Shown here: piece by piece, positions 1 through 64,000 of the stretch
Layout: every line of letters starts with the position of its first letter
How positions within the stretch are numbered: the first letter of the stretch is position 1
Origin: a virus
DNA: 64,000 bases
Virus record (IMG/VR): IMGVR_UViG_3300009788_000095
Coordinates: 1-64,000 of that record
Reading direction: 5' to 3' (one strand)
Notes under the pieces: model-generated
Database searches by the model: none
Told to the model about the DNA's origin: nothing
What the model saw: the letters and a program-made list of their open reading frames with translations, nothing else
Made by a program: the position numbers and the translations under genes

Positions 1-13
1 GAGGATTTATTTT

Positions 14-205
14 ATGAGTTGTGACCATCACATAGAAAAGAGAAATTTTATATGTATTAGGGATTCTGCTATTGTTTATAAATGTAGCTGTGGTATGTAT
101 GTTTTTAATTCTACTCCAGAGGGAGTAGTAGCTGAGGATAGTGACCGTATGACAGATACTTTGCGGAATGTGCTGCAGGCAGTAAAAGGTATGTTTGGTG
201 GGTAG
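14..205 (+). CDS. Small Cys/His-containing hypothetical protein
   Basis: This 63-residue protein is not recognised. It has an early Cys/His group (C3, H5, H6) and later cysteines C14, C24 and C26, which could bind a metal, although the spacing is not a standard zinc ribbon. A GAGGAT ribosome site lies 8 bases before the ATG. It is the first complete gene of a rightward operon that enters from the left edge, and its end overlaps the next gene. Confidence 0.6.
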   Translation: MSCDHHIEKRNFICIRDSAIVYKCSCGMYVFNSTPEGVVAEDSDRMTDTLRNVLQAVKGMFGG

Positions 206-473
206 ACATTTATCTTTAAGTAAAGAACTGAAACCTGGCTATAAGAAACTTCTCAAGCATAAATTTGTTAAGAACATATCCAGACAATACTACAGTGTTT
301 GTAAACATAGATATAAATCAGGCACTATTCGTTATAAAGCGGATACATTTTCCGGGATTCGGGTAACCGGTTATGATAGTTCCGGTTGTGTTGGTATGTA
401 TATCTACATTGAGCCTAAAGATAAAATTGAAGATGTAAAAAGATTTATAGAAAAAGAATGGAGGGTAGTATGA
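195..473 (+). CDS. Hypothetical protein, 92 aa
   Basis: Not recognised. The N-terminal half is rich in lysine and arginine; the C-terminal third predicts beta strands and then a charged helix (residues about 75-90). The start is TTG at 195 or GTG at 198, both overlapping the end of the preceding gene, so translational coupling is likely. The stop overlaps the next gene as ATGA. Confidence 0.6.
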   Translation: MVGRHLSLSKELKPGYKKLLKHKFVKNISRQYYSVCKHRYKSGTIRYKADTFSGIRVTGYDSSGCVGMYIYIEPKDKIEDVKRFIEKEWRVV

Positions 474-637
474 CTGACGAAGAAGAACAAGAAATTGCTT
501 TTCAAAAAGAATTAGATGATAGTCCACTATCAGGTCCTCCTCAGAGTGTAAAGTGCGGTGGTAGTGGGTCCGGTTTAGCAATAGCAATAATGTTGGGAGG
601 TATGGCTTTAATTATATTAAAGCTGTTTTCCTGGTGA
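470..637 (+). CDS. Small single-pass membrane protein
   Basis: A 55-residue ORF in the same operon, starting at the ATGA overlap with the preceding gene and preceded by GGAGGGTAGT. The N-terminus is very acidic (EEEQE), followed by a Gly-Ser linker and one hydrophobic helix of about 19 residues near the C-terminus (LAIAIMLGGMALIILKLF). That topology suggests a cytoplasmic acidic tail anchored in the inner membrane. Function is unknown. Confidence 0.55.
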   Translation: MTDEEEQEIAFQKELDDSPLSGPPQSVKCGGSGSGLAIAIMLGGMALIILKLFSW

Positions 638-665
638 TATATTCTACCCAGAGACAGGAGTATAA

Positions 666-878
666 ATGTTTAACCCAAACGGTAAACGCAAGATGTTTGA
701 ATATATGGGAGAAAACTCAGCAGGATCGATAATAGAAGAAAGATGGATTGATGTTGAAATCCTGGACTGTGATGAGGATGAGAAAGTTTATGTAGTTCGA
801 CATGAGTATGGTTCAGTGGAGAAGATCGAAAAAAAGAATGGGGATGAGTATCAGTTCTATGATGAGAGGGAGGTGTAG
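666..878 (+). CDS. Hypothetical acidic beta-rich protein, 70 aa
   Basis: Not recognised. The sequence alternates charged and hydrophobic residues (WIDVEILDCDED, KVYVVRHEYG), as in a small SH3-like beta barrel. A GACAGGAG ribosome site precedes the ATG. Its TAG stop overlaps the GTG start of the next gene. Confidence 0.6.
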   Translation: MFNPNGKRKMFEYMGENSAGSIIEERWIDVEILDCDEDEKVYVVRHEYGSVEKIEKKNGDEYQFYDEREV

Positions 879-1141
879 TGGATGATAAATCTATTTTAAA
901 AAGGGTAATTGATCGGTACTGGATCCCAAAGGTAAATATGTGTGGTGAGTATAAAGGTGTTGTAGGATTCATAGCTATAAGAAGAACTCATAATCCTAAG
1001 AAGTGGAGTTGTTATATAGCAGGGGTACCAGGCAGCGATACTGATAATGATATTTGTTTGGTGGTAGAGCACGGTACTAAGCTGCAGCCTCGTGCTGCGG
1101 TAGCTATGTTTCCGTCTCTTGATATAGCTGATTATGAGTAA
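878..1141 (+). CDS. Hypothetical protein, 87 aa (GTG start)
   Basis: Not recognised. The GTG start overlaps the upstream TAG stop (TAGTG), with GAGGGAGG about seven bases before it. The stop codon abuts the tRNA-like gene, so this is the last coding gene of the rightward unit. Confidence 0.6.
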   Translation: MDDKSILKRVIDRYWIPKVNMCGEYKGVVGFIAIRRTHNPKKWSCYIAGVPGSDTDNDICLVVEHGTKLQPRAAVAMFPSLDIADYE

Positions 1142-1225
1142 GCCAGAATGGTGGAATAGACAGATACGCTTATCTCAAAAGCAGACGGGGGTAAACTCAT
1201 GCCGGTTCGAGACCGGCTCCGGGCA
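1142..1225 (+). tRNA. tRNA-Leu-like gene (tentative anticodon CAA)
   Basis: The 3' half is clear: a perfect 5-bp T stem (GCCGG/CCGGC) around a TTCGAGA loop, an acceptor 3' strand TCCGGGC, and a long type II variable arm as in Leu and Ser tRNAs. The D arm resembles bacterial tRNA-Leu (ATGGTGGAATAGAC). The acceptor has two mismatches and the anticodon stem pairs poorly. Aligning the loop as CTCAAAA gives anticodon CAA. No CCA is encoded. It may be a degenerate phage tRNA. Confidence 0.6.
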
Positions 1226-1303
1226 TATTATATTATTTCGTATTTTAACCTTCTCTTGTCAACAAGTAGTGGCTTGTGGGTAATATGATAGTCCCACCGG
1301 TTT

Positions 1304-1588
1304 TTATATAATTATATGTTTAATATTTCGGTTATTTACAAAATGAGCTTCGTTATAATAAGTAAATAGTTCTTTTGCGTATTTCTTCAATTGATATCTT
1401 TTATAGACATCTGTCAGTCTGCTATAAAGAAGTTTCACCTCGGAGTATGTCAATTCTTTGATGTGTCTTTTGTATATCTCTCCTGCAAGCACTTTTTCAA
1501 ATACCATATTTCTGAAATGATTGGATAATAGTTTTAAAATGAGGTTATTATTTATTTGCACGGTTTCTTCCTTTTGAAATAAAATCAT
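1304..1588 (-). CDS. Hypothetical basic helical protein
   Basis: Not recognised; Lys/Tyr-rich and probably all-helical. It is the last gene of the leftward unit. The start is uncertain: ATG at 1624, 1588 or 1507 are possible and none has a strong ribosome site. The 1588 start overlaps the preceding gene by about 40 bases. Confidence 0.4.
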   Translation of the reverse strand: MILFQKEETVQINNNLILKLLSNHFRNMVFEKVLAGEIYKRHIKELTYSEVKLLYSRLTDVYKRYQLKKYAKELFTYYNEAHFVNNRNIKHIII

Positions 1589-2339
1589 CTCTATTAAATT
1601 GCTCAGGAAAATCTCTTTCAGCATTATACTTTAATCGAAACTTTTCATAGGAATCTTTACTGTTAATATAATCGTACACATATGTTTTGTAAGAATCTCT
1701 TTTATATTTAAGTCTTTTTATATGAGTAAAGTCCTTTTTATTAAATAGATCAGGAAAATCTATTTCAGCATTATGCTTTAAACAAATCTTCTCAACCCTA
1801 TCAGAACTTTTACGATAATCAGTCGTGTATTTTTTATAACTACTTCTTTTATGTTTAAGTCTTTTTATATGAGTAAAATCGTCTTTATTAAATAAATCAG
1901 GAAAATCTCTTTTCGCAGCTCTTCTATACCCTATAGTCTCAAGCATTGTAGTTGAATTTTTATATGCTTGTTTATATTCTTCGTAAGTATCTTTAACATA
2001 TTTACGTAAATAGTTAAAATCATTTGTATTAAACTGATCAGGGAAATCTTTCTTAGCATTATCTTTTAGAGAACTTCGTTCACTATACTTAATACTCTTA
2101 TTATAATCTATAACGTATTTTATATAAAAATCCCTTTTATGTTGTCCTTTATTTGCCCACAATTTAAACTCGTTTGTAATTAATCTTTTTAGATATTTGA
2201 AAGAAAGTATATGATTCTTATTTAACATAGCTTCTGATTTATTCCGAGGTACAGTATAATTGACAAGATTATGTGAGTATTTAATTAAATTAGTTATATA
2301 TACTAATGATTTCTTATCTTCTTTATTAAACTGTCGCAT
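1548..2339 (-). CDS. Internal-repeat protein (about 49-residue repeats)
   Basis: This 263-residue protein contains at least three degenerate copies of a unit ending in a DFP-(D/E)-(L/Q)-FN-x-(K/D)-DF motif (DFPDLFNKDDF, DFPDLFNKKDF, DFPEQFNRDDF, DFPDQFNTNDF) separated by about 49 residues rich in Lys and Tyr. No known family is recognised. It overlaps the SF2 helicase gene by 14 bases, so co-expression and perhaps joint function in DNA or RNA binding are inferred. Confidence 0.6.
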   Translation of the reverse strand: MRQFNKEDKKSLVYITNLIKYSHNLVNYTVPRNKSEAMLNKNHILSFKYLKRLITNEFKLWANKGQHKRDFYIKYVIDYNKSIKYSERSSLKDNAKKDFPDQFNTNDFNYLRKYVKDTYEEYKQAYKNSTTMLETIGYRRAAKRDFPDLFNKDDFTHIKRLKHKRSSYKKYTTDYRKSSDRVEKICLKHNAEIDFPDLFNKKDFTHIKRLKYKRDSYKTYVYDYINSKDSYEKFRLKYNAERDFPEQFNRDDFISKGRNRANK

Positions 2340-3831
2340 GTCGCCTCTTTAATATATCCATTAATCTATTTAGTTCAGGGTACCTAGATTTAATAAAATT
2401 ACCATTTCTAATCATCATATTAATTTCTTTAATAATGGCTCTTGCTGTTTTCTCGTTTTTGATTTCTTTGATAACTTCAGTTAATTTTTGACGAGAATTG
2501 ATAGCTTCTTGTATATGGGGTAGTAATTCTTCATCCATTTGGTATGTACATCCGTCACCTAATTTATAAACTGCTATCTTTTGTCCTACTCCTAGTTTAA
2601 TTTGTGAAACTAAATTGGTGTTAGAAGCACTTGATATAAATCTTAATATTTTAGTAATTGCATGATGGGCACTTGCAAAATCTAATATAATAGCTTCTTC
2701 CTTACCTAACATAGCTCTCAAGGCACGACCTAGTCTTTGAAGAAATGTGGCAAAATTACTAACTGGTGTCAAAAATAGAATACCACCGACTGCTGGGGCA
2801 TTGTAGCCTTCTGATACTATATTAAGGTTTACTAAAACTCTGATCTCTCCTTTTTCTAATCTTCGTACAGCTTCTTCATTATGACTGTCCGAGTACTCAG
2901 ATAAGATAACTTCTGCTGGAATACCTGCTTCATTTAATCTATTAGTAATATACTTGGCGTATTTTGTATTACCTGCAAATGCTATAGCTGAGGATCCTTC
3001 TGGAAAATACTTATTAACATTATTTAAAATAGCCTGAACACGTTCTTCTATAAAAAGGGTTTTATCTCTATCTTTCTTTTTGTACTTTTTCTTCTCAATA
3101 TACATCTCGTCTTCAAGTAGCGAGTCTGTGTTATCGTGACATTGGATAAATCTATAATTAGATACCCATCCCGCCTTTATAGCTTCTCCAAGTGTAACAT
3201 TGATTAAAGCTTTATTATTAAACAAACTGGTAACAGATTTATTATCCGCTCTGTCAGCTGTTGCAGTCATTCCTAATTTAAAACTATCAAAATAAGATAA
3301 AATGTTAAGCCATGTGTCCGCTACTGAATGGTGGGCCTCATCTGCAATTACTAATTCAAATTCGTCTTTCTTAAATCCGTGTTTATATCTATATAGGGTG
3401 GGTACCATAGCAATAGTGACAGATTCATTGAATCTATAGTATGTGCCACTTCTCATAACAGAACTCTCTATACCTAAGATAAAGAATAGTTCTTCCCAAA
3501 GTGAGTACATTATAGATTTACGATGTGTCAGTATAAGTGTTTTATGTGATTTATTTTGTTTTAATAACCATTGGATGACCATTGCGGCTATTCGTGTTTT
3601 ACCAAAGCCAGTGGCTCCTAAGATAAGAGCACCATGCCCTATTAGTCCTTTATGTTGTTTATTTCTTTTCTTATAATAAGTCTTATATTCTTTAGTAAAC
3701 CCTGTTAGTGCCTTCTTTTGTTTAGTGTAAGGCGGTGGCACAACTCCTTGTTTTTTGTAATAATCTAAAGCTTGCTCTTTTAAAGCATCTTTTTGTCTTT
3801 GATTTGCTTCTTTCCATGTTTTTTGTTTCAT
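2326..3831 (-). CDS. SF2 DEAD/DEAH-box helicase (UvsW/SSL2-like)
   Basis: A 501-residue superfamily 2 helicase. Visible motifs are Walker A GATGFGKTR (about residues 72-80), motif II DEAH (164-167), motif III-like LGMTATADR, and motif VI QRLGRALR in the second RecA-like domain. The layout fits COG1061-type phage helicases related to T4 UvsW, which remodel branched DNA and R-loops; that role is inferred from the family. It is followed by an overlapping repeat protein and preceded by a small unknown gene. Confidence 0.88.
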   Translation of the reverse strand: MKQKTWKEANQRQKDALKEQALDYYKKQGVVPPPYTKQKKALTGFTKEYKTYYKKRNKQHKGLIGHGALILGATGFGKTRIAAMVIQWLLKQNKSHKTLILTHRKSIMYSLWEELFFILGIESSVMRSGTYYRFNESVTIAMVPTLYRYKHGFKKDEFELVIADEAHHSVADTWLNILSYFDSFKLGMTATADRADNKSVTSLFNNKALINVTLGEAIKAGWVSNYRFIQCHDNTDSLLEDEMYIEKKKYKKKDRDKTLFIEERVQAILNNVNKYFPEGSSAIAFAGNTKYAKYITNRLNEAGIPAEVILSEYSDSHNEEAVRRLEKGEIRVLVNLNIVSEGYNAPAVGGILFLTPVSNFATFLQRLGRALRAMLGKEEAIILDFASAHHAITKILRFISSASNTNLVSQIKLGVGQKIAVYKLGDGCTYQMDEELLPHIQEAINSRQKLTEVIKEIKNEKTARAIIKEINMMIRNGNFIKSRYPELNRLMDILKRRHATV

Positions 3832-3844
3832 ACTATTTCTCCTT

Positions 3845-4063
3845 TTAGTTTATTTGTGCCTGCATCTTTTCAGCTGTGTTCTTAAATAACGTTATACCGT
3901 CTCCTCGTGGTACGTTGGTTACCCAATGACACTCAGCATAGTCCTGTGGCAGTGTAAAAGCTATTGCCATGGCCGGTCTTTCTTTCAGTTTAAAATGCTC
4001 AGTTATCACTTGTTCTAATTTTTTAGATAATAGAGTCAAATCTCCGGTATTAGATATACTCAT
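3845..4063 (-). CDS. Hypothetical protein, 72 aa
   Basis: Not recognised. It has an N-terminal helix, then MAIAFTLPQDYAECHWVTNVPRG, resembling small phage proteins that sit beside helicase genes. A GGAGAGAAG site precedes the ATG. It lies 13 bases upstream of the helicase gene in the same leftward operon. Confidence 0.6.
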   Translation of the reverse strand: MSISNTGDLTLLSKKLEQVITEHFKLKERPAMAIAFTLPQDYAECHWVTNVPRGDGITLFKNTAEKMQAQIN

Positions 4064-4072
4064 CTTCTCTCC

Positions 4073-4249
4073 TCAGAACCCTACATAATTTTCTAAACAG
4101 AAATCAATCATTTGTCTCACTAGTTTTGCCTTAGACAAGCTATACTTCTTTGCAATTATACTCAGTTTTTTCTCCGTTGCACGAGAAATATAAATCGTCT
4201 GAATAAACTTATCTTTTTCTTTACTTAGTTTATGCGGTTTAAATTTCAT
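4073..4249 (-). CDS. Putative ribbon-helix-helix DNA-binding protein
   Basis: A 58-residue ORF overlapping the end of the upstream TOPRIM gene as ATGA. After a basic N-terminus comes a short beta strand (FIQTIYISRAT) and two helices (EKKLSIIAKKYSLSKAKLVR, then QMIDFCLENY), the size and order of an Arc/MetJ-type fold. It could repress its own operon; the target is unknown. Confidence 0.55.
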   Translation of the reverse strand: MKFKPHKLSKEKDKFIQTIYISRATEKKLSIIAKKYSLSKAKLVRQMIDFCLENYVGF

Positions 4250-5169
4250 TCTCCAAACCCCTCGCTTATTTTGCTAAGTTTCTTTTTATCCTTCTCTTCT
4301 TTTTTAATTTGTTCATTAAATCTATCTTCATTCATTACAGATAATACTTCATCATCAATGAGCTGGTGTAGTATACTTGGATTAAGAGCGTCAACTTCCC
4401 AGGAGGTATTTCCGTATTTATTAACATAATCCTTAGCTCTGGGATCAGATAGTTTTGCAGGATTTGGTGGTGGGTTATATTGTTGGATCTGGTCCCAGGT
4501 TAAACCTATATGTTTTATTGTAAAAGCAGGATCTGACCATTTTACTATATCTTTTTTAAGTATGTAGGGGTCAAAATAGGTTAACCCAAAATCTTTTAAT
4601 CTATCTCTAATATCTCTAACCATGTCAAGTCCGGAGGGATCGTGATCTCCAAGATAAAATATAATAGAAGGTTTACAGGCATTTTCAATACGTTTATAAG
4701 CATCATACATAGCTGTGACAGAGCTATACCCTCTATTAACCATAAGATTAATATGATAGTATGAAGTTTTGCGCTGTAACACACCGCTGAGGGCATCTTT
4801 TTCCACCCACAATTCTATGTAGTAGTCTTGGTCTTTTTGTCTGTTAAGTCGGTATGTTTGAACTGTATCATTAAGTGCATCAGGAATATCATATACCCAA
4901 TAAGGAAGTTTTGGCACACGGATCCGATCCTCTATAGCTCCCCAATCAACTACACCGGCCATGCGCCCCTTCTTTAAAAGATTGCTCAACTTGGCGTATT
5001 CTTTTACATTGTTTGGGATAACATCTCTAGATACCAGTTGGTAATAAAGCTGCCGTAATGTGAGCTTGTATCCCTGTTCCTGGTAATCTTCTATAATCTC
5101 GTTAACAGTTTCAAGTTGAGCTTTATTAGCTTTATTAAGTCTTAGTTTTGTGTCGAATGTTTGTTTCAT
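4246..5169 (-). CDS. Spo11/topoisomerase VI subunit A-like TOPRIM protein
   Basis: A 307-residue protein with the two signatures of the type IIB topoisomerase A subunit. A winged-helix-like segment at residues 35-50 carries TLRQLYYQL, matching the Spo11/Topo VI-A motif around the catalytic tyrosine (candidate Y43). A TOPRIM-like domain follows, with ELWVEKDALSG (E123) and LGDHDPSG (D175 and D177). No GHKL-type B subunit is seen nearby, so it resembles the stand-alone A-like proteins of mobile elements (Mini-A type). DNA cleavage is plausible but inferred. It overlaps small genes at both ends. Confidence 0.75.
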   Translation of the reverse strand: MKQTFDTKLRLNKANKAQLETVNEIIEDYQEQGYKLTLRQLYYQLVSRDVIPNNVKEYAKLSNLLKKGRMAGVVDWGAIEDRIRVPKLPYWVYDIPDALNDTVQTYRLNRQKDQDYYIELWVEKDALSGVLQRKTSYYHINLMVNRGYSSVTAMYDAYKRIENACKPSIIFYLGDHDPSGLDMVRDIRDRLKDFGLTYFDPYILKKDIVKWSDPAFTIKHIGLTWDQIQQYNPPPNPAKLSDPRAKDYVNKYGNTSWEVDALNPSILHQLIDDEVLSVMNEDRFNEQIKKEEKDKKKLSKISEGFGE

Positions 5170-5326
5170 TAATCACCTCCCGGAAATATGGTAAACATTT
5201 GATGCATGCAGCTACATAATGTTGGCATAAATGTTCTAGCCAGATGAAATAGTTATTTTGTGTTATTTTACCACATATATGACATTCTTGTTTATCGCAT
5301 GTATTGTGTTCTACAAGTATATTCAT
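5135..5326 (-). CDS. Small Cys-rich protein, 63 aa
   Basis: Contains CDKQECHICGK and later CQHYVAACIKC, giving two Cys pairs that could bind zinc. Not recognised otherwise. It overlaps the TOPRIM gene by 35 bases in another frame, consistent with coupling. Confidence 0.5.
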   Translation of the reverse strand: MNILVEHNTCDKQECHICGKITQNNYFIWLEHLCQHYVAACIKCLPYFREVINETNIRHKTKT

Positions 5327-5329
5327 AAC

Positions 5330-5560
5330 TTATGCTCCTCTCTTGAGTGCCTCTTGTTCTTTGTTATCTTTATCGTTCAAAAACATTATAGAGCCGCTCA
5401 TCTCTATATCTATTGAATGATTGTATTTATTAAAGTGCTGAGCTGCTAAGCCAACTGCATTTCTACTATCAACATCAAAGTCACAGTACCTGCATTTAGC
5501 GTGGTAAAACTTAGATAACCATTTATGCCGTTTATATTTCATAGTCCCTTGTTTCACCAT
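5330..5560 (-). CDS. C2H2-type zinc-finger-like small protein
   Basis: A 76-residue protein with CRYCDF near residue 23 and two histidines in HFNKYNH about 18 residues later, forming a C-x2-C...H-x5-H pattern. The start may be ATG at 5560, overlapping the upstream gene, or MKYKRHKW six codons later. Function unknown. Confidence 0.55.
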   Translation of the reverse strand: MVKQGTMKYKRHKWLSKFYHAKCRYCDFDVDSRNAVGLAAQHFNKYNHSIDIEMSGSIMFLNDKDNKEQEALKRGA

Positions 5561-5991
5561 AATTCCCCTGTCATAGTATAATCCCTATACTCCTTGTCAC
5601 ATTTATCAGAGCATAGGTACTCATGATCATAACAAATACCACCACAGTTAGGGCATTTACCGGTGAGTTCCCCTCTAGCCTCATCAGCCGGTACGTAAGC
5701 AGATATAATACATAAACAAAATTGAAGTACAGTAGGGTCTACAATACTACTGTCCCAGGGATCAGTAAGCCACCAGTGAGGATATTTGTTCTCGATCTCC
5801 CACCTATCTATTGTATGGACAAGGCCGCGTACACGCTGCAGTTCTGGAAATACTTTTTTCATTTCTAGTGTAGCTTCAGCACATGTTCTTAGTACATGGT
5901 TAGGGTCTTCACTAATATTCTTTTCGATCCAATCCTGATATTCTTTTACACGGGCACTGTGCTGTAAAGCTTTGGTTATATTATCTATCAT
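5554..5991 (-). CDS. Conserved phage hypothetical with C-terminal zinc ribbon
   Basis: A 145-residue protein with an RVRGLVHTID segment, a YPHWWLTDPWDSSIVDPT segment (about residues 70-88), and a C-terminal treble-clef-like CPNCGGICYDHEYLCSDKC. The same order (RVRG, HWWL...DPT, CPNCG...CSxxC) occurs in many phage hypotheticals of unknown function. It overlaps both neighbours. Confidence 0.65.
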   Translation of the reverse strand: MIDNITKALQHSARVKEYQDWIEKNISEDPNHVLRTCAEATLEMKKVFPELQRVRGLVHTIDRWEIENKYPHWWLTDPWDSSIVDPTVLQFCLCIISAYVPADEARGELTGKCPNCGGICYDHEYLCSDKCDKEYRDYTMTGELW

Positions 5992-6214
5992 TTATAACTT
6001 CCTCCAATTTAACCTGAATTGCATTCCGGTATTCATTTAATAAATCAAACTTTTCTCTTGTTTCCTCAAACCACGTATCCGGAGGATGTTCTATTTCATC
6101 TTTATCAAAATACTCTGAAAGTATCTCATTAAGGGATGAGTCCAGGGAATCAAAGATTCTCCTTTTGTTCTTTTTAGATATTCTCACTTTATATATCTCC
6201 AGGAATAAGCACAT
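5981..6214 (-). CDS. Hypothetical protein, about 77 aa
   Basis: Not recognised; acidic and mainly helical (SLDSSLNEILSEYFDKDEIE). The chosen start, MCLFLEIYKV, overlaps the end of the lipoprotein gene by about 26 bases; an upstream ATG at 6250 is possible but lies deeper in that gene. Confidence 0.5.
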   Translation of the reverse strand: MCLFLEIYKVRISKKNKRRIFDSLDSSLNEILSEYFDKDEIEHPPDTWFEETREKFDLLNEYRNAIQVKLEEVINDR

Positions 6215-6692
6215 GTAGCGTATAGTACATATCTTCGTAAGTACGTACATATAAATCTCTTCTATCTAATAATCTAATACGATTACTTTCAGAGTATAAT
6301 CTATGATGTAAATAAGCTTGTGCTATTTCTACTACTTTAACATAAGTTAAATTATCATCTGACACATAAAGTTCAGCTATAGACTGTGGAGTAATATTAC
6401 TGTTTGAAAATACTACAGTGTGAAAGCTGAAATAATTAAAATAGTTAGATGGTGTTATATACCCTGTCATTACCAAATACTCAAATGGTAAATTATTAGT
6501 AAAATAATAGTTAGAAATATAAGTGATGGTATTGGTGTAGTAGTTTTCTACAGTATTTGAGTAATAGTGATGGTGCTCTATAGTGTTGGTGTAGTACTTA
6601 TTTACTACCTGTGGTTCCAATGGTTCCATAGGATTGTTAGTGCAGCACACAAACAAGAGTAGTGATACTAATAATATAATTAACTTTTTCAT
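6189..6692 (-). CDS. Putative phage-encoded lipoprotein
   Basis: A 167-residue protein starting MKK followed by a hydrophobic segment and lipobox LFVC (Cys16), a type II signal sequence. The mature part begins with Tyr/Asn/Thr-rich repeats (YYTNTI, YYSNTV, YYTNTI, YYFTNN), then a folded region to the C-terminus. Export and lipidation in the host membrane are expected. A role in superinfection exclusion is one possibility, with no direct evidence. Confidence 0.7.
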   Translation of the reverse strand: MKKLIILLVSLLLFVCCTNNPMEPLEPQVVNKYYTNTIEHHHYYSNTVENYYTNTITYISNYYFTNNLPFEYLVMTGYITPSNYFNYFSFHTVVFSNSNITPQSIAELYVSDDNLTYVKVVEIAQAYLHHRLYSESNRIRLLDRRDLYVRTYEDMYYTLHVLIPGDI

Positions 6693-7129
6693 AATTCCTC
6701 CTTCCAGTCCTCTGGATACAATATAAACATTTCTTCTCCTTCTTCTTTTCTAAGAAAAACCCGATTAATACCTGCATTGATTATAAATCTTTTGCATAGT
6801 ATACATACCTGAGTATGGCCGTAAATATACAAATCTCCATCGGTACAGTTAACCTCTCCTGCCTGTATAATAGCATTTTGTTCTCCATGTACAGACCTAC
6901 AGCTTTCGTATCTAGTTCCGGAAGGGATATTGTTCTTTATACGGTAACATCCTTTATACTTTTCATCGCAAGGCTTACAGCCTGCAGGTGTATTGTTATA
7001 GCCAGTCCCTTTTATTTTTTTATGTGAATTTACAATAACCGCACCTACATGAGCACGAAGACAGTCAGAACGTAAAGAAGCAGTTCTAGCTATTTCCATG
7101 AAGTACTCATCCCAGGATAGTCTATTCAT
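6689..7129 (-). CDS. Deoxycytidylate (dCMP) deaminase
   Basis: A 146-residue zinc-dependent deaminase with the catalytic HGEQNA (H81, E83) and zinc-binding C109-x2-C112 typical of dCMP deaminases, which convert dCMP to dUMP for thymidylate synthesis. Extra cysteines near residues 51-61 match the second metal site of phage dCMP deaminases. MNRLSWDEYF is chosen as start because it fits the family N-terminus; an in-frame ATG lies 16 codons upstream. It ends at the ATGA overlap with the lipoprotein gene. Confidence 0.9.
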   Translation of the reverse strand: MNRLSWDEYFMEIARTASLRSDCLRAHVGAVIVNSHKKIKGTGYNNTPAGCKPCDEKYKGCYRIKNNIPSGTRYESCRSVHGEQNAIIQAGEVNCTDGDLYIYGHTQVCILCKRFIINAGINRVFLRKEEGEEMFILYPEDWKEEL

Positions 7130-7409
7130 AAGATTTATCCTTAAAAACAGGATCAAAAACACCCATATCAAAATCATGTATTAACTGTGTAACATTGTAA
7201 AATATGTACCCCGATACTTCTTTACAAAAACCTATTTCTTTAAGAAACACCTCCTTTCCTTCTGAAGGAAAACTAGCATTATTTCCGTTTTCAAATATAA
7301 CAGAATTACCTGGATACCCTAAATCATATTCATCATAACAAACACCAATGGTGCCTGCTTTGTTGTCTAAGGTACCTATTCCTAGTTTAACAACGGCCCC
7401 TGTCTTCAT
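7122..7409 (-). CDS. Hypothetical protein, 95 aa, SH3-like
   Basis: Not recognised. The first 50 residues (GAVVKLGIGTLDNKAGTIGV, then SVIFENGNNASFP) look like a KOW/SH3-type small barrel. It overlaps both the dCMP deaminase gene and the upstream membrane protein gene. Confidence 0.55.
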   Translation of the reverse strand: MKTGAVVKLGIGTLDNKAGTIGVCYDEYDLGYPGNSVIFENGNNASFPSEGKEVFLKEIGFCKEVSGYIFYNVTQLIHDFDMGVFDPVFKDKSYE

Positions 7410-7792
7410 TTATTTCCCTTCTCAAAGTACTCTAAGAACTTAATCATAAGGTTAGACGCTTGAGTATCATACAAGTCTTGTGCTTTTAAAAACTCCATAG
7501 CTATTTTTTCCTGTTCAACTTGGAGTGGTAGTTTTCCTGTATTACTTATGCTCGTTTTCCACTGTTTAGAAAAAGACCACGCTACCGGTTTATCGTGTGT
7601 GCGTATATAAGCTTCCAGACCATCATGTAACCCTTTTGAATAGCTAAGTACTACAGTGTTAACGTATCCTATTGGTAAATAGGCTTTTTGTTTAATTTCT
7701 GTTATTATCCAAATGAATAAAGCTATTATTGCTAAGGTGCAGATTACTGCTGTTACTCTAATAACTTTATGGCTTATCTTTATAGTATTCAT
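7406..7792 (-). CDS. Membrane-anchored hypothetical protein, paralogue A
   Basis: A 128-residue protein with one N-terminal transmembrane helix (VIRVTAVICTLAIIALFIWI), then SKGLHDGLEAYIRTHDKP and QEKIAMEFLKAQDLYDTQAS. The same elements occur in the adjacent upstream gene, so the pair arose by tandem duplication. Function unknown. Confidence 0.65.
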   Translation of the reverse strand: MNTIKISHKVIRVTAVICTLAIIALFIWIITEIKQKAYLPIGYVNTVVLSYSKGLHDGLEAYIRTHDKPVAWSFSKQWKTSISNTGKLPLQVEQEKIAMEFLKAQDLYDTQASNLMIKFLEYFEKGNK

Positions 7793-8196
7793 TTTATCTC
7801 CTTATAATGGTTTATACACTTTAACATATAGTTAGATGCAATAGGGGTCGATAGTCCTTGTTTATCAAGAAATTCCATAGCTATTTTTTCCTGGTCTAAC
7901 TGTAGTATTGACGTTTGTATGTTGTCTGTTCGTACTACCCATCGTGACCATTGCGTAGGCGTGCCTCTATACCTAAATGTTCTTGTATATGCTTCAAACC
8001 CATCATGAATCCCCAGGGAGTAACCAGTTATCATAGCCATCGATTTAACACTTACAAATTTTAAGTGTTCTATCTTTCTGTTGCATTCTTTTATTTCCTT
8101 GTTTTTACTCATTCTGCCTAACGTTATCCCTAGTATCACACAAAGACTTATTATAATAGTGGTGTAAGTTGTTTCTACTATTGTTTTTTTGTTCAT
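7789..8196 (-). CDS. Membrane-anchored hypothetical protein, paralogue B
   Basis: The chosen start is MNKKTIVETT with AGGAGGATAT upstream; an ORF opening six codons earlier lacks this. One N-terminal transmembrane helix (TTIIISLCVILGITLG) is followed by SLGIHDGFEAYTRTF and QEKIAMEFLDKQGL, closely matching the neighbouring paralogue. It overlaps both adjacent genes. Confidence 0.65.
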   Translation of the reverse strand: MNKKTIVETTYTTIIISLCVILGITLGRMSKNKEIKECNRKIEHLKFVSVKSMAMITGYSLGIHDGFEAYTRTFRYRGTPTQWSRWVVRTDNIQTSILQLDQEKIAMEFLDKQGLSTPIASNYMLKCINHYKEIK

Positions 8197-8420
8197 ATAT
8201 CCTCCAATAAACACAGGCGATTATAATCAAAATATTTATACTCCCACCCTGGTCCATATTTTTTAAGCTTCTCGTGGATATGATCTTTCTTAATTTCATT
8301 AGTAAGTATTTTATCCTCTATACTATCGGGGCCTATTGTAGCATGAGAAACCCTACCAATAAAATAAAGATAAAAAAGTATAGAGGTAATACACACTATT
8401 ATCACTAATAAGTTTTTCAC
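8193..8420 (-). CDS. Small single-pass membrane protein, 75 aa
   Basis: One N-terminal hydrophobic helix (LLVIIVCITSILFYLYFIG) is followed by a charged tail with SIEDKILTNEIKKDHIHEKL. Not recognised. GGAGGACTACG precedes the ATG. It is first in a run of three membrane-anchored proteins. Confidence 0.6.
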   Translation of the reverse strand: MKNLLVIIVCITSILFYLYFIGRVSHATIGPDSIEDKILTNEIKKDHIHEKLKKYGPGWEYKYFDYNRLCLLEDI

Positions 8421-8431
8421 GTAGTCCTCCT

Positions 8432-8716
8432 TTAAAATTGGTTTATTTTTTTATTAATTTCTTCTTTTGATAGCTTAGGTACCTCTTCTGTTGTCTCTAT
8501 ATCAGTTTTAGGTGAATTAGGTGTATTAGGTTTTTCTGACTGAAAACGTCCGGGTTTAATACCTTGCGCATTTGAAGAAAAGATATTTTCGATATAACTA
8601 TCAAACTGGATTGCTTTCCGAATAGCTTCTTTTATTTTATATGTCTTATTAACGGAACCAATATGTTTGATAATATCTTTATCTCTAACAGCATGAAAAG
8701 CGATTGTAAGTCTCAT
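8432..8716 (-). CDS. Hypothetical protein with ParR-like N-terminus
   Basis: A 94-residue protein. The N-terminal 40 residues (MRLTIAFHAVRDKDIIKH, then KIKEAIRKAIQF) resemble the short strand plus helices of small partition or adaptor proteins such as ParR, and the rest is a low-complexity Pro/Lys/Glu tail. The resemblance is weak; an actin-like ATPase is encoded 52 kb away at 61154. Confidence 0.5.
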   Translation of the reverse strand: MRLTIAFHAVRDKDIIKHIGSVNKTYKIKEAIRKAIQFDSYIENIFSSNAQGIKPGRFQSEKPNTPNSPKTDIETTEEVPKLSKEEINKKINQF

Positions 8717-9060
8717 TACTTTTTAAGTATTTCCCCATTCAACGAAACATTATTAATATTATTTCGTTGAAAAATATCTTTAATTCTGCTTTGCTCAACT
8801 TTACATTTGGCTGCTAGTCTTAAGTCTCCTGCTTCCTCCGCTTTTTCTTTTAAGGTATGTACCTCCCTACAGTAATTAGCTATTCTAAGGGAGTCTCTGT
8901 CCGTAAAATAATCTAGTATTTTATGCATTTGTGTTTCTGCTTGCGCATACATTTTTTTAGTTAATTTCCCAATACCCGGGATTTCCTCAAATAACCAATG
9001 TATGAGCGAGATTACTTTAAGGATAAGTAAACTAATATAAACTAATACAATCCGATACAT
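8716..9060 (-). CDS. Membrane-anchored hypothetical protein, 114 aa
   Basis: One N-terminal transmembrane helix (IVLVYISLLILKVISLIHWL) is followed by a helical charged domain (AQAETQMHKILDYFTDRDS, KEKAEEAGDLRLAAKCK). Not recognised. Its start lies inside the end of the sigma-like gene, overlapping by 29 bases. Confidence 0.6.
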   Translation of the reverse strand: MYRIVLVYISLLILKVISLIHWLFEEIPGIGKLTKKMYAQAETQMHKILDYFTDRDSLRIANYCREVHTLKEKAEEAGDLRLAAKCKVEQSRIKDIFQRNNINNVSLNGEILKK

Positions 9061-9694
9061 TTAATACCTCCATGTTGTTAATTAATACTCTTCTGAGCTT
9101 ACCGTAGAAATTGTGTATAGCCTCTTTACTACAGCTAAACTCTTTACTTAGTTCTGCTTGTGTGACAGCAGGGTTATTTTTTAAGACAGCTAGTGTCTTC
9201 TTAATCTTTATTTTCTGGTTTTTCCACCTCCTCTGATCAGTTATCAATATGTTCTCTAAAGTAGTTAGTATATAAGATAATTCAATTTTATTAAAAAACT
9301 TCACAAACAAATAGTTTGATCCAAAATAAGTATCAATGGTATTATTGAGCTCAGCAGGGTCTCTGTATTCAACATAATTTTTATCATTATGTAACTCCCT
9401 CAACTGGTCTCTACACTCACAGTAAGCTTTAACCTTTATACATCTTTTTATAAAATTGTATATCTCTTTGTTACTTTTCTGTGTATCCACTAGTTTTGTT
9501 ATAATAGATACAAAGTATTCAGAAACACTAGAAATAATAACGTGCCTATCCACATTAAAGGTATTATACTGCAGGCAGGCATAGTCAGCGTAATAGTTAA
9601 TAGAAGAGTAAAAGGCAGAGAATAATTTAGAGAAATACATCTCTTTTTTACTGCTCCTATAGTTATTTATAAGTTGTTTTAAATTGTGATACAC
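9032..9694 (-). CDS. Putative phage sigma-like transcription factor
   Basis: A 220-residue helical protein. Residues about 20-110 (FSAFYSSINYYADYACLQY, then KRCIKVKAYCECRDQLREL) have the length and pattern of sigma region 2. The C-terminal part ends with a helix-turn-helix, QAELSKEFSCSKEAIHNFYG and KLRRVLI, as in sigma region 4. It is too divergent to be certain. If real, it could direct host RNA polymerase to the repeated promoter-like elements found at 16.5, 23.2 and 28-29.7 kb; that link is inference. Confidence 0.55.
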   Translation of the reverse strand: MYHNLKQLINNYRSSKKEMYFSKLFSAFYSSINYYADYACLQYNTFNVDRHVIISSVSEYFVSIITKLVDTQKSNKEIYNFIKRCIKVKAYCECRDQLRELHNDKNYVEYRDPAELNNTIDTYFGSNYLFVKFFNKIELSYILTTLENILITDQRRWKNQKIKIKKTLAVLKNNPAVTQAELSKEFSCSKEAIHNFYGKLRRVLINNMEVLNVSDCISLY

Positions 9695-9710
9695 ACCTTT
9701 CCTCCCCCTA

Positions 9711-11042
9711 TTAATCTAATGCTACTACAGAACTCTCCATATCTTCATCAGATACGAAACCTTTCTTTTTCAAATACTCCACGCCCCTGGGAGTAATCTG
9801 TCTTCCTGTCTTTAATCTATGTATATAACCAAGTCTATATAGTTCAGGCTCAACGATCTTCTCTATATGTCGTGGATCCTCATACGTAAATTGCGCCATA
9901 CTGTTAAGGCCGACTGTTTGTGGGTATATACTAAAGAGATGCTTAAGAATCTTTATATCTGTTTTAGTATACAGTCCATTTTCATCTAAGTCAAGTACAT
10001 CAAAAGCTTCCTCTGTAATACCTATATCAATCTCTTTTTTATTATTCTTTATAGCCACCTCTCTAATTGTCGTAGAACATAAGTTAATGGCTATCCTCGG
10101 CACCCCTTTTGACCTTCGGGCTACTTCCAGCGCAGCTTCATCCGTTATGCTTTCAACAAAGTCTAGTTTAGATATACAGAACTTCACTACCTCCTTTAAT
10201 TCTGAAATGGTATAGAGATCAAGAACAAGCTTGTACAAAAATCTATCGTAAACTGGATTAAGTAGACCCCCAGGGTCAGTAGTAGCTCCAATAATCGTAA
10301 TTGGAGTAAATCCAAACCTCTGAGAGTGGTTTCCTTGTTTTACAGTTATAGTTCGGTCCTCTAGGCATGTTAGCAAATTATTTTGAGCTCTTGGCGCTAT
10401 GGTGTGGATTTCGTCTATGAATAAAATATTTACGCTATTACGTTTGGAGCATCTTCTTACTAGGTCTAATACATCCGTATCTTTTTGAATATTGTTACCG
10501 ATGGTAGAAATTACATCTACACCAAGCTCATTAGCAATGATCTGAACTAAGGTTGTCTTACCTGTACCGGCCGGTCCGTTAATAAGGATATGCCCTAAAG
10601 GCTGATTTCTGGCTTTAACTGAGTCTATTGCTATCCTGATCTTCTTAATCGAGTCAACCTGGCCAATAAAGTCATCAAATGTTAGGGGCCTTAACTCATT
10701 TACTGGCTCTAGATTTTCTATTGTTTTTACCGTTCTTTTAGCTTCTCTTTCAGCTTTTTCCTTTTTGCCTTTTTCTCCATACTCAGTATTTTCTTTTCTT
10801 CTTTTTTCCATACAGCCTTTGCACACACTACCCCATCGGTTACGCTTATAAGTATTTAGTAAAGGGGCCATTATTACATCGTCATCTGATACTTCTCTAC
10901 CACATTCTTGACATTTTGTTGTATTTACTGTCACAGACGGGCCTTCTATTTTTGGATGAAGGAAAAGATCAGATGATACTTTTGATGCATCTTTATCGAA
11001 ACTATCACTAAAGGCATGCCCTGCAGTTTCGCCCATTTCCAT
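9711..11042 (-). CDS. RuvB-type AAA+ branch-migration ATPase with N-terminal zinc domain
   Basis: A 443-residue protein. Residues about 115-435 match RuvB: LTFDDFIGQ, Walker A GPAGTGKT (156-163), Walker B LFIDEIH (207-213), sensor 1 GATTDPGG, sensor 2 GVPRIA, and a C-terminal winged helix (PRHIEKIVEPELYRLGYI, then GRQITPRGVEYL). RuvB drives branch migration of Holliday junctions with RuvA. No RuvA or RuvC is visible. Residues 44-77 add a Cys4 zinc motif (CQEC...CKGC), absent from bacterial RuvB, which may replace RuvA as a DNA-targeting part. AAGGAGGTAACGC precedes the ATG. Confidence 0.85.
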   Translation of the reverse strand: MEMGETAGHAFSDSFDKDASKVSSDLFLHPKIEGPSVTVNTTKCQECGREVSDDDVIMAPLLNTYKRNRWGSVCKGCMEKRRKENTEYGEKGKKEKAEREAKRTVKTIENLEPVNELRPLTFDDFIGQVDSIKKIRIAIDSVKARNQPLGHILINGPAGTGKTTLVQIIANELGVDVISTIGNNIQKDTDVLDLVRRCSKRNSVNILFIDEIHTIAPRAQNNLLTCLEDRTITVKQGNHSQRFGFTPITIIGATTDPGGLLNPVYDRFLYKLVLDLYTISELKEVVKFCISKLDFVESITDEAALEVARRSKGVPRIAINLCSTTIREVAIKNNKKEIDIGITEEAFDVLDLDENGLYTKTDIKILKHLFSIYPQTVGLNSMAQFTYEDPRHIEKIVEPELYRLGYIHRLKTGRQITPRGVEYLKKKGFVSDEDMESSVVALD

Positions 11043-11045
11043 GCG

Positions 11046-11231
11046 TTACCTCCTTATTATAGATTTTTTCTTAGATGTACTATAGTCTTGTTTACAGCTA
11101 TAACATTTCCCTTTATACTTTTCTCCTTTCTGATGTATAAGTTCAAATTCTGTTTCGCATTTTAAACAATTAGCCTTTATCTTTTTTGGTGTGTGGTCCA
11201 TTTCAAGTACAATTATAATTTCTTTGTTCAA
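11046..11231 (-). CDS. Small zinc-ribbon protein, 61 aa
   Basis: Contains CLKC (about residue 22) and CYSC (about residue 43), a Cys4 zinc ribbon with a basic C-terminal tail (KKKSIIRR). It lies directly upstream of the RuvB-like gene. Function unknown. Confidence 0.6.
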   Translation of the reverse strand: MNKEIIIVLEMDHTPKKIKANCLKCETEFELIHQKGEKYKGKCYSCKQDYSTSKKKSIIRR

Positions 11232-11461
11232 TGCTTCTTCTTTTTATAATAAACTTCAAACGGATTGAAAACTTGAAGTATATCACCGTTATCAAAACAT
11301 ACTTCCCAGAAACGACCTTCACCGACTTCATTAATTGTTTTAACTGTTGTCTTTGGTTCAGTTACCCACTGGCTTTTACCTACTCTGGCTTCCATGTAGT
11401 CTTCACCCGGGCCGGCATAAGTGCCGGGAGTATAATTCCACCTGATATACTCTATTTCCAT
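11228..11461 (-). CDS. Hypothetical protein, 77 aa
   Basis: The chosen start MEIEYIRWN has GGAGGTAAC upstream. A longer frame to 11530 overlaps the preceding gene. Beta-rich, with FWEVCFDNGDILQVFNPFEV near the C-terminus, suggesting a small barrel. Not recognised. Confidence 0.6.
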   Translation of the reverse strand: MEIEYIRWNYTPGTYAGPGEDYMEARVGKSQWVTEPKTTVKTINEVGEGRFWEVCFDNGDILQVFNPFEVYYKKKKH

Positions 11462-11462
11462 G

Positions 11463-11861
11463 TTACCTCCTAGGGTTTTTAATATTCTTTTTAGATAAAT
11501 TCGGTAATAATTCTTTACAGTTGTTTTCACCTGAGTGCTGATTTACTCCTTTTTTTACCGCTACCTTCCACTCCATAATTGTTTTTTCTAATGCTGATTT
11601 AAAGCAGGGTAGTACCTTCTTTTTCCAGAAATCTGTTTCTAAAGGTTCAAATGGTGTGTCTTCTATACGCTCCTTACACTCATACAGACTACACGAAGAA
11701 GGTATAGGGTTGCTCATATAAGATATAAACTCAAATGATTTAAAATCAATGCGATTTATATGTATTGTTATAGCTGTACCACTCTTTTTGTCTAGTAGAT
11801 GCCCTGTCATTAAGTGTGGTTGAACATAGTTCCATATAATCTTTTTAATTAAATGTTGCAT
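11463..11861 (-). CDS. Hypothetical protein, 132 aa
   Basis: Not recognised. Mixed alpha/beta N-terminal half, and a basic Asn/Lys-rich C-terminal tail (KELLPNLSKKNIKNPRR) that could bind nucleic acid. Confidence 0.55.
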   Translation of the reverse strand: MQHLIKKIIWNYVQPHLMTGHLLDKKSGTAITIHINRIDFKSFEFISYMSNPIPSSCSLYECKERIEDTPFEPLETDFWKKKVLPCFKSALEKTIMEWKVAVKKGVNQHSGENNCKELLPNLSKKNIKNPRR

Positions 11862-11872
11862 AGCTTTTCCTA

Positions 11873-12052
11873 TTAATGGTAGATTTGCCCTGTTAAGTCT
11901 GCTATATCAGAGGCAAGATCAGCAAATGCTTTTTCATCGTAAGCCAATGCATGCTTCTTGCTATCTACTTGTTTATTAGCAGCAAGCATACCCTCTCTGC
12001 GGGTAATTAATTCTTCTAACTGAATACGAATATCTAATAGTCTTTCTTCCAT
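11873..12052 (-). CDS. Small coiled-coil hypothetical protein, 59 aa
   Basis: Starts at a TAATG overlap with the stop of the HNH gene. Heptad-like helices (MEERLLDIRIQLEELITRR, then DEKAFADLASDIADLTGQI) suggest a short coiled coil. Not recognised. Confidence 0.55.
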   Translation of the reverse strand: MEERLLDIRIQLEELITRREGMLAANKQVDSKKHALAYDEKAFADLASDIADLTGQIYH

Positions 12053-12651
12053 TATAAACTTCCTCCTTCTTTAATAATCTGGGTTACTGCTTTTTCAAAA
12101 GGCATATCATACTTAGTGATGCGTTTATGTAAAGTTTGATATTTAATATTAAAATAAGTAGCCCACTCTTTTATGTTTTTTGTTACGCCCCTGTATGTTA
12201 TCATTTTTTTATTATGCGTCACCCCTCTACGTGTAAAGTTTAGTTTTGTAGTAAGTGCTTTTTCCACAGACCACCCTTCTTTTAGACGTTTAGATAAGGT
12301 AGCTACGTTAATATTATAATTTTCAGCCCATTCTGCTAAGCATAATGCTTTACCCTTATACTTAATAAATCTATTTTGTCTCGTATTTCGCTGTTGTTCT
12401 TTTGTGGTTGCCCATTTACAGTTTTTTTTACAATAAGACTTACTATTGTCTATACGATCTAATGTCATATTTTTAGGGCGTTCTCCCATATCTTTAAGAA
12501 ACATTATAAAAGAAGTCAACCAATGTGTACATACTGTAATACCTCTTCCCCCGTACCTATGGTAGTCTTTTCTTTTAGTGTCATTGCATCGCCGTTTCAT
12601 ATTAATCCAAGTAAAGTACGTAGGTGTATTTCTGTAACCATGTTTTTCCAT
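12052..12651 (-). CDS. HNH homing-type endonuclease with helix-turn-helix repeats
   Basis: A 199-residue protein. The N-terminal 95 residues carry the phage HNH signature: YHRYGGRGITVC, then MTLDRIDNS, then NCKWATTKEQQRNTR. The C-terminal half has two homologous modules (GKALCLAEWAENYNINVATL and the GVTKNIKEWATYFNIKYQTL region), like the DNA-recognition repeats of mobile endonucleases. Such genes spread by cutting alleles lacking them. It sits immediately downstream of a truncated PP-loop gene, which it may have disrupted. Confidence 0.8.
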   Translation of the reverse strand: MEKHGYRNTPTYFTWINMKRRCNDTKRKDYHRYGGRGITVCTHWLTSFIMFLKDMGERPKNMTLDRIDNSKSYCKKNCKWATTKEQQRNTRQNRFIKYKGKALCLAEWAENYNINVATLSKRLKEGWSVEKALTTKLNFTRRGVTHNKKMITYRGVTKNIKEWATYFNIKYQTLHKRITKYDMPFEKAVTQIIKEGGSL

Positions 12652-12695
12652 AAGGGCCTCTTTAAAACTGTATAACTGTTATAAACATTATAACT

Positions 12696-12815
12696 TTAAA
12701 ATAGATGTATGTCAGATTGATCAAGTAATTTAAGTACCATTGCACTGGAATCTTTACCTCCGGAGAAAGAAACGAGTATCTTATCATAGTCATTAAGATC
12801 GTTAAAAAGCTGCAT
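12696..12815 (-). pseudogene. Truncated PP-loop (PAPS reductase-like) gene, N-terminal fragment
   Basis: This short ORF encodes 39 residues beginning MQLFNDLNDYDKILVSFSGG followed by KDSSAMVLKLL. The SFSGGKDS motif is the ATP-pyrophosphatase P-loop of phosphoadenosine phosphosulfate reductase-like proteins, normally 200 residues or more. The frame stops after 39 codons and the HNH endonuclease gene begins 44 bases later. No continuation is visible in other frames or beyond the HNH gene, so this is probably the remnant of a disrupted gene. Confidence 0.75.
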
Positions 12816-12829
12816 AACTTCTCCTATAC

Positions 12830-13291
12830 TTACTTTCTCTGCTTTTCTTTTATTTTATAAGGTTCACGGCGTTTTTCTATAAATATATCATGTTTCTTTT
12901 TATAATAAGTATTATAAACTTTTAAATAATTTGAGTATAGCTTTGCACTGCAAGTATCAATATGCCGTCTCAAGTTTCGTATTTCCCCAATTGCTTCTAA
13001 TATACCTGGTTGTGCTCTCATTGCTTCAACGATTAACTCTTCGCTACGTATGTCATAATACTTATCAAGTAGTGCTTTACCCTGCTTAGCATCCGGATTA
13101 AGGATTACTTCTGCAACCATCCCTTCTAGTTCTACTATTTGTTTACGATCGTAGTATATCTCCTTCTGCATGTTACTAGTTCGTTTAGTTAATACTGATA
13201 TTTCTTTTTTCTGATGAAGGTAAATATAACCAATAGAGATGTACAACCCAGTCAGATAAATAAAACTTATGATAGTTATTTTCTTAATCAT
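12830..13291 (-). CDS. Membrane-anchored helical protein, 153 aa
   Basis: An N-terminal transmembrane helix (ITIISFIYLTGLYISIGYIY) is followed by long charged helices. The segment from RNLRRHIDTCSAKLYSNYLK to VYNTYY vaguely recalls LemA-type helical proteins. Function is unknown. It overlaps the next upstream gene by eight bases. Confidence 0.6.
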   Translation of the reverse strand: MIKKITIISFIYLTGLYISIGYIYLHQKKEISVLTKRTSNMQKEIYYDRKQIVELEGMVAEVILNPDAKQGKALLDKYYDIRSEELIVEAMRAQPGILEAIGEIRNLRRHIDTCSAKLYSNYLKVYNTYYKKKHDIFIEKRREPYKIKEKQRK

Positions 13292-13514
13292 TTCTTATAT
13301 TCCTTTTACAAAAATCATAATAGTAATCAGCCTCTTCACTACACCCTTGTACACCACATATCTGCTCTATAGCTGTTTCACTTATTCTGTGTTCATCAAC
13401 AAGATGTGCGTGGTTAGAACATAGTTGAGTCCAGTACCTAAAAGCGGTACCTTTTTCTTCTACCCAGTCATCAAGTATAAGGTCAATTTCTTTACCTTTA
13501 ATTTGTAATAACAC
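13284..13514 (-). CDS. Hypothetical Cys/His-containing protein, 76 aa
   Basis: Not recognised. Contains CSNHAHLVDEH and ICGVQGC...YDFC, which could coordinate a metal. It overlaps genes on both sides. Confidence 0.55.
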   Translation of the reverse strand: MLLQIKGKEIDLILDDWVEEKGTAFRYWTQLCSNHAHLVDEHRISETAIEQICGVQGCSEEADYYYDFCKRNIRND

Positions 13515-14010
13515 TCAAAGCCTCCTTAAACTCTATTAGCTCATTTTTAATTAAAGGGTTGCAGTTATTACATATTTCAACGTGATACTCCTTGCCTACT
13601 TTAATCTCAAATGCCTCATTTTTTTGTGGGTATAGCCATGTAATAACACGACCACACCGGTTACATAGCACAGGTGCGGATACTCTACTGAGTATCTTAT
13701 GCTCGCATTTCCCGCAATGATGCAAAGACCATATTGCATCAGGATCTATTTTATTTAATTCTATACGTACACCGATACGATCTACAAGAAATACTAGTTT
13801 AGGCATAGCAACGCGACTAATTATCCTTGCACATTTTTCACAACGTAGGGTTATCTGAGCAAGATGTATAAACATAACGCTTATATAGGGTATTTTAGGC
13901 TGATGCTTTTCTTCTGCTATAAGAAAATATTTATCTCTCTTATAACGAATATATCCGATTACTTTATTGTTATACTTCTGTTTTAAATACGCAGGTAGGT
14001 ATGTAATCAT
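13498..14010 (-). CDS. Double zinc-ribbon hypothetical protein, 170 aa
   Basis: Contains several Cys pairs: CEKC (about 57-60), CGKC (about 98-101), CNRC (about 116-119) and CNNC (about 149-152), consistent with two zinc ribbons. The N-terminal part is beta-rich. Function unknown. GGAGGAAAAGGG precedes the ATG. Confidence 0.6.
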   Translation of the reverse strand: MITYLPAYLKQKYNNKVIGYIRYKRDKYFLIAEEKHQPKIPYISVMFIHLAQITLRCEKCARIISRVAMPKLVFLVDRIGVRIELNKIDPDAIWSLHHCGKCEHKILSRVSAPVLCNRCGRVITWLYPQKNEAFEIKVGKEYHVEICNNCNPLIKNELIEFKEALSVITN

Positions 14011-14107
14011 CCCTTTTCCTCCATGCTTGTTTAACTAAACCTTCAAATGTCCAACCTAATTCAAGATGTACTTTAATATCATATTCTTTGAAGTTATCTT
14101 TACCCGT
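13970..14107 (-). CDS. Small ORF with apparent ACG start codon, 45 aa
   Basis: The gap between the neighbouring genes is filled by an open frame encoding GKDNFKEYDIKV, HLELGWTFEGLVKQAWRKRD and a short tail. No ATG, GTG or TTG is available before the conserved-looking part. An ACG codon sits six bases after a GAGGA ribosome site and one base past the upstream stop. The codons after ACG are GGT AAA, as at the second ACG ORF (31165). It overlaps the next gene by 41 bases. ACG initiation is inferred. Confidence 0.5.
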   Translation of the reverse strand, partial: TGKDNFKEYDIKVHLELGWTFEGLVKQAWRKRDDYIPTCVFKTEV

Positions 14108-14108
14108 A

Positions 14109-14363
14109 TTATTCCTCGAATGAAAACTGATCTATCGGATAAGGTATATCACCTCCTATAGGGAATCCCCAGGCATCAATGAATTTAGGAAATTTATTAT
14201 TAGTTTCGTGATACACTTTTAATGCACCTGCTAGACTGTCATCTTTATAAATACTCATTGTTCCTTCTTCACCTTTGTCAACAGCCACTTCAAACCAGAT
14301 ACCTTTCTTAAGACTAACTGGTTGATTATTACATGTTAGATTAGGTGTTATTTTTATCTGCAT
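14109..14363 (-). CDS. Hypothetical protein, 84 aa
   Basis: Not recognised. Beta-rich (GIWFEVAVDKGEEGTMSIYK) with a conserved-looking C-terminus (FPKFIDAWGFPIGGDIPYP). Its stop lies one base before the ACG ORF. Confidence 0.6.
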   Translation of the reverse strand: MQIKITPNLTCNNQPVSLKKGIWFEVAVDKGEEGTMSIYKDDSLAGALKVYHETNNKFPKFIDAWGFPIGGDIPYPIDQFSFEE

Positions 14364-14476
14364 AGTTACCCCTCAGTAAATATAGCTTTCTCGATACCAT
14401 GATGTATAAATACAACTTTTTACTGTGCTAATTCCTTTTTGTTTATGCTTTTAAAAAGTTATTGGTAGCTTTTTGC

Positions 14477-14596
14477 TTAGTATTTCAAATGAGAAAAATG
14501 GGTTAGGACATTATACATCCTCAATGTTTCTTCTATTTTTTGTTCAAGCATATCAAGCTCAGCAAGTAAATCATAAAAATGTATCACTTTATCCAT
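14477..14596 (-). CDS. Small helical protein, 39 aa
   Basis: The chosen start MDKVIHFYDLLAEL has GAGGAGATAAAAATA upstream; the longer frame to 14671 lacks a comparable site. A single amphipathic helix with leucine heptads (LLAELDMLEQKIEETLRMY) suggests a coiled coil. Function unknown. Confidence 0.45.
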   Translation of the reverse strand: MDKVIHFYDLLAELDMLEQKIEETLRMYNVLTHFSHLKY

Positions 14597-14675
14597 TATT
14601 TTTATCTCCTCAGAGTTTTTTTTAAAGTCTTCATTATTTCTTTGTCGGTGAATTACAGTCAAGATAATCATCCAC

Positions 14676-15353
14676 TCATCTAATTACTTCCTTAATAAAG
14701 CGTATTTTATTAGGGGAATAACACTTCCTACAATTGATACAGCCGCCCTCCTTAACACCTTTACAGTTAATTTTTATACGTTTATGGCCTGCAAGAAAAT
14801 CTTTGGTATACACAGAAAAGATTTTGTCAAATTGTTTAGGTACAACGGGCATAGGATCGTTAATTGTGGGATTAGAGTAGATATAGATTATATTTTTAGG
14901 CTTAAACTTTAAGTGCTGTGCTGTAACAATATCTAAGCGTTTTGTCCAAAAACCGAATATTGTTTTTGGATTTTTACGAGCAATATTTAGATAGTTTTTC
15001 ATATGAGTTAGGTTTAACAATTCTCCATGAGCACTAAACCGGAGTATAGGCTTACAAATTACAGGTAATATATTTTCCGGAAGAACATTAGATGATAATA
15101 ATTTAGAATTATATTCAAATGCTAATACGCAACTAGCTCTTAGTCCTTTTAACATTTTTCGGGAATAACAATAAGCACAGATAGTATTTGTTTGAGAGCG
15201 GTTACAACAAAATGGATTTGTAAGCGAGTTAGTATTTATTGACCACATATTTCTCATCTTACCACTCATATCTTGTGTTACCCATACCCAGCTATTCTTT
15301 TTTGCGTATACTAGTGCATGTGCTATTTTATTAGGTATTAAAACTTGTTGCAT
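14676..15353 (-). CDS. GP88-like Cys-rich phage protein
   Basis: A 225-residue protein with NPFCCNRSQTNTICAYCYSR (about residues 47-66), a central RFSAHGELLNLTHMKNYL, an IFGFWTKRLD segment and a C-terminal CINCRKCY. This order of Cys-x2-Cys motifs and a FW-TK segment is typical of the widespread phage Gene product 88 family, whose biochemical role is not established. Radical SAM chemistry is not supported because the CxxxCxxC motif is absent. Confidence 0.6.
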   Translation of the reverse strand: MQQVLIPNKIAHALVYAKKNSWVWVTQDMSGKMRNMWSINTNSLTNPFCCNRSQTNTICAYCYSRKMLKGLRASCVLAFEYNSKLLSSNVLPENILPVICKPILRFSAHGELLNLTHMKNYLNIARKNPKTIFGFWTKRLDIVTAQHLKFKPKNIIYIYSNPTINDPMPVVPKQFDKIFSVYTKDFLAGHKRIKINCKGVKEGGCINCRKCYSPNKIRFIKEVIR

Positions 15354-15362
15354 ACGGTCTCC

Positions 15363-15543
15363 TTAGTTTGAGTTTAATTTTTGTGTGTCAACTTCTTTTG
15401 CAGACTGACAATAAGCCGTAGGTTTTACTGTGAAAAAGTTAGCTGTAGAGCCTACTTCCTGTACTGGATTTCAATGCTTCCTTAGCTGCCTCTACCTCAT
15501 TTTCAGCGTCAACATCTATCTCCCAAAATACTCTATATTCCAT
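15363..15543 (-). pseudogene. Small acidic gene split by a one-base frameshift
   Basis: The ATG at 15543 opens MEYRVFWEIDVDAENEVEAA with KEAL and stops at 15439 after 34 codons. If one A is removed from the AAA at 15469-15471, the frame runs on through NPVQEVGSTANFFTVKP to a stop at 15363, giving a coherent protein of 59 residues. A sequencing error, a real mutation or programmed slippage would all look like this. ATTTACTCC on the plus strand is the GGAG site for the start. Confidence 0.5.
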
Positions 15544-15548
15544 TATAT

Positions 15549-15752
15549 TTACTCCTCGAAATCAAATATTTCTATCTCAGCTTCTTTATTATCATAAAGA
15601 TAATCTCCGAGAGAGATAAATAGCTCTCCGTCTGTAAGTTTTTTAGCTAATTTTTCTTCGTCTATTTTACTTACATCAATCTTCTCACTCTTTATATTTG
15701 TGGCTATGGTTATTTTTGCACCGCGAACCCAACCTTGAAAACAAAAATCCAC
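15549..15752 (-). CDS. Hypothetical acidic protein, 67 aa
   Basis: Not recognised. It ends with LGDYLYDNKEAEIEIFDFEE. A related C-terminus (CLYSSSDEEIEIFDFEE) survives as a fragment at 21088-21162, so the family was once present twice. Confidence 0.6.
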   Translation of the reverse strand: MDFCFQGWVRGAKITIATNIKSEKIDVSKIDEEKLAKKLTDGELFISLGDYLYDNKEAEIEIFDFEE

Positions 15753-16075
15753 TAATACACCTCCTGCATGTAATGATTATGATCATATTCTTCATCAAGA
15801 AAATTAATTACTTCGTCATATTCTTCTTCAGTAAGTTCTTTCACATTTTCGTCATCATCGTTCAAGCTATGTCCGCCTCCACCATTATCACTAGTTGCTT
15901 CATATTCATAAGTGAAAGGAATAGATAATTCTCTACACAAGACTGTACCAGAAGCTTCAATGAGAATATAGTTATTATGTTCATTCACATGATCAATATG
16001 CTCAACAAATGCATCAAGACCAACATCATCTACTTCAAAATCAACATCATCTACTTCTATTTTTGTTATATTCAT
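15752..16075 (-). CDS. Acidic hypothetical protein, 107 aa
   Basis: Very acidic throughout (KIEVDDVDFEVDDVGL, NDDDENVKELTEEEYDEV). Not recognised. DNA mimicry is one speculative possibility. It overlaps the next gene's start by one base. Confidence 0.6.
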   Translation of the reverse strand: MNITKIEVDDVDFEVDDVGLDAFVEHIDHVNEHNNYILIEASGTVLCRELSIPFTYEYEATSDNGGGGHSLNDDDENVKELTEEEYDEVINFLDEEYDHNHYMQEVY

Positions 16076-16097
16076 AGTTTACCTCACACAAAAATAA

Positions 16098-16128
16098 GGA
16101 GCTGCGGAAGGAGCAAGACCACAGCCCC
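16098..16128 (-). terminator. Intrinsic terminator after the 16136-16495 gene
   Basis: Read leftward, GGGGCTGTGG pairs along ten positions with CCGCAGCTCC (two G-U pairs) across an 11-base loop, followed by TTATTTTTG. With the promoter-like element at 16526-16562 this makes the gene between a single-gene transcription unit. Confidence 0.75.
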
Positions 16129-16135
16129 TATAAAA

Positions 16136-16495
16136 CTAAGCTACTTTCCCTAGTAATTTAATTACTTCTTTAGCGTTAGGACTATTTTTCTGTACAGCAT
16201 CTTCTATCGCTTTCCAGATAGGATCAATACTAACAGTTACATAGGAATATGCGTTTACCGGCACCCTTTTAAATGTAATATTAAACAGAGAGGTTAGGGC
16301 TTTATGGATTTCCGGTATACCCTTAGTAAACCCATTAGCAACAACAATCTTTTTTGTGCTGTCATAAATCTTTTTTGCTGCATTCTCTTTTGCCAGTTCA
16401 GCTTGTAATGTCTCATTGGCTTTTAGGTTAGCCTTCACCTCATCGTTAGCTTGTTTGCTTTTAAGATAAAGTAGTACCTCGTTCCATGTTAACAT
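16136..16495 (-). CDS. Hypothetical protein in its own transcription unit, 119 aa
   Basis: The chosen start MLTWNEVLLYL has AAAGGAGAAC just upstream; the frame could open at 16555 but that would begin inside the promoter-like element. The N-terminal half is an Ala/Lys/Glu helix (QANDEVKANLKANETLQAEL), the C-terminal half is mixed alpha/beta. Not recognised. A dedicated promoter and a strong terminator suggest a need for separate or high expression. Confidence 0.65.
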   Translation of the reverse strand: MLTWNEVLLYLKSKQANDEVKANLKANETLQAELAKENAAKKIYDSTKKIVVANGFTKGIPEIHKALTSLFNITFKRVPVNAYSYVTVSIDPIWKAIEDAVQKNSPNAKEVIKLLGKVA

Positions 16496-16525
16496 ATGTT
16501 CTCCTTTTATAAAGTTTGTAAAACT

Positions 16526-16562
16526 CTTTGTACTAAAGCTGACTTTCGCCAGCAAAGTCTCA
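16526..16562 (-). promoter_or_regulatory. Promoter-like repeat element, copy 1
   Basis: Read leftward this copy is TGAGAC, then TTTGCTGGCGAAAGTCAGC, then TTTAGTAC. Six other copies occur in the window, all in the same direction. It ends about 30 bases before the start codon of the 16495 gene and resembles a -35 (TTGAGAC) and -10 (T(A/T)TAGT) pair, with unusually strong conservation of the spacer. Confidence 0.6.
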
Positions 16563-16585
16563 GTAGCGAAAGATAATTCGTTTTT

Positions 16586-16765
16586 TTATCTTTTTTTACC
16601 TTTGAAAGAAAGAGTAAATTCTGCTATTTTGTATTCAAAATTACTTGTTACATGTTTAATACTTTTGCCGGTAAGTAGTTTTTTAAACTCTTCTTCAGAA
16701 AGTATAAAGTTTGTTTCTTCTTTATCAGGGATATAACCTATGGTCATTTTATGTATGATCCTCAT
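16586..16765 (-). CDS. Hypothetical protein, 59 aa
   Basis: The chosen start MRIIHKMTIGYI has GAGGAATTTTGTA upstream; longer frames to 16834 overlap the upstream gene. It contains EEEFKKLLTGKSIKHV. Not recognised. Confidence 0.55.
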   Translation of the reverse strand: MRIIHKMTIGYIPDKEETNFILSEEEFKKLLTGKSIKHVTSNFEYKIAEFTLSFKGKKR

Positions 16766-16944
16766 TACAAAATTCCTCACTGACCTCTTGATTAACATTC
16801 CATGAACTATCAACATATTCTTTATCATACACACTTGAAGTATTAACGGTGTTCAGCTTTTTCTAATGCGCTTTTAAGATTATTAGCTGATACTGTTATT
16901 GTACCGACAATTGTATATTCTACAGCTATTCGGTATATTTTCAT
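16749..16944 (-). pseudogene. Small gene split by a one-base frameshift
   Basis: The ATG at 16944 opens MKIYRIAVEYTIVGTITVSA and stops at 16843 after 33 codons. Removing one A from the A5 run (T5 at 16858-16862 on the plus strand) joins it to LNTVNTSSVYDKEYVDSSWN and the rest, ending at 16749. The combined 64-residue protein has the look of a known class of small phage proteins: an N-terminal strand pair, a helix, then YVDSSWNVN. Confidence 0.55.
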
Positions 16945-17141
16945 CAATACACCTCACTGAATTGTGTATTAGGATCATCTAGTTCAACTTTAAGTTTATA
17001 ATAATATTCAACATCTTCTTTTGTAGGATCACAGTCTTTTTGTATATCATTATCCAGTACATCTACATCCAGATCAGAGTTTGTTGAGTATACATTCTGA
17101 ACAAGACCACCTTTAATAACTATAATTACCCTATCTTTCAT
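16944..17141 (-). CDS. Hypothetical acidic protein, 65 aa
   Basis: Not recognised. N-terminal strand (RVIIVIKGGLVQNVYSTN) followed by an Asp-rich region (DLDVDVLDNDIQKDCDP) and YYKLKVELDDP. The stop overlaps the start of the next gene. Confidence 0.6.
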   Translation of the reverse strand: MKDRVIIVIKGGLVQNVYSTNSDLDVDVLDNDIQKDCDPTKEDVEYYYKLKVELDDPNTQFSEVY

Positions 17142-17422
17142 TGTTCCTCCTTATTGTCTTTCCAAGTAACATCAGTATCGTAGTCTTTAAATATACCACC
17201 GTCAGTAGGCACACATTCATTAACATTGAATGCAACTGCGTAACCTAAGCCGTCATCTGCGTATGAAGCTTTTCCATGTGTACCTCCAAAATGGTCAGTT
17301 ATAAGTTCAGCTAAACTAAAAAGAAAATGTAGGTATGAGTCTTGATCATCAATAATCTCCCGATCATGAGTTGCTTTGTGAATAATATCTCCCATTTCTT
17401 TGTCAGTGATTATTTTGCTCAT
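17138..17422 (-). CDS. Hypothetical protein, 94 aa
   Basis: Not recognised. It contains FLFSLAELITDHFGGTHGKA and YADDGLGYAVAFNVNECVPT, which read as a folded alpha/beta domain. Start and stop overlap neighbours by four bases (ATGA). Confidence 0.6.
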   Translation of the reverse strand: MSKIITDKEMGDIIHKATHDREIIDDQDSYLHFLFSLAELITDHFGGTHGKASYADDGLGYAVAFNVNECVPTDGGIFKDYDTDVTWKDNKEEQ

Positions 17423-17622
17423 TTCTTTTCCTTTGGAATAATTGTTATTTCATCCTCTGTTGCAGTTATTTCCATATCGTCTTCTTCTTGAATAATCTCA
17501 CCGGAAGTATAACCCTTTACAATTAAATCGGCAATATGTTCTTTAGAAATATCTGTGAGTTCATCTATATCTGTTATAGCTAAGCTCCACCAACCTGTTT
17601 TCATTTTTCTACATTTCCCCAT
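17419..17622 (-). CDS. Hypothetical protein, 67 aa
   Basis: Not recognised. The first half predicts a helix (DELTDISKEHIADLIVKGY), the second half alternating acidic strands (DDMEITATEDEITIIPKEKK). Four-base overlaps link it to its neighbours. Confidence 0.6.
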   Translation of the reverse strand: MGKCRKMKTGWWSLAITDIDELTDISKEHIADLIVKGYTSGEIIQEEDDMEITATEDEITIIPKEKK

Positions 17623-17815
17623 TTAATACTCCTGTTTCAAAAGATGTTTCCAATGGAAATAAATCTGGTAAATCACATTCACATACTTTATCAAATATAA
17701 CTGTAGCACCCCTCACTACAAAATCTTCCACTGGTGATTTAAAATCTTCTGTAAAAATTATATCTTGTTGATAGATAAGACTGCGTACTGCACAATGAAT
17801 AATTCTTATTTTCAT
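17609..17815 (-). CDS. Hypothetical protein, 68 aa
   Basis: Not recognised. Beta-rich N-terminus (KIRIIHCAVRSLIYQQDIIF) and a region with VCECDLPDLFPLETSFE. Overlaps both neighbours. Confidence 0.55.
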   Translation of the reverse strand: MKIRIIHCAVRSLIYQQDIIFTEDFKSPVEDFVVRGATVIFDKVCECDLPDLFPLETSFETGVLNGEM

Positions 17816-18039
17816 CAGTCCTCCAGTGTATGCTCTAAATATGTTATCATATCAAATTCTGGATTAATACCGTATTGTTTACCCAGCTCTCCTTCCACAT
17901 CCAATTCGTCTTTAGCTTTTATTTTTTGTATACCTTTAACAACTCTTTTTGCACTTTTCTCTTTCTTATAAACTCCTGCAATACCACCATAAGTGTCAGG
18001 ATAACCTTCAATTACAGTTATAACAATATAAACTTTCAT
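17815..18039 (-). CDS. Hypothetical protein, 74 aa
   Basis: The start is taken at MKVYIVITVIEG after AGGAGGA; the preceding codon is also ATG. A strand (VYIVITVIEG), a GIAGVYKKEKSAKRVVKGIQ helix and an acidic tail suggest a small alpha/beta fold. Not recognised. Confidence 0.6.
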   Translation of the reverse strand: MKVYIVITVIEGYPDTYGGIAGVYKKEKSAKRVVKGIQKIKAKDELDVEGELGKQYGINPEFDMITYLEHTLED

Positions 18040-18368
18040 CATTCCTCCTGTGTGTCCGGTACTTCAAACACTCTTGTTCGAGTAACTAATTCAGTTATCA
18101 GTTCTTCTTTTGTATCAAATTCAGCACACCCTTCTATCTGTACAATAGTCCAATTACGGCCAAGAACAGGATAACAGTCTTCATTGTTTTCTCTTTGAAG
18201 ATCATCAGTATTACTAGTCCTATATCTTTCTAATATGTTCTTTAATTTACTTGCAAGCGCACTTTTAGTATTAAATACTATTTCAGAACACTCACTCCAT
18301 AGTAACTCTTGATACTCATTTTCACCGTCCTGCGTTTTTACAGTAATTAATAAATATTTCTTAGCCAT
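18039..18368 (-). CDS. Hypothetical protein, 109 aa
   Basis: Not recognised. It begins with strands (KKYLLITVKTQDGENEYQEL) and later has the segment CYPVLGRNWTIVQIEGCAEF. It overlaps the preceding gene by one base and has GGAGGTATA at its start. Confidence 0.6.
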   Translation of the reverse strand: MAKKYLLITVKTQDGENEYQELLWSECSEIVFNTKSALASKLKNILERYRTSNTDDLQRENNEDCYPVLGRNWTIVQIEGCAEFDTKEELITELVTRTRVFEVPDTQEE

Positions 18369-18417
18369 TATACCTCCATAAAATAAGTTGCTTCATTAAG
18401 CTCATTTACTAATTCAG

Positions 18418-18669
18418 TTATTTATCCTCAAATGTAAATTGGTCACTTTGTAAGATTTTAAGATCACTCTCAACCGCATCCTCTTCGTTTATTTCCTCCG
18501 TAGTTTCTTCCAGAGTTATAAATGTATTTTTTAAAGAGCTGTGGTTTTCTGAAAATATATCCCGTGCAATACCTTCACTGTTTTCGTTGATCAGTGTTTC
18601 GTCTAATAGTTCATTACCATCACAAGCATAGAGGTATGCTTTCCATGCTTTTACCAGTACCTTAGACAT
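18418..18669 (-). CDS. Hypothetical acidic protein, 83 aa
   Basis: Not recognised. Strongly acidic C-terminal half (EETTEEINEEDAVESDLK). Its start overlaps the next gene's stop. Confidence 0.55.
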   Translation of the reverse strand: MSKVLVKAWKAYLYACDGNELLDETLINENSEGIARDIFSENHSSLKNTFITLEETTEEINEEDAVESDLKILQSDQFTFEDK

Positions 18670-18817
18670 TACCTGCCCCCATGGAAGACATAACTATAAT
18701 AGCTGCTTCTTTACGTGAAATTCCGCGTTTCTCATTTTCCTGTTCACATACCTCACAAGCTTTCTTGTATGTATCTCCCCAGTACCAAGGCTCTGCACAA
18801 GAACCATTACCCTTCAT
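18662..18817 (-). CDS. Small Cys-containing ORF, possibly frameshifted, 51 aa
   Basis: This ORF encodes MKGNGSCAEPWYWGDTYKKA then CEVCEQENEKRGISRKEA. The better ribosome site (AAAGGAG) precedes an ATG at 18849, whose frame (MKELKFKCKKL) stops after 11 codons. Adding one A to the AAA at 18820-18822 would join the two into one protein of about 62 residues with C-x-C motifs. A frameshift or a sequencing error is suspected. Confidence 0.45.
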   Translation of the reverse strand: MKGNGSCAEPWYWGDTYKKACEVCEQENEKRGISRKEAAIIVMSSMGAGNV

Positions 18818-18863
18818 AATTTCTTACATTTGAATTTTAATTCTTTCATACTCTCAGCTCCTT

Positions 18864-19262
18864 TTAATTAAAACAGTTAAACCTTAGTGCTTTCTTCTTA
18901 ATACCTTCACCAATATTTGTATACTCTTTATCCATTATCTGTTCAGAGTTAAGCTCCTGTTCAGAGTCGTCAACATGATTGCGGATATAGAATATCTCAC
19001 CACCATAATTAATTGTCTTACTGCTTCTTAGCCCGCCGTTAAGCATTAGTCCAAACTCAACACCATTTTCATACCCATAGTCTCCGGCTTTATTACATAT
19101 CTCTTTTAGCTGATCCAGTGAATTAACAGTAATCTGTCTTTTGAAATATTCTGTCATCTGGGCATCAGATAGTTTTGTCCAGTACCCAGGGCTAATTATA
19201 GGAAATAGTGCTTTCAGTCTGAGTATAATTTCTCGTCTACTGTACTTACTTAATTTTTTCAT
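18864..19262 (-). CDS. Hypothetical protein, 132 aa
   Basis: Not recognised. Basic N-terminal helix (SKYSRREIILRLKALFPII), central GYENGVEFGLMLNGG segment, acidic C-terminal half. AAAGGAGCAAAGT lies upstream of the ATG. Confidence 0.6.
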   Translation of the reverse strand: MKKLSKYSRREIILRLKALFPIISPGYWTKLSDAQMTEYFKRQITVNSLDQLKEICNKAGDYGYENGVEFGLMLNGGLRSSKTINYGGEIFYIRNHVDDSEQELNSEQIMDKEYTNIGEGIKKKALRFNCFN

Positions 19263-19273
19263 ACTTTGCTCCT

Positions 19274-19480
19274 TTACTGCACTATATTAAGAACATGCTG
19301 CCTAAGCTTGCCTGGTATAGCATGCCCGCTGTTTCTACTACATTTAACAGTATCATAACCGTCTGATTCATTAGCTAGTTCTGCTGCCACACCGTGTTTA
19401 CTGATACGGTTTATTATAAATCCGTCATCTACTCTTTTATGTTCAAGTTCTGCTTTACAAACAGGACATTCATACTTCAT
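19274..19480 (-). CDS. Zinc-ribbon-like protein, 68 aa
   Basis: The chosen start MKYECPVCKAELE follows GAGGGGGTGAGT; an in-frame start eight codons upstream overlaps the next gene. It has CPVC near the N-terminus and TVKCSRNSGHAIPG near the C-terminus. Function unknown. Confidence 0.6.
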   Translation of the reverse strand: MKYECPVCKAELEHKRVDDGFIINRISKHGVAAELANESDGYDTVKCSRNSGHAIPGKLRQHVLNIVQ

Positions 19481-19490
19481 ACTCACCCCC

Positions 19491-19838
19491 TCAAAACATA
19501 TCATTTTCTAATAAACCTTTGTCTATAAACTCAGTAATATCTTTATTGCATTTCGGACATTTAAAGATACCGTAACTATCTCCAGTTAAACCTTTAATAC
19601 TGATTTTGTGTTTACAGTGAGGACAGTCCATAAAGGGACGACTTTCAAGACCTAAGTTTGCATTAATAATACTGGTAATAGTAAATTCTTCTGTCCACTC
19701 TTTATGGCACTCATTACATATAACATTACGCCAAGCATTAATATAACTAAAACCGGTATCACTGCCAGTGGTATTTTTGCTTCCACAGTAAAGACAGGTA
19801 TTTGGCATTTTCAAATATTCTTCTATATCAATATCCAT
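19491..19838 (-). CDS. Two-zinc-ribbon protein, 115 aa
   Basis: Four Cys pairs, CLYC, CNEC, CPHC and CPKC, form two zinc ribbons (residues about 15-45 and 72-95). Proteins of this type bind nucleic acid or proteins; the role here is unknown. Confidence 0.65.
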   Translation of the reverse strand: MDIDIEEYLKMPNTCLYCGSKNTTGSDTGFSYINAWRNVICNECHKEWTEEFTITSIINANLGLESRPFMDCPHCKHKISIKGLTGDSYGIFKCPKCNKDITEFIDKGLLENDMF

Positions 19839-19854
19839 ACCGGCCTCCCTTTTT

Positions 19855-20037
19855 CTAATTTTTATACATTAAATCTTCCGCTACTGATAAATCAAACTTA
19901 CCCTCAAACCAGTGCCATATTTCTTCCCTGTGTGTACCAACACCAAAATGTAAAAATCTCTGTTCTATCTCCTCGTCTTCATTTATTGGTATATCACCTA
20001 ATCTTAACCATAGCTTTTTTGCTTTCGTATGCATCAT
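19855..20037 (-). CDS. Conserved small phage-type protein, 60 aa
   Basis: The pattern LWLRLGDIPINEDEEIEQRF followed by GTHREEIWHWFEGKF resembles a small protein common in phages and prophages (LGD-IP-N...GT-REEIWHWFE). Biochemical role unknown. The start may be the first or second ATG. Confidence 0.65.
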   Translation of the reverse strand: MMHTKAKKLWLRLGDIPINEDEEIEQRFLHFGVGTHREEIWHWFEGKFDLSVAEDLMYKN

Positions 20038-20204
20038 TTGCTGTCTGTTATATCCCAGTCTTTTATTTCAGTATCTTCGATTTCAGCATTATCAGTATTA
20101 CTGATGAAGTCGTAATCCATTTCCTCAAGCACTTCGTTAATATCGATACCTTTGTTTGCTCTGATTATTAATCGTACCTTTACATCAACATATACTTTTC
20201 TCAT
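20034..20204 (-). CDS. Conserved small phage-type protein, 56 aa
   Basis: Encodes MRKVYVDVKVRLIIRANKGI, then EVLEEMDYDFISNTDNAEIE and DTEIKDWDITDSK. The order V-DVKVRLIIRA..., EMDYDF and TEI-DWDITDSK recurs in small phage proteins of unknown function. GGAGATAAAT precedes the ATG and the stop overlaps the next gene. Confidence 0.65.
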   Translation of the reverse strand: MRKVYVDVKVRLIIRANKGIDINEVLEEMDYDFISNTDNAEIEDTEIKDWDITDSK

Positions 20205-20227
20205 ATTTATCTCCTACATTGATTAAA

Positions 20228-20419
20228 TTATTCGCAACTTCCACAATGCTGCCAATCACAGTGATAACAGTTATTCCCGCAATAACCCATACGCTCTCCG
20301 TCTAATTCATATCCACAATCAGGACATATGGATACATTACACTTTAAACAAAAAATAGAACAACGGTCTGCTTCATACTTAGTTCCACATCCTTTACATA
20401 TAATGGTTTCTTCATCCAT
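20228..20419 (-). CDS. Cys-rich double zinc-ribbon protein, 63 aa
   Basis: Twelve cysteines in 63 residues, in pairs (CKGC, CLKC, CPDC, then CGNNCYHCDWQHCGSC). Likely two small zinc-binding knuckles. Function unknown. Confidence 0.6.
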   Translation of the reverse strand: MDEETIICKGCGTKYEADRCSIFCLKCNVSICPDCGYELDGERMGYCGNNCYHCDWQHCGSCE

Positions 20420-20420
20420 C

Positions 20421-20894
20421 TTATTTGTTCCTCAATACTGCTTCTAATATTTCAACAGCTTCTATGGAACCCCATTCTTTCAGTTCATTAATTGCATATT
20501 TAATACCGTCTTTCAGTTTATCAACTTTATTATCCCAGACAATTTCCGGATGTTCAACATACCCGTCAGTATGTATCCTGAAACTACCACCACCAAATTG
20601 GCCAGGATGCATTTTGTCACAAGTAAAAGCATTTCCAAATATAAGATAAGGAAGTTTATTTTTCTGTATAAGTTTACCCAATGCTGTTAAAAAGGGTTCA
20701 GGCAAATTGTTTTCATCTCCGCAGCCCCCCGCATACATGTAAAAACTTTTGTGTTTTTTATAATATTCAAATGTAAATCCGTGAATATTACATTCATCTT
20801 CAGATTGCTCTGCTAGCCTTATCAGTATATCCGCTTCCTCTTTAGTTGCTTTTAATGCCTGTGCTGGCGTACATTGCACATAGTTATTAGCCAT
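20421..20894 (-). CDS. Hypothetical protein, 157 aa
   Basis: Not assigned to a family. Central CGDENNLPEPFLTALGKLIQ and FGGGSFRIHTDGYVEHPE segments suggest a folded domain, and the C-terminus AVEILEAVLRNK is helical. It lies between two small genes in the leftward operon with one-base overlaps. Confidence 0.6.
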   Translation of the reverse strand: MANNYVQCTPAQALKATKEEADILIRLAEQSEDECNIHGFTFEYYKKHKSFYMYAGGCGDENNLPEPFLTALGKLIQKNKLPYLIFGNAFTCDKMHPGQFGGGSFRIHTDGYVEHPEIVWDNKVDKLKDGIKYAINELKEWGSIEAVEILEAVLRNK

Positions 20895-21091
20895 CAGTCC
20901 TCCCCATTTACATGGTCAAGAAATTCTCTGTGTGTTGAGTACCTTTCAAATATCTGTTCAAGTATATCAGCTTTCAATATCCAGTGTCCTTGTTCTACCT
21001 TTTCCCCGTGCTTAATTATTTCAACACTTTGATCATGGAATAAATCTAATACAGCCCGCTGTTCCTTTTTAGTTAGCTTATATACTCTCAT
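20894..21091 (-). CDS. Hypothetical protein, 65 aa
   Basis: Not recognised; helical and charged (LTKKEQRAVLDLFHDQSVEI). Its start codon overlaps the stop of the fragment at 21088. Confidence 0.55.
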   Translation of the reverse strand: MRVYKLTKKEQRAVLDLFHDQSVEIIKHGEKVEQGHWILKADILEQIFERYSTHREFLDHVNGED

Positions 21092-21162
21092 AAGACTTGT
21101 TCCTCAAAATCAAATATTTCAATTTCTTCATCGCTGCTGCTGTATAGACAATCACTAGTCAT
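21088..21162 (-). pseudogene. Fragment of a paralogue of the 15549 gene
   Basis: A 24-codon ORF ending CLYSSSDEEIEIFDFEEQVL. It matches the C-terminal 20 residues of the 15549-15752 protein (DYLYDNKEAEIEIFDFEE). The rest of that gene is missing, so this is best read as the remnant of a duplicated gene, still placed between overlapping neighbours. Confidence 0.5.
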
Positions 21163-21340
21163 GTTTTTCCTCTACAACATGACCACATTCACCACAGCAG
21201 TAACAAGAGCTATAGTCTTTTCCAATGCTCAACTTAGCATAACACTTACCATCCCAAGCCCTAGGCTCAACATAGCGGGTATATATTTTATCAACTTTAT
21301 CTGGATATTTTTTGCATTTTGGACAGTATAAGTATTTCAC
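21155..21340 (-). CDS. Zinc-ribbon protein, 61 aa
   Basis: CPKCKKYP at the N-terminus and CYCCGECGH near the C-terminus form a Cys4-type zinc ribbon. Role unknown. One-base overlap with the next upstream gene. Confidence 0.6.
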   Translation of the reverse strand: MKYLYCPKCKKYPDKVDKIYTRYVEPRAWDGKCYAKLSIGKDYSSCYCCGECGHVVEEKHD

Positions 21341-22377
21341 TATTCACCTCTCGTTACTAATTGCTTTTTGTCAACACCGGCAGCAGCCAGCATTTTCTGC
21401 ATAAAGGCTACTTGTTTATAACTGTCAATTTCTTCTGTACCTTCTGGAACAAGACCGAAATACTCACCTTGAAAACCGGCCATAACTTCACCTGGCGAGT
21501 CTTTATAATCATCAAAGTCATCACTCTTAACTGCTCTGCAAAATAATTCAGGCCTGAACCAGTATTTAACGGGTAGCTTTTGTATATTACCGACACTGAT
21601 TTGAACATACCCAAGATTATGAAAACCACTTGTATCTCTCCATTTCCAGTTTTCCCGTACAATGTTCATTACAATTCGTGCTTTATTGATAAACTGTTTT
21701 GTATATTCTGCAGCATAACCGGCATATGTTTTCTCAAAACCAAATACACGGCGTGTATCATCATCAACATCTTTCAATATTTCCCGATTTATCTCGTTCA
21801 TTAATTTTGTCTTTGAGTTTATAAACGAAATAAATGTCCAGTGTCTTATACGTTCTTCCAAATCTTTAATATCCGGTAACACTCTACCTTCACGAATATA
21901 CACTTGTGGACAAAGCAAAAACTCACCTTCATCACGCAAGGTTATTTTTGTATTCGGTAACTCTTTAGATATTTGAATGAGTGTTAAATATACCATCATA
22001 GCATTTAGTTCATTACCGCCGACTTTGGTAGACCCACTTGTTTTACTCCGGTCATCATCTTTGAGATAAACTAACTTTTCCGATGCAAGCTGTTTCACAA
22101 TGTCAATATGATTTTTACCTTCACTCCCAAGCTCATTGTATCTCTTTTCAATATGTTCCTCGCTTTCAGCTTTTCCTTCACCTTCTATATTCCAGCTTTT
22201 TTCTTTCCAGTAAGGATAATAGCCGTACACATCAAGGTCGAAATTTTCGCAAGTCCATAGCTTACCAACCTCTCCCGTGTTTAATCTTTGTGAATTATCA
22301 AATATGTAAAGTGCTTCTCTATCAGTAAAACTCTTTCCGTTCAACTTCTCAATATCATAGTGTAATGTTCTTCCCAT
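21340..22377 (-). CDS. Large hypothetical protein, 345 aa
   Basis: This is the longest gene of the small-gene island and is not recognised. Notable segments are LTLIQISKELPNTKITLRDE (about residue 130), FGFEKTYAGYAAEYTKQFIN (about 215) and a C-terminal LGYVQISVGNIQKLPVKYWF. No transmembrane helix or nucleotide-binding motif is seen. Confidence 0.65.
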   Translation of the reverse strand: MGRTLHYDIEKLNGKSFTDREALYIFDNSQRLNTGEVGKLWTCENFDLDVYGYYPYWKEKSWNIEGEGKAESEEHIEKRYNELGSEGKNHIDIVKQLASEKLVYLKDDDRSKTSGSTKVGGNELNAMMVYLTLIQISKELPNTKITLRDEGEFLLCPQVYIREGRVLPDIKDLEERIRHWTFISFINSKTKLMNEINREILKDVDDDTRRVFGFEKTYAGYAAEYTKQFINKARIVMNIVRENWKWRDTSGFHNLGYVQISVGNIQKLPVKYWFRPELFCRAVKSDDFDDYKDSPGEVMAGFQGEYFGLVPEGTEEIDSYKQVAFMQKMLAAAGVDKKQLVTRGE

Positions 22378-22387
22378 CCTTTACCCC

Positions 22388-22607
22388 CTAATTTAAAATA
22401 CTTGATTCTTTTGCAATTATTCTAAGTTTATTACCAGTTAATTTCTTCCGTAACCATTTATGATATTTTTTTATCATCAGTAGTATTAATACCGAACTGC
22501 TCAGGTATTGAAGTACCTTCCATATAAACTGCTACATACAATCCTATTTCATATAGTTGAGTAATAACTTTGATTCTCTTCTTTTTATCTACGTAAGTCG
22601 TTACCAT
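22388..22607 (-). pseudogene. Small gene split at an A7 homopolymer
   Basis: The ATG at 22607 overlaps the upstream gene and opens MVTTYVDKKKRIKVITQLYE, stopping at 22458 after 49 codons. Dropping one A from the run of seven (T7 at 22466-22472) continues the frame as YHKWLRKKLTGNKLRIIAKE to a stop at 22388, giving about 72 residues. A homopolymer error or a real frameshift is likely. Confidence 0.5.
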
Positions 22608-22791
22608 ACTTGCTCCTGTTAATCTTTTTATTTAAGTCTGCCTCGTCAATTAATACTTCTTGCAAATCATCATCAAGCCACATCAAACAACCTTCTTTTT
22701 GACATAGAGGACAGTCCTCCCTACCTATATCAACAAATAATTCTGTATCACAATTATTGCATCTTACATAATCAGCCCAATTTTCACCCAT
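22585..22791 (-). CDS. Small zinc-ribbon phage protein, 68 aa
   Basis: YVRCNNCDTELFVDIGREDC then PLCQKEGCLMWLDDD shows two Cys pairs of a zinc ribbon followed by an acidic helix with QEVLIDE. This type is frequent in phages with many small genes. Function unknown. Confidence 0.65.
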   Translation of the reverse strand: MGENWADYVRCNNCDTELFVDIGREDCPLCQKEGCLMWLDDDLQEVLIDEADLNKKINRSKYGNDLRR

Positions 22792-22990
22792 TTTTATGCT
22801 CAGCTAAGTAATCATCCACTTTTCGTAGGTGATAAAATACATGGTTTTTATCTGGTAGATTTTCAATATTCTCATATTGCGGGTCATCAGTATCAATACC
22901 AGTTATTTCTTCATAATGCGCACATTCTTCTGAATAAGAATAACTGATAATCTCGATTATAGATTTTATAATATCATTTGGTATTTCCAT
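22784..22990 (-). CDS. Hypothetical protein, 68 aa
   Basis: The chosen start MEIPNDIIKSIIEII follows GGAGGATAATG; the frame extends to 23134 only by overlapping the next gene. Helical and acidic. Not recognised. Confidence 0.6.
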   Translation of the reverse strand: MEIPNDIIKSIIEIISYSYSEECAHYEEITGIDTDDPQYENIENLPDKNHVFYHLRKVDDYLAEHKNG

Positions 22991-23165
22991 CATTATCCTC
23001 CGTGTAATAACCCTTATCATCAGTATTAACGAGTTGACCCTCAAAGTATGTGTTATTTTCATAAAACCCAATAACTTGAAATTTACCGTTTTCATCAAGT
23101 ATAAGAAGTGCTCCGATAGAGAATATCTTGTCACCAGCTTTTAAGTAATGTTTTTTACTTGTCAT
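22974..23165 (-). CDS. Hypothetical protein, 63 aa, first gene after a promoter-like element
   Basis: Beta-rich with GDKIFSIGALLILDENGKFQ. Not recognised. AAGGAGCAAAAGT precedes the ATG, and a copy of the promoter-like repeat ends about 11 bases upstream of the start codon. Confidence 0.6.
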   Translation of the reverse strand: MTSKKHYLKAGDKIFSIGALLILDENGKFQVIGFYENNTYFEGQLVNTDDKGYYTEDNDGNTK

Positions 23166-23175
23166 ACTTTTGCTC

Positions 23176-23213
23176 CTTCTGTACTAAAGCTGACTTCCGC
23201 CAGTTTGTCTCAA
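23176..23213 (-). promoter_or_regulatory. Promoter-like repeat element, copy 2
   Basis: Read leftward: TTGAGAC, AAACTGGCGGAAGTCAGC, TTTAGTAC. It lies immediately upstream of the 23165 start codon and its first bases overlap the stop codon of the preceding gene, so it would begin a new transcript inside a packed operon. Confidence 0.6.
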
Positions 23214-23386
23214 GCCAGCAGAAATTGCTTACCGGTTTTCTTACTGTAACCGAATAAACAACCGTTACCATTGCCTTCTTCATCACAACTGGCATATATA
23301 ACTACGCCATTATCAAACTCAATAGCTGTTGTCGGATTATATGTATCGTTTTCCCAACCTTCATTTGCTAATTCTTTATCGGTCAT
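23210..23386 (-). CDS. Conserved small phage-type protein, 58 aa
   Basis: Encodes MTDKELANEGWENDTYNPTT then AIEFDNGVVIYASCDEEGNG and CLFGYSKKTGKQFLLA. The AIEFDNGVVIYAS-DEEGN-G pattern recurs in small phage proteins of unknown function. Its stop overlaps the promoter-like element. Confidence 0.65.
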   Translation of the reverse strand: MTDKELANEGWENDTYNPTTAIEFDNGVVIYASCDEEGNGNGCLFGYSKKTGKQFLLA

Positions 23387-23425
23387 TGGCCGTACCTTTA
23401 TATGTTCTGGCTATTATATTTTCCA

Positions 23426-23656
23426 CTATACTAACTCCTTTAAATCGGGTATTGTAACTTGGTCAGGGTTTTCCTTTGTTCCTACAAATACTGAATACCC
23501 TATATCGTCAAGTTTATAACCAATCCCTAATAGAAAATCAACTGCTTCTCTTTTTGATTTAAACTTTCTTATATTACCGTTTTCACTGTCAAGAAGAAAT
23601 TCTTTAGAGTTTAATGTGATGTTCTCAATGTGTTTGCTTATAACAATATTAAGCAC
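23426..23656 (-). CDS. Hypothetical protein, 76 aa
   Basis: Not recognised. The second half (KSKREAVDFLLGIGYKLDDI, then GYSVFVGTKE) predicts a helix followed by strands. Overlaps the next gene by eight bases. Confidence 0.6.
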   Translation of the reverse strand: MLNIVISKHIENITLNSKEFLLDSENGNIRKFKSKREAVDFLLGIGYKLDDIGYSVFVGTKENPDQVTIPDLKELV

Positions 23657-24347
23657 TTATTGCCTCCCTTATTTCAAGAGGAGCATTACCTTTTATCTGT
23701 GCTTTGAGCTTTTTATTATGTTCCTCTAACTTATTTTTTATCTCACAGTTAATCTCACCTTTAGCTGAAGGAAGTAAATCGCTCTTTTCAAAATCATATC
23801 CGTAGTATCCCCAGCAACCACCTTTCTCATTACCTTCCGGATCTTCAATCATATACCCATATACATCGCCTGCACAGTACTGGTCATAGGTTTCTACTTC
23901 AGCAGTTAATACCTGTTTAGCTTTCTCAAGCATAACTTTTGATACTCTTTTGGAGCTACATTTACCGTCTTTATAACTGCCACAACATTCCAGTATTTTC
24001 TTTCTGGTAGTATAGGTAAACCCTATCTGCCCACTGTCAAAATGTGCGTGCCCCTGTGGTAGTCCGCACCCATAAAAATTACCGATTTTAATATGAATAC
24101 CGGAATGGTCATACATATAAAGCGGAGAAATCAAGACAGCTCCTTCCTCAACAAGATACTTATACAATTCTTCCCAACTGTCAAACATATCAGATGTGAG
24201 CTTTGTTTTATCTCCCAGTGTGTGTCTCCCATGAAAGCAAACCATAACCCCAAGATTATCCCATTCTCGTGGACTTTCATTAATAGTGTCATCAGGATAA
24301 ATGTTAATCTTATAACCTTTGTGTTCAATTGTTTTTATACTATCCAT
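23649..24347 (-). CDS. Conserved phage hypothetical, 232 aa
   Basis: The chosen start MDSIKTIEHKGYKI follows AAAGGAGCATAAT; the frame extends further without need. It contains NLGVMVCFHGRHTLGDK, LYMYDHSGIHIKIGNFYGC and QGHAHFDSGQIGFTYTTRKK, a pattern seen in phage proteins of unknown function that sit with many small genes. No enzymatic motif is recognised. Confidence 0.65.
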   Translation of the reverse strand: MDSIKTIEHKGYKINIYPDDTINESPREWDNLGVMVCFHGRHTLGDKTKLTSDMFDSWEELYKYLVEEGAVLISPLYMYDHSGIHIKIGNFYGCGLPQGHAHFDSGQIGFTYTTRKKILECCGSYKDGKCSSKRVSKVMLEKAKQVLTAEVETYDQYCAGDVYGYMIEDPEGNEKGGCWGYYGYDFEKSDLLPSAKGEINCEIKNKLEEHNKKLKAQIKGNAPLEIREAISA

Positions 24348-24348
24348 A

Positions 24349-25056
24349 TTATGCTCCTTTGTTTTTGTTATACCATTTAATAAACTCAACCACTGCTTTG
24401 TAAACTGCTTTTTGTGTACTTTCACCATGTTCCATTACAATAGTTTTATTTGAGCGCAATTTAAGTATATCGCAATGACATTTGGTTATTCTAACCATAT
24501 AATCACGCATATCTTGTATCTTCTCTGCTACAGGCATTAACCAACCCCATGAAGTATCATAATCATCATGCCTAAAATCCGTGTATTCCACACCCATAAA
24601 CTCTGCTATAAGTTTATTATCTTTGTTCATATTAGCTACTGTTTGTTTATACCACTTAATAAACGTAACTACGGTTTCAAAAGTAGCTTGTAGCTTATTT
24701 GTACTTTGACACCATATCCACTTTTTTAATATGACTTCTTTTGTTCCACCATCATCTAAGTCCTCATCATAAAAAGTATCTACTCCACATCCATTTTTTC
24801 TTATATTTACAACAAAAGAAGTATACTCATTTATTTTTAATGTTTCTATCTTCTCAACTACCGGCATTAACCAATCCCATGAAGAGTGGTAGCTTGTTGA
24901 TTTACAAAAATCTTGTATAACCTTTTCAGGAGTAGAGCCTGTAACTGATAACCAGGGCTGTTTTGACAGGCTATAACAATCGGGATTTACTAATGTGGGT
25001 TTCAAACCCATAAACTCTACTATTAATTTGTATTCAGCTGTATTCATACTATCCAC
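24349..25056 (-). CDS. Internally duplicated conserved phage protein, 235 aa
   Basis: Two copies of one unit are present: IVEFMGL...YHSSWDWLMPVVEKIETL...VVTFIKWYK, and LIAEFMGV...YDTSWGWLMPVAEKIQDM...VVEFIKWYN. Single-copy versions are common small phage proteins. The GTG at 25056 is preferred because AGGAGG lies six bases upstream; an ATG follows three codons later. Function unknown. Confidence 0.7.
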   Translation of the reverse strand: MDSMNTAEYKLIVEFMGLKPTLVNPDCYSLSKQPWLSVTGSTPEKVIQDFCKSTSYHSSWDWLMPVVEKIETLKINEYTSFVVNIRKNGCGVDTFYDEDLDDGGTKEVILKKWIWCQSTNKLQATFETVVTFIKWYKQTVANMNKDNKLIAEFMGVEYTDFRHDDYDTSWGWLMPVAEKIQDMRDYMVRITKCHCDILKLRSNKTIVMEHGESTQKAVYKAVVEFIKWYNKNKGA

Positions 25057-25663
25057 TTACAGCCTCCTTTAGTTTTATATACTCATTGGCATATATACTC
25101 TCTATTACTTTGTCGTAAAAATAGTCTTCATCAAGATATTCTGTATCGCAGTAGAATTGTAAAATAGCGCCCAAGTGATGAGTACCTAAATTACTATAAT
25201 TCTCTGTTTTATTTTTCCAATCTAAAGGTGAGTTAGAATAACCAGGTATAAACCCGTCACAACCAGTATAGTGTGACACAAGATAGTTCAACCACTCATC
25301 TTTGTGTTTTTTCAGATAATTAATAATCCATTTCTGTAGAGAAGTTTTACTGTGTACGTGTATCTCAATATCTATTGCGTCATTTCTGAAATTATATTCT
25401 TTCGGAGAAATAACCTGCTGCATAACAATCTTTTTAATTGCAGGTATCCCTTCACTTAGAGTAGCTGATAAAATATCAACAAACCTTGTGCACACATCTT
25501 TTTCGTATGCTCTATAGTCTATATCCAGGTCATCATAAGTATATTCTTTTCCTTTTGGCGCATTTTCATTTAAGTATTGAAGTTCATCTTCATCACCATT
25601 AAATTCCCAGATAGTATTATAAAATCCACTGAATACCGGAGCCCATGTTTCTATTTTATTCAT
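25049..25663 (-). CDS. Conserved hypothetical protein, 204 aa
   Basis: It begins MNKIETWAPVFSGFYNTIWE and contains ATLSEGIPAIKKIVMQQVIS and SHYTGCDGFIPGYSNSPLDW. This pattern is seen in mobile-element proteins of unknown function. The stop overlaps the next gene by eight bases. Confidence 0.65.
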   Translation of the reverse strand: MNKIETWAPVFSGFYNTIWEFNGDEDELQYLNENAPKGKEYTYDDLDIDYRAYEKDVCTRFVDILSATLSEGIPAIKKIVMQQVISPKEYNFRNDAIDIEIHVHSKTSLQKWIINYLKKHKDEWLNYLVSHYTGCDGFIPGYSNSPLDWKNKTENYSNLGTHHLGAILQFYCDTEYLDEDYFYDKVIESIYANEYIKLKEAVSG

Positions 25664-25666
25664 TTC

Positions 25667-26005
25667 TTAGTCCCTCCCTTTTAATCGTTTTATATTAAAT
25701 CGTTTATACTCCTCAACAGAGTATTTATCTTTAGCTTTTCGTATTGCACCTTTCCGAGTATATGCTTTTATGAACTGACAGGAACAGCTGTCACCATAAA
25801 AGAAAGTCCATTCACGTCTATATACCCAGAGAGGCAGTACACGAAATAATCCCTGACCGTTAATAAAATGTTCATGTGTATAATCATAATTACAGTACAC
25901 GTATAACCAGCCTTGCTCAATAGTAATTCTACCTCTGTGCAGTTTTAATTGGTCGATTAATATATAATGCAGAGCAATAACACACAGTAGTATAGTGATA
26001 ATCAT
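25667..26005 (-). CDS. Membrane-anchored hypothetical protein, 112 aa
   Basis: An N-terminal hydrophobic helix (IITILLCVIALHYILI) is followed by an aromatic-rich domain (VYCNYDYTHEHFINGQGLFR) and a basic C-terminus. Not recognised. Confidence 0.6.
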   Translation of the reverse strand: MIITILLCVIALHYILIDQLKLHRGRITIEQGWLYVYCNYDYTHEHFINGQGLFRVLPLWVYRREWTFFYGDSCSCQFIKAYTRKGAIRKAKDKYSVEEYKRFNIKRLKGRD

Positions 26006-26217
26006 TTGTTCACTCGCTTCTCAAATTGTTCTTGATTTTCAACATACCAAATACCTTTTAATCTTTTACAGATTTTACCAACATCTTGTTTTAATACACG
26101 CCCTAATGGTTCAAATAGGTATTCAGTATGTGTATGCCGACAATGCTCACATTCAACTTTTATTGGAAAATTATCCCTACGCCCAACATCTTGTTGTTTA
26201 ATTATATATCGATTCAT
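26002..26217 (-). CDS. Hypothetical protein, 71 aa
   Basis: It has CEHCRHTHTEYLFEP, a short Cys/His motif, and a basic helix KICKRLKGIWYV. Not recognised. ATGA overlaps at both ends. Confidence 0.55.
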   Translation of the reverse strand: MNRYIIKQQDVGRRDNFPIKVECEHCRHTHTEYLFEPLGRVLKQDVGKICKRLKGIWYVENQEQFEKRVNK

Positions 26218-26393
26218 TTACATATCCTCATTATATCAACAAACATTATACCAACAAGCATTATATCACCGTTCCATTTTATATTATCTGGATTATCCTC
26301 GTAATATATTCTGCCCCACTGCTCCTGTATGTAATTATAATCACCTTGAAAGATAATTCCATTCTTATCGATTATTGCATATTGGCCTTTCAT
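26214..26393 (-). CDS. Hypothetical protein, 59 aa
   Basis: The chosen start MKGQYAIIDKNGII has AAGGAGCAAATTGT upstream; the frame opens 11 codons earlier inside the next gene. A beta hairpin is followed by a hydrophobic C-terminus (IMLVGIMFVDIMRICK). Not recognised. Confidence 0.5.
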   Translation of the reverse strand: MKGQYAIIDKNGIIFQGDYNYIQEQWGRIYYEDNPDNIKWNGDIMLVGIMFVDIMRICK

Positions 26394-26764
26394 ACAATTT
26401 GCTCCTTGTTGTGTAATACCGAACATTCCTTTTTAGAAGGAATACCTTTCTTTTTACCCTCCAGAATATCGCATATCAGCCTATATGTATCTGTTGTTTG
26501 CTGATAATAGGTTTTTTCATCATCCCTACAGTTACCATCATGGATTTCCCGTGCATTCCAGTCTCTTTCATCAAGTATCTTCTGCTTTAATGAAACACAA
26601 CTATAATACCCTATAAATCCTTGTCTGCTGTAATGAGCAATAAACCCAGATTTAATATGCAGCCAGTCATAAGCTACCTCTGTTAATAGCTCAATATCAG
26701 TACAGGCCAATACAATACTTCGTACAATCTTATTAATAATAAATTGTGGTTCTGGTTCTAACAT
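26390..26764 (-). CDS. Conserved hypothetical protein, 124 aa
   Basis: Contains SGFIAHYSRQGFIGYYSCVS and KILDERDWNAREIHDGN, a pattern seen in small mobile-element proteins. No function assigned. GGAGGATAAT precedes the ATG. Confidence 0.6.
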   Translation of the reverse strand: MLEPEPQFIINKIVRSIVLACTDIELLTEVAYDWLHIKSGFIAHYSRQGFIGYYSCVSLKQKILDERDWNAREIHDGNCRDDEKTYYQQTTDTYRLICDILEGKKKGIPSKKECSVLHNKEQIV

Positions 26765-26806
26765 TATCCTCCCGATCAGTCTTTAAAATTTTATAGCATA
26801 TCATAC

Positions 26807-27052
26807 TTATTTCGCAGGTAAAAACTTAACTTCTCTACCGTTAATATGTGTACCCTCAAGATGGCCACTTACAAGCACATGACTGCCCGTCTTTAAATAA
26901 CGAATACAGTTTTCTGCCAGTTGATTTGTTACACGAACATTAATGGTCTTGTTTTCCTTATTCCGGACATCAATTGTAAAAAAGCTGTATTCACCTTCGT
27001 TAGTTACATCACTTGCTAAATGCCCTTCAATAACTACAAGATTTAAGTTCAT
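26807..27052 (-). CDS. Short SSB-like OB-fold protein
   Basis: An 81-residue protein with the single-stranded DNA-binding OB-fold pattern: MNLNLVVIEGHLASDV, FFTIDVRN, TINVRVTNQLAENCIRYLKT, then GSHVLVSGHLEGT. It is shorter than bacterial SSB and lacks the acidic C-terminal tip used to bind partners. A role in replication or recombination is expected from the family. Confidence 0.75.
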   Translation of the reverse strand: MNLNLVVIEGHLASDVTNEGEYSFFTIDVRNKENKTINVRVTNQLAENCIRYLKTGSHVLVSGHLEGTHINGREVKFLPAK

Positions 27053-27285
27053 ACTATGCTCCTTGTTTTTTTATTCCACCATTCATCATTTGCAAACGGT
27101 AAATCCAGCCATGTTTTATTATCAACATTACTTATGAATAACGAGGTATTGGTATAGAACGGATAATTATCTTTTAACCACTGTTCAACTCTCGGTGTAT
27201 AGCGGACATACAAATCCGATGCATGAGTATCAAAGTCCTGCTCATTTACATCAGTATGTTTTATCAATTCGGCTTTTAAATCCAC
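27049..27285 (-). CDS. Hypothetical protein, 78 aa
   Basis: Not recognised. It includes SDLYVRYTPRVEQWLKDNYP and WLDLPFANDEWWNKKTR, reading as a small globular protein. ATGA overlap with the SSB-like gene. Confidence 0.6.
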   Translation of the reverse strand: MDLKAELIKHTDVNEQDFDTHASDLYVRYTPRVEQWLKDNYPFYTNTSLFISNVDNKTWLDLPFANDEWWNKKTRSIV

Positions 27286-27467
27286 TGTACCCTCCTTTTC
27301 GCATTTAAGTATTTTACAGTAGCCTGTTTAAAAGTAAGTCCTTTATCCATGTAATACTTAGTCCGAACCAATTGAAAGAAATCCAACCGTGCAGTCAGGC
27401 AAGCGTATTTAAACTGCTTTAAAGTTAATCTATTATTAAACGAAACTGTTCCGAATATTATCATCAA
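27276..27467 (-). CDS. Hypothetical basic protein, 63 aa
   Basis: Not recognised. Lys/Arg-rich with FKYACLTARLDFFQLVRTKY and a basic C-terminus, possibly nucleic acid binding. First or second ATG may be the start. Confidence 0.5.
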   Translation of the reverse strand: MMIIFGTVSFNNRLTLKQFKYACLTARLDFFQLVRTKYYMDKGLTFKQATVKYLNAKRRVQWI

Positions 27468-27498
27468 TCCCTCCGCAGTTCATTATAATTACCCACTT

Positions 27499-27705
27499 TC
27501 ATACACCCTCCAGGTTAGCCTTTAAAATTTCAATAATCCCCTTTACACCTCCACTAATACCGGACACATTCCCATTAATATGGGTCACGTTATGAACCTC
27601 ATTCAAGCAATCTGAGCATGGCAAGTCTTTATGTTTACAGTATAGGTGTGTTGGTTGTAATAATGTTAGCTGTCTTTTAATTCTCTCATCCATTTTATTT
27701 TTCAT
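27499..27705 (-). CDS. Hypothetical protein, 68 aa
   Basis: Contains HLYCKHKDLPCSDC followed by NVTHINGNVSGISGGVKGI, whose period of six or seven residues resembles a short beta-solenoid turn. Not recognised. GGAGAGTGT precedes the ATG; a second in-frame ATG lies four codons later. Confidence 0.5.
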   Translation of the reverse strand: MKNKMDERIKRQLTLLQPTHLYCKHKDLPCSDCLNEVHNVTHINGNVSGISGGVKGIIEILKANLEGV

Positions 27706-27786
27706 ACACTCTCCAGATTAGCATCTTATAGTTTATATCTATTTATCTAATAGAAGTCCATTAGACCACTATTACATAAATAGAAA

Positions 27787-27810
27787 GGGAGAGAAAGGAT
27801 AAACTCTCCC
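27787..27810 (-). terminator. Intrinsic terminator after the 27846-28100 gene
   Basis: Read leftward, GGGAGAG and CTCTCCC form a 7-bp stem around a 10-base loop, followed by TTTCTATTTATG. With the promoter-like element at 28217-28258 it would define another single-gene unit. Confidence 0.6.
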
Positions 27811-27845
27811 CCTCCCTTTTATCACTTAAGACTTAGTATCTAGTA

Positions 27846-28100
27846 CTATGCAGATACAGTCAGGACTTCGTTCTCTCCAAGTTTATCTATTTGTGTATCA
27901 TAGTTACCATCAGAGAACTCTTTTAGTACATCAGCATACCTAAGTATAGCTGCAATTTTAGCTTTACCTAAACTGAACCCACCTTTAGTAAAATTACCAG
28001 AGATACGTACTACAGGTGTACCGTTCATAGAATAGAACTTCTCTAATTTAGGCTCTATTATAGCAGGCTTACTTGACGTGGTTGTTTTAACAAGTTTCAT
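27846..28100 (-). CDS. Hypothetical protein in its own transcription unit, 84 aa
   Basis: Not recognised. A basic N-terminus (MKLVKTTTSSKPAIIEP) precedes a compact domain with GTPVVRISGNFTKGGFSLGK and AKIAAILRYADVLKEFSDG. AAAGGAGCATAAC precedes the ATG. A promoter-like repeat lies about 120 bases upstream and a terminator downstream, as for the 16136-16495 gene. Confidence 0.65.
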   Translation of the reverse strand: MKLVKTTTSSKPAIIEPKLEKFYSMNGTPVVRISGNFTKGGFSLGKAKIAAILRYADVLKEFSDGNYDTQIDKLGENEVLTVSA

Positions 28101-28216
28101 GTTATGCTCCTTTTAAAAATGTATATGTTAATTATGATGAAAACATAGCGTCACCATAATAATAACCAAAGTCGTAATTGCTTACAAACAACTGAAGTAT
28201 TGTTGTAATAATTGCT

Positions 28217-28258
28217 GCACTTTATGTACTAAAGCTGACTTCCGCCAGCAAGTCTCAA
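28217..28258 (-). promoter_or_regulatory. Promoter-like repeat element, copy 3
   Basis: Read leftward: TTGAGAC, TTGCTGGCGGAAGTCAGC, TTTAGTAC, ATAAAGTGC. It points at the 27846-28100 gene and would give a leader of about 120 bases. Conservation extends past the -10-like part into GTACATAAAG. Confidence 0.6.
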
Positions 28259-28537
28259 ACCAAAGTTGACCATTGTTATCAACAACTTATGAACACTACT
28301 GGTACACTACCCCCATAGAAAAAGAGAGTAAAGTACAGTAAGTATATACATATAAAGAATAATTATAACATAATAACAGTAATATACACAGAGAGAGGAG
28401 GGAGGGGTACACATAAAGCCTACACTGATTTAGTATACTATACCTTAGTATAACCTATATCCATCCATACAGTTTATTAATATCTCCGGTATACCCATAA
28501 CCATCTATATTCTTATTAACATCTTATAAAAACATCC

Positions 28538-28690
28538 ATAGACAGCTTATAGACAACATGTGACTGTCTATAGATCAGCCTATAGACAGCTTATAGGCAG
28601 CTTATAAATAACCATAGATCAGCCTATAGACAGCTTATAAATAACCATAGATAGCTTATAGACAGCTTATAGACAACATACGACTGTCAA
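28538..28690. repeat. Iteron-like block of short direct repeats
   Basis: Six copies of GCTTATA in contexts such as GACAGCTTATAGAC and ATAGATCAGCCTATAGACAG are packed into about 150 bases. Longer repeats also occur: CTTATAGACAACAT followed by GACTGTC at both ends, and ATAGATCAGCCTATAGACAG twice inside. Such iterons commonly bind replication initiators; no initiator gene is recognised in the window. Confidence 0.65.
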
Positions 28691-28811
28691 CGCTAAGGGA
28701 AAAGCCGGTCAGCCGCCCCCACACCCCTGTCCTTCTGATCCCGCTATACCCTTACACTTTTTTTAGTGTTCAGCTGTAGATTAACCAATAGCTCAACCAT
28801 AGTTCAGCCTA

Positions 28812-28847
28812 CACCCTCCCTACCTTAGCATAAAAGGTAGAGAGGGA
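28812..28847. repeat. Imperfect hairpin in the non-coding region
   Basis: CCCTCCCTACCTT and AAGGTAGAGAGGGAG form an imperfect stem around a short loop. It lacks a following T-run in either direction, so it is more likely structural than a terminator. Confidence 0.45.
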
Positions 28848-28935
28848 GATAAGCTTAGAGGAGGGAAGTATATTAACCGTTACTGTTATACTAACAGTAA
28901 GGTCATCTGTTATATAGTATATGTATTTTACCTGC

Positions 28936-28975
28936 GCTTTATGTACTATAGCTGACTTCCGCCGGTTTGTCTCAA
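28936..28975 (-). promoter_or_regulatory. Promoter-like repeat element, copy 4
   Basis: Read leftward: TTGAGAC, AAACCGGCGGAAGTCAGC, TATAGTAC, ATAAAGC. No gene lies directly downstream; transcripts would run into the iteron-like block and on toward 28100. Confidence 0.6.
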
Positions 28976-29010
28976 ACTGTAGCTCTACCGGCTATCAGCA
29001 GAAAATGATT

Positions 29011-29057
29011 CAACACGTCATTCTGCCGACTATCGGCAGTTTGCTGTGACACGTCAT
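29011..29057. repeat. CTGCCGA palindrome flanked by CACGTCAT, copy 1
   Basis: CTGCCGA and TCGGCAG pair around a CTA loop at 29023-29039, with ACACGTCATT on one side and GACACGTCATTT on the other. The same arrangement recurs at about 29137 and 29613, each beside a promoter-like repeat. Confidence 0.7.
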
Positions 29058-29063
29058 TTAGCC

Positions 29064-29104
29064 GCACTTTATGTACTATAGCTGACTTCCGCCGGTTTGT
29101 CTCA
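29064..29104 (-). promoter_or_regulatory. Promoter-like repeat element, copy 5
   Basis: Same sequence as copy 4 over the core (GGCGGAAGTCAGC, TATAGTAC, ATAAAGTGC), with TGAGAC at the 5' end. A transcript starting here would carry the CTGCCGA hairpin of copy 1 almost at its 5' end. Confidence 0.6.
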
Positions 29105-29178
29105 TCCTTACGTCAATAACGTAAGGATGATTCAACACGTCATTCTGCCGACTATCGGCAGAATGATATGACACGTCA
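29103..29178. repeat. CCTTACG hairpin and CTGCCGA palindrome, copy 2
   Basis: TCATCCTTACG pairs with CGTAAGGATGA (29102-29130). It is followed by a palindrome with 10-base arms ATTCTGCCGA and TCGGCAGAAT around CTA (29142-29164), flanked by ACACGTCATT-type repeats. Confidence 0.7.
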
Positions 29179-29195
29179 TTATGGTCACTTCTAAC

Positions 29196-29256
29196 ATAAG
29201 CGTAAATAGAGTAAAACACACCTATTTATCCTGTATTTTGCTCTATTTATGCTTAT
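29196..29256. repeat. Long inverted repeat, 21-base arms
   Basis: The arm ATAAGCGTAAATAGAGTAAA (29196 onward) pairs with an arm ending CTCTATTTATGCTTAT at 29256, with two G-U or mismatch positions and a 19-base loop. It lies downstream of the 29323-29499 gene and could end or process its transcript, though no clear T-run follows. Confidence 0.65.
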
Positions 29257-29322
29257 AAGATGCTATTTAGCATACACTTAGCTACTATACTCTAATAATA
29301 ACAGCTTTAAGTCTATACTACG

Positions 29323-29499
29323 TTATAGAAAGATATCTATCTCTCTAATATCGTCCAGTATAATAGTATGTTTGTACCGTGGATGTATATAGCCTTTTTT
29401 CTTGTAATACCTCTTAAGTATCATTAACCTATCGGCCTGGATTATACCAATAGTCTCTTTACCCTTATTCTTAACCTCTATTATTTTGGTTAAAACCAT
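29323..29499 (-). CDS. Small basic protein inside the control region, 58 aa
   Basis: The chosen start MVLTKIIEVKNKGKETI follows CAGGAGGTATA; the frame opens 15 codons earlier without support. It continues IGIIQADRLMILKRYYKKKG and TIILDDIREIDIFL. Not recognised. It has its own promoter-like element 40 bases upstream and is surrounded by non-coding repeats, so a role in replication or control is possible. Confidence 0.6.
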   Translation of the reverse strand: MVLTKIIEVKNKGKETIGIIQADRLMILKRYYKKKGYIHPRYKHTIILDDIREIDIFL

Positions 29500-29540
29500 T
29501 ATACCTCCTGTTGTATTATCAGCAGTTATGATAAATAACC

Positions 29541-29581
29541 GCACTTTATGTACTATAGCTGACCTCCGCCAATTTGTCTCA
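29541..29581 (-). promoter_or_regulatory. Promoter-like repeat element, copy 6
   Basis: Read leftward: TGAGAC, AAATTGGCGGAGGTCAGC, TATAGTAC, ATAAAGTGC. It faces the 29499 start codon about 40 bases away, giving the clearest promoter-gene arrangement of the cluster. Confidence 0.6.
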
Positions 29582-29585
29582 TCTT

Positions 29586-29656
29586 TACGTTAATAACGTA
29601 ATAATGCTATGGTACGTCATTCTGCCGACTATCGGCAGAATGATATGACACGTCAT
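29586..29656. repeat. TTACG hairpin and CTGCCGA palindrome, copy 3
   Basis: TTTACGTTAATAACGTAA forms a small inverted repeat, followed by ATTCTGCCGA and TCGGCAGAAT around CTA at 29619-29641. ACGTCAT repeats flank the palindrome. The order is the same as in copy 2. Confidence 0.7.
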
Positions 29657-29662
29657 TTAGCC

Positions 29663-29704
29663 GCACTTTATGTACTATAGCTGACCTCCGCCAATTTGTC
29701 TCAA
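29663..29704 (-). promoter_or_regulatory. Promoter-like repeat element, copy 7
   Basis: Read leftward: TTGAGAC, AAATTGGCGGAGGTCAGC, TATAGTAC, ATAAAGTGC. It is the rightmost copy; a transcript would immediately contain palindrome copy 3 and then cross copy 6. Confidence 0.6.
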
Positions 29705-29941
29705 ACTGTAGTTCTGCCGATAAGTATATATAGTCATATCTTCATTTTGTATCGGTAATAATAGTTCGGTAATAACCTTATAGCCTTATAGTGCTATTAT
29801 ACGAAAACGCCCCGTCTTCTTGCGTCCTACGTCCAGACCTCTCCCAGGTTGAGAAGGCTTTGATATATGTCAATAGTACGGCAACTATAAGATGTCAGAT
29901 TCTATTTAAGACCTATGCGGATAACCGATAACTACTTTATA

Positions 29942-30403
29942 CTATGATAGATGAGCCAATAACTTATATTTTGCTTTAAAGTTTAATATAGTAGACCCGG
30001 GATGTACATGCTTTTCTCTAAGTTCTGCTACCTGCTTACCAATCTTACCATATCCGAATACAATATCCCTTCTAAGCTTTTCTAGTTTTCTCGGACTAAC
30101 ACCCTTTTCCTCTTGTCTGAGTAGATATCTCTCTTTATCTCTTTCTGTTTTTGCCCATATTATTTCTCTATACACTGTAGATAAAAGTGTTTTTAGTTTA
30201 GTCCCCCTGTGTGTTACATAACCCACAGGTTTAATATACACCCTTTTTATCCGTATCTTTTCCTGTTCCTTCTTTTCCTCAACTCGTGCTAGTCTGTCTG
30301 ATTCAATTAACCTTTGTGCATTCAGTACATTAATAGTCTCAATTGCTTTTTCTCTTGTACCTGCTGTTGCAAGTAACCTTACTAATGTTTCTCTAAAACT
30401 CAT
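29942..30403 (-). CDS. Basic helical hypothetical protein, 153 aa
   Basis: Not recognised. Long charged helices (VEEKKEQEKIRIKRVYIKP, KTERDKERYLLRQEEKG, SPRKLEKLRRDI) suggest nucleic acid binding. GGAGGGAAGT precedes the ATG. It is the first gene upstream of the non-coding control region, so a replication role is possible but unproven. Confidence 0.6.
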   Translation of the reverse strand: MSFRETLVRLLATAGTREKAIETINVLNAQRLIESDRLARVEEKKEQEKIRIKRVYIKPVGYVTHRGTKLKTLLSTVYREIIWAKTERDKERYLLRQEEKGVSPRKLEKLRRDIVFGYGKIGKQVAELREKHVHPGSTILNFKAKYKLLAHLS

Positions 30404-30423
30404 ACTTCCCTCCTGTTATTAAA

Positions 30424-30849
30424 TTATAAAATACCACCCTTTTTAAATGAATAATAGTTTTCCTCATTTACAGTTACAATTAAATGGTCTAAGAAGTTAA
30501 GCCCTATGTACTTTGCAGCCTTATTAACGTTCCTGGTAAAAGTTATATCCTCCTGTGATGGTGAAGCATCGTCAGACGGATGATTGTGGATTATCACGAA
30601 GTTACGAGCATTAACTTTTAGTAGAGGTATAAATATATCTGCAGGAGTACACGCTATTGTGTTATAGCCTCCAATAGCGATATCCTTCTTTATAATCACT
30701 TTATTCTTGATATTCATACCTATAACTACCATCTTCTCATTATACTCAAACTCACCCTTTACAAACTCCCTGACTGACTCCGGTGTCTTGATAAATGTGT
30801 CAAAGTTGTCGCTGCACTGCAAATAAAAGTATTTAACTTTAAATTCCAT
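30424..30849 (-). CDS. RadC/JAB-type JAMM metalloprotease-like protein
   Basis: A 141-residue protein with the JAMM motif H88-N-H90-P-S-x7-D101 (IIHNHPSDDASPSQED) and an upstream NTIACTPADIF segment, as in the RadC/MPN family. The family has a zinc-binding fold. In phages and plasmids its role is uncertain, with anti-restriction and DNA repair suggested. GGAGGAAGC precedes the ATG. Confidence 0.85.
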   Translation of the reverse strand: MEFKVKYFYLQCSDNFDTFIKTPESVREFVKGEFEYNEKMVVIGMNIKNKVIIKKDIAIGGYNTIACTPADIFIPLLKVNARNFVIIHNHPSDDASPSQEDITFTRNVNKAAKYIGLNFLDHLIVTVNEENYYSFKKGGIL

Positions 30850-30861
30850 GCTTCCTCCTTT

Positions 30862-31026
30862 TTAAATATTTACACCTACTGATCGTGCCCAAAGATATAA
30901 GCTCTCAGCATTATAAACCCACTGCCTAAGTTCTTCTTTATCAAATCTAGTAGCATTAGGGCATTTCTCACGGATATGAGCTTTTATTTCCTCTTTATTC
31001 TGTTTAATAAACTCAGTTAGACTCAT
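30862..31026 (-). CDS. Conserved small phage-type protein, 54 aa
   Basis: Encodes MSLTEFIKQNKEEIKAHIRE then KCPNATRFDKEELRQWVYNA and ESLYLWARSVGVNI. The pattern FI--N--EI---I---CPN...R--WV-N-E-LY-WAR--GV-I recurs in phages. Function unknown. AAAGGAGGAAAT precedes the ATG. Confidence 0.65.
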   Translation of the reverse strand: MSLTEFIKQNKEEIKAHIREKCPNATRFDKEELRQWVYNAESLYLWARSVGVNI

Positions 31027-31165
31027 ATTTCCTCCTTTTATATTTCTTTTTAATATGATACTTAGTTAAATGGGATGGATGCCCAAAATACCTTGGTAAA
31101 CCTGCGTGTAATGTCTGTTTTCTATGTTTACGAGCTAATTTAGATGCTTGCTGCTTTTTACCCGT
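31013..31165 (-). CDS. Very basic small ORF with apparent ACG start codon, 50 aa
   Basis: The frame after the upstream stop encodes GKKQQASKLARKHRKQTLHA then GLPRYFGHPSHLTKYHIKKK and KYKRRKYESN. No ATG, GTG or TTG is available. An ACG codon lies six bases after the perfect ribosome site GGAGG within AGGAGGTGAT, which otherwise has no use because it lies at the end of the preceding gene. The next codons are GGT AAA, as at 14107. The protein is Lys/Arg/His-rich and could bind nucleic acid. Confidence 0.55.
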   Translation of the reverse strand, partial: TGKKQQASKLARKHRKQTLHAGLPRYFGHPSHLTKYHIKKKYKRRKYESN

Positions 31166-31409
31166 GTATCACCTCCTCCTTTGTGTAATAGACTTGAACT
31201 GCTTCACATGACTTACTAAGCTTAATGAGTATGCCCCCGTTAATGTGGAGGCATAGGTCTGGACCGAATATCAATGTTGTATCTTGCCAAGGTGTTTTAG
31301 GTTTCATAAACTCACCTAGAGGATATACCTTTCTGTAGTAAAGGAAGAAAGGATTACCTGCAGCATCGTATTGCACTTCTCTCCAATGATAATTAGATTT
31401 TAATAGCAT
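31158..31409 (-). CDS. Hypothetical protein, 83 aa
   Basis: Not recognised. Beta-rich (GNPFFLYYRKVYPLGEF; DTTLIFGPDLCLHINGGILI). Its end contains the ribosome site of the ACG-start ORF. Confidence 0.6.
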   Translation of the reverse strand: MLLKSNYHWREVQYDAAGNPFFLYYRKVYPLGEFMKPKTPWQDTTLIFGPDLCLHINGGILIKLSKSCEAVQVYYTKEEVIHG

Positions 31410-31594
31410 AACTTACCTAATGCCGGTTCAGGGGCATTTTCAATAAAATCATTAATTATCCCTGTGTCTATATACTCCTTTTCAAAGTATTCTGCTTTTT
31501 TCTTAGAAAGTTTACCTTCGATAAAATTTAAATACATTTCCTTAATGCCTTCACTAATTAAAGTATTATACTGATCTTTCTCTTTATTAAGCAT
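31400..31594 (-). CDS. Hypothetical helical protein, 64 aa
   Basis: Not recognised. Charged helices (EGIKEMYLNFIEGKLSKKKA). AAAGGAGGTAATT precedes the ATG. Confidence 0.55.
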   Translation of the reverse strand: MLNKEKDQYNTLISEGIKEMYLNFIEGKLSKKKAEYFEKEYIDTGIINDFIENAPEPALGKLCY

Positions 31595-31606
31595 AATTAC
31601 CTCCTT

Positions 31607-31786
31607 TTATGCTACGCCTATGTCTTCAAGAAACTGATCCATTATACATTCTTCTACTTCTTCTGCGCCGGGACAACACTTAATTTTGCATATTTGTTTA
31701 TTATATTCTGAGCAGTACCACAGCTTAATGACATTTACTAACTCTAGTTCTAAACAATTACAACCCTTACATTCTTCTACTCTCAT
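31607..31786 (-). CDS. Cys-rich hypothetical protein, 59 aa
   Basis: Encodes MRVEECKGCNCLELELVNVI then KLWYCSEYNKQICKIKCCPG and an acidic tail. Cysteines in CKGCNC, YC, CKIKCC suggest metal binding. Start at 31786 overlaps the DUF2958 gene's stop. Confidence 0.55.
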   Translation of the reverse strand: MRVEECKGCNCLELELVNVIKLWYCSEYNKQICKIKCCPGAEEVEECIMDQFLEDIGVA

Positions 31787-32115
31787 GCATGCCCTCCTGA
31801 TTTTACCTTATCTATTACTTCCTGTAATGTGTAATCATCGAAGTACATATCTCTTTCTACTGATAACCCGAATTGTGGAAACTTTAAAGCCTCAAGCTCA
31901 TCTTGACTTACTGATCCACATTCAGCCATCTGTGGATCTCCAAGATTTACAAATGCCTGGTAGATTCTATCTTTAGGATCATACTCATAGCAGTACCAGC
32001 TGCATGCACCACCGCCAAAGAACTTGACTATAATCTTGATGTCTTTAGCTTGTTTCTGCGAAGTGTCACCTTGCTTCTTAAAACCTTCTAATACTTCTTT
32101 AGTTAGTAATTTCAT
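31783..32115 (-). CDS. DUF2958 family protein
   Basis: A 110-residue protein with the DUF2958 pattern: MKLLTKEVLEGFKKQGD, KIIVKFFGGGACSWYCYEYD, FVNLGDPQMAECGSVSQDEL, then FGLSVERDMYF. The family is common on plasmids and phages and often lies near replication or anti-restriction genes; its activity is unknown. Confidence 0.8.
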   Translation of the reverse strand: MKLLTKEVLEGFKKQGDTSQKQAKDIKIIVKFFGGGACSWYCYEYDPKDRIYQAFVNLGDPQMAECGSVSQDELEALKFPQFGLSVERDMYFDDYTLQEVIDKVKSGGHA

Positions 32116-32618
32116 ATTTCGCTCCTTAATTGATATTTCTTACCACAATCACAATTAACTAAATAATTAGCGTCCGGTTCTACAGCCCTACTCCCTCCAC
32201 AGTAGGGGCATTCTACATCTACTATACTATCTAACGTCATGGGTACACCAACTACAGGAACCTTATCTTTTATTTTAATAACTTCACTTCCTGCAGTAAG
32301 TTCTTTCTTAGCCTTTTCATCCCAATACTCAGGAACCTCACCTTCCAGTTTATACGCATAGTCTGTAGCTATCTCATCCTCAGAATCATACCTGGCACAT
32401 AACTCATAGTAAGTTCCAAAATCATGCGGAAAGCTTTTGACTACAAGCGTACATCCTGTAGGCGGTTCTCCGTGTACACGAACTAACTGATTCTTAAATA
32501 CCCAGCACTCCTTTCTCGCACGAGCTGCATACTGATTAGATCCAACATTTACACAATCTTCACCATAAGGAGAAGTCCCTATGTTTAAAATCTCCATATT
32601 GTAGTTTATACTATTCAT
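32112..32618 (-). CDS. Conserved hypothetical with C-terminal zinc ribbon, 168 aa
   Basis: The N-terminal part (MEILNIGTSPYGEDCVNVGS, then KNQLVRVHGEPPTGCTLVVK) resembles phage hypotheticals; the C-terminal CPYCGGSRAVEPDANYLVNC with DCGKKY is a zinc ribbon. Function unknown. It may start at the first ATG or at MEILN seven codons later. Confidence 0.65.
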   Translation of the reverse strand: MNSINYNMEILNIGTSPYGEDCVNVGSNQYAARARKECWVFKNQLVRVHGEPPTGCTLVVKSFPHDFGTYYELCARYDSEDEIATDYAYKLEGEVPEYWDEKAKKELTAGSEVIKIKDKVPVVGVPMTLDSIVDVECPYCGGSRAVEPDANYLVNCDCGKKYQLRSEI

Positions 32619-32856
32619 GCATAATCTCCTTTTTTAATTTATTAAATAACTCCTTTCCTCCTTGCTTTGTAAATTGTACTAACTGAAACCAGCCAAAGTG
32701 GCCATATGTAGGGTAATGTTCTCTATACTCAGCAATTAATCCGCACCGGTTACAGCACCTAAAGTATTTCATGTGTCCTGTAAATGGTGTTTGACTATAT
32801 ACCCACTTATGCCCGAATAACCTACACCTAAGTTTTACTATGCTTGTAAATACCAT
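32611..32856 (-). CDS. Small zinc-binding protein, 81 aa
   Basis: The chosen start MVFTSIVKLRCRLF follows AAGGAGGAAGGT. RCCNRCGLIAEYREH with the preceding FGHKWVYSQTPFTGHMKYF gives a CxxC/His pattern. Not recognised. Confidence 0.6.
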   Translation of the reverse strand: MVFTSIVKLRCRLFGHKWVYSQTPFTGHMKYFRCCNRCGLIAEYREHYPTYGHFGWFQLVQFTKQGGKELFNKLKKEIMHE

Positions 32857-32869
32857 ACCTTCCTCCTTT

Positions 32870-33046
32870 TTAACTCCAATCCAATAAACACTCAGCCTCA
32901 TACACACATATCTTTTCATTTTTGTTATCGTCTAAATACTGAAGTAGCTCTGCTACGTTACAGAATCTTTTGATCTCTTTCTCTGTAGATACCTCACTGG
33001 GTAATAACCTTTTCTTCGGATATGTAACAACAAAATAATCTTTCAT
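32870..33046 (-). CDS. Hypothetical protein, 58 aa
   Basis: The chosen start MKDYFVVTYPKKRL follows GGAGGAAAGT; the frame extends 13 codons further into the next gene. Alpha/beta pattern with FCNVAELLQYLDDNKNEKI. Not recognised. Confidence 0.6.
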   Translation of the reverse strand: MKDYFVVTYPKKRLLPSEVSTEKEIKRFCNVAELLQYLDDNKNEKICVYEAECLLDWS

Positions 33047-33057
33047 ACTTTCCTCCT

Positions 33058-33246
33058 TTACCTGTCTATTCGTTTTAAAAGCCAACTAACACGCTTTAGC
33101 CATTTATCTCTTTTATGTACCATTAATCCTGTTGCGTATACGTATGTAAGGCTTGCATTCTGTGCAACTAACATGGCTTTACACTTATCATACCTATATG
33201 CCTTCTTTACGCAAAAGGATATTAAGCTATGAACAATAAGCCTCAC
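33058..33246 (-). CDS. Hypothetical basic protein, 62 aa
   Basis: Not recognised; Lys/Arg-rich C-terminal half (HKRDKWLKRVSWLLKRIDR). ATGA-type overlap with the upstream gene. Confidence 0.55.
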   Translation of the reverse strand: MRLIVHSLISFCVKKAYRYDKCKAMLVAQNASLTYVYATGLMVHKRDKWLKRVSWLLKRIDR

Positions 33247-33482
33247 GCTATAGCCTTCTGTAGCCCGTCAATAACAGCCTGTACCATCTTGTCATCATCT
33301 CCCGGTATAGCAACTACGCTCTTAGGGCCTTCATAGTTACTATAGAATACGTACTTCATCACACTAACCTGCTTCCTGCCTTTATAAGAGCCTTTTACTA
33401 CGAGTATGTGTGAGACTGATGATACCTCAATAGCCTGAATAATCTCCTGATCTGCATTAAGTTTGTACTTAGAAGTTTCCAT
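33243..33482 (-). CDS. Hypothetical protein, 79 aa
   Basis: The chosen start METSKYKLNADQEI follows GGGAGGATTTA. Beta-rich with HILVVKGSYKGRKQVSVMKY and a C-terminal helix VQAVIDGLQKAI. Not recognised. Confidence 0.6.
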   Translation of the reverse strand: METSKYKLNADQEIIQAIEVSSVSHILVVKGSYKGRKQVSVMKYVFYSNYEGPKSVVAIPGDDDKMVQAVIDGLQKAIA

Positions 33483-33517
33483 TAAATCCTCCCTTGTAAT
33501 TGGTTTTGGTGGACATA

Positions 33518-34255
33518 TCATATCTTTAGCCTTATTCTACTGATAAGTTTCCTTACAGAGCCATAGGATGCTATTCTGCCATACTTAGTGATAAGCATGT
33601 TATACACTAGCTCCGTATTCATCTTCCTTAGCTGGATATCCGTTAGCATCACTTTAAGCTTATCCGTTGTTGTCTGTCTCTTAAAGTTACCTCGACTTAT
33701 CTCTCTAATAGCGTTTACCTTATTTCGGAAATACTCAAACTTACCGTCCTTCTCCTTACCTATGAAATCTGATAACCAATCATTAGCTGTCTGCTTACCA
33801 CATGATATGTTGATTAGTGTTAGCTTAGGATTCTCTTTTATACGGCTCTCTATCCAGTCTAGTTTAGCCTCTTTATCTTTAACACTTCTAAGGTTCTCTT
33901 GCTGTGTTTCTTTCATGTTGCCTTTATGTCCGTCACCTATACTAACGAAATCAGCTATGCTCTCATGCTCTACAACTACATCCGCATGGCTATTACTCTC
34001 CTTTTTCATACTTTCATCCACCAACTTATCTAAGCTTTCTATCTGGTAGGAATCGAGCATATCCTTATTTTCGAGATAGCGTCTGTCTCCTCTGATTGTT
34101 TCTATTACAATCTTAGCTAAGGCCTGTTCTGCGCCCTTAGCATCCTCCTTGAAGCTAACTGTATCCATAACTTCTGCTATCTCTAATACATGTATGTTGA
34201 AATCATTTAACCCTATTTCAGCTATAATCAAGTCTCTTACGAGTATGTCATCCAT
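33518..34255 (-). CDS. Hypothetical helical protein, 245 aa
   Basis: Not recognised. The N-terminal half is acidic. The C-terminal third (TTTDKLKVMLTDIQLRKMNT, then YNMLITKYGRIASYGSVRKL and ISRIRLKI) looks like a winged helix or helix-turn-helix, so DNA binding is possible. AAAGGAGGTGATACCTA precedes the ATG. Confidence 0.6.
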   Translation of the reverse strand: MDDILVRDLIIAEIGLNDFNIHVLEIAEVMDTVSFKEDAKGAEQALAKIVIETIRGDRRYLENKDMLDSYQIESLDKLVDESMKKESNSHADVVVEHESIADFVSIGDGHKGNMKETQQENLRSVKDKEAKLDWIESRIKENPKLTLINISCGKQTANDWLSDFIGKEKDGKFEYFRNKVNAIREISRGNFKRQTTTDKLKVMLTDIQLRKMNTELVYNMLITKYGRIASYGSVRKLISRIRLKI

Positions 34256-34271
34256 TAGGTATCACCTCCTT

Positions 34272-34625
34272 TTAACTACGGATTAACTCTCTAATAGTTT
34301 GATTCTGAGCTTTAAACTCCCTGAGTTTATACAAATAGCCTTTACTTCTTACATACAGCTCAGCTAGTGCGTACTTCAGATTCCTCATAGCCTGTTTCTT
34401 TGTTGCTACTGTCATCTCCGGAACTTGACTAAGATCATTAAAGTCCACAGTAATCTCTTTATCTAATAGTTCCACTGTACCTGCTAACCTGGCAATCTTA
34501 CTGTCTAATACATCAGGACTAACACCATAAAACATCCTTCCCAGGATACTGTAAGTCCTCTGAATACATGGCTTTTCAAACTCATCAAAATCTCTAAATG
34601 TGACATCATTTAATAATTCTTGCAT
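34272..34625 (-). CDS. Hypothetical helical protein, 117 aa
   Basis: The chosen start MQELLNDVTFRDFDEF follows GGAGGTGTAGT; a longer frame to 34745 overlaps the upstream gene. Mostly helices, ending KLREFKAQNQTIRELIRS. Not recognised. Confidence 0.6.
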   Translation of the reverse strand: MQELLNDVTFRDFDEFEKPCIQRTYSILGRMFYGVSPDVLDSKIARLAGTVELLDKEITVDFNDLSQVPEMTVATKKQAMRNLKYALAELYVRSKGYLYKLREFKAQNQTIRELIRS

Positions 34626-34626
34626 A

Positions 34627-34869
34627 CTACACCTCCATATAGATTGGTTTATTAGAGAACATATATTTAATTTCCCTGTTCTCTCTAATAGGGGAAATGT
34701 GGGTAAACTTTGTTGAACTACCCTGTAGTACTGCTCTTGCTGCACTGATACCGGTTAACCAATACTTACCTTGTATAGCAGCAATAGCTTCTTCTCTAGA
34801 CATTAACTCCTGCAGCTTACTCTCTTTCCAGCACTCATTCTTTTTAATATAAGCAATGTATCTATTCAC
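34627..34869 (-). CDS. Hypothetical protein, paralogue of the 35050 gene, 80 aa
   Basis: The C-terminal half (GISAARAVLQGSSTKFTHIS, then KYMFSNKPIYMEV) matches the 35050-35313 protein (FMAKAVYAKKTTTNFSFISP, YLFSHNPIYKEV). The two genes flank a third small gene, so a tandem duplication with an intervening gene is likely. Confidence 0.6.
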   Translation of the reverse strand: MNRYIAYIKKNECWKESKLQELMSREEAIAAIQGKYWLTGISAARAVLQGSSTKFTHISPIRENREIKYMFSNKPIYMEV

Positions 34870-35060
34870 TATGCCTCCTTTTTAGTATATAGTGGACGAA
34901 ACATACATGTAGATAAATCGTTAAAACACAGCACTCTCCAATACTTATGAGGATAGTCGTCAGGTACCCTTCCCGCTTCTTTTAGTTGTCTCATGTCTAC
35001 AGCCTTGCAGTAATGACCACTCCCGTCCTCATGGTAGTTTAAACAATCGTTATGAGACAT
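34869..35060 (-). CDS. Hypothetical protein, 63 aa
   Basis: Not recognised. MSHNDCLNYHEDGSGHYCKA has two Cys and two His residues, and VLCFNDLSTCMFRPL two further Cys, a possible metal site. It lies between the two paralogues. Confidence 0.55.
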   Translation of the reverse strand: MSHNDCLNYHEDGSGHYCKAVDMRQLKEAGRVPDDYPHKYWRVLCFNDLSTCMFRPLYTKKEA

Positions 35061-35313
35061 TTGTTACCTCCTTGTAAATAGGATTATGACTGAAAAGGTA
35101 GAAAGTCTTCTTCTTAGCAGAAACATACACAGGTGAAATAAAGCTAAAGTTAGTAGTAGTCTTTTTAGCATAGACAGCTTTAGCCATAAACTCTGTGCCT
35201 ATGAAGTGAAAATCTCCTGCATACAGCTTCGTTGCTGCCTCCTGCAGTGTCTTTATCCTTGACACTGCCCTCCTGTGCCAGCCCTCATGTTTTTTAGTGT
35301 AAATACTAAACAT
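35050..35313 (-). CDS. Hypothetical protein, paralogue of the 34627 gene, 87 aa
   Basis: Shares the pattern K-(V/L)Q...F-(F/H)ISP...Y-(L/M)FS-(H/N)-PIY-EV with the 34627 protein. Function unknown. Overlaps genes on both sides. Confidence 0.6.
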   Translation of the reverse strand: MFSIYTKKHEGWHRRAVSRIKTLQEAATKLYAGDFHFIGTEFMAKAVYAKKTTTNFSFISPVYVSAKKKTFYLFSHNPIYKEVTNVS

Positions 35314-35545
35314 AAGCCATCACCCCCTTTATTTTTCTTTCTATTTGCATTAACTTGATTAAACCCGGCTCAGCATCGATCTTCTTCAGATTAACACTAG
35401 CTATAATCAACCTTCTTGCCTGCTCTAGCTGCTCTAGTCTCATCCTCTTATAATCAATAGCAGGCCTGTCATAGCAACGAATACACACACCCTCTGTACA
35501 CTTAAAACACTTAGCTTTTATGTTTAATTCATGCATTCTACTCAC
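35306..35545 (-). CDS. Hypothetical protein, 79 aa
   Basis: CFKCTEGVCIRCYD near the N-terminus is a compact Cys4 cluster that could bind zinc or an iron-sulfur cluster; the rest is a basic helix (RMRLEQLEQARRLIIASVNL). Not recognised. Confidence 0.55.
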   Translation of the reverse strand: MSRMHELNIKAKCFKCTEGVCIRCYDRPAIDYKRMRLEQLEQARRLIIASVNLKKIDAEPGLIKLMQIERKIKGVMAYV

Positions 35546-35759
35546 CTCCTTGAGTTAGTTCTGTAATACTTCTTCTTCCGGATAACCGTACAGCAAGATT
35601 GTCATCACCAACTGAATACAATAACCCAGGCATGTCCGGAACAACCTCAGCTAGTGTAAGATACTTTGGCCTAGGCATAAGCCTCTGTAGAGCCCTTTCC
35701 ATATCAAGCTGCGCTCTAACCTTACGATTCCACTGATAACTCTTTTTGTTAATAGCCAT
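35538..35759 (-). CDS. Hypothetical protein, 73 aa
   Basis: Not recognised. Basic N-terminus (AINKKSYQWNRKVRAQLDME) and a C-terminal DDNLAVRLSGRRSITELTQG. AAAGGAGGAGAGT precedes the ATG. Confidence 0.55.
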   Translation of the reverse strand: MAINKKSYQWNRKVRAQLDMERALQRLMPRPKYLTLAEVVPDMPGLLYSVGDDNLAVRLSGRRSITELTQGGE

Positions 35760-35771
35760 ACTCTCCTCCTT

Positions 35772-36041
35772 TTAATTTGATTCAACTACTCTAAGCTCGC
35801 AGTCTTTAACTGAGCAAGCCTTACAACCAATACCTCTATGAATACAATACATAGCTTCAACACCAAATATGCCATCTTGACATTTTTGACATAAACCATT
35901 TATACGAAACTCTTTAACGCTAAGAACATCTTTAAACTCAGTAACAGGATTAATGTCTTTTTTACATAAAGGGCATTTGCTTTGCTCAACATTGTTTACT
36001 GCATCCCTAAAGCCTACTTTCTTTATTAAATCTTTATTCAT
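35772..36041 (-). CDS. Zinc-ribbon hypothetical protein, 89 aa
   Basis: CPLCKKDI and CQKCQDGI form one zinc ribbon; CIHRGIGCKACSVKDC adds a second Cys cluster near the C-terminus. Function unknown. Confidence 0.6.
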   Translation of the reverse strand: MNKDLIKKVGFRDAVNNVEQSKCPLCKKDINPVTEFKDVLSVKEFRINGLCQKCQDGIFGVEAMYCIHRGIGCKACSVKDCELRVVESN

Positions 36042-36092
36042 AACAACAGCCTCCGTACCTGCCTACCTTTCGGTTAGGACTTATAGGTAAAC

Positions 36093-36152
36093 TGCCAGTG
36101 ATGGGAATCGAACCCAATAGCCTTATTATTTCAGCTTCAACCTGACACTGGC
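36093..36152 (-). ncRNA. Truncated tRNA-like element (60 nt)
   Basis: Read leftward, a perfect 7-bp acceptor-type stem (GCCAGTG/CACTGGC plus discriminator A) encloses a T arm with TGGG/CCCA around TTCGATT. Only 28 bases lie between the acceptor and T arm, too few for normal D and anticodon arms; one weak stem (AGCT/GGCT) remains. It may be a tRNA remnant, a mini tRNA-like structure, or a stable 3' end for the 36167-36322 transcript. Confidence 0.6.
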
Positions 36153-36166
36153 GATTAATGAACATT

Positions 36167-36322
36167 CTACTTACTTTTCTTTAATTTGTTTAATGCTCTC
36201 TGGATGTTTACATAAGTAACCAGTTTGTCATCCTTCAAATAAAATCTCATCTTGTTTCCGTTCTCTGTAACTTTTGTGATTCTTGTGCAATACCCAAGAT
36301 TAATGTGATTCGCATATTCCAT
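36167..36322 (-). CDS. Small hypothetical protein, 51 aa
   Basis: Encodes MEYANHINLGYCTRITKVTE then NGNKMRFYLKDDKLVTYVNI and a basic C-terminus. Beta-rich and not recognised. GAAGGAGAAACAA precedes the ATG. It is the first gene of the leftward block. Confidence 0.6.
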   Translation of the reverse strand: MEYANHINLGYCTRITKVTENGNKMRFYLKDDKLVTYVNIQRALNKLKKSK

Positions 36323-36455
36323 TTGTTTCTCCTTCGCTTAGGGTTAAACTCGGATCAACCAACTACGGATGGGTGCCCCTTATTCCCAAGCTGTTAAATC
36401 ATATTTATTTACTATTTAACTACCCTCCCCAGCGCACTTGGGTGAGGTTCGTTTT

Positions 36456-36645
36456 TATAGGGGGTCATGGTGAAACGTATCTAAAAATACGAAGGTTCGT
36501 ACTATAGGGGGTCATGGTGATTTATAGGAAGGTCGGGAAAAACGTATCTGAAAATATATCCGGTCTCTTTTTACTCTATAATGTATGTCCGGTCTTCTTT
36601 TACTCTTTTTATAGAGGGTGGTCGAAAAAAGCGTATCTGAAAATA
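36456..36645. repeat. Direct repeats TATAGGGGGTCATGGTGA ... CGTATCTGAAAATA
   Basis: The start motif occurs as TATAGGGGGTCATGGTGA at 36456 and 36503, and in degenerate form as TATAGGAAGGTCGG at 36523 and TATAGAGGGTGGTCG at 36610. The end motif AACGTATCT(A/G)AAAATA follows copies 1, 3 and 4. CCGGTCT followed by CTTTTTACTCT or CTTTTACTC lies between copies 3 and 4. These could be operator sites. Confidence 0.65.
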
Positions 36646-36929
36646 TGGCGGGCACTACTGTTACTCTTACTCTGGTCTTATTGTTATTCTCTCTGATAGT
36701 ATAATGAATGATCCTGCATTTTTTCTTTTGACTATGTACCTACCGGTCAAATTCAAACCGAATTTAAAATGATAACTATTATGTTAGACCTCTTTGTATA
36801 CTGCACACACTTACCTTATCCCTCCTACACTTTTTATGCATAAATATACCCTTTTATCTTATTTCTCTACGCTTTTACTGCATTTCTTTACACATCTGTT
36901 TATTTCTCTACGTATCTTTTGTGCTATTA

Positions 36930-36958
36930 TTGACAATACTGTAATTATGTTATATAAT
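36930..36958 (+). promoter_or_regulatory. Consensus sigma70-type promoter
   Basis: TTGACA at 36930-36935 and TATAAT at 36953-36958 are separated by exactly 17 bases, a perfect match to the bacterial housekeeping consensus. It faces the rightward block starting near 36996, so host polymerase could transcribe this block at once on entry. Confidence 0.85.
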
Positions 36959-36979
36959 TTAAGTAAGTAGAGGGACGCT

Positions 36980-37039
36980 AAGGGAGGAAGATAATATGAT
37001 AACTTTAATGTATGTATATAAAAGATAGAGACCTCCCTT
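36980..37039 (+). promoter_or_regulatory. Leader with short peptide and sequestrable ribosome site
   Basis: GGGAGGAAG precedes an ATG at 36996 that opens a 10-codon frame (MITLMYVYKR). The ribosome-site sequence AAGGGAGG (36980-36987) is perfectly complementary to CCTCCCTT (37032-37039), which overlaps the TTG start of the first full gene. Pairing would hide the leader ribosome site. A translational control switch is possible but untested. Confidence 0.5.
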
Positions 37040-37307
37040 GAAAAAGATATCCAGAAGCGATATACAAAAATTATTTGGGGATGAGAATATTGACCTCCTT
37101 ATTGATAGTGGTATTAAAGCCGGTACTGATATACGTAGTATACGTATAGTTATAGTAGACTATCTCTTATGTAAGTTTTTTGGAGATAGTGATAGAGAAG
37201 AGTTTAAGGAATATCCTGTTAGCGGTAAGCTGCGTATTAGCGGTAAGCTGCGTGAAAATATAGAAATAGGGGAGAATAGGTATGGACGTAAAAAACGTAG
37301 ATTTTGA
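37038..37307 (+). CDS. Hypothetical protein, 89 aa (TTG start uncertain)
   Basis: Opens at TTG without a good ribosome site of its own, so translation may be coupled to the leader peptide. A short internal repeat (SGKLRISGKLRENI) comes from a 15-base tandem duplication. Not recognised. Overlaps the next gene. Confidence 0.5.
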   Translation: MKKISRSDIQKLFGDENIDLLIDSGIKAGTDIRSIRIVIVDYLLCKFFGDSDREEFKEYPVSGKLRISGKLRENIEIGENRYGRKKRRF

Positions 37308-37656
37308 AAAGATAAATAGAGAAGCTATACTCAGTTTAGAAGAGGACAGTGAGAAAAGATTAGAGTATAGGAGTTCAACTGAATATAGGATATTGAAAAG
37401 AAAGATAATTGAACACTGTTATGCTGATAACCATATTGTAGACAATGAGTATGTAGATACTCTTTTTGATAATGTTACTAATGATGAGTTCGTATACTTC
37501 TTTGAATGTACTGTGTTTGATAAAAAAAGGACGGTGGTAGGTGTGTCTCCTTCTGAGAGCGTTATTGTTTATGGACTAACATTTATAGTGACTTTCGGTC
37601 AGGATGCAAGTTACGAAGTATATAAAGAGAGGAAAGATGAAACCAATAGTGTTTAA
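37282..37656 (+). CDS. Hypothetical protein, 124 aa
   Basis: Not recognised. Acidic N-terminal helices (NREAILSLEEDSEKRLEYRS) are followed by a beta-rich part (FFECTVFDKKRTVVGVSPSE, SVIVYGLTFIVTFG). GGGGAGAATAGGT precedes the ATG. Confidence 0.6.
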   Translation: MDVKNVDFEKINREAILSLEEDSEKRLEYRSSTEYRILKRKIIEHCYADNHIVDNEYVDTLFDNVTNDEFVYFFECTVFDKKRTVVGVSPSESVIVYGLTFIVTFGQDASYEVYKERKDETNSV

Positions 37657-37885
37657 AGAAAGCAATGTTACATTTGCTAAAGATCAAAAGCAGTATTTAC
37701 CTTTACCTGCTTTTAAGAATGAAAATGGTCATGTAATTTCATGCTGGAAGTTATCGCTAGTAGAAAGAATGAAATTACTATTTACAGGTAAACTATGGAT
37801 GAATATACTTTCGTTTAATAAACCGCTATCTCCTATTTTACCAAGTGTTAAATATCCTTTTATAAAAGATAAAAATGATGGGTAA
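37637..37885 (+). CDS. Conserved phage-type hypothetical, 82 aa
   Basis: The chosen start MKPIVFKESNVTFA follows GAGAGGAAAG. The pattern NVTFAKDQKQYLPLPAFKNE, then ISCWKLSLVERMKLLFTGKL and W-N-LSFNKPLSP, recurs in phage proteins with the motif SCWKLS--ER-K-LFTGKLW. Function unknown. Confidence 0.7.
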   Translation: MKPIVFKESNVTFAKDQKQYLPLPAFKNENGHVISCWKLSLVERMKLLFTGKLWMNILSFNKPLSPILPSVKYPFIKDKNDG

Positions 37886-38102
37886 GCTGCATACTATACG
37901 AAGATATATACTGCGTGATCCTGAACGTTTTATTGATGGTTACTGGAGTGATGGTACAAAAAGATTTAAAGGTGTACGTTACGATAAAGGTAAAACATCA
38001 ACAGTAAACCGGTTCACTTACTCATATAGGTCATTTGTTAAACATATATTAGCTGGAGTAGGCATGTCCGACGACAGGGAGAGGAATAGCGATGGTACCT
38101 GA
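37875..38102 (+). CDS. Hypothetical basic protein, 75 aa
   Basis: Not recognised. Basic with LHTIRRYILRDPERFIDGYW. It may start at the first or second ATG and ends inside or just before the tRNA-like gene. Confidence 0.5.
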   Translation: MMGKLHTIRRYILRDPERFIDGYWSDGTKRFKGVRYDKGKTSTVNRFTYSYRSFVKHILAGVGMSDDRERNSDGT

Positions 38103-38174
38103 TGGGTTCACAGCTTATCCTTTGCTAATGGGTTAATCGCCATTGTTAGGCAGGTTCGAATCCTGCCTCCAGCA
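38091..38174 (+). tRNA. tRNA-Ser-like gene, anticodon GCT
   Basis: The T arm is clear (GCAGG/CCTGC around TTCGAAT), followed by CTCCAGC and A. The anticodon loop TTGCTAA gives GCT (serine), closed by four pairs (ATCC/GGGT-type). The region between is long enough for a type II variable arm. The 5' acceptor strand pairs poorly with the 3' strand, so the 5' end is approximate and the gene may be degenerate. It overlaps the end of the 37875 ORF. Confidence 0.55.
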
Positions 38175-38190
38175 TATTTAGAGGGAAATA

Positions 38191-38679
38191 ATGAAATTGA
38201 AAGACATACCGGCACTAGAGTGGCACAGTTTTAAGGTTAATAGTAGTAATGTTAGAAAATACTTAAATGCTGTTATAGATGAAAACGAAAAGCTTAAAGA
38301 AGCAGGATCAGCGTGTGTAGAGTTATTAAGAGAAATGACTAACCTATATATTGCAGCTGATCATTCTGATTCCATACTTGCTTTTACAATAGCGCAGCGC
38401 TTTATAGATTTAATAGGGGGGGAACGGATGGGAGCATTTGACGCATTTTATAAGGGCGAGAAAGCAAAAGAGTATTACAGGAAAGCTAAACTATTTGAAA
38501 AATTATCTTTTGATTTGAATATTAATGTTCGTAAACTTGAAGACGTGAATAAACAACTTCAATTAAAGTACAGTGAATTAATAATGGCAGTTGGGAACAA
38601 ATATAAAGGTGAGACCAGGCATGAGACTGCTTTACGTTATATTAAAAATGCTGAACGTGTAAGAGGGAAGGGGAAATGA
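38191..38679 (+). CDS. Hypothetical helical protein, 162 aa
   Basis: Not recognised. Long helices with coiled-coil character (NVRKYLNAVIDENEKLKEAG; NINVRKLEDVNKQLQLKYSE). GAGGGAAATA precedes the ATG. Confidence 0.6.
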   Translation: MKLKDIPALEWHSFKVNSSNVRKYLNAVIDENEKLKEAGSACVELLREMTNLYIAADHSDSILAFTIAQRFIDLIGGERMGAFDAFYKGEKAKEYYRKAKLFEKLSFDLNINVRKLEDVNKQLQLKYSELIMAVGNKYKGETRHETALRYIKNAERVRGKGK

Positions 38680-38873
38680 AGAAAGAATTAACAGGGAAGG
38701 ATGCAGCTGAGATAGTTGACAGATCCACAATCTTTATGCTAAAGGAAAGGATTGGACAATTAGAAGCTGAACATAAACGATTATTAAAAAAGGTAAGGTG
38801 TGGGTGTGGAAAGAAAGCCAATACTCACCTATGTAGTGACTGTTACGTAAATGACTTAGTAGATTTACATTGA
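38676..38873 (+). CDS. Small zinc-finger/coiled-coil protein, 65 aa
   Basis: A helix (MLKERIGQLEAEHKRLLKKV) is followed by CGCGKKANTHLCSDCY, a compact Cys4 motif. Function unknown. ATGA overlap with the previous gene. Confidence 0.6.
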   Translation: MKKELTGKDAAEIVDRSTIFMLKERIGQLEAEHKRLLKKVRCGCGKKANTHLCSDCYVNDLVDLH

Positions 38874-38883
38874 GGAGAGTATA

Positions 38884-39102
38884 ATGAAATGTAAAAAATG
38901 CGGTACTACTATTAGTGCATGGACTGATATAAAAGAAGAACCTCCTGAAAGAAAGCTACTGATAATAACAGACGGCAAAAAAAATGTCGGTGTAGCTTTT
39001 TACTATAAGTACTGTCAGAAGTTTTTTGTTGGTGATCTTGAATGTAAAAATGTTGTACAATGGACGCTCTTGCCTAAGCCTACAAAAAAGAGGAAAGCAT
39101 GA
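38884..39102 (+). CDS. DUF551-like protein, 72 aa
   Basis: CKKCGTTISAWTDIKEEPPE at the start and VQWTLLPKPTKK at the end, with NVGVAFYYKY between, follow the DUF551 pattern (W--I-EEPP..., GV--YY..., V--W-PLP-PP). DUF551 proteins are common in phages and have no known activity. TTGAGGAGAGTATA precedes the ATG. Confidence 0.65.
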   Translation: MKCKKCGTTISAWTDIKEEPPERKLLIITDGKKNVGVAFYYKYCQKFFVGDLECKNVVQWTLLPKPTKKRKA

Positions 39103-39296
39103 AACTAAAATATCCGGCATCTCATTTTGTAAGTACTCCGTCTGGAAAAACATATGCTTGCGAAAAACATCTATCGGCGATAAGAGCTATATATAGGGTG
39201 TTAGGTTGTAATACGGAAGTAATTAAATTAAATAAGAAAGGTAAACACGAGTGCGACAATTGTGTTAACGAGAATAGTATAAATAATGATACATAA
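39099..39296 (+). CDS. Hypothetical Cys-containing protein, 65 aa
   Basis: TYACEKHLSAIRAIYRVLGC and HECDNCVNE suggest a Cys/His metal site linking both ends of a small domain. Not recognised. Confidence 0.55.
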   Translation: MKLKYPASHFVSTPSGKTYACEKHLSAIRAIYRVLGCNTEVIKLNKKGKHECDNCVNENSINNDT

Positions 39297-39513
39297 ATTA
39301 GAATATAGCTACTATACGAAGAAAGCAATAATAAATGGCAGAACAAAATTCAAGCATGAAGATTTTCGTAAAGGTATCCTGGATTTTGATACTAATAAAT
39401 ACTGGGATGATGAAAATAATTATTATAATGTTGTATCTGATTTTCTACAGGATTCAGGTGTAAAGAAAGGGTATATGCTTACAGTAATTAAGAAGGAGGA
39501 AAAGGATGACTAA
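39286..39513 (+). CDS. Hypothetical protein, 75 aa
   Basis: Not recognised. Aromatic and acidic (FDTNKYWDDENNYYNVVSDF). It ends with AAGGAGGAAAAGG, the ribosome site of the next gene. Confidence 0.55.
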   Translation: MIHKLEYSYYTKKAIINGRTKFKHEDFRKGILDFDTNKYWDDENNYYNVVSDFLQDSGVKKGYMLTVIKKEEKDD

Positions 39514-39988
39514 AACTGAATTTGTTGCTAAGTACAAAATAGATTTTCAAGGAGTAAGGGACTTAGAGGGCATCTTAGATGATAATGCTAAGGATACTTT
39601 CAGCGAATATTTAATTAAACACAAATTAAAACCTGACATTGAAAAAGGGATTGAAGCTGGTGATTTTATCCAAACTACAGATATGGAGGAGTATACCGCG
39701 ACAGGTGTAGTTGCATCTATTAAAGGGAAGATTGTAGTTTGGTGTACTAATAGAAAATTTAAGTCTGATGATTTAAATAACTTTAAGTCTGTAAAAATTG
39801 TAGCTAAGAAAGATACTCAAGAGTGGGAGACTTTATTTATAAGTAACTTTGGTAATTTAAATTATTGCTCTGATACTGAAATTAATGCTCTACGGGGCTC
39901 CCTTAGAAGTTTAAATGTTAAAGAAGAGCTATTATCTTTTATCCCTGAAGTAGGATCAGAGTTAAAAAGAATAACAGATAATCTTTAA
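39506..39988 (+). CDS. Hypothetical protein, 160 aa
   Basis: Not recognised. Mixed alpha/beta with TATGVVASIKGKIVVWCTNR in the middle. Its TAA stop overlaps the ACG start of the next ORF as TAACG. Confidence 0.6.
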   Translation: MTKTEFVAKYKIDFQGVRDLEGILDDNAKDTFSEYLIKHKLKPDIEKGIEAGDFIQTTDMEEYTATGVVASIKGKIVVWCTNRKFKSDDLNNFKSVKIVAKKDTQEWETLFISNFGNLNYCSDTEINALRGSLRSLNVKEELLSFIPEVGSELKRITDNL

Positions 39989-40107
39989 CGGCCAACCACG
40001 ATATAAATATTTATAAAGACTTAGTAGGTCAGGTCGCTCCTGGTATGTTAAAGTTAGTAGAACAATATGAAAAAAGACTAAAACAAAAATTAGAAAAACA
40101 ACAATGA
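39988..40107 (+). CDS. Small ORF with apparent ACG start in a TAACG overlap, 39 aa
   Basis: The interval to the next gene is filled by a frame encoding ANHDINIYKDLVGQVAPGML then KLVEQYEKRLKQKLEKQQ. The first codon would be ACG, overlapping the upstream stop as TAACG, the counterpart of the TAATG overlaps used elsewhere. The stop overlaps the next ATG as ATGA. Only an internal ATG at codon 20 offers a standard start. ACG initiation by coupled re-initiation is inferred. Confidence 0.45.
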   Translation, partial: TANHDINIYKDLVGQVAPGMLKLVEQYEKRLKQKLEKQQ

Positions 40108-40484
40108 AGCATTACTACTTTGGCTGTAATAAACAGGCCGGACATTTTTGGTTTACTTCTGTTAATAAAGGAGAATATTTAATCCCACACTGTAGCTTTA
40201 GTATACCAAAAGAACTAGGTAGTATTAGAACATCTATTGACAGCTCATTTTGCCCTGCAGACACCGAGGTAGAAGGAATCTCTAACCTTTGGCTTTTGAT
40301 CTCAGGTAAAAAAAGATGGACAATATTATCTTTTTGGGATCACAGTGTTGACAGTAGGCCCGGAAGTAATAGTAACTTTGTAATAGAAGGAGAGCATAAT
40401 TTCAATAAAATGATAAATTTAATAACTAAATATTTTCCTTTTATTATAACACGGTTTCATTTTGACATAAAGATGCAGGAATAG
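40104..40484 (+). CDS. Hypothetical protein, 126 aa
   Basis: Not recognised. Reads as an alpha/beta domain (FGCNKQAGHFWFTSVNKGEY; ISNLWLLISGKKRWTILSFW). Starts at an ATGA overlap. Confidence 0.6.
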   Translation: MKHYYFGCNKQAGHFWFTSVNKGEYLIPHCSFSIPKELGSIRTSIDSSFCPADTEVEGISNLWLLISGKKRWTILSFWDHSVDSRPGSNSNFVIEGEHNFNKMINLITKYFPFIITRFHFDIKMQE

Positions 40485-40485
40485 T

Positions 40486-40719
40486 ATGATTGAAGTTTAT
40501 GTAGAATGGTATGACAGTCAGTCTTCTAATGTATGGACTGAAAAAAAGGACATTCACTATAAACATATACCGGCAGTAACAAAAGGATATAGAGTAAAAG
40601 AGACAGACAAGTATATTGTTGTTAGTCATTCCTATGACAAAGAAACCAACAGCTGGTGTGGATATTTACTTATACCCAAATGCAGCATAATTAAAATAGA
40701 GAAAAAGGTAAGCAGATAA
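40486..40719 (+). CDS. Hypothetical protein, 77 aa
   Basis: Not recognised; beta-rich (MIEVYVEWYDSQSSNVWTEK; WCGYLLIPKCSIIKIEKK), as in a small barrel. Confidence 0.55.
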   Translation: MIEVYVEWYDSQSSNVWTEKKDIHYKHIPAVTKGYRVKETDKYIVVSHSYDKETNSWCGYLLIPKCSIIKIEKKVSR

Positions 40720-40794
40720 ATGAACACCCAAACATTAATCATTTTAAAGACTAGATATATAATAGTACTAGAAAAAGAAGGTGTATGTGGGTGA
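40720..40794 (+). CDS. Very short ORF, 24 aa
   Basis: Encodes MNTQTLIILKTRYIIVLEKE then GVCG. It starts two bases past the upstream TAA and ends inside the next gene, so it may act only as a coupling or leader ORF. No strong ribosome site is seen. Confidence 0.3.
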   Translation: MNTQTLIILKTRYIIVLEKEGVCG

Positions 40795-41038
40795 TAGTAC
40801 ATTATCAAAAAAAGAAATTGAAGATTTATTAGGCTCTGCAGAAGAGTTTAAAAAAATAGGGAAAAATAAACCACGCTCTTTACCTGGAAAAATGAAAAGG
40901 GCATTATCTAGGATGGATAATGAATTTAAAGGGAAAAGGTTATATTATGAGGATGGTGAATATTATGTATGCTGCAAAGATGTACCTGGTTTATATTGTA
41001 AAGTAGATAGTTTACGGAGGATATATGGGACAAACTGA
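40781..41038 (+). CDS. Hypothetical basic protein, 85 aa (GTG start)
   Basis: Not recognised. A helical N-terminus (LSKKEIEDLLGSAEEFKKIG) and Lys/Arg-rich centre precede a beta hairpin (LYYEDGEYYVCCKDVPGLYC). GTG at 40781 or 40787. Confidence 0.5.
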   Translation: MYVGDSTLSKKEIEDLLGSAEEFKKIGKNKPRSLPGKMKRALSRMDNEFKGKRLYYEDGEYYVCCKDVPGLYCKVDSLRRIYGTN

Positions 41039-41198
41039 AAGAAAATACAGCAAAAACAAAAAGCGATGCACTAAATGTAATATAGTATTCCGGGGCTTAT
41101 TTATCGCATATAAAACACGGGTATACTGTATGACATGCGGAAGTAAAATTGAAGTTTCACCCACTATAAGTATAGGTGAGTATATAAGTGCAGCATGA
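41025..41198 (+). CDS. Zinc-ribbon protein, 57 aa
   Basis: Encodes MGQTERKYSKNKKRCTKCNI, then FRGLFIAYKTRVYCMTCGSK. CTKC and CMTC form a zinc ribbon with a basic N-terminal arm. GGAGGATAT precedes the ATG. Overlaps genes on both sides. Confidence 0.6.
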   Translation: MGQTERKYSKNKKRCTKCNIVFRGLFIAYKTRVYCMTCGSKIEVSPTISIGEYISAA

Positions 41199-41430
41199 AT
41201 TTTCTGAATGGTTTAATATTGATGATTATAAGAAACATTTAACCAGAAATATGAATGAGGTATACTTACTATACAATTTTAAAAAAGGAAATTTGTTGGT
41301 CTATATAAATGGTGTAAAAATAGATGAAATTGAAAATGTGCCTATATCCGGATCAGATATGACAAAAAAAAGTACATTTATAATACCGTCTGTAGTTTTT
41401 AAGTATTTATCAAATGCTGAATATAATTAA
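41188..41430 (+). CDS. Hypothetical protein, 80 aa (GTG start)
   Basis: Not recognised. The GTG start follows AGGTGAG. It contains NEVYLLYNFKKGNLLVYING, reading as a beta hairpin. Confidence 0.5.
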   Translation: MQHEFSEWFNIDDYKKHLTRNMNEVYLLYNFKKGNLLVYINGVKIDEIENVPISGSDMTKKSTFIIPSVVFKYLSNAEYN

Positions 41431-41447
41431 AATAAAAGGAGAAACTT

Positions 41448-41687
41448 ATGAGTAAAAGAATTGTAAGTGCAATACGCATACCGGCACATAAGCTTATATT
41501 TAAAATGCGGCACAGAGAACCATTTCGTAACAAGATATGCCGGTTTGTAGCCAGACATTTACCTGATAGATTAATTTATTTTGTTGTTATATGGGTGGGC
41601 GCTCAATGCTCTAGCGCTAATAATAAACCTGTGCCGGATATAACATGGCAAGATATGGCAAAACACTATGAAAAGAGAGATTATTAA
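41448..41687 (+). CDS. Conserved phage-type hypothetical, 79 aa
   Basis: Contains FRNKICRFVARHLPDRLIYF then VVIWVGAQCSS, resembling small phage proteins with a basic amphipathic helix (LP-RL-Y) followed by a hydrophobic stretch. AAAGGAGAAACTT precedes the ATG. Function unknown. Confidence 0.6.
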   Translation: MSKRIVSAIRIPAHKLIFKMRHREPFRNKICRFVARHLPDRLIYFVVIWVGAQCSSANNKPVPDITWQDMAKHYEKRDY

Positions 41688-41865
41688 TAATCGGTTTTTA
41701 GGGATATGTCAGAAATGCGGAAATAAGGTTAGAGTAAGATTATCCGAAGAAGCTACTTTAGCCTTCAGAGTTAAAGAATTAAAAAAGATAGTGGGTATAT
41801 ATGCCACCAATGAATGCTGCCCTGCACCAAATAGATGTAAAGGTGGTTATAAAATAAAACATTAA
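41668..41865 (+). CDS. Zinc-binding hypothetical protein, 65 aa
   Basis: CQKCGNKV near the N-terminus and CCPAPNRCKGG near the C-terminus form a possible zinc site. Not recognised. Overlaps the end of the previous gene. Confidence 0.55.
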   Translation: MKREIINNRFLGICQKCGNKVRVRLSEEATLAFRVKELKKIVGIYATNECCPAPNRCKGGYKIKH

Positions 41866-41880
41866 AAGAGAGGTAAGTAA

Positions 41881-42258
41881 GTGAAAAGTTATGGAAAAGA
41901 ACTGATACTGGATATTCATGGTTGTAATGCTGCGACGTTTACCCGGAAATCTATTAAAGCATATTTCCAGGAGCTGTGTATCAAAATAGATATGAAAAGG
42001 GAAAAGCTTTGCTGGTGGGACTACAAGGGACATCCGGAATTATACGAAAAAGCACCTGACCATCTTAAAGGCACTTCAGCTGTACAATTCATTAAAACAT
42101 CTAACATCACCGTGCATACCCTGGATGTCAAAAAGATGGTATTGTTGAACATATTCTCATGTAAGGATTTTGATATAGAGGAAGCTGTAGGTTTTTCAAG
42201 TGAATGGTTCAAAGGCAAGAAATGCATATACAACACTGCAAGTAGGGGAGCATTATGA
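41881..42258 (+). CDS. S-adenosylmethionine decarboxylase (SpeD)-like protein
   Basis: A 125-residue protein with the layout of bacterial SpeD: GKELILDIHGCNAATF at the N-terminus, HLKGTSAVQFIKTSNITVHT (about residues 61-80), then LNIFSCKDFD. By alignment S74 matches the self-cleaving serine that becomes the pyruvoyl cofactor, H79 the processing histidine and C94 the proton-donor cysteine. The usual E-S-H is T-S-N, so substrate choice may differ; SpeD homologues acting on ornithine or arginine are known. GAGGTAAGTAA precedes the GTG start. Next gene is DHOD-like. Confidence 0.75.
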   Translation: MKSYGKELILDIHGCNAATFTRKSIKAYFQELCIKIDMKREKLCWWDYKGHPELYEKAPDHLKGTSAVQFIKTSNITVHTLDVKKMVLLNIFSCKDFDIEEAVGFSSEWFKGKKCIYNTASRGAL

Positions 42259-42301
42259 ATGTAGAAATCCTCAAACAGCAGCTGCATGAGGAGAGAAAGA
42301 A

Positions 42302-43144
42302 ATGAAATATTTCTATAGTTCTGCCTCCCAAGGATTCTTTGGTGAAGGATACGCTTGGCACAAGCCAATCCTACTGACAGAGTCAATACGAAGGTTTATC
42401 AAGAGAGAACGGACTCTGACACAGGACGGATTCTCATTCTGTACAATACCCAAGTTCCCAGACTTTCCATTCGTATGTAAAACAATCACACTGAATCCCA
42501 AAAAAGGAACACCCTGGAGATTTACTCCTCCACCTATTACTATGATAACTCGTAGTTGTTGGAACAAGATCAGATTGCATAACAAAGGGTTTGATTGGTT
42601 TATTAAGGAGTATACGTGGAGATTTGCTTCTGGAGAGAAATGTGGAGATCTGTATAAACTTATTCCTTCATTGTATGGAACAACAGATGAACTTCAAAGA
42701 ATGATAGATGGCTTGGAAGAGTATCTTGATTATATGATTAAAATGGTAGAAATAAATGTATCTTGTCCCAACGTAAAAGAAATAGCTGAAATCAAACTTC
42801 CGGAGTCGCCATATCCATTATCATTAAAGCTACGATATGATGATGATCCACGTAGGTATGATCTTTCTAATGTTAAAAGAATAACTTTGAACTCTATACC
42901 TGCTAGTCGCTACATTAAAGGTATGCCTGGCGGGATCTCGGGTAAACTGGCACAGAGTAGAAACTGGGACTTCATACGAAAGTATCAGATACAGATTGCT
43001 CCGGAGATAGCCGGATGTTCAATTACCAAGATGGAGGATATTGAAACACTAAGCAAACCCCCATATAACTGTAAATCCATAGGATTAGGTAGTGTCTTAA
43101 TGATAAACCCATGGCTTGTACTAAAGTTGAAGGAGGAAAGATAG
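42302..43144 (+). CDS. Dihydroorotate dehydrogenase-like TIM-barrel protein
   Basis: A 280-residue protein matching class 1/2 dihydroorotate dehydrogenase landmarks: an N-terminal GFFGEGY segment, VEINVSCPNVKEIA (the conserved N-x-SCPN motif), SLKLRYDDD, ITLNSIPASRYIKGMPGGIS with GKL, then APEIAGCSITKMEDI and KSIGLGSVLM for the FMN-phosphate part. It lacks some usual catalytic surroundings, so it may oxidise a different substrate. A 16-codon ORF (42255-42305) overlaps its start. Neighbours are SpeD-like and DUF3326 genes. Confidence 0.7.
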   Translation: MKYFYSSASQGFFGEGYAWHKPILLTESIRRFIKRERTLTQDGFSFCTIPKFPDFPFVCKTITLNPKKGTPWRFTPPPITMITRSCWNKIRLHNKGFDWFIKEYTWRFASGEKCGDLYKLIPSLYGTTDELQRMIDGLEEYLDYMIKMVEINVSCPNVKEIAEIKLPESPYPLSLKLRYDDDPRRYDLSNVKRITLNSIPASRYIKGMPGGISGKLAQSRNWDFIRKYQIQIAPEIAGCSITKMEDIETLSKPPYNCKSIGLGSVLMINPWLVLKLKEER

Positions 43145-43242
43145 TGACATATTCGGATAGATGTAAATGTACTGAAAAGGCTGTTAGATATCTAGCACAT
43201 AATTATTGTGCTACGAAGCGTAATGTATGCAATGGGGGATAA
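43144..43242 (+). CDS. Short Cys-containing ORF, 32 aa (GTG start)
   Basis: Encodes MTYSDRCKCTEKAVRYLAHN then YCATKRNVCNGG. GGAGGAAAGATA lies before the GTG, which overlaps the stop of the DHOD-like gene. Cysteine spacing suggests a small metal site or a remnant. Confidence 0.4.
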   Translation: MTYSDRCKCTEKAVRYLAHNYCATKRNVCNGG

Positions 43243-43351
43243 TAACGATAGTAAAATTAATCTCGAGACATTTAAATAAATTACTGAAGATATTTATGAG
43301 ATGTTAATTTATGGATGGACAGCTAAAGAGTTAGCCGGTAGTCAGAAATAA
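43232..43351 (+). pseudogene. Possible HTH gene interrupted by an in-frame TAA
   Basis: A frame reads MGDNNDSKINLETFK, a TAA at 43277, then ITEDIYEMLIYGWTAKELAG with SQK. The second part looks like a helix-turn-helix (GWTAKELAGS). Either the gene is broken by a nonsense change or the second half is a chance frame. Confidence 0.35.
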
Positions 43352-43403
43352 GGACATCTATTATGAAAGAAATAACAATAATAAAACCTAAGGAGGTTAC
43401 ATT

Positions 43404-43523
43404 ATGCAAGAGTTTACAAAGAAGTGTCCTCGCTGTGGTGAAATAACAGTAAAGAGACAAAGTGATGCCATATACATATGTCATAACCCAAAGTGTGTAT
43501 GGGCTGGATGGATATGGAAATAA
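43404..43523 (+). CDS. Small zinc-ribbon protein, 39 aa
   Basis: Encodes MQEFTKKCPRCGEITVKRQS then DAIYICHNPKCVWAGWIWK. CPRC and CHNPKC form a zinc ribbon. The site AAGGAGGTTACATT before the ATG is among the strongest in the window. Confidence 0.6.
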   Translation: MQEFTKKCPRCGEITVKRQSDAIYICHNPKCVWAGWIWK

Positions 43524-43577
43524 GAGAAAAGTAGAAATGCAGTACTAATAAAGTATATTTGATAGGAGGAAAATAAA

Positions 43578-44015
43578 ATGACTAATATATATTATAGATT
43601 CATTAATTGGAAGAATAGTTTATTTAAAGAAAAAATAACATGCTTACGAAGAATGCATGATCCCGATCATCGGGAGCATAAAAAAGAATTAGATTATTGG
43701 TATACACGAGGTATAAATAAAACTTGTAGTTTTTGTGGCTCCATGCACCCAGATGAGTTTTTTGACTTATGTAAAAAAGTAATTGAAAATAAAGGGCTTA
43801 ATGGGTATGAAGTTTCAATGTCTGATAAGAAATATAAAATTTATGTCCGCCAACCGGGTGTTTCTAATGCAGGAGATGGAGTTATCAAATTTTACGTTCA
43901 GCACATAAGACCAAAAGATAAAACAAAAGAATTTGAGAATATAGTAAATGAAGCAATACGTATATCTTCAGATGTGTTTAATAAAAAAATGGAAGAAAGG
44001 AGGAAAACTAAATGA
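43578..44015 (+). CDS. Hypothetical protein, 145 aa
   Basis: Not recognised. TCSFCGSMHPDEFFDLCKKV gives a CxxC plus His/Cys motif; GYEVSMSDKKYKIYVRQPGV reads as a beta hairpin; the rest is helical. It resembles phage proteins with a CSFCGS-HP-EFF-L pattern. GGAGGAAAATAAA precedes the ATG. Confidence 0.6.
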   Translation: MTNIYYRFINWKNSLFKEKITCLRRMHDPDHREHKKELDYWYTRGINKTCSFCGSMHPDEFFDLCKKVIENKGLNGYEVSMSDKKYKIYVRQPGVSNAGDGVIKFYVQHIRPKDKTKEFENIVNEAIRISSDVFNKKMEERRKTK

Positions 44016-45061
44016 TATGTGTACTAATCATACCGACAGGGGTAGGTCTTGCAATAGGTGGAAATGCCGGTGACGCTAATCCAGTTGCTAAACTAATTGG
44101 GGCTTGTTGTGATAAGTTGATTCTTCACCCTAATGTAGTAAATGCCAGCGATATAAACGAAATGCCAGAAAATGCAGTGTATGTAGAGGGATCCATGCTT
44201 GATCGGTTTCTTAGGCAAGAAATTGAATTGAAAGAAGTCCTACGGAATAAGGTATTAGTCGTTGCTAACCTGCCTCTCAGGAGCGATACTATAAATGCTG
44301 TAAGTGCAGCCAGAGCTACTATAGGTCTGGAAGCTAGTGTCTTGGAGTTAAATACACCATTAGAAATGATTGCCGAGATGCATGAAGACGGACATGCTGG
44401 CGGCATAGTAAGAGGCTGGAAAGAATTAATTGAACAAGTTGCACCGTTTGATTTTGATGCCTTGGCGGTACACACTCCGATAACTGTACCAAGAGAGACT
44501 GGATTAAATTATTATAAAAAAGGAGGCGTAAACCCGTGGGGCGGAGTTGAGGCAATAGCAAGCAAACTTATAGCTAATGAACTAAACAAACCGGTTGCTC
44601 ATGCTCCTGTAGAAAGTTTTAATATAGATGACCAACAAGAAGTATATGATCTAGTAGTGGATCCTAGAATAGCTTCAGAGTCACTATCCAGTTGTTATTT
44701 ACATTGTGTACTTAAAGGGCTGCATAAGGCACCACGTATCAGTGATCATTGTCCGGGATATGGTAGACGTATAGCTGCTCAAGAAGTCGATTTTATGGTA
44801 TCACCTTTTGGTCTGTGGGGTCCTCCTCACGAAGCTTGTGCAGCATTAGATATACCTATTATATTTGTCAATGAAAATAAACCGGCTAAAGGACTCGCAA
44901 AAGAGATCCCGGAAGGCAAATATCCTAGAATATTTCAAGTTGAAAATTATATAGAGGCAGCCGGTCTAATTATGGCTCATGAAGCTGGAATTGATCCTTT
45001 ATCTGTCAGAAGACCATTAGCAAATACAATAATAATAAAGGAGGTACAGAATGAAAAGTAA
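44012..45061 (+). CDS. DUF3326 family protein
   Basis: A 349-residue protein matching DUF3326: PTGVGLAIGGNAGDANPVAK (residues about 9-28), LILHPNVVNASDINE, YVEGSMLDRFL, GGVNPWGGVEAIASKLIANE, VAHAPVESF, and a C-terminal FGLWGPPHEACAALDIPIIF. The family occurs in cyanobacteria, other bacteria and plant plastids and has no established activity. It is unusual in a phage. It is the third enzyme-like gene after SpeD-like and DHOD-like genes, suggesting a shared pathway. Confidence 0.8.
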   Translation: MICVLIIPTGVGLAIGGNAGDANPVAKLIGACCDKLILHPNVVNASDINEMPENAVYVEGSMLDRFLRQEIELKEVLRNKVLVVANLPLRSDTINAVSAARATIGLEASVLELNTPLEMIAEMHEDGHAGGIVRGWKELIEQVAPFDFDALAVHTPITVPRETGLNYYKKGGVNPWGGVEAIASKLIANELNKPVAHAPVESFNIDDQQEVYDLVVDPRIASESLSSCYLHCVLKGLHKAPRISDHCPGYGRRIAAQEVDFMVSPFGLWGPPHEACAALDIPIIFVNENKPAKGLAKEIPEGKYPRIFQVENYIEAAGLIMAHEAGIDPLSVRRPLANTIIIKEVQNEK

Positions 45062-45620
45062 AACAGTAAGTATAGTTAATCTATACTGTTTTTTAATCTT
45101 AGTGGTTGTTATTGCCGGTATTTGTTTTTTAATCTTAAACTGTAAAAAAGATAAGTCTGAAATAGAACTACTTTTAACAGATACTGAGACAAAAACAACT
45201 AAAAAGGCAACAAAAGAAAAACTAAAATGGCCTAAACATTATGACGGTGAAAATTGGTGGGAAGTTGAATACAAAGAACATATCAATGTACATCATCCCT
45301 TAGGTTATGTAATTATCACTAAAATCAAAAAAGAAAACATTTCTAAGGATGAAATAGAAACATGGACTATAGACTATGGTATTCAAAACTATGTAGAAGA
45401 AATACATTACAGTTTAAAGGCCACACACAATAATGGCGGATATGAAGAAGAAGATAATGTATTTTTACCGGATAATGAAAATTTTCGTAATGCCTTTAGG
45501 ACTGCGGAAGCTATACTCATAGCGTGGAAGTATAGTGGTAATAATCCCCTTAATACAGAAGATATAAAAAAAGCCGCAGTTAGGATGAAAGGAAGAAAGA
45601 CAGGATTAATGCGTAAGTAG
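45051..45620 (+). CDS. Membrane-anchored hypothetical protein, 189 aa
   Basis: One N-terminal transmembrane helix (IVNLYCFLILVVVIAGICFL) is followed by a Lys/Thr-rich linker and a soluble domain with WPKHYDGENWWEVEYKEHIN and NVFLPDNENFRNAFRTAEA. Not recognised. GGAGGTACAGA precedes the ATG. Confidence 0.6.
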   Translation: MKSKTVSIVNLYCFLILVVVIAGICFLILNCKKDKSEIELLLTDTETKTTKKATKEKLKWPKHYDGENWWEVEYKEHINVHHPLGYVIITKIKKENISKDEIETWTIDYGIQNYVEEIHYSLKATHNNGGYEEEDNVFLPDNENFRNAFRTAEAILIAWKYSGNNPLNTEDIKKAAVRMKGRKTGLMRK

Positions 45621-45665
45621 TTTGATTAAACTAAACCTTTCATATTATAAGAGAGATTTGGACAA

Positions 45666-45773
45666 ATGGGTTTAATTCTTATAGTTGGACTTGTATTAAA
45701 TTTACTAATAATAGGCACATTAATTAAATTAGCTCTAAAGCTAAGTAATAATAAAAAAGAAAGGAGATTTTAA
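45666..45773 (+). CDS. Small membrane protein, 35 aa
   Basis: Encodes MGLILIVGLVLNLLIIGTLI then KLALKLSNNKKERRF: one transmembrane helix with a positive C-terminal tail. The ribosome site of the next gene (AAAGGAG) overlaps its end. Confidence 0.5.
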   Translation: MGLILIVGLVLNLLIIGTLIKLALKLSNNKKERRF

Positions 45774-45775
45774 AA

Positions 45776-45889
45776 ATGTATCTTTTGTTAATTATTACTA
45801 TATTAGCTGTTTTTCTTTGTGTATCTATTTATAAAGACTATAGGAGAAGTAACCCTAAGACTACTGTTAAATTTAAAAGGAAAAAATGA
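45776..45889 (+). CDS. Small membrane protein, 37 aa
   Basis: Encodes MYLLLIITILAVFLCVSIYK then DYRRSNPKTTVKFKRKK: one transmembrane helix and a strongly basic tail. AAAGGAGATTTTAAAA precedes the ATG; the stop overlaps the J-domain gene as ATGA. Confidence 0.55.
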   Translation: MYLLLIITILAVFLCVSIYKDYRRSNPKTTVKFKRKK

Positions 45890-46275
45890 ACTTACAACAA
45901 GCTTTAATTATATTTAAATTAAATCTAGAGCTATACTTTAAAGGTACAAAGTCTCCGAGCGAAGTAAATCTAAAATTAAAAAAGTTTAAAGAAGACGTTA
46001 AACAAACTTATAAACATCTGGCTCTTGCTGTGCATCCGGATATACATCCACAACTAGGGTCTGAAAGATTCAGAAAATTAACAGAAGCAAAAAAAGTGTT
46101 ACTAGAATTACATATTACAGAAAGAGTAAATGAACCAACAATAACTGTCAGTAATATTTTTAATAATAGTTTTACACGTACAGAAGGCGCACATAGTGAA
46201 AGACATGCTAGTTGGTATACCGACTACTCTGATATTATTGATAGTTTTAAATGGTACGGCACTACATATAAATAA
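45886..46275 (+). CDS. J-domain (DnaJ-like) protein
   Basis: A 129-residue protein with a J domain in residues about 35-75: KEDVKQTYKHLALAVHPDIH, in which H50-P-D52 is the signature that stimulates Hsp70 ATPase, then RFRKLTEAKKVLLEL. The C-terminal 50 residues are unstructured. It probably recruits host DnaK for a phage step. It ends the rightward block; a promoter and candidate small RNA follow. Confidence 0.75.
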   Translation: MNLQQALIIFKLNLELYFKGTKSPSEVNLKLKKFKEDVKQTYKHLALAVHPDIHPQLGSERFRKLTEAKKVLLELHITERVNEPTITVSNIFNNSFTRTEGAHSERHASWYTDYSDIIDSFKWYGTTYK

Positions 46276-46286
46276 ATTGCATAGTG

Positions 46287-46315
46287 TTGCGTTATAGTGC
46301 TTTATAGGGTATAAT
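46287..46315 (+). promoter_or_regulatory. Rightward promoter for a candidate small RNA
   Basis: TTGCGT (46287-46292) and TATAAT (46310-46315) lie 17 bases apart, just after the J-domain gene. No rightward gene follows; the next feature is a hairpin-rich stretch ending in a terminator. Confidence 0.65.
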
Positions 46316-46321
46316 ATATAG

Positions 46322-46440
46322 TATAGGAACCTACAGTCGTAGGTTTCTTCGCTTGTTTCCAGTCAGAGAATCTTTCCTCCCTGACAATGGTAAACTCAAG
46401 TATCCCACATAAGGCCGATTGTCCCCATCGGCCTTTCCTT
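46322..46440 (+). ncRNA. Candidate small regulatory RNA, about 120 nt
   Basis: It starts about seven bases past the -10 box. AACCTAC/GTAGGTT forms a 5' hairpin (46328-46345), a TCAG/CTGA stem may follow, and the 3' end is AAGGCCGAT/ATCGGCCTT (46411-46435) plus TTCCTTTTTT, a strong intrinsic terminator. No ORF of note lies within. Genes on the far side are leftward, so the transcript is not a leader. Confidence 0.5.
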
Positions 46441-46442
46441 TT
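46411..46442 (+). terminator. Intrinsic terminator of the rightward block
   Basis: A perfect 9-bp stem (AAGGCCGAT/ATCGGCCTT) with a 7-base loop is followed by a T-rich tract. It would stop both the candidate small RNA and read-through from the J-domain gene. On the other strand no T-run follows. Confidence 0.8.
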
Positions 46443-46736
46443 TTAATAAATATTGTTTCTGTAATGTAAGTCTGTAGCCTGAGTAACAAAACTATAAATG
46501 TTTTTTAAAAGGTTAGCATCGTAGTAAGCATCTGGCTCTGGATGAAAACAAAACTGTCTAGAATCAGGGTGTCCACACCATCTCACTACACCAATTAAAT
46601 TCCTTTTAAGGGCTGTCAAGTAGCAACCCCATATAGGTGTTTCTCTATCTGCAGGACTTGAATGCTGCACAAACCTGATAATTTCATAATCAGTTTTCAA
46701 GCCTTCTGGTGGTAACTTTAATTCTTTCAACATCAT
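46443..46736 (-). CDS. Hypothetical protein, 97 aa
   Basis: Not recognised. HSSPADRETPIWGCYLTALK and VVRWCGHPDSRQFCFHPEPD suggest a compact Cys/His-rich fold. Its start overlaps the stop of the nuclease gene. Confidence 0.6.
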   Translation of the reverse strand: MMLKELKLPPEGLKTDYEIIRFVQHSSPADRETPIWGCYLTALKRNLIGVVRWCGHPDSRQFCFHPEPDAYYDANLLKNIYSFVTQATDLHYRNNIY

Positions 46737-47503
46737 TAGCGTACCTCTCTTTTTTTAATATCTTCTTTTAATAGTAATTCAACCTCTTTATCCATATTTT
46801 TAACTGGCATAATTATATAAGGTGAATTTTTTGGAAAATGAATTAAGCACCCATCATGTAATTGTATATTGAAGTTAGATTTCAGTATGTTTTTATAAAA
46901 CCCTAACTGAAGAGAATATTTATTAAACTCACAGTTATCAAAACCAGACAGTACCCCTAACATACTATCAAAACGGTTATCTCGTTTGATATTTTTATTT
47001 GTTTTCCAATCGACAATAAAATAAATGCCTGTTTCTTTATTTCTACATAAACAATCTATTGTTCCAGCAACGTTATACTCTTTATGAGCTACCATAAGTT
47101 CAGTCTCTAGGATATCAACCTTATTTTTAAATGGATCCAGGAATTTATGAAATTGACTTATTCTATACCTAATATCTGTTACAGGTAGTGTAATCTTACT
47201 ATATTTCAAAAATAGATTAATATAGTAGTGTAACTCTTTACCTATTACAATTGAATAATCTTTTTTTATAAGCCAGTTTTCTTTTATTTCGTCTGTGCTT
47301 ATTCCTTCTTCATCAGCTTTTATCTTAGCCCAGTAATCAGTTTTAAATTCAGGGGTATATTTATTTAGTATATCACTAACAGCCTCGTATTGGTTTTCTC
47401 GTACATAGTAAGTATGCGTATCTGGAAGAAAATTAATATGTGGGTTTTTAAAATTCAATGTTTCCTTTTCCTTAGTATCATTGTATAATACAGGCACTTC
47501 CAT
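46736..47503 (-). CDS. PD-(D/E)XK nuclease (RecB/Cas4-like)
   Basis: A 255-residue protein with the RecB-type nuclease core: GKELHYYIN with H92, ETELMVAHKEYNVAGTIDCL (E133-E135 to D150), YFIVDWKTNK (D165-W-K167), and YSLQLGFYKNIL as the helical QxxxY element. These residues form the metal site of PD-(D/E)XK exonucleases, including the phage recombination nuclease class. No helicase domain is fused. It may process DNA ends in replication or recombination. Confidence 0.82.
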   Translation of the reverse strand: MEVPVLYNDTKEKETLNFKNPHINFLPDTHTYYVRENQYEAVSDILNKYTPEFKTDYWAKIKADEEGISTDEIKENWLIKKDYSIVIGKELHYYINLFLKYSKITLPVTDIRYRISQFHKFLDPFKNKVDILETELMVAHKEYNVAGTIDCLCRNKETGIYFIVDWKTNKNIKRDNRFDSMLGVLSGFDNCEFNKYSLQLGFYKNILKSNFNIQLHDGCLIHFPKNSPYIIMPVKNMDKEVELLLKEDIKKREVR

Positions 47504-47630
47504 ACTAGCCTACCACCACACAGCTCCTAGAGTCTAGCCCTTGCACCATACATGTCTCCGACTGCCGATAATGTCCGTATGCAAATGCCGTTTGACCTTT
47601 TGAAGCACAGGGAGGCCCGTATCGGCCTTT
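47504..47630. other. Intergenic segment with a rightward terminator
   Basis: No gene is visible in these 127 bases between two leftward genes. A rightward terminator lies at its right end, yet no rightward gene precedes it. TATAAT occurs on the plus strand at 47484-47489 without a good -35, so a plus-strand small RNA is possible but weakly supported. Confidence 0.35.
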
Positions 47631-47637
47631 TTATTTT
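47613..47637 (+). terminator. Rightward intrinsic terminator-like hairpin
   Basis: AGGCC/GGCCT with a 6-base loop is followed by TTTTTATTTT. It reads rightward in a leftward gene block, so it would serve an antisense or intergenic transcript. Confidence 0.55.
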
Positions 47638-47882
47638 AACAACTTCCTTTTGTTTTGTTGTTTAACTTTTTTAATACTTTTGTATACTGCACCATGCATT
47701 TTTTCACTATCCCATGCGACTTTATCTCCTAACTTAATCACATGTCCCATACAGGCATACATAGCTTTAAATAATGTTTCAAGTTCTTCTTTATGGTACC
47801 TAGCTATGCCAGAATTAACCATAATCTCTAACTGAGCCTGAGCTAGGTGTATAGCTTTAGGGTTATATATTCCATTAAGCAT
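47631..47882 (-). CDS. Hypothetical protein, 83 aa
   Basis: Not recognised. Helical N-terminus (YNPKAIHLAQAQLEIMVNSG) and a basic C-terminus (YKSIKKVKQQNKRKLLK). Overlaps the next gene by eight bases. Confidence 0.6.
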   Translation of the reverse strand: MLNGIYNPKAIHLAQAQLEIMVNSGIARYHKEELETLFKAMYACMGHVIKLGDKVAWDSEKMHGAVYKSIKKVKQQNKRKLLK

Positions 47883-48237
47883 GCGGAATGCCTTTGAATT
47901 TTCCCCAAATATTTTCCATCATTGCTTTAGCATGTACTATATATAACTTATCTTCAACTGAAAACATTAATGGGTTTTTAAGTAACTGACTATGTTCTTT
48001 ACTATAATGATTTTTCCAAAATTCCAAAATCTCGTTAACTTTTGACACTTTGTACTTTATGCTTTCCTTTACTATTATATGCCCTTTAAAAGTATCTAGT
48101 ATACCCCTTAGAACTCCTCCCCTTCCTTCTGCTTCAGCATATTTTGTATTATCTACTAAAGCATACTTATCAATGTCTTTTTTAACTTTATTATGTTGGG
48201 AGTAAAGATACTCTAAAAAAGCAGCCCATGTTTTCAT
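47875..48237 (-). CDS. Hypothetical helical protein, 120 aa
   Basis: Not recognised. Mostly amphipathic helices (MKTWAAFLEYLYSQHNKVKK; YIVHAKAMMENIWGKFKGIP). Lies between basic proteins near the transglycosylase gene, so a virion role is possible. Confidence 0.55.
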   Translation of the reverse strand: MKTWAAFLEYLYSQHNKVKKDIDKYALVDNTKYAEAEGRGGVLRGILDTFKGHIIVKESIKYKVSKVNEILEFWKNHYSKEHSQLLKNPLMFSVEDKLYIVHAKAMMENIWGKFKGIPHA

Positions 48238-48273
48238 TTTAACGGTTTTCTTCCTTTTTCTTTTCGTCTGATA

Positions 48274-48609
48274 TCACGAACTGTGTCCCTTTTTTTTTCT
48301 CTCAGGAGATTTTCTATTAAGATTTAATTTTAACTTCTTACGTCTTTTTTTGTTTGCTACACTATGTGCCAGTTTTTGAACACTTATACTCCTCCCTTTT
48401 TTAGTAAACTTAGCTACCTTTCTTTTTTTTCTTCTAATGTTACCTTTCCGTTTTACTAGTTGTTCTGCTATACTTAGTGTTTCATTTTTAGAAATTGTGC
48501 CCTTTTTCTCAACTAGCTTTTCTGTAGCGGACTTTTGCTGATCTTCTTTTTTCTCAACTAACTTTTCTACTGTAGACTTTTGTTTGTCTTCTTTTTTCTT
48601 AAAAAACAT
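48274..48609 (-). CDS. Very basic repeat protein, 111 aa
   Basis: The N-terminal 45 residues contain two near-identical repeats (KSTVEKLVEKKEDQ and KSATEKLVEKKGTI), the rest is Lys/Arg-rich (RRKKRKVAKFTKKGRS, KKRRKKLKLNLNRK). It resembles small DNA- or RNA-binding or internal virion proteins. It lies next to the transglycosylase gene. Confidence 0.6.
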   Translation of the reverse strand: MFFKKKEDKQKSTVEKLVEKKEDQQKSATEKLVEKKGTISKNETLSIAEQLVKRKGNIRRKKRKVAKFTKKGRSISVQKLAHSVANKKRRKKLKLNLNRKSPERKKKGHSS

Positions 48610-48616
48610 GTTTACC

Positions 48617-49969
48617 TCATTTTATATTTATTATAGGGGATTTAGGTTTATCGTTAAATGTTTGAAGTTTAGGTTTATTGTTAATAGGTTTTTTAGGTAT
48701 ATGTTTACTTTTATTACGGATATATACTATAACCTTTATAATAGCAAAGGTGGGTGCGAATGATGCAAGTAAAAGGATAGTTACTACCATTATTAAATAT
48801 ATGGTGATAGCTATTTTACGTTTTTTTTCTTCTTTCTCTTTTCGTAAATCCTGTGCAAGTCCTTTAAAAAGCGCTTTAGTCATTGGCCATAAATCATTAT
48901 AATCCCTGAATTTACCTTTTGTAGCTAAACCATAAATTCGACGATATTTTTCATCGGTATCTATAGCTTTCTTGGCTATATGTTTTAACTGTTTATCAAA
49001 CTTAGTTTCAAACTCTAATTTCATTTTTTCAATCTTATCAACATCATCCCTTAGTTGTTTTACATATTTCCAGGATTGAATGAAATTCCATTCCTGCTTA
49101 CTACATGCCCTTCGGTATTTTTCCAGATATGTTTTATCAATATTAACTTTAACACTAAACGTATTCCATTGTGATATATGAGCATTCCAGATATAGTAAT
49201 ACATAAATGGATTTCTTATATCTTCTTTAATAGTACCTACATTAAATTTAAAATACCTTGGAAGTTTAACCCCCTTTTTATAATATGGATCTATACGTCT
49301 TATACCCCAGTGACTAGCAGTAATGTATATAGGTATATCATTTCTGTACTGACGTTTAAGGCCCCACTGCAGCACACCTTCAACACGGGTAGCGTTTATA
49401 GGGTCTTCTAAATCTTTCGGACCTCGGTATACGATACCTAGCCGTTTTTGATAAGAGCGTGGAAGCCAGTCAAAGTATATTTTTGCTTGACCCACAGCAT
49501 CCTGGTGATGTTGGTACATACCAAAAGCAGATCCATTATCCCCTACACATTCCGGACCAAAGGATGTTTCTATACGCGCCTTTGCCATTAAGCTAAAGGT
49601 AGGTAAATCTAGTAAACGTGTAACTTCATATACTTCTTGTATGAAATCAGGTTTTTGGTATTTAGTTAATCCTTGATCGTTCGGTTCATTTTTCCTATGA
49701 TATTTTAAACCGTAACGGGCAATTATCTCTGAATAAAAAGTAGTGACTTTTATATACCGGTCATTTTCAGTAAGGATTTTTTCATCACGTTGGCGGTCTT
49801 TTATCCTGGTAAATGTATCTATTAGGACGCTTTGCTGTTTACGTCCGTCCTGCCAGATAATTATAGACCAGATTAATATTGAAACAGCAATAAAGAACCA
49901 CGGAGAGTGGTATGTTTTTCTTATAAACTTCTTTAAAAGAAATTTAAGATACGTTTTTAATTCAGTCAT
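48617..49969 (-). CDS. Membrane-spanning lytic transglycosylase-like protein
   Basis: A 450-residue protein with an N-terminal transmembrane helix (about residues 24-40), an SLT/lysozyme-like domain in which MAKARIETSFGPE supplies the candidate catalytic E134 and GSAFGMYQHH matches the conserved G-x-(F/M)Q-like loop, a charged helical part, and a second transmembrane helix near residue 400 (YLIMVVTILLLASFAPTFAI). It probably cleaves peptidoglycan during DNA entry or assembly. Free endolysin is unlikely because it is anchored. Confidence 0.7.
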   Translation of the reverse strand: MTELKTYLKFLLKKFIRKTYHSPWFFIAVSILIWSIIIWQDGRKQQSVLIDTFTRIKDRQRDEKILTENDRYIKVTTFYSEIIARYGLKYHRKNEPNDQGLTKYQKPDFIQEVYEVTRLLDLPTFSLMAKARIETSFGPECVGDNGSAFGMYQHHQDAVGQAKIYFDWLPRSYQKRLGIVYRGPKDLEDPINATRVEGVLQWGLKRQYRNDIPIYITASHWGIRRIDPYYKKGVKLPRYFKFNVGTIKEDIRNPFMYYYIWNAHISQWNTFSVKVNIDKTYLEKYRRACSKQEWNFIQSWKYVKQLRDDVDKIEKMKLEFETKFDKQLKHIAKKAIDTDEKYRRIYGLATKGKFRDYNDLWPMTKALFKGLAQDLRKEKEEKKRKIAITIYLIMVVTILLLASFAPTFAIIKVIVYIRNKSKHIPKKPINNKPKLQTFNDKPKSPIINIK

Positions 49970-49985
49970 TTATACCTTGTTTTTC

Positions 49986-50912
49986 CTATTGTTTAAGAAT
50001 ATTATACTTCCCTTTATACTTTACTAAGAAAGGAGAAAACATACCATATATCTCATGTATATCTTTTTTCATATCTTTAAGAGACTCTTCGTTTGGATTG
50101 ATATCTAAAAGAGGCTCAAGATACGATGTATACAGTTTTCTCGCTTCTCTATTAGCTTCCCTAGCAGCTAAACGCCCATCAAGCTCTTTTACTTTTTTCT
50201 CAATATCATTTGACTTTTTTATAACCTGATCTGACTCACCCCATTTATTTACCTGATCCACTTCTTTCTGACTGAGTACTACTACAGAGTTTTTACCAGC
50301 AGCTTCTCTAACTTTATCACGTAAAGATTTATCAGCTACATTTCCATTCTGCTCTTTATAGAACCAATCTTGAATCTCTTTTTGTCTTTCTACAGATAAT
50401 GTTTCAAATATATTAGCCATTGTAACAAAGTCTTTATTTTTATTTATTGCTCGCGCTATGTAATCCCGGGGAGATAATTCTGCTTCTGCCTTATTATCGT
50501 CCTTTTTACCTTTTCCTGTTTTCCAGGCACGCCTTTCTTGAAGATAAGGTATAATTTTCATTTTTAAGAAGGAGTCTACTTCTCGTCTTTCAGTATTATC
50601 AGCTAACATCCACTCAAGTTCATCATCTTCAGGAATATCAATCACACTACACAGAGTTTCTTCAAATCCTAATTCTTTTAACACCTTATACCTACGATGC
50701 CCTGATATAATATGTTTTGTTTTCCAGTTAATAACAACTGGATTTTGAACCCCACGTACACGAATGTCTTCCTTAAGTTCATCTAATTCACTTTCTTCGT
50801 GAGCTGTACGCGGCTTAGTTGGAAAAAACTCTTCATTTTTTGGATGTATTACTATCTGGTCTAAGCTTATCTTAACAAACTTCATTTCCGAACCTAGTCC
50901 TAATTCCCGCAT
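49986..50912 (-). CDS. ParB/Sulfiredoxin-like N-terminal domain protein
   Basis: A 308-residue protein. The first 110 residues follow the ParB N-terminal (ParBc) pattern: ISLDQIVIHPKNEEF, LKEDIRVRGVQNPVVINWKT, then IISGHRRYKVLKELG with the CTP-binding-type GHRR box (71-74). A central helical part (RDYIARAINKNKDFVTMANI) could be the DNA-binding region and the rest is coiled coil. No ParA is adjacent. Roles in segregation or DNA modification are both possible. AAAGGAGGTATCT precedes the ATG. Confidence 0.75.
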   Translation of the reverse strand: MRELGLGSEMKFVKISLDQIVIHPKNEEFFPTKPRTAHEESELDELKEDIRVRGVQNPVVINWKTKHIISGHRRYKVLKELGFEETLCSVIDIPEDDELEWMLADNTERREVDSFLKMKIIPYLQERRAWKTGKGKKDDNKAEAELSPRDYIARAINKNKDFVTMANIFETLSVERQKEIQDWFYKEQNGNVADKSLRDKVREAAGKNSVVVLSQKEVDQVNKWGESDQVIKKSNDIEKKVKELDGRLAAREANREARKLYTSYLEPLLDINPNEESLKDMKKDIHEIYGMFSPFLVKYKGKYNILKQ

Positions 50913-50987
50913 AGATACCTCCTTTATTTATGTAACTAGTATGCGAATATGTATAGGTTTAGCATGCACTCTATACATAAGTGAAAA

Positions 50988-51233
50988 CTACTTTCTGTTA
51001 TCATCATCATCATCTTCTCTATAAAAATCTCCTTCATCATCATCATCATCATCTTCCTCATCTTCGTTGTAGAAATCTTCAAATTCATCCTCATCGTAAA
51101 AATTCTCTAACTCATCCTCTTCGTTTTCATCATATAAATAATCCTCTTCTTCTATGTTATTTATATCTTCCAGAGAAAGCTCTGTATCCTCCAGTATATC
51201 TTCAAAACCGTCAAAAGGTTTTTCTTCGTTCAT
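50988..51233 (-). CDS. Extremely acidic low-complexity protein, 81 aa
   Basis: About two thirds of residues are Asp or Glu, interrupted by Phe and Tyr (ENFYDEDEFEDFYNEDEEDD). The DNA is a string of GAT/GAA triplets. It could be a DNA mimic or an acidic chaperone for DNA-binding proteins. It follows the promoter at 51251-51278 and precedes the ParB-like gene. Confidence 0.6.
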   Translation of the reverse strand: MNEEKPFDGFEDILEDTELSLEDINNIEEEDYLYDENEEDELENFYDEDEFEDFYNEDEEDDDDDDEGDFYREDDDDDNRK

Positions 51234-51250
51234 ATTTTATCCTTAACAGT

Positions 51251-51278
51251 AGTATAACAAATATTAGATAAAAATCAA
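51251..51278 (-). promoter_or_regulatory. Leftward sigma70-like promoter
   Basis: Read leftward, TTGATT (51278-51273) and TATACT (51256-51251) are 16 bases apart. The start would lie about 15 bases before the acidic protein gene, serving the 46.4-51.2 kb block. Confidence 0.55.
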
Positions 51279-51559
51279 GCCTTAAGTTTTTTCTTTATTT
51301 CAAAATACTCCTCTAACTGAATTGAGGTATGATTAATTTCAGATAACTGAGCTATATGATACCTTTTAATTAATTTTATTACACTCCTAATCTGCTTTAT
51401 TTCTTTTCGTTGAAATGTATTTAGGGCATCTGCTATTTCAAGAAACTCTCTCAAGTTTGTAACTATATCTGTAAATATTTTATCTACGGATAATGCTTTA
51501 AATTTTAAGTTCGCTTTTTCTCTTTTAATTAGCTCTTTATCATCAATGTCATGTTTCAT
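51275..51559 (-). CDS. Hypothetical helical protein, 94 aa
   Basis: Not recognised. Charged helices throughout (RKEIKQIRSVIKLIKRYHIA). GGAGTATAACACT precedes the ATG. The promoter for the following block overlaps its 3' end. Confidence 0.55.
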   Translation of the reverse strand: MKHDIDDKELIKREKANLKFKALSVDKIFTDIVTNLREFLEIADALNTFQRKEIKQIRSVIKLIKRYHIAQLSEINHTSIQLEEYFEIKKKLKA

Positions 51560-51563
51560 AGTG

Positions 51564-51701
51564 TTATACTCCTTTTTTACTCAGTTTTTCTTTACTGTCT
51601 TTAGTGTATAGCTTCCCTATGAACCCGACAAATGGTTGGAGTAAGATACACACAAGTATAGGTATGATGATAAAAGGTAAATAGACTTTTTGATATTTCA
51701 T
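51564..51701 (-). CDS. Small membrane protein, 45 aa
   Basis: The chosen start MKYQKVYLPFIIIP follows AGAGAG; ATGs further upstream are possible. One transmembrane helix (LPFIIIPILVCILLQPFVGF) and a basic C-terminal tail. It diverges from the gene at 51792. Confidence 0.5.
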   Translation of the reverse strand: MKYQKVYLPFIIIPILVCILLQPFVGFIGKLYTKDSKEKLSKKGV

Positions 51702-51756
51702 CTCTCTATTACTATATATCCTCATTTTGTAAAAAAAGTTAAGTACTTTTTTTTGG

Positions 51757-51785
51757 TTGAAAATAAATATAAATTTAAGTATAAT
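51757..51785 (+). promoter_or_regulatory. Rightward promoter, apparently for a leaderless mRNA
   Basis: TTGAAA (51757-51762) and TATAAT (51780-51785) are 17 bases apart. The expected start of transcription, six to seven bases after the -10 box, coincides with the ATG at 51792. Confidence 0.7.
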
Positions 51786-51791
51786 ATAGAT

Positions 51792-52214
51792 ATGACCACA
51801 AAACATAAAGATTTTTTTAGAAACATATTATTCTTATGTGGAATAACATTAGATAATGAATATAATTTTATTTGCGCAAAATGCATTAGTAACCCTGACC
51901 ATGAAAAGTATAAAAAATGCCGTAACGAATATGGTAAAATTGACCCCTTAGCACAATTTTATTGTATCATAAATTACCATAAATACCAAGAGATAAACCC
52001 AGATATAAAATTTCAACAAGTAATGTTAATTGTAAAACAAATAGATAAAGCAATAAAAGATGGGCGAAATTTCGCCCATCTTTTAAGTCTAATAAATATA
52101 GTTAGGTTAGAATTGAAGCTATTAGATAACGGAGTATTAAACATAGAGCAGGCCACACATGAGTACAGAACAAAAATAATATCGATCTTAGATAGATTTT
52201 TAAGCAAATTTTAG
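51792..52214 (+). CDS. Hypothetical protein from a leaderless transcript, 140 aa
   Basis: The start MTTKHKDFFRNILFLCG has no ribosome site and sits at the predicted transcription start. The protein has FICAKCISNPDHEKYKKCRN and FYCIINYHKYQEINPD, a Cys/His pattern, then helices. Not recognised. A perfect 30-base palindrome (52055-52084) lies within the reading frame. A terminator hairpin follows the stop. Confidence 0.6.
   Translation: MTTKHKDFFRNILFLCGITLDNEYNFICAKCISNPDHEKYKKCRNEYGKIDPLAQFYCIINYHKYQEINPDIKFQQVMLIVKQIDKAIKDGRNFAHLLSLINIVRLELKLLDNGVLNIEQATHEYRTKIISILDRFLSKF
52055..52084. repeat. Perfect 30-base palindrome inside a coding region
   Basis: The arms AAAAGATGGGCGAAA and TTTCGCCCATCTTTT are perfectly complementary with no loop, and are read through as codons of the 51792 gene. 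With its GC core and flanking T-run it has the form of an intrinsic terminator in both directions. Confidence 0.75.
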
Positions 52215-52227
52215 AGAAATATACTAA

Positions 52228-52257
52228 AAAGTACTGGACAATTTTGTCCAGTACTTT
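52228..52257 (+). terminator. Strong hairpin, likely terminator of the 51792 gene
   Basis: AAAGTACTGGACAA pairs perfectly with TTGTCCAGTACTTT over 14 bp around a 2-base loop. It starts 14 bases after the stop codon. The T-run is short, and A-rich flanks make it potentially bidirectional. Confidence 0.65.
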
Positions 52258-52279
52258 ACACATGAATCTAATTTAAGTA

Positions 52280-52311
52280 AAATCTACTGGACAAAATTGT
52301 CCAGTAGATTT
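52280..52311. repeat. Second hairpin sharing the CTGGACAA core
   Basis: AAATCTACTGGACAA and TTGTCCAGTAGATTT form a perfect 15-bp stem with a 2-base loop. The CTGGACAA/TTGTCCAG core is identical to the preceding hairpin while outer pairs differ, suggesting a shared protein- or RNA-binding core. Confidence 0.65.
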
Positions 52312-52519
52312 GTATGCTATTTCTTAAGTATTCAGCTATTTTTAGTAATAAATAACTATTTTAGTGAATTTTCTAGGGAAGATTTTTGGTACGCCATTGT
52401 TTCTCTTTTAATGTCTATGTAAATTTAAGGAATTCGGGTGTTTTCGGAATTTTGCAGAACTCCGTCACGGTATAGGCTAGACTACGGGTGGTTCAGCTGA
52501 ACTATGGTTCAACTACGTT

Positions 52520-52563
52520 TCATCTTAGTTCAACTATGTTCAGCAGATATTGAACTAAGATGA
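52520..52563. repeat. Inverted repeat with 14-base arms
   Basis: TCATCTTAGTTCAA and TTGAACTAAGATGA pair perfectly around a 16-base loop. GTTCAACTA/GTTCAGC-like copies surround it, as at an operator or origin. Confidence 0.6.
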
Positions 52564-52595
52564 ACTAAATACGTACCTAGATGATACGAAGTAGT

Positions 52596-52647
52596 ACACG
52601 GTAAAAATCGAAGCGATTTTACCGTGTAGGGAAACGCTTCGCGTTTC
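52596..52647. repeat. Two adjacent hairpins
   Basis: ACACGGTAAAAATCG pairs with CGATTTTACCGTGT (one bulge, AAG loop), and three bases later GAAACGC pairs with GCGTTTC around TTC, followed by AAATCTTTTGAGG. The second hairpin could act as a weak rightward terminator. Confidence 0.6.
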
Positions 52648-52826
52648 AAATCTTTTGAGGAAACCACTTTATAGGATGAATACTATCTCTGTTTGAACTC
52701 GTCTGAACTTTGAACTTGAATATTAATCTTTTTAAGTGTTTTGTCATATAACATGTCTGTCGATAATTGGTAGATATGTAGGGGAGATACAGTGTGTATA
52801 CATTATTACTGCTGCCGTGTTTTTCG

Positions 52827-52855
52827 TTGACAATTTAACATATGTAGTATATAAT
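52827..52855 (+). promoter_or_regulatory. Consensus promoter of the structural operon
   Basis: TTGACA (52827-52832) and TATAAT (52850-52855) are exactly 17 bases apart. The first coding sequence starts 18 bases downstream, and a run of rightward tail-type genes follows. The match to consensus is as good as at 36930. Confidence 0.85.
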
Positions 52856-52872
52856 TAATTATAGGATTAAAA

Positions 52873-52959
52873 ATGCCGGATCCGCGAGTAATTTTAAGTG
52901 ATATAGACTTACAAGGTAATAAAATACTTAATGCTGAAATTGAGCATTTAGAAAAATAA
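52873..52959 (+). CDS. Short N-terminal tail-protein-like ORF, 28 aa
   Basis: Encodes MPDPRVILSDIDLQGNKILN then AEIEHLEK. The DIDLQGNKILNAEIE part looks like the first residues of phage tail-fibre proteins (D-NGNKI-N). It may be a remnant or a short separate protein. No strong ribosome site is present. Confidence 0.45.
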   Translation: MPDPRVILSDIDLQGNKILNAEIEHLEK

Positions 52960-52980
52960 AAGAAAGTTAAAAATATTATA

Positions 52981-53097
52981 ATGTTGAACGGGGTGCTAAC
53001 TTATGCTTTAGATGAGTTGCCTTTGAGTAGTGAGGCGGTTCAGTGTTTTATAATTTGTCTTATACCTGAAATAGTAGTAAAGAGGTTTATTGAGTGA
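52981..53097 (+). CDS. Short hydrophobic ORF, 38 aa
   Basis: Encodes MLNGVLTYALDELPLSSEAV then QCFIICLIPEIVVKRFIE. Not recognised. It overlaps the GTG start of the next gene, so it may be coupled to it. Confidence 0.4.
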   Translation: MLNGVLTYALDELPLSSEAVQCFIICLIPEIVVKRFIE

Positions 53098-53399
53098 ATC
53101 TTTATGATGACTTAAATATACTACAAAATGTATTAATAAATTTTGTATCAGAGAGGGTAAGTACGTTTCCAGCTGATGCAAGAAGAGGAAGAGTAATTTT
53201 CCATATAGGATTAAAGTATTTGTTTGTATGTAAGAACGGGGTGGAAGATGCAAATGATACAACTTTAATAGCAAATTGGGTTGGTGGAAAAGTAATGATA
53301 GACGGAATGAGTAGTGAAGGAGAGAATAGAGGAAAAATCTTAATTACAGATGGTGCAGATGGGTATCTTTTTGGTGATTGTGACGGCGGTACAATATAA
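53094..53399 (+). CDS. Hypothetical structural protein, 101 aa (GTG start)
   Basis: Not recognised. Beta-rich with ARRGRVIFHIGLKYLFVCKN and DGADGYLFGDCDGGT. It lies just before the first tail-fibre-like gene, suggesting a small virion part. Confidence 0.55.
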   Translation: MNLYDDLNILQNVLINFVSERVSTFPADARRGRVIFHIGLKYLFVCKNGVEDANDTTLIANWVGGKVMIDGMSSEGENRGKILITDGADGYLFGDCDGGTI

Positions 53400-53415
53400 A
53401 AAAGGAGTGTGAAAT

Positions 53416-54621
53416 ATGGCAGAACTAATTAAATTATTAATTTTAAGAGGAACAGAGGCACAGATAACAAGTGCAAGTAATGATGTTGGTAAACCTTATC
53501 TTGCTACAGATACAAAGAGAGTTTATATATCAGATGGAACTACAAAGCATTTAGTAGGTAAAGTTTTTTTTGGTCTTGATGCAAATAAGCCAACTGCAGC
53601 CGCATTGTTAACTGGTATGGTATATGTAGCAACTGATACAACTAAAACCTATTATTGTAATGGGACAGCTTGGGTTGTAGCAAGTGTTACAGAATTGTCA
53701 GATATGACAGGAGACCTTGATGATATTTCAGATGGTTCTACCTATGGAAAAGTTAAGAATACTGAATTGTCAAGTGGTCAAGTAGCACAGATAAGAGCGG
53801 TTACTGGTACACAAGATATTACGGGTGATACTTTAAAAGCCCATTTGGATAATCTCACAAAACATAGATTAATTAATGATGGTGGAAATGGAACGACGGA
53901 ACTCTGGAGTGCTAATAAGATTGATTCTGAGCTTAATGCTGCTTCTTCTGGACAAAGTAGACAGCCAAAAGTAATTGATTTTGTTGATTGTACTGGAATA
54001 CCACCAACAGAAGTTGAAGGAGATAGATATTTACTTGATTTTGCTGTTGGTACAGTGCATGCAAATTGGGATGGAGCTGATAAAGGAGATTTAGTTCAGT
54101 TTGAAAGTTCTGCCTGGGTGATAAAAATTGATGCTTCGGATGCTACTAAGGAAGGGACTATCACTTACGTAGATGACGAAAATGAAGATAGGATTCTTGT
54201 TAACGATGGCACACCTGATTGGGAATCAAGACCTACTGCTATCACAGCTCATAATGATTTAGGTGGACTAGATACAGGAAGTTATCGTCACTTAACTGCT
54301 CAAGAAAAAAAAGAAGCAACTCAGGCTGCCGGAACTGATAATGAATCGGGACTTATGACGGATACTGATAAAGATAAATTAGACGGGATTGAAGCAGGAG
54401 CTGATGATAATCAAGATATTACTGCACAAAAGGGAACAAAAAGAACAGATGCAAATCCTGCTAATGGTGATGCAATTATTGAAGTTGATTTTGAAGATAC
54501 GGGAACAAATATATTAGCTGTGTTAAAAGGAGCTGGAAACGGAGTCGCTGGAACTTCTGATCAAGCAGCAAGACGGGATCGTCAACATAGATTAATTGAC
54601 GTTGATGCTGGAACTCTTTAA
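53416..54621 (+). CDS. Tail-fibre-like protein, 401 aa
   Basis: The N-terminus reads LLILRGTEAQITSASNDVGK and YLATDTKRVYISDGT, the LRRGT/E-G-L--DT---Y-GDGT type domain found at the start of phage tail fibres and Mtd-like proteins; a second copy of the strand pattern follows (MVYVATDTTKTYYCNGT). The C-terminal half contains DKDKLDGIEAGADDNQD, the KL-GIEAGA motif of fibre proteins. It likely attaches the fibre to the particle and contacts the host. AAAGGAGTGTGAAAT precedes the ATG. Confidence 0.8.
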   Translation: MAELIKLLILRGTEAQITSASNDVGKPYLATDTKRVYISDGTTKHLVGKVFFGLDANKPTAAALLTGMVYVATDTTKTYYCNGTAWVVASVTELSDMTGDLDDISDGSTYGKVKNTELSSGQVAQIRAVTGTQDITGDTLKAHLDNLTKHRLINDGGNGTTELWSANKIDSELNAASSGQSRQPKVIDFVDCTGIPPTEVEGDRYLLDFAVGTVHANWDGADKGDLVQFESSAWVIKIDASDATKEGTITYVDDENEDRILVNDGTPDWESRPTAITAHNDLGGLDTGSYRHLTAQEKKEATQAAGTDNESGLMTDTDKDKLDGIEAGADDNQDITAQKGTKRTDANPANGDAIIEVDFEDTGTNILAVLKGAGNGVAGTSDQAARRDRQHRLIDVDAGTL

Positions 54622-54634
54622 TTAAAAATAAATT

Positions 54635-54835
54635 ATGGCTAGAAATTTATATGTAAAAATCCTACGTGCTACAAAGACTCAATTAGAAAATTATGGAAGT
54701 TATCCTCTTGCAGAGGGAGAACTAGCACTTGATACAACAGACAAAGAATTGTATATTGGGACTGGAAGCACTAACAAAAAGCTTGGTGGTGTTGGTGCTG
54801 AAATGAAAAGATGGCGTTTATGGTTAGGAGCATAA
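54635..54835 (+). CDS. Short tail-fibre N-terminal-domain protein, 66 aa
   Basis: Carries only the fibre N-terminal pattern: LRATKTQLENYGSYPLAEGE then LALDTTDKELYIGTGSTNKK. Full fibres carry several hundred residues more, so it may be an adaptor or a remnant of duplication of the preceding gene. Confidence 0.65.
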   Translation: MARNLYVKILRATKTQLENYGSYPLAEGELALDTTDKELYIGTGSTNKKLGGVGAEMKRWRLWLGA

Positions 54836-54836
54836 T

Positions 54837-55532
54837 ATGATATTATTGGATACAAGTACAAAATTAGAACTCAAACTAAATGCAACTCCTTCGACTGAAT
54901 TAGATTGGTTGTCTGTTTATATTGATACAACTAATGATGTTGCAAAACATAATGATGGAGTATCAAACGGGACTACTGATGTTATTATGGTAGCTGCACC
55001 TAGTGCCGATAAACGTCTTGTTCGTTATTTAAATATATATAATAAGGATTCCTCTCCACAAACAATTACAATCAAAATAGATGATGGCGTTAATGAAAGA
55101 ATATTGATTAAGCAAATACTAGAGCCAGAAAGTACATTAATTTATGACTCACAAGCTGGATGGTATACCGTTCCTATTTATGTTGATAAAAAAGTAACAA
55201 AAACTATAGTAGTTGAAGCACCTGGAGTAAATGATAATAAATATATAGGGTTTACTCATAAACCTATAACCGTCTCGGAAATCAGAGCAGTACTAGTCGG
55301 TAGTTCTAATCCTTCTGTAACATGGACAATAAGATATGGATCTGACCGAAGTTCTGGTGGTACTGAAATAGTAGTTGATGGAACAACTACAACGAGTACG
55401 ACAACAGGAAGTGATGTAACAAGTTTTACTAATGATACTATACCAGCAGATAATCACTATTGGTTAGTACTTACCGTAGTAAGTGGTATAGTAAATGAAT
55501 TAGCTGTTACACCAGTTTTTAATTATACGTAA
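54837..55532 (+). CDS. Putative structural (tail/fibre) protein, 231 aa
   Basis: Beta-rich throughout: YLNIYNKDSSPQTITIKIDD, GWYTVPIYVDKKVTKTIVVE, and a Thr/Ser-rich segment (VDGTTTTSTTTGSDVTS). Likely an extracellular virion protein. The ATG overlaps the stop region of the preceding gene. Confidence 0.6.
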   Translation: MILLDTSTKLELKLNATPSTELDWLSVYIDTTNDVAKHNDGVSNGTTDVIMVAAPSADKRLVRYLNIYNKDSSPQTITIKIDDGVNERILIKQILEPESTLIYDSQAGWYTVPIYVDKKVTKTIVVEAPGVNDNKYIGFTHKPITVSEIRAVLVGSSNPSVTWTIRYGSDRSSGGTEIVVDGTTTTSTTTGSDVTSFTNDTIPADNHYWLVLTVVSGIVNELAVTPVFNYT

Positions 55533-55604
55533 GGTAAAGCACAAAGTGGATTGTTAACGAATTAGCTATTACCCAGTATGGGATTATGATTGAGGAGATA
55601 TAAT

Positions 55605-56234
55605 ATGGCTAAATATGAAATATTAATTGGCGGAAAAGATCAACAGAAAGCACATCGGTATAATAAAGGTGATATATTGTCTATACATCCTTGGATACGT
55701 AAAAGCACAACAGAAGTAGATCATTATGAAAATCAAGTTATTAATGGACTTACTAAAAGAGTTCCAATAATGAAAGATTTGGATGAAGGAGTTGATTGGG
55801 GTTTGAAAGAAATTAAAAAAGGGTTGGTTGTAATAGTTGAATCAAATAAAACGATAGAAGAAATGAGACAATATACAGGTTCTATACATGAGCATAAAAT
55901 ATCATTTGAAAAAATAACAACACAGCAATTAAGTATACTAAGTGATGAAGATCAAAAAAATTATCAATTATATAAAGACTGTCATAGTAGGGTTGATTTA
56001 GTTGAATTAAGAAAAACAATTACAGATTTAAATGATGCACAAATGGAAAATGAAACAGTTATATATCAACCATGTAAAAAATCTAGCCAATTAATAGCAA
56101 AGTTTTATGGAAATAATAACAATCGCTTACTTGAAGCGAAAGATGTTAACACAGTTAGTGTTGTAGCAGCTAAAGAAGCTGAAATAAATATTAATATAAA
56201 TAGTATTAATCTAATTAAATCAAATATGGAATAA
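55605..56234 (+). CDS. Hypothetical protein within the structural operon, 209 aa
   Basis: The chosen start MAKYEILIGGKDQQKAHRYN follows GAGGAGATATAAT. N-terminal residues resemble small virion adaptors (KYEIL-GG...YN-GDI); the rest is charged and helical with low complexity Asn at the C-terminus. Not recognised. It precedes the large beta-helix protein. Confidence 0.6.
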   Translation: MAKYEILIGGKDQQKAHRYNKGDILSIHPWIRKSTTEVDHYENQVINGLTKRVPIMKDLDEGVDWGLKEIKKGLVVIVESNKTIEEMRQYTGSIHEHKISFEKITTQQLSILSDEDQKNYQLYKDCHSRVDLVELRKTITDLNDAQMENETVIYQPCKKSSQLIAKFYGNNNNRLLEAKDVNTVSVVAAKEAEINININSINLIKSNME

Positions 56235-56237
56235 TAA

Positions 56238-58094
56238 ATGTCAAGTAGTAGACGTAATGCAGTAAATGAAAATATTTCAACCTATGATAGTGCTGGAGGA
56301 AAAGATTATTCGGACTTGGGTGTATGGGAAAGTTTTACTGATATTGACCTCGTATCTGCTGCACAGTCTGAAGTGCTTGAGTGTTACAAAGGTGTACATG
56401 ATGATGATGTGAATATGGTAGGATCAATAAATAATTCTTCATATCATAGAATTATCCGACCGGCTCCAGGAGAAGGACATAACGGGATTCCAAAACTTGA
56501 TGGAACTGTAGTAGCGTTTTCTAATACATCGAATCTTAGTCCGTTTTGGTTGGCTGAAAATTATGCACAAATACAAGATTTAGTTTTAAAGTCAACCGTC
56601 AACGAAGCAGCCGATCGTTTTGTCATTGTTATGGATGACATCTATGATTATCAAAAGGCAATAGGATGTTTGGTTGTAGACAGCACAAATACTGGTTCAG
56701 GATCACTACTTGTTGGAATTTTATTTTATAATAATCATTTCATAATAAATTGCTTAATTCATAATTGTGAGCGAGTAGGGTTTGGAGGTCTTAACGCTGG
56801 AGGAACAGGCCTTTGTTATAATTGTGGTTCTGATAGCAATGATGTTGGATTCCAATCAAATGTTCAAGTCACAATTGTAACAAATTGTGTGTCTTCAAAT
56901 AATACGACATTAGATTGGGATACCGCCGCTGGTGGTTCTTTTACAACAACGACGTGTACTGCAGAAAATGATACACCGGTATTTAATGATGCTGCAAATG
57001 ATGATCTTAGACTTGATGAAACTGATTATATATGTAGAAAGAAGGGTACTGATTTAAGTTCCGATGGAGTATTTGCTTTCGATGATGATATAATGTTTAA
57101 TACTAGAACTTTTTGGGATATTGGATTTCATGCAAATTTTGATTTATCATCTCGAATAAAAGCAACAAATGAAAATGTAAGTACTTATGATTCAGCAGGT
57201 GGAAAAGATTATAGTGATCTTTCTGTTTGGGAAGCATTTACTGATATTGACCTCGTATCTGCTGCACAGTCTGAAGTGCTTGAATGCTATAAAGGTGCAC
57301 ATGATGATAATATTACTTTTAGTGGAGCCACAACTAATATATCTTATTTTCGTATAATAAGAGCAGCAAGTAGCGAAGGACATTCAGGTGTTCCATTAAG
57401 TGATGGATCATGTGTTGAATTTCACAATACTGGTAATGTAGAATTGATTTATCTCAATGAAGAATATGCTATAGCACAAGATTTAGTTGGAAAGTTAACA
57501 CAAAATACAGGTGGTCAAAATGCATGTTTTAGAATAGCTGGTCCAAGTGCAAAATCGGTTGGGTGTATTGCATATGATTCCACAAATGCTGGTGCTGGTA
57601 ATTTAGATGGATTTCAGCTGTATGACCATAATACCATAATAGTTAATTGTTTAGCTCATAACGTGAAATCAAGAGGGGCTATGTACACTATGGGTGGTGG
57701 TAATACAGGATATATATATAGTTGCACTTTTACGAATAATGGTACAACAGGAGTATTTCAATGGACAGGTACAGCAATAGGAAAAAATATTTTAGCCAGT
57801 GAGAATGCTATAGATTTTGCAGGTACAATTACGAAAACAACATGTAATGCGGAGGGATCAAACCCTGTATATAGAGATGCTGCAAATAATGATTTTAGAT
57901 TATCCGGGGTAGATACAATTGGAAGAAATAACGGTACGGATTTAAGTGGTGTTGCTCCTGAAAGTGAGGCAGTATTTCCATTTAATGACGATATACATGA
58001 TAGAACTATGGGAGGTTCTAAGCCTGGTAAAAATAGAGTGGGGTTATGGGGTATAGGATTTTATCAATTTTATAGTAGAGCTTATGTAACATAA
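56238..58094 (+). CDS. Tandemly duplicated beta-helix structural protein, 618 aa
   Basis: Two homologous halves of about 300 residues each start with ENISTYDSAGGKDYSDLGVW or ENVSTYDSAGGKDYSDLSVW and share FTDIDLVSAAQSEVLECYKG. Short Asn-rich strands (NNHFIINCLIHNCERVGFGG; HNTIIVNCLAHNVKSRGAMY) repeat as in right-handed beta helices, and each half ends near a NDAANDDLRLDETD-type motif. It is probably a tail-spike or fibre shaft. Part of the duplicated DNA is still identical. Confidence 0.7.
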   Translation: MSSSRRNAVNENISTYDSAGGKDYSDLGVWESFTDIDLVSAAQSEVLECYKGVHDDDVNMVGSINNSSYHRIIRPAPGEGHNGIPKLDGTVVAFSNTSNLSPFWLAENYAQIQDLVLKSTVNEAADRFVIVMDDIYDYQKAIGCLVVDSTNTGSGSLLVGILFYNNHFIINCLIHNCERVGFGGLNAGGTGLCYNCGSDSNDVGFQSNVQVTIVTNCVSSNNTTLDWDTAAGGSFTTTTCTAENDTPVFNDAANDDLRLDETDYICRKKGTDLSSDGVFAFDDDIMFNTRTFWDIGFHANFDLSSRIKATNENVSTYDSAGGKDYSDLSVWEAFTDIDLVSAAQSEVLECYKGAHDDNITFSGATTNISYFRIIRAASSEGHSGVPLSDGSCVEFHNTGNVELIYLNEEYAIAQDLVGKLTQNTGGQNACFRIAGPSAKSVGCIAYDSTNAGAGNLDGFQLYDHNTIIVNCLAHNVKSRGAMYTMGGGNTGYIYSCTFTNNGTTGVFQWTGTAIGKNILASENAIDFAGTITKTTCNAEGSNPVYRDAANNDFRLSGVDTIGRNNGTDLSGVAPESEAVFPFNDDIHDRTMGGSKPGKNRVGLWGIGFYQFYSRAYVT

Positions 58095-58173
58095 TAGTAG
58101 TAAATAAAGTAGGAAGGATGGTGAAAAAGTTTAGCGTAAAGATGTTATAGGTAATTTTAAGGGAGGTTTGGTT

Positions 58174-58680
58174 ATGAATAGTAGTTATAGATTAAAATGG
58201 TTAACTTTATGTTTTATGATGGGTTTTGTATATCTCAGTATAGAGGTAGTGTTTCGGGCTATTATTGGGGATATGGTAGGAGTACATAAGTTAATCTTCT
58301 GGAGTCTTGGTGGTTGGACTACATTGTGGATGCTTCCCGTAGGCGGGATATGTGGTGTACTACTTGGACTGCTGAATGAGATTAAAATATTAAAAAAGTG
58401 TATCGTATTAACCCAGTGTTTAATTGGTACGTTTATAGTTTTGTTTGTGGAGTTACTACTAGGTATTATTTTTAATTTAGGTTTTGGTTTGTCGTTATGG
58501 ACATATGCTGGTTGGTCATATAATATATTAGGTCAGATATGTTTACCTTTTGCGATCATATGGTTTTTCTTATGCCCTTTTGTATTTTGGTTGGATGATT
58601 TTTTGCGGTTTGCTTTATATGGCGAAGATGCAAAGTACTCTGTGTTAGTTCCTTATAGAAAATTATTTACTTTAAAGTGA
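58174..58680 (+). CDS. ABC type IV (CmpB-like) membrane protein
   Basis: A polytopic protein of 168 residues with four or five hydrophobic helices. The segment NLGFGLSLWTYAGWSYNILG, then QICLPFAIIWFFLCPFVFWL, resembles the putative ABC-transporter type IV family (PF06541-type), common in Firmicutes and some of their phages. The ATG at 58174 follows GGGAGGTTTGGTT. Placed after tail genes, it could affect the membrane at lysis; that is inference. Confidence 0.65.
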   Translation: MNSSYRLKWLTLCFMMGFVYLSIEVVFRAIIGDMVGVHKLIFWSLGGWTTLWMLPVGGICGVLLGLLNEIKILKKCIVLTQCLIGTFIVLFVELLLGIIFNLGFGLSLWTYAGWSYNILGQICLPFAIIWFFLCPFVFWLDDFLRFALYGEDAKYSVLVPYRKLFTLK

Positions 58681-59018
58681 GGTATACGGTGTTTACTTTG
58701 GGGGATACTGTTACCATCTGTGTGATTGTCTTTGCTGCCGGAGGCAGTTACGCTCTTTTAAAGAAAGATGTAATTTTCATTAAAATAGTTTTAAGTTATT
58801 GGTTTGGGTCTGGAAAAGAAGGAGAAGAAGGTAGTGGCATTAAACGATTAAAATTATACATTCAGCAAGAGCTGAGTGTAATGGATAAACGATATGAAGA
58901 ACGATTTATAATTTTAGAAAGAAGAGTTAAAGCGTTAGAGGAGATTGCCGGGTTAATTGAAAAAGCTCAACAATATGAGTTTAAAATTAATAAACATAGA
59001 AATAATAAACATAAATAA
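58677..59018 (+). CDS. Membrane-anchored coiled-coil protein, 113 aa
   Basis: A hydrophobic segment (TVTICVIVFAAGGSYALL) is followed by a coiled coil (LYIQQELSVMDKRYEERFII, then LERRVKALEEIAGLIEKAQQ). This layout is common among phage holin- or spanin-associated proteins. Starts with GTG overlapping the upstream stop as GTGA. Confidence 0.55.
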   Translation: MRYTVFTLGDTVTICVIVFAAGGSYALLKKDVIFIKIVLSYWFGSGKEGEEGSGIKRLKLYIQQELSVMDKRYEERFIILERRVKALEEIAGLIEKAQQYEFKINKHRNNKHK

Positions 59019-59026
59019 AGGTCTAT

Positions 59027-59287
59027 ATGTTAAAAACATATATTCTTAACCTTATAAAAAAAGAGTTTGGGCATGAAGCCTTTAAACTATTTAAAGATAA
59101 TGATGATGAGGATACTATAAAGATTATACTAAAAGCTCTTGTTAACAATAAACTTAAATCGAAATATATTTCTATAAAACAGGCTGCAACCTGTTTGCGA
59201 CTTATTAAGTATTTGGAAAAGAACGGTGTCCTAGATAAAGACACTTTAAAGATGATAAATGGTATTGATTATAAAGAATTTGAATAA
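59027..59287 (+). CDS. Hypothetical protein, 86 aa
   Basis: Not recognised. Helical, with FKDNDDEDTIKIILKALVNN and KQAATCLRLIKYLEKNGVLD resembling a small helix-turn-helix or adaptor fold. Confidence 0.6.
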   Translation: MLKTYILNLIKKEFGHEAFKLFKDNDDEDTIKIILKALVNNKLKSKYISIKQAATCLRLIKYLEKNGVLDKDTLKMINGIDYKEFE

Positions 59288-59307
59288 CTTAGAGGAGGAA
59301 AATAATT

Positions 59308-59526
59308 ATGAAATTACAAGATAATATTTCTTATGGTAAACAAATAGTTAATAGAGTTAAAGAAATACCTTTAAAACTTTGCAGTATGTCTTTTTTAACT
59401 TGGGCTTTATTGTTATTCCTGTGGACAAAAGGAAAAATAGATTTTCAGGGTATTGACTTTTTAGTGTTTACTGCAGCTGTTATAGGTATTAAAGCTTATA
59501 AGGCAATAAAAGAAAAGGGGGAGTAG
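59308..59526 (+). CDS. Holin-like two-helix membrane protein, 72 aa
   Basis: Two hydrophobic segments (LTWALLLFLWTKG and FLVFTAAVIGIKAYKAI) separated by a short turn with KIDFQGIDF. Size and topology fit small phage holins. AGAGGAGGAAAATAATT precedes the ATG. No endolysin is adjacent, so the call is tentative. Confidence 0.5.
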   Translation: MKLQDNISYGKQIVNRVKEIPLKLCSMSFLTWALLLFLWTKGKIDFQGIDFLVFTAAVIGIKAYKAIKEKGE

Positions 59527-59750
59527 TGGCGGATTATATTTATACCCCATATAAACATGTGCAGTCTACAGCTTCAGCGGAGTGGACGGTTATTCATCGT
59601 AAAAAAAGATCAGTAACTTTATCTATATTTGATGATTCTGGTAAACCCGTGTTTGCTTCCTGGGAGCCGATCGATGATAGCACACTGGTAGTAAGGTTTA
59701 AAAAGAACGGTGTAGATTTTGCTATGTCTGGTCATTGTGAGGTATTTTGA
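59526..59750 (+). CDS. Hypothetical beta-rich protein, 74 aa (GTG start)
   Basis: The GTG overlaps the upstream TAG (TAGTG) and follows AAGGGGGAG. Residues such as WTVIHRKKRSVTLSIFDDSG and FASWEPIDDSTLVVRFKKNG read like an immunoglobulin-like virion domain. Not recognised. Confidence 0.6.
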   Translation: MADYIYTPYKHVQSTASAEWTVIHRKKRSVTLSIFDDSGKPVFASWEPIDDSTLVVRFKKNGVDFAMSGHCEVF

Positions 59751-60196
59751 TGGTTTATACTACTATAGATAATCCTGTATATCCTTTAGGTAGATTTCCT
59801 ACCGATCTTATTGGTGAGGATGTATATTATAAAATAGTTAATCATGCGAATACTGTTGTTGTTGCAAGGACAGCTACGGGTGTTGTTGAGGTAGGGTATG
59901 GGGCTTATGGTATTTTACTTTCTTTTGATACGGTAGGGAATTTTGTTATTATTTTTGATATTGATGGTACCGATTATGTAGCTTCTGAGAGTATTAACGT
60001 TACATTAAATCCGGATGAAAGTAGGGATAATGTAAAACGTGAATTTCAGCAATATAATGCTGATAAGTCTGTTAAGAAAGTAAGGATACTGAAAGCGAGG
60101 GACGGTGATTTTAATAATCCTGATATTATAAAAGAATTGACATTTGAATATAATACCGATAAGACAATTAGTGTTATGAAAGAGGAGGTATTGTGA
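59750..60196 (+). CDS. Hypothetical structural protein, 148 aa
   Basis: Beta-rich domain (YYKIVNHANTVVVARTATGV; YGILLSFDTVGNFVIIFDID) followed by a C-terminal part with a repeat-like VRILKARDGDFNNPDIIKEL. It may be a baseplate or fibre accessory protein. Confidence 0.55.
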   Translation: MVYTTIDNPVYPLGRFPTDLIGEDVYYKIVNHANTVVVARTATGVVEVGYGAYGILLSFDTVGNFVIIFDIDGTDYVASESINVTLNPDESRDNVKREFQQYNADKSVKKVRILKARDGDFNNPDIIKELTFEYNTDKTISVMKEEVL

Positions 60197-60396
60197 GTTA
60201 TAGTTCCAGGGAGCAAAGTTTACCTTTAGCTACAGAAGGGTATGTGCTAGGTGTAAGAGAAAGATTTATTCAGAATACTAAACTATCGGATGGTATTGTA
60301 GCGCAAGCTAATATAGCTGTTAAAGATGTAAAGATTGTCACACTTCGTATAAGTGCTCCTTCAAAGCGATTAAATTTAAGTCTGAGTAAGAATTAA
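60193..60396 (+). CDS. Hypothetical protein, 67 aa (GTG start)
   Basis: Not recognised. GTG overlaps the upstream TGA as GTGA and follows AAGAGGAGGTATT. Contains SLPLATEGYVLGVRERFIQN and a Lys/Ser-rich end. Confidence 0.55.
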   Translation: MSYSSREQSLPLATEGYVLGVRERFIQNTKLSDGIVAQANIAVKDVKIVTLRISAPSKRLNLSLSKN

Positions 60397-60407
60397 GGTG
60401 GTTAATT

Positions 60408-60767
60408 ATGGCTAAACTAGCAGAGGTTGAGGTATACGCTAATGATACAAAACTTTATTTAGAAATTACATTAGATGACGGAGATACGACTAATCCTCAG
60501 CCAATTGATTTAACTGATGTAATGTATATTCTTATTAAGGTGGCTGATAGTTTTGATGCAGAAACAAATCATTTTGTTGGTGAGTGTGAGATTGTCGGGG
60601 ATCCTGCGGATGGTAGTATTCGGTATAAATTTTTATCAGGTGAGCTGGAGAGGGGCGGCTGGGTAGGAGAAATATCGTTAGTTTATAATGATTATGAGGT
60701 TCAGACAATGGGTCATTTTAAGCTGAAAGTTAAACCTGATTTACCAAATAATATTGTAGGATATTGA
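60408..60767 (+). CDS. BppU-like baseplate N-terminal domain protein, 119 aa
   Basis: VEVYANDTKLYLEITLDDGD, DLTDVMYILIKVADSFDAET, IRYKFLSGELERGGWVGEIS and LVYNDYEVQTMGHFKLKVKP follow the immunoglobulin-like N-terminal domain of phage baseplate upper proteins (BppU), which bind the baseplate. The protein is only this domain. AAGGTGGTTAATT precedes the ATG. Confidence 0.6.
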   Translation: MAKLAEVEVYANDTKLYLEITLDDGDTTNPQPIDLTDVMYILIKVADSFDAETNHFVGECEIVGDPADGSIRYKFLSGELERGGWVGEISLVYNDYEVQTMGHFKLKVKPDLPNNIVGY

Positions 60768-60770
60768 TTT

Positions 60771-61157
60771 ATGGTATTAGTTAGTGTAGGTCTTTTTTTA
60801 TTAGCGGTATCCCTGGTTTTTTCGATAGTACTTTTTTGTATGTCCTTGTCTAAGATAAAGATTGGAGGTACTATAAATGTAAACATACCTCAGAACGGAT
60901 ATCATAAATTTGCAGGTGTTGATCCTGCTCAAGGTAAAGATAGGTCTGAAATGACAATGGTCGAACATCCCGGACCAGATGGTAGTACGATTAGTTATCC
61001 TACAGCTGTTCCGGATATGAGTATACTTGATAGTGCTAAAGTTGAAACTAATATGGATTCGGAAACATTAATTATTAAAGGTAATACCAAGGGTAGCGAT
61101 ATTAAAAGTGCTGCAGCAGAACTTAAAAAAACTAAAAGTAGCAAGGGGTTAAAATGA
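60771..61157 (+). CDS. Membrane-anchored hypothetical protein, 128 aa
   Basis: An N-terminal transmembrane helix (VSVGLFLLAVSLVFSIVLF) is followed by a soluble tail rich in Gly, Pro and Ser and a Lys-rich end (AAAELKKTKSSKGLK). It overlaps the actin-like gene by four bases, so it may anchor or regulate the filament. Confidence 0.55.
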   Translation: MVLVSVGLFLLAVSLVFSIVLFCMSLSKIKIGGTINVNIPQNGYHKFAGVDPAQGKDRSEMTMVEHPGPDGSTISYPTAVPDMSILDSAKVETNMDSETLIIKGNTKGSDIKSAAAELKKTKSSKGLK

Positions 61158-62167
61158 AGGGTTTAGATATTGGGACAGCATTTATTGTTTGTATGGAGCA
61201 AGGTACTGAGGGGAACCAGGTAGTTCGTAGTGAGAGAGATGCTTTTTTTGAAGTACCTCCAGGTGAGTTTACAAAAAATATGCTTAACCAGTCTGGGGTT
61301 AATTATGTTAAGATGGACGACAAACTATATGTTATTGGTGATAAAGCTATGGAATTTGCAGAGGTGTTTGGTAGTGAAGCGCGTAGGCCACTTGCTCGTG
61401 GCTATATCAGCCCACGAGAAAAAGAAGCGCTTCCTATTTTAAATCAGATTATTAAGGCTGTAGCCGGTAAAATAAATGAAAAAAATGAGAAATTGATATT
61501 TTCGGTACCTGCGGATACTATTGATGATTTTCAGAGACAGAATGCCTTGGTATACCACAGAGAGAGTATAGCTACACTTATAAGACATATCGGGTTTGAG
61601 CCTATTGCACTTAATGAAGGTTTAGCGGTTATTTATTCTGAACTAAAAGATTATCAATTTAGCGGCCTAAGTTTAAGCTATGGAGCCGGAATGGTAAATT
61701 TTTGTGCGTCTTGGCTATCAGTGCCTATTCCTGAGCTTACTTTTGCAATAGGTAGGGGCGGTGACTGGGTAGATGAAAGTGCTGCCCGAGCTTTAGATGA
61801 GAGTATTGCAGTAGTTTGCGGGATGAAAGAATCTCCAAATGAATTTAATCTTAATGATAATTATGAATCTGGTATTCCTCAGGCATTAAGTATTTATTAT
61901 AAAGAACTTATCAGGTATACACTAATGACCTTAGAACGTGCATTTTATAAAATAAAAAGGCGGTTTCCTAAACCGATACCTATTGTTATAAGTGGAGGAA
62001 CTACATCTCCTCCTGGATTTTTGAACCTATTTACCGAGATGACAAGAAAATGTATCTTTTCTAATTTTAAAGGAGATAGGATAGAGATAGGGGATATAAT
62101 CCAGGCCGGTAATCCATTGTACTCTGTAGCTCAAGGTTGTATGATTAAGGGTGTGATAGATGGGTAA
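61154..62167 (+). CDS. Actin-like ATPase (ParM/Alp type)
   Basis: A 337-residue actin/Hsp70-fold protein. Phosphate-1 GLDIGTA (residues 3-9), phosphate-2 LSLSYGAGMVNFCAS, a GRGGDWVDESAARALDES segment and the adenosine motif VISGGTTSPPG are in the order expected for bacterial actins such as ParM, Alp and MreB. In phages and plasmids such filaments segregate or position DNA. A ParB-like protein is encoded at 49986, but no ParR is adjacent. Overlaps neighbours by 4 and 8 bases. Confidence 0.82.
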   Translation: MKGLDIGTAFIVCMEQGTEGNQVVRSERDAFFEVPPGEFTKNMLNQSGVNYVKMDDKLYVIGDKAMEFAEVFGSEARRPLARGYISPREKEALPILNQIIKAVAGKINEKNEKLIFSVPADTIDDFQRQNALVYHRESIATLIRHIGFEPIALNEGLAVIYSELKDYQFSGLSLSYGAGMVNFCASWLSVPIPELTFAIGRGGDWVDESAARALDESIAVVCGMKESPNEFNLNDNYESGIPQALSIYYKELIRYTLMTLERAFYKIKRRFPKPIPIVISGGTTSPPGFLNLFTEMTRKCIFSNFKGDRIEIGDIIQAGNPLYSVAQGCMIKGVIDG

Positions 62168-62447
62168 TAACGAAAACGAAATTGGTAGTTTAGGTGAATC
62201 TCAGATAACTAAGCAGGAAGAAAAAGTTATTATACCACAAAGGTTAGTAGGTAAGGATGTTGTTAACTGCCCTATAGCAGCTGCTGCAGAGTCAGTTGTA
62301 CTTGTAGATTTTTGTAAAAATATATGTTCTCATTTTGTTAAATTTATTGAAGATGAGAAATATGGTAATAGGGTTGAGTGTAAATACCCTAGATTTATAA
62401 AAGTTATTAATGTTTACGGAAAAGAAAAGTCAACTACCTTTACCTAA
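62160..62447 (+). CDS. Hypothetical Cys-containing protein after the actin gene, 95 aa
   Basis: Unstructured acidic N-terminus, then CPIAAAAESVVLVDFCKNIC and YGNRVECKYPRFIKVINVYG. The C...C...C-KYPRF pattern suggests a zinc or iron site. It overlaps the actin gene by eight bases and ends where the IscB leader starts, so the IscB unit may have entered just behind it. Confidence 0.6.
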   Translation: MGNNENEIGSLGESQITKQEEKVIIPQRLVGKDVVNCPIAAAAESVVLVDFCKNICSHFVKFIEDEKYGNRVECKYPRFIKVINVYGKEKSTTFT

Positions 62448-62511
62448 AGGGTAGGGGCTTGAGTAGTGATGCTCAACGCAAGGGTTGATTAGGGAGCTAA
62501 AAGGAAATTTT
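62433..62511 (+). ncRNA. Candidate 3' part of an omega (HEARO) RNA
   Basis: The 65 bases before iscB are unusually GC-rich for this genome and can form consecutive stems: CTACCTTT with AAAGGGTAG, CTTGAG with CTCAA(C), and TCAAC with GTTGA, followed by GGGAGC. IscB proteins are guided by an omega RNA encoded just upstream, first recognised as the HEARO motif, with the guide at its 5' end. The 5' limit and guide cannot be fixed by eye. Confidence 0.45.
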
Positions 62512-63858
62512 ATGCAGAAGTTATTAGTAAAGTTAAAGAACACACCTACGGATGCTTCACAAGTCTGTAGCTCTGTAAATTCTGTATTAAACAAAGAGGG
62601 CACTCTTAGTGTGCAGAATAAAGTACTGGCTAATAACAATCCCGAAGTGAATCGAGTCTCTACAAACAAGACGCTCGTTAAAAGTAAAGTGTTTGTGCTT
62701 AACAAACAAGGTTTACCATTAATGCCCTGTAGTTATGCTAAGTCTAAAAGAATGGTTAAAAAGGGAGGAGCGAAAGTAGTTAAAAGATATCCCTTTACAA
62801 TCCAATTAACATTTGATTGTGAAAACAAAACCCAAGATATTACTTTAGGTATTGATACGGGTTTTGGTAACATTGGGTTTAGTGCTGTTTCAGAAAAGGA
62901 AGAATTAATTTCAGGAACTTTAAAACTCGATGGAAGAACTAAAGAAAGATTAGATGAAAGAAGAATGTATCGAAGATGTAGAAGAAACAAATTGTGGTAC
63001 AGGAAAGCAAGATTTAGTAATCGAAAGAAAAAAGAAGGATGGTTACCTCCTTCAACCCAAAGACGGTATGATACACATTTGAATTTAATTAACGGGTTGA
63101 AAAAGATACTGCCCATCACTTTAATTACTGTTGAAGTAGCAAAGTTTGATATCCAGAAGATAGAGAATCCAGATATCCAAGGAAAAGAATACCAGCAAGG
63201 TAATTTGTACGAATATCAAAATACAAGAAGTTACTTAATGGCTAGAGAAAAGGGTAAGTGCCAGTTATGTAGTAAAGATTTTAAAGGTCAACCAAGTCAC
63301 CTACACCACTGTAAACAACGAAATGAAGCGGGTAGTAATAGACCTGAAAACTTAGCCTTACTTCATAAAGTATGTCACACGAAGCTACACAGAAAAGGAT
63401 TAAAACTATTTAAACCAAAAGAATATAAGGCCAATATATTTATGTCTATTATAAACAAAAGGTTCTGGAAAGATGTTTCTAATTTAAAAGTTACTTACGG
63501 TAATACAACATTTGTTGATAGAAATAATTTAGAGTTAGAAAAATCTCATGTTAACGACGCTTTTGTTATTGCTAACGGTTCTAGTCAGAGAAGGTGTAAA
63601 GCGTTTAGTATACTTCAAAAGCGTAGAGCGAATCGAGCGTTGCAGTTAAATAGAAAAGGATTTAAACTTTCTATTCGTAAACAGAGATATAACTTACAGC
63701 CGCATGACTTAGTTAAAGTTAATAACCTTATTTGCACTGTTATTGGAACTCATTGCAAAGGTACTAGAGTTATGATTAATAAATTGGATAGAAAAGTTAG
63801 TGAGTCAATTAAAAATATAGAATGGAGTTTTCATTTTGGAAGTTTTACATATAATTAA
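62512..63858 (+). CDS. iscB: IscB RNA-guided HNH/RuvC nuclease
   Basis: A 448-residue protein with full IscB architecture: PLMP motif (69-72), RuvC-I LGIDTGFGNIGF with D115, Arg-rich bridge helix (RRMYRRCRRNKLWYRKAR), RuvC-II near VEVAKFD, HNH domain with CQLC...LHHCKQR...NLALLHKVCH, and RuvC-III SHVNDAF. These residues look intact, so it should cut DNA guided by its omega RNA. The start follows AAAAGGAAATTTT. An extra segment of about 57 residues precedes the PLMP domain. No TnpA is seen nearby. Confidence 0.92.
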   Translation: MQKLLVKLKNTPTDASQVCSSVNSVLNKEGTLSVQNKVLANNNPEVNRVSTNKTLVKSKVFVLNKQGLPLMPCSYAKSKRMVKKGGAKVVKRYPFTIQLTFDCENKTQDITLGIDTGFGNIGFSAVSEKEELISGTLKLDGRTKERLDERRMYRRCRRNKLWYRKARFSNRKKKEGWLPPSTQRRYDTHLNLINGLKKILPITLITVEVAKFDIQKIENPDIQGKEYQQGNLYEYQNTRSYLMAREKGKCQLCSKDFKGQPSHLHHCKQRNEAGSNRPENLALLHKVCHTKLHRKGLKLFKPKEYKANIFMSIINKRFWKDVSNLKVTYGNTTFVDRNNLELEKSHVNDAFVIANGSSQRRCKAFSILQKRRANRALQLNRKGFKLSIRKQRYNLQPHDLVKVNNLICTVIGTHCKGTRVMINKLDRKVSESIKNIEWSFHFGSFTYN

Positions 63859-63917
63859 AAAGGAGAGTGACAGTTTCTCTGTTGCTTAAAGGCGACAGTT
63901 TCCTTGTCGAAAAGGTT

Positions 63918-64000
63918 ATGATCGATCAAAACTTAGAAAGTATCACTTCTACGGTAGCTACTTTTATTGATCATTGGTGGGCATGGCTAGTACCTGTTGT
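63918..64000 (+). CDS. Partial CDS running off the right edge
   Basis: The visible part reads MIDQNLESITSTVATFIDHW then WAWLVPVV, the beginning of a protein with an early hydrophobic segment. The same frame is open back to a GTG at 63867. Too short to identify. It continues the rightward late operon beyond IscB. Confidence 0.4.
   Translation, partial: MIDQNLESITSTVATFIDHWWAWLVPV

Follow-up and report, generated by a model that had tools for sequence, protein, structure and literature searches.

The middle promoters of phage T4 combine a MotA box with a host σ70-type −10 element and are used through sigma appropriation; the MotA box reads (a/t)3TGCTTtA and has its centre at −30, 12 ± 1 bp above the −10 element (PMC2988021). 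The early promoters of the same phage have a consensus extending beyond the σ70 elements, with viral factors absent (PMC2988021). The Q binding elements of lambda and 21, as well as the AlpA element, sit between −35 and −10 (PMC6606751, PMC7969949). PeSL cassettes of T4-like phages and a similar motif in HGTV-1 are described as an intergenic promoter-like repeat with a stem-loop before small genes, possibly spread by recombination (PMC4503421, PMC3950731). The Start Associated Sequences (SAS) of cluster K mycobacteriophages are 13-bp motifs for which a role in translation initiation was proposed (PMC3203893).

Here, we describe a repeated element in a 64,000-nucleotide window, i.e., the whole stretch of DNA analysed, which is part of the 97,539-base virus record IMGVR_UViG_3300009788_000095 (G000). 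Like the T4 middle promoters, the element joins a host-type −10 to a phage-specific upstream box, tolerates a small change in spacing, and occurs without a detectable phage polymerase. However, its box abuts the −10 and differs in sequence, and the aligned copies contain TGAGAC instead of TGCTT in the corresponding region. The element shares with the Q and AlpA elements a recognition box between −35 and −10 and hairpins after the promoter, but its copies are many, against one or two for those elements, and a conserved −10-like pause site is lacking. With the PeSL cassettes and the HGTV-1 motif, the likeness lies in a repeated intergenic promoter-like motif with a stem-loop ahead of small genes; unlike PeSL as described in those reports, strong stem-loops stand directly upstream of three of the seven element copies, all within a cluster, and the promoter does not follow the early σ70 consensus. 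SAS are likewise short repeats found before many phage start codons and absent or rare elsewhere, whereas the element is 34–35 nt long and promoter-shaped and lies 16–126 nt ahead of four start codons. Switches of this type are known in other phages; the sequence and its putative reader are new.

All seven copies counted in an earlier, sequence-only reading of the window were recovered in place and on the minus strand (Table 1). A 27-base pattern with up to three mismatches matched seven times in the window and never in 100 dinucleotide shuffles. We ran the matrix search proposed in that reading on the 97,539-base record and obtained seven sites of 42–80 bits, followed by a next best site of 2.1 bits. 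So sharp a gap between the copies and the remaining genome would also be compatible with sites that spread through recombination. Equal occurrence inside genes and in both orientations, which the same reading had named as an argument against a promoter, was not observed, with no copy within a gene and none reversed. The 180,316-base record IMGVR_UViG_3300024265_000030 (G001) differs from G000 by one mismatch in 15,857 compared bases and is the same virus, an unclassified phage; it contains exactly seven copies on one strand, none reversed. The evidence for the element is that of one virus in two near-identical assemblies. Relatives sought via RadC, a 345-aa protein, the terminase, and a 220-aa protein returned the same virus only. 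The terminase matches those of Bacillus and Microcystis phages at about 30%, and the matches of RecD2 (46% at most) are distributed across Desulfobacterota and Clostridia and do not name the host. Beyond its own virus, the element was not found in the viral contigs searched, where 15-mer matches had unrelated flanks, or in 84,980 bacterial and archaeal genomes (0 matches), and distant blastn searches of phage and plasmid collections gave nothing relevant to it.

Table 1. Coordinates of the element copies, the associated features, and the 49-nt family (window positions unless G001 is indicated).
Feature	Position	Strand	Name in text	Remarks
Element copy	29671–29704	−	29666	TTGAGAC-AAATT-GGCGGAGGTCAGC-TATAGT-ACA; −10-like TATAGT at 29679–29674
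Element copy	29549–29582	−	29544	51 nt before ATG 29499
Element copy	29072–29105	−	29067	Two strong hairpins ahead
Element copy	28942–28975	−	28937
Element copy	28225–28258	−	28220	Linker TTGCT, TTTAGT; 126 nt before ATG 28100
Element copy	23180–23213	−	23175	Overlaps stop codon of ORF 23386–23210 by 3 nt; 16 nt before ATG 23165
Element copy	16529–16563	−	16524	Most diverged, linker +1 nt; 35 nt before ATG 16495
58-aa ORF	29323–29499	−		Downstream of copies 29666 and 29544; AGGAGG before ATG; no family above noise
84-aa ORF	27846–28100	−		Downstream of copy 28220; no family matched
63-aa ORF	22974–23165	−		Downstream of copy 23175
119-aa ORF	16136–16495	−		Downstream of copy 16524; no credible family
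Large hairpin	29196–29260	−		After ORF 29499–29323; fold z −6.2
Terminator-like hairpin	27784–27819	−		Ends unit 28100–27846; 14-bp stem
Terminator-like hairpin, then TTATTTTTG	16090–16130	−		Ends unit 16495–16136; fold z −2.8
Stem-loop ATTCTGCCGATAGTCGGCAGAAT (CTGCCGATAGTCGGCAG), three copies	29140–29165; near 29020–29045 and 29617–29643	−		Within the 28.2–29.7 kb region
Inverted repeat CATCCTTACGTTATTGACGTAAGGATG	29103–29130	−		Inverted repeats abut the −35 box of two copies, 29067 and (in weaker form) 29544
49-nt family	51700–51752 (51748)	−
49-nt family	G001 164300–164350 (164304)	+
49-nt family	G001 175821–175871 (175825)	+

The element reads TTGAGAC-N5/6-GGCGRARGTCAGCTWTAGTACA, of which TGAGAC-N5-GGCGRARGTCAGCTWTAGTACA forms the invariant core (N6 in the 16.5-kb copy only). 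When the copies are aligned, TTGAGAC is followed by a linker of 5 nt (6 nt in the 16.5-kb copy), the 13-bp box GGCGRARGTCAGC, and T(A/T)TAGTACA, with the box in fixed register with T(A/T)TAGT. The shared pattern of about 40 bases previously noticed is borne out for TTGAGAC, the box, and T(A/T)TAGTAC; it does not extend to ATAAAG, which is found in five of the seven copies, lies outside the core, and was probably shared through local duplication. Nor is the spacer conserved throughout, since the 5–6 nt linker after GAGAC varies freely. Among the six copies of equal length, eight of 34 columns vary, comprising all five linker columns but only three of the 29 others (p = 0.0002). The conservation is that of two recognised or constrained blocks around a free linker; recent copying would scatter the changes. 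Because the 16.5-kb copy has one additional linker nucleotide, the blocks tolerate a small change in spacing. Despite unrelated flanks, the 23.2- and 28.2-kb copies have the same 22 core bases. Flank sharing is confined to the pairs 29067/29544 (upstream, 82%) and 29067/29666 (downstream, 90%), owing to a 122-nt duplication, and the other pairs are near the background of about 35%. Since the copies in unrelated flanks retain the blocks, the conservation reflects more than recent duplication.

The leftward gene block at 1.5–36.3 kb is 12% non-coding. By a simple ORF rule with a few hand corrections, all seven copies are non-coding, the 23.2-kb copy touching only the preceding stop codon. Four copies precede a start codon closely, as had been noticed, although the distances, counted from the last base of TAGTAC (Table 1), do not all stay within the 10–120 bases first given. 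For the remaining three copies, which are arranged in tandem in the 28.2–29.7 kb region, the next start codon is 173, 843, and 973 nt from the end of TAGTAC, with none within 170 nt. Terminators had been noticed behind two of the genes; here, terminator-like hairpins end the 16.5- and 28.2-kb units and a large hairpin ends the 29.5-kb unit. Among the downstream hairpins, a clear T tract is found in one only. The promoter-like cluster adjoins an iteron-like array at 28538–28675, consisting of 12.6 copies of the 11-bp unit ATAGACAGCTT, a possible candidate for a replication origin.

The copies are repeated, same-sense, non-coding, and upstream of phage genes, and their conserved blocks have −35/−10 spacing, as in a phage-specific promoter family. 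GAGAC(A/T) and T(A/T)TAGT are 17 nt apart, which is the geometry of bacterial promoters. As a σ70 promoter, the element matches the −10 hexamer at five of six positions in four copies and at four of six in the other three, while GAGACA matches the −35 hexamer at four of six positions at the 17-nt spacing, and TTGAGA lies at 19 nt. Perfect sites of the form TTGACA-17-TATAAT do occur in the same virus, at 36.9 and 52.8 kb, both in rightward orientation. The poor −35 of the element, together with canonical sites elsewhere in the virus, sets the element apart as a separate class. The copies probably serve the phage as “on” switches of its own for leftward genes. Conservation does exceed the needs of σ70, but it is confined to the two blocks and does not run through the entire spacer and the start region.

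The anatomy is best read as the phage-specific promoter suggested earlier; the candidate reader and the additional polymerase suggested with it fared less well. The 220-aa protein encoded at 9032–9694 showed no sigma match in Pfam, PHROGs, NCBIfam, or PDB, Pfam giving only a sub-cutoff HTH_11 hit, and its single-sequence fold was unusable, the model being too poor to judge. Searches of the 180-kb record with Sigma70_r2, r4, and r4_2 gave no matches. Another polymerase is disfavoured: the T7-like RNA polymerase family PF00940 is absent from G001, a possibly incomplete record, while the T7 positive control matches at 1e-110, no multisubunit polymerase beta subunit was detected, and scanning the large proteins for a polymerase found none. 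An unusually large open frame at G000 81019–97539 (+), which exceeds 5,500 codons and runs off the record end, was considered as a virion polymerase and rejected; it carries the tape-measure domain PF10145 and is a tail tape-measure protein. No candidate reader protein for the element was found.

With no RNA polymerase detectable in the virus, the likeliest reader would be host RNA polymerase together with a phage factor. We infer that the copies form one promoter family for leftward transcription by host RNA polymerase and a phage-made specificity factor, to which we assign a probability of roughly 0.58 from the sequences. The host enzyme would be recruited with the help of this factor, an activator or a sigma partner, which would recognise the invariant 13-bp box filling the promoter spacer and abutting the −10 box TWTAGT. 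A second contact, with a spacing flexible by one nucleotide, would be made at the TGAGAC box of the −35 region. Transcription would start at the copies, such that transcripts from four of them begin just before short single genes, whereas the others may act as tandem promoters, with stem-loops between them, in a regulatory region at 28.2–29.7 kb. If true, this would give a virus that is otherwise unreadable a sequence-defined regulon and a transcription programme, with the 13-bp box as a concrete bait for a new phage transcription factor.

A phage factor would be unnecessary if the copies were over-built σ70-type early promoters as in T4, read by host polymerase alone with the extra conservation optimising strength. 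The −10 match in TATAGT, GAGACA at 17 nt, and the T4 early promoters as a precedent (PMC2988021) speak for this. None of the seven copies, however, has a good −35 at good spacing, perfect σ70 sites exist in the same virus, and σ70 is not known to contact an invariant G+C-rich box in the spacer, making this explanation rather unlikely. Host polymerase would also be the enzyme if a Q/AlpA-like antiterminator were loaded at the spacer box, allowing polymerase to pass the downstream hairpins. The location of the box between −35 and −10 resembles the Q and AlpA elements (PMC6606751, PMC7969949), and several copies have hairpins downstream, but the −10-like pause element that Q requires in the initial transcribed region shows no conservation across the 16.5-, 23.2-, and 28.2-kb copies, a single hairpin has a clear T tract, and no Q-like protein or Q/AlpA homologue was found; we consider this quite improbable. 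Promoters for a T7-like single-subunit polymerase are scarcely credible despite the rigid 21-mer core and the arrangement GGCGGARGTCAGC-TWTA-G (13-bp box, TWTA, G) resembling the T7 layout, given the absence of PF00940 from the 180-kb record and a TGAGAC box too far upstream for this class.

Other explanations dispense with a promoter. Sites serving mainly replication, partition, or recombination cassettes, spread between genes by PeSL-like shuffling, would account for the stem-loops upstream of the cluster copies (fold z-scores of −9.3 for copy 29067, −7.4 for 29544, and −2.6 for 28937), for the adjacent iteron-like array, and for the duplicated 122-nt segments, and the virus encodes a ParB-like protein. 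Yet no dyad is conserved in the element, neither iterons nor strong hairpins accompany the single-gene copies at 16.5 and 23.2 kb, and a two-block constraint at promoter spacing is not expected for a simple operator, so that we regard this as unlikely. A structured RNA element in the transcripts, with the hairpin GCUGGC-GNRA-GUCAGC, is very improbable. Two copies form the six-pair stem with a GGAA or GAAA loop, but the idea fails because the stem changes are uncompensated: five copies lose pairs from the left arm without compensation. Folding is also not conserved (z-scores from −2.0 to +0.35), and no Rfam match was obtained at 28.1–29.95 kb.

Other promoter-like families are present in the same virus. 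A k-mer survey identified a second exact family, the 49-nt sequence AAAAAGTACTTAACTTTTTTTACAAAATGAGGATATATAGTARTAGAG containing TATATAGTA, in three copies (Table 1), each just before a start codon and within unrelated flanks; it was found in this virus only. A third, looser set comprises three leftward (C/T)AGATACG-N15-17-CTATAAA sites at 36450–36650 (−), ahead of the leftward block. A repeated CACCATGACCCCCTATA occurs alongside this set. The presence of several such promoter-like families, long and near-invariant, in a single phage is in keeping with a temporal programme of transcription. With at least two exact, non-overlapping families and no detectable polymerase or sigma genes, reprogramming of the host polymerase becomes directly testable. 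More speculatively, and with considerable doubt, a phage factor of an unknown family might bind the spacer in a rigid position next to the −10 box and either redirect host polymerase to these promoters or accompany it through the hairpins downstream, while a second factor would read the 49-nt family, giving several private promoter codes used by a host polymerase without a recognisable sigma factor.

Close to the third set, a 60-nt tRNA-like sequence at 36093–36152 (−) has a 7-bp acceptor stem and a T arm with a shortened anticodon part; it scores 19.6 bits with the Rfam tRNA model, below the cut-off, and ARAGORN reports no tRNA. Judged by eye only, two metabolic-looking proteins are encoded further right, a dihydroorotate-dehydrogenase-like protein at 42302–43144 (+) and a 349-aa protein resembling DUF3326 at 44012–45061 (+). 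An 879-nt gap contains two perfect palindromes in tandem, AGTACTGGACAATTTTGTCCAGTACT and a variant of it, at 52225–52311. LAGLIDADG domains within the ThyX and helicase genes of G001 (853–3000 and 165053–167494, +) are probable inteins. In the phage structural region, the segment at 62429–63858 (+) comprises a HEARO RNA (Rfam RF02033, E = 2e-23) immediately followed by an IscB-like HNH/RuvC ORF.
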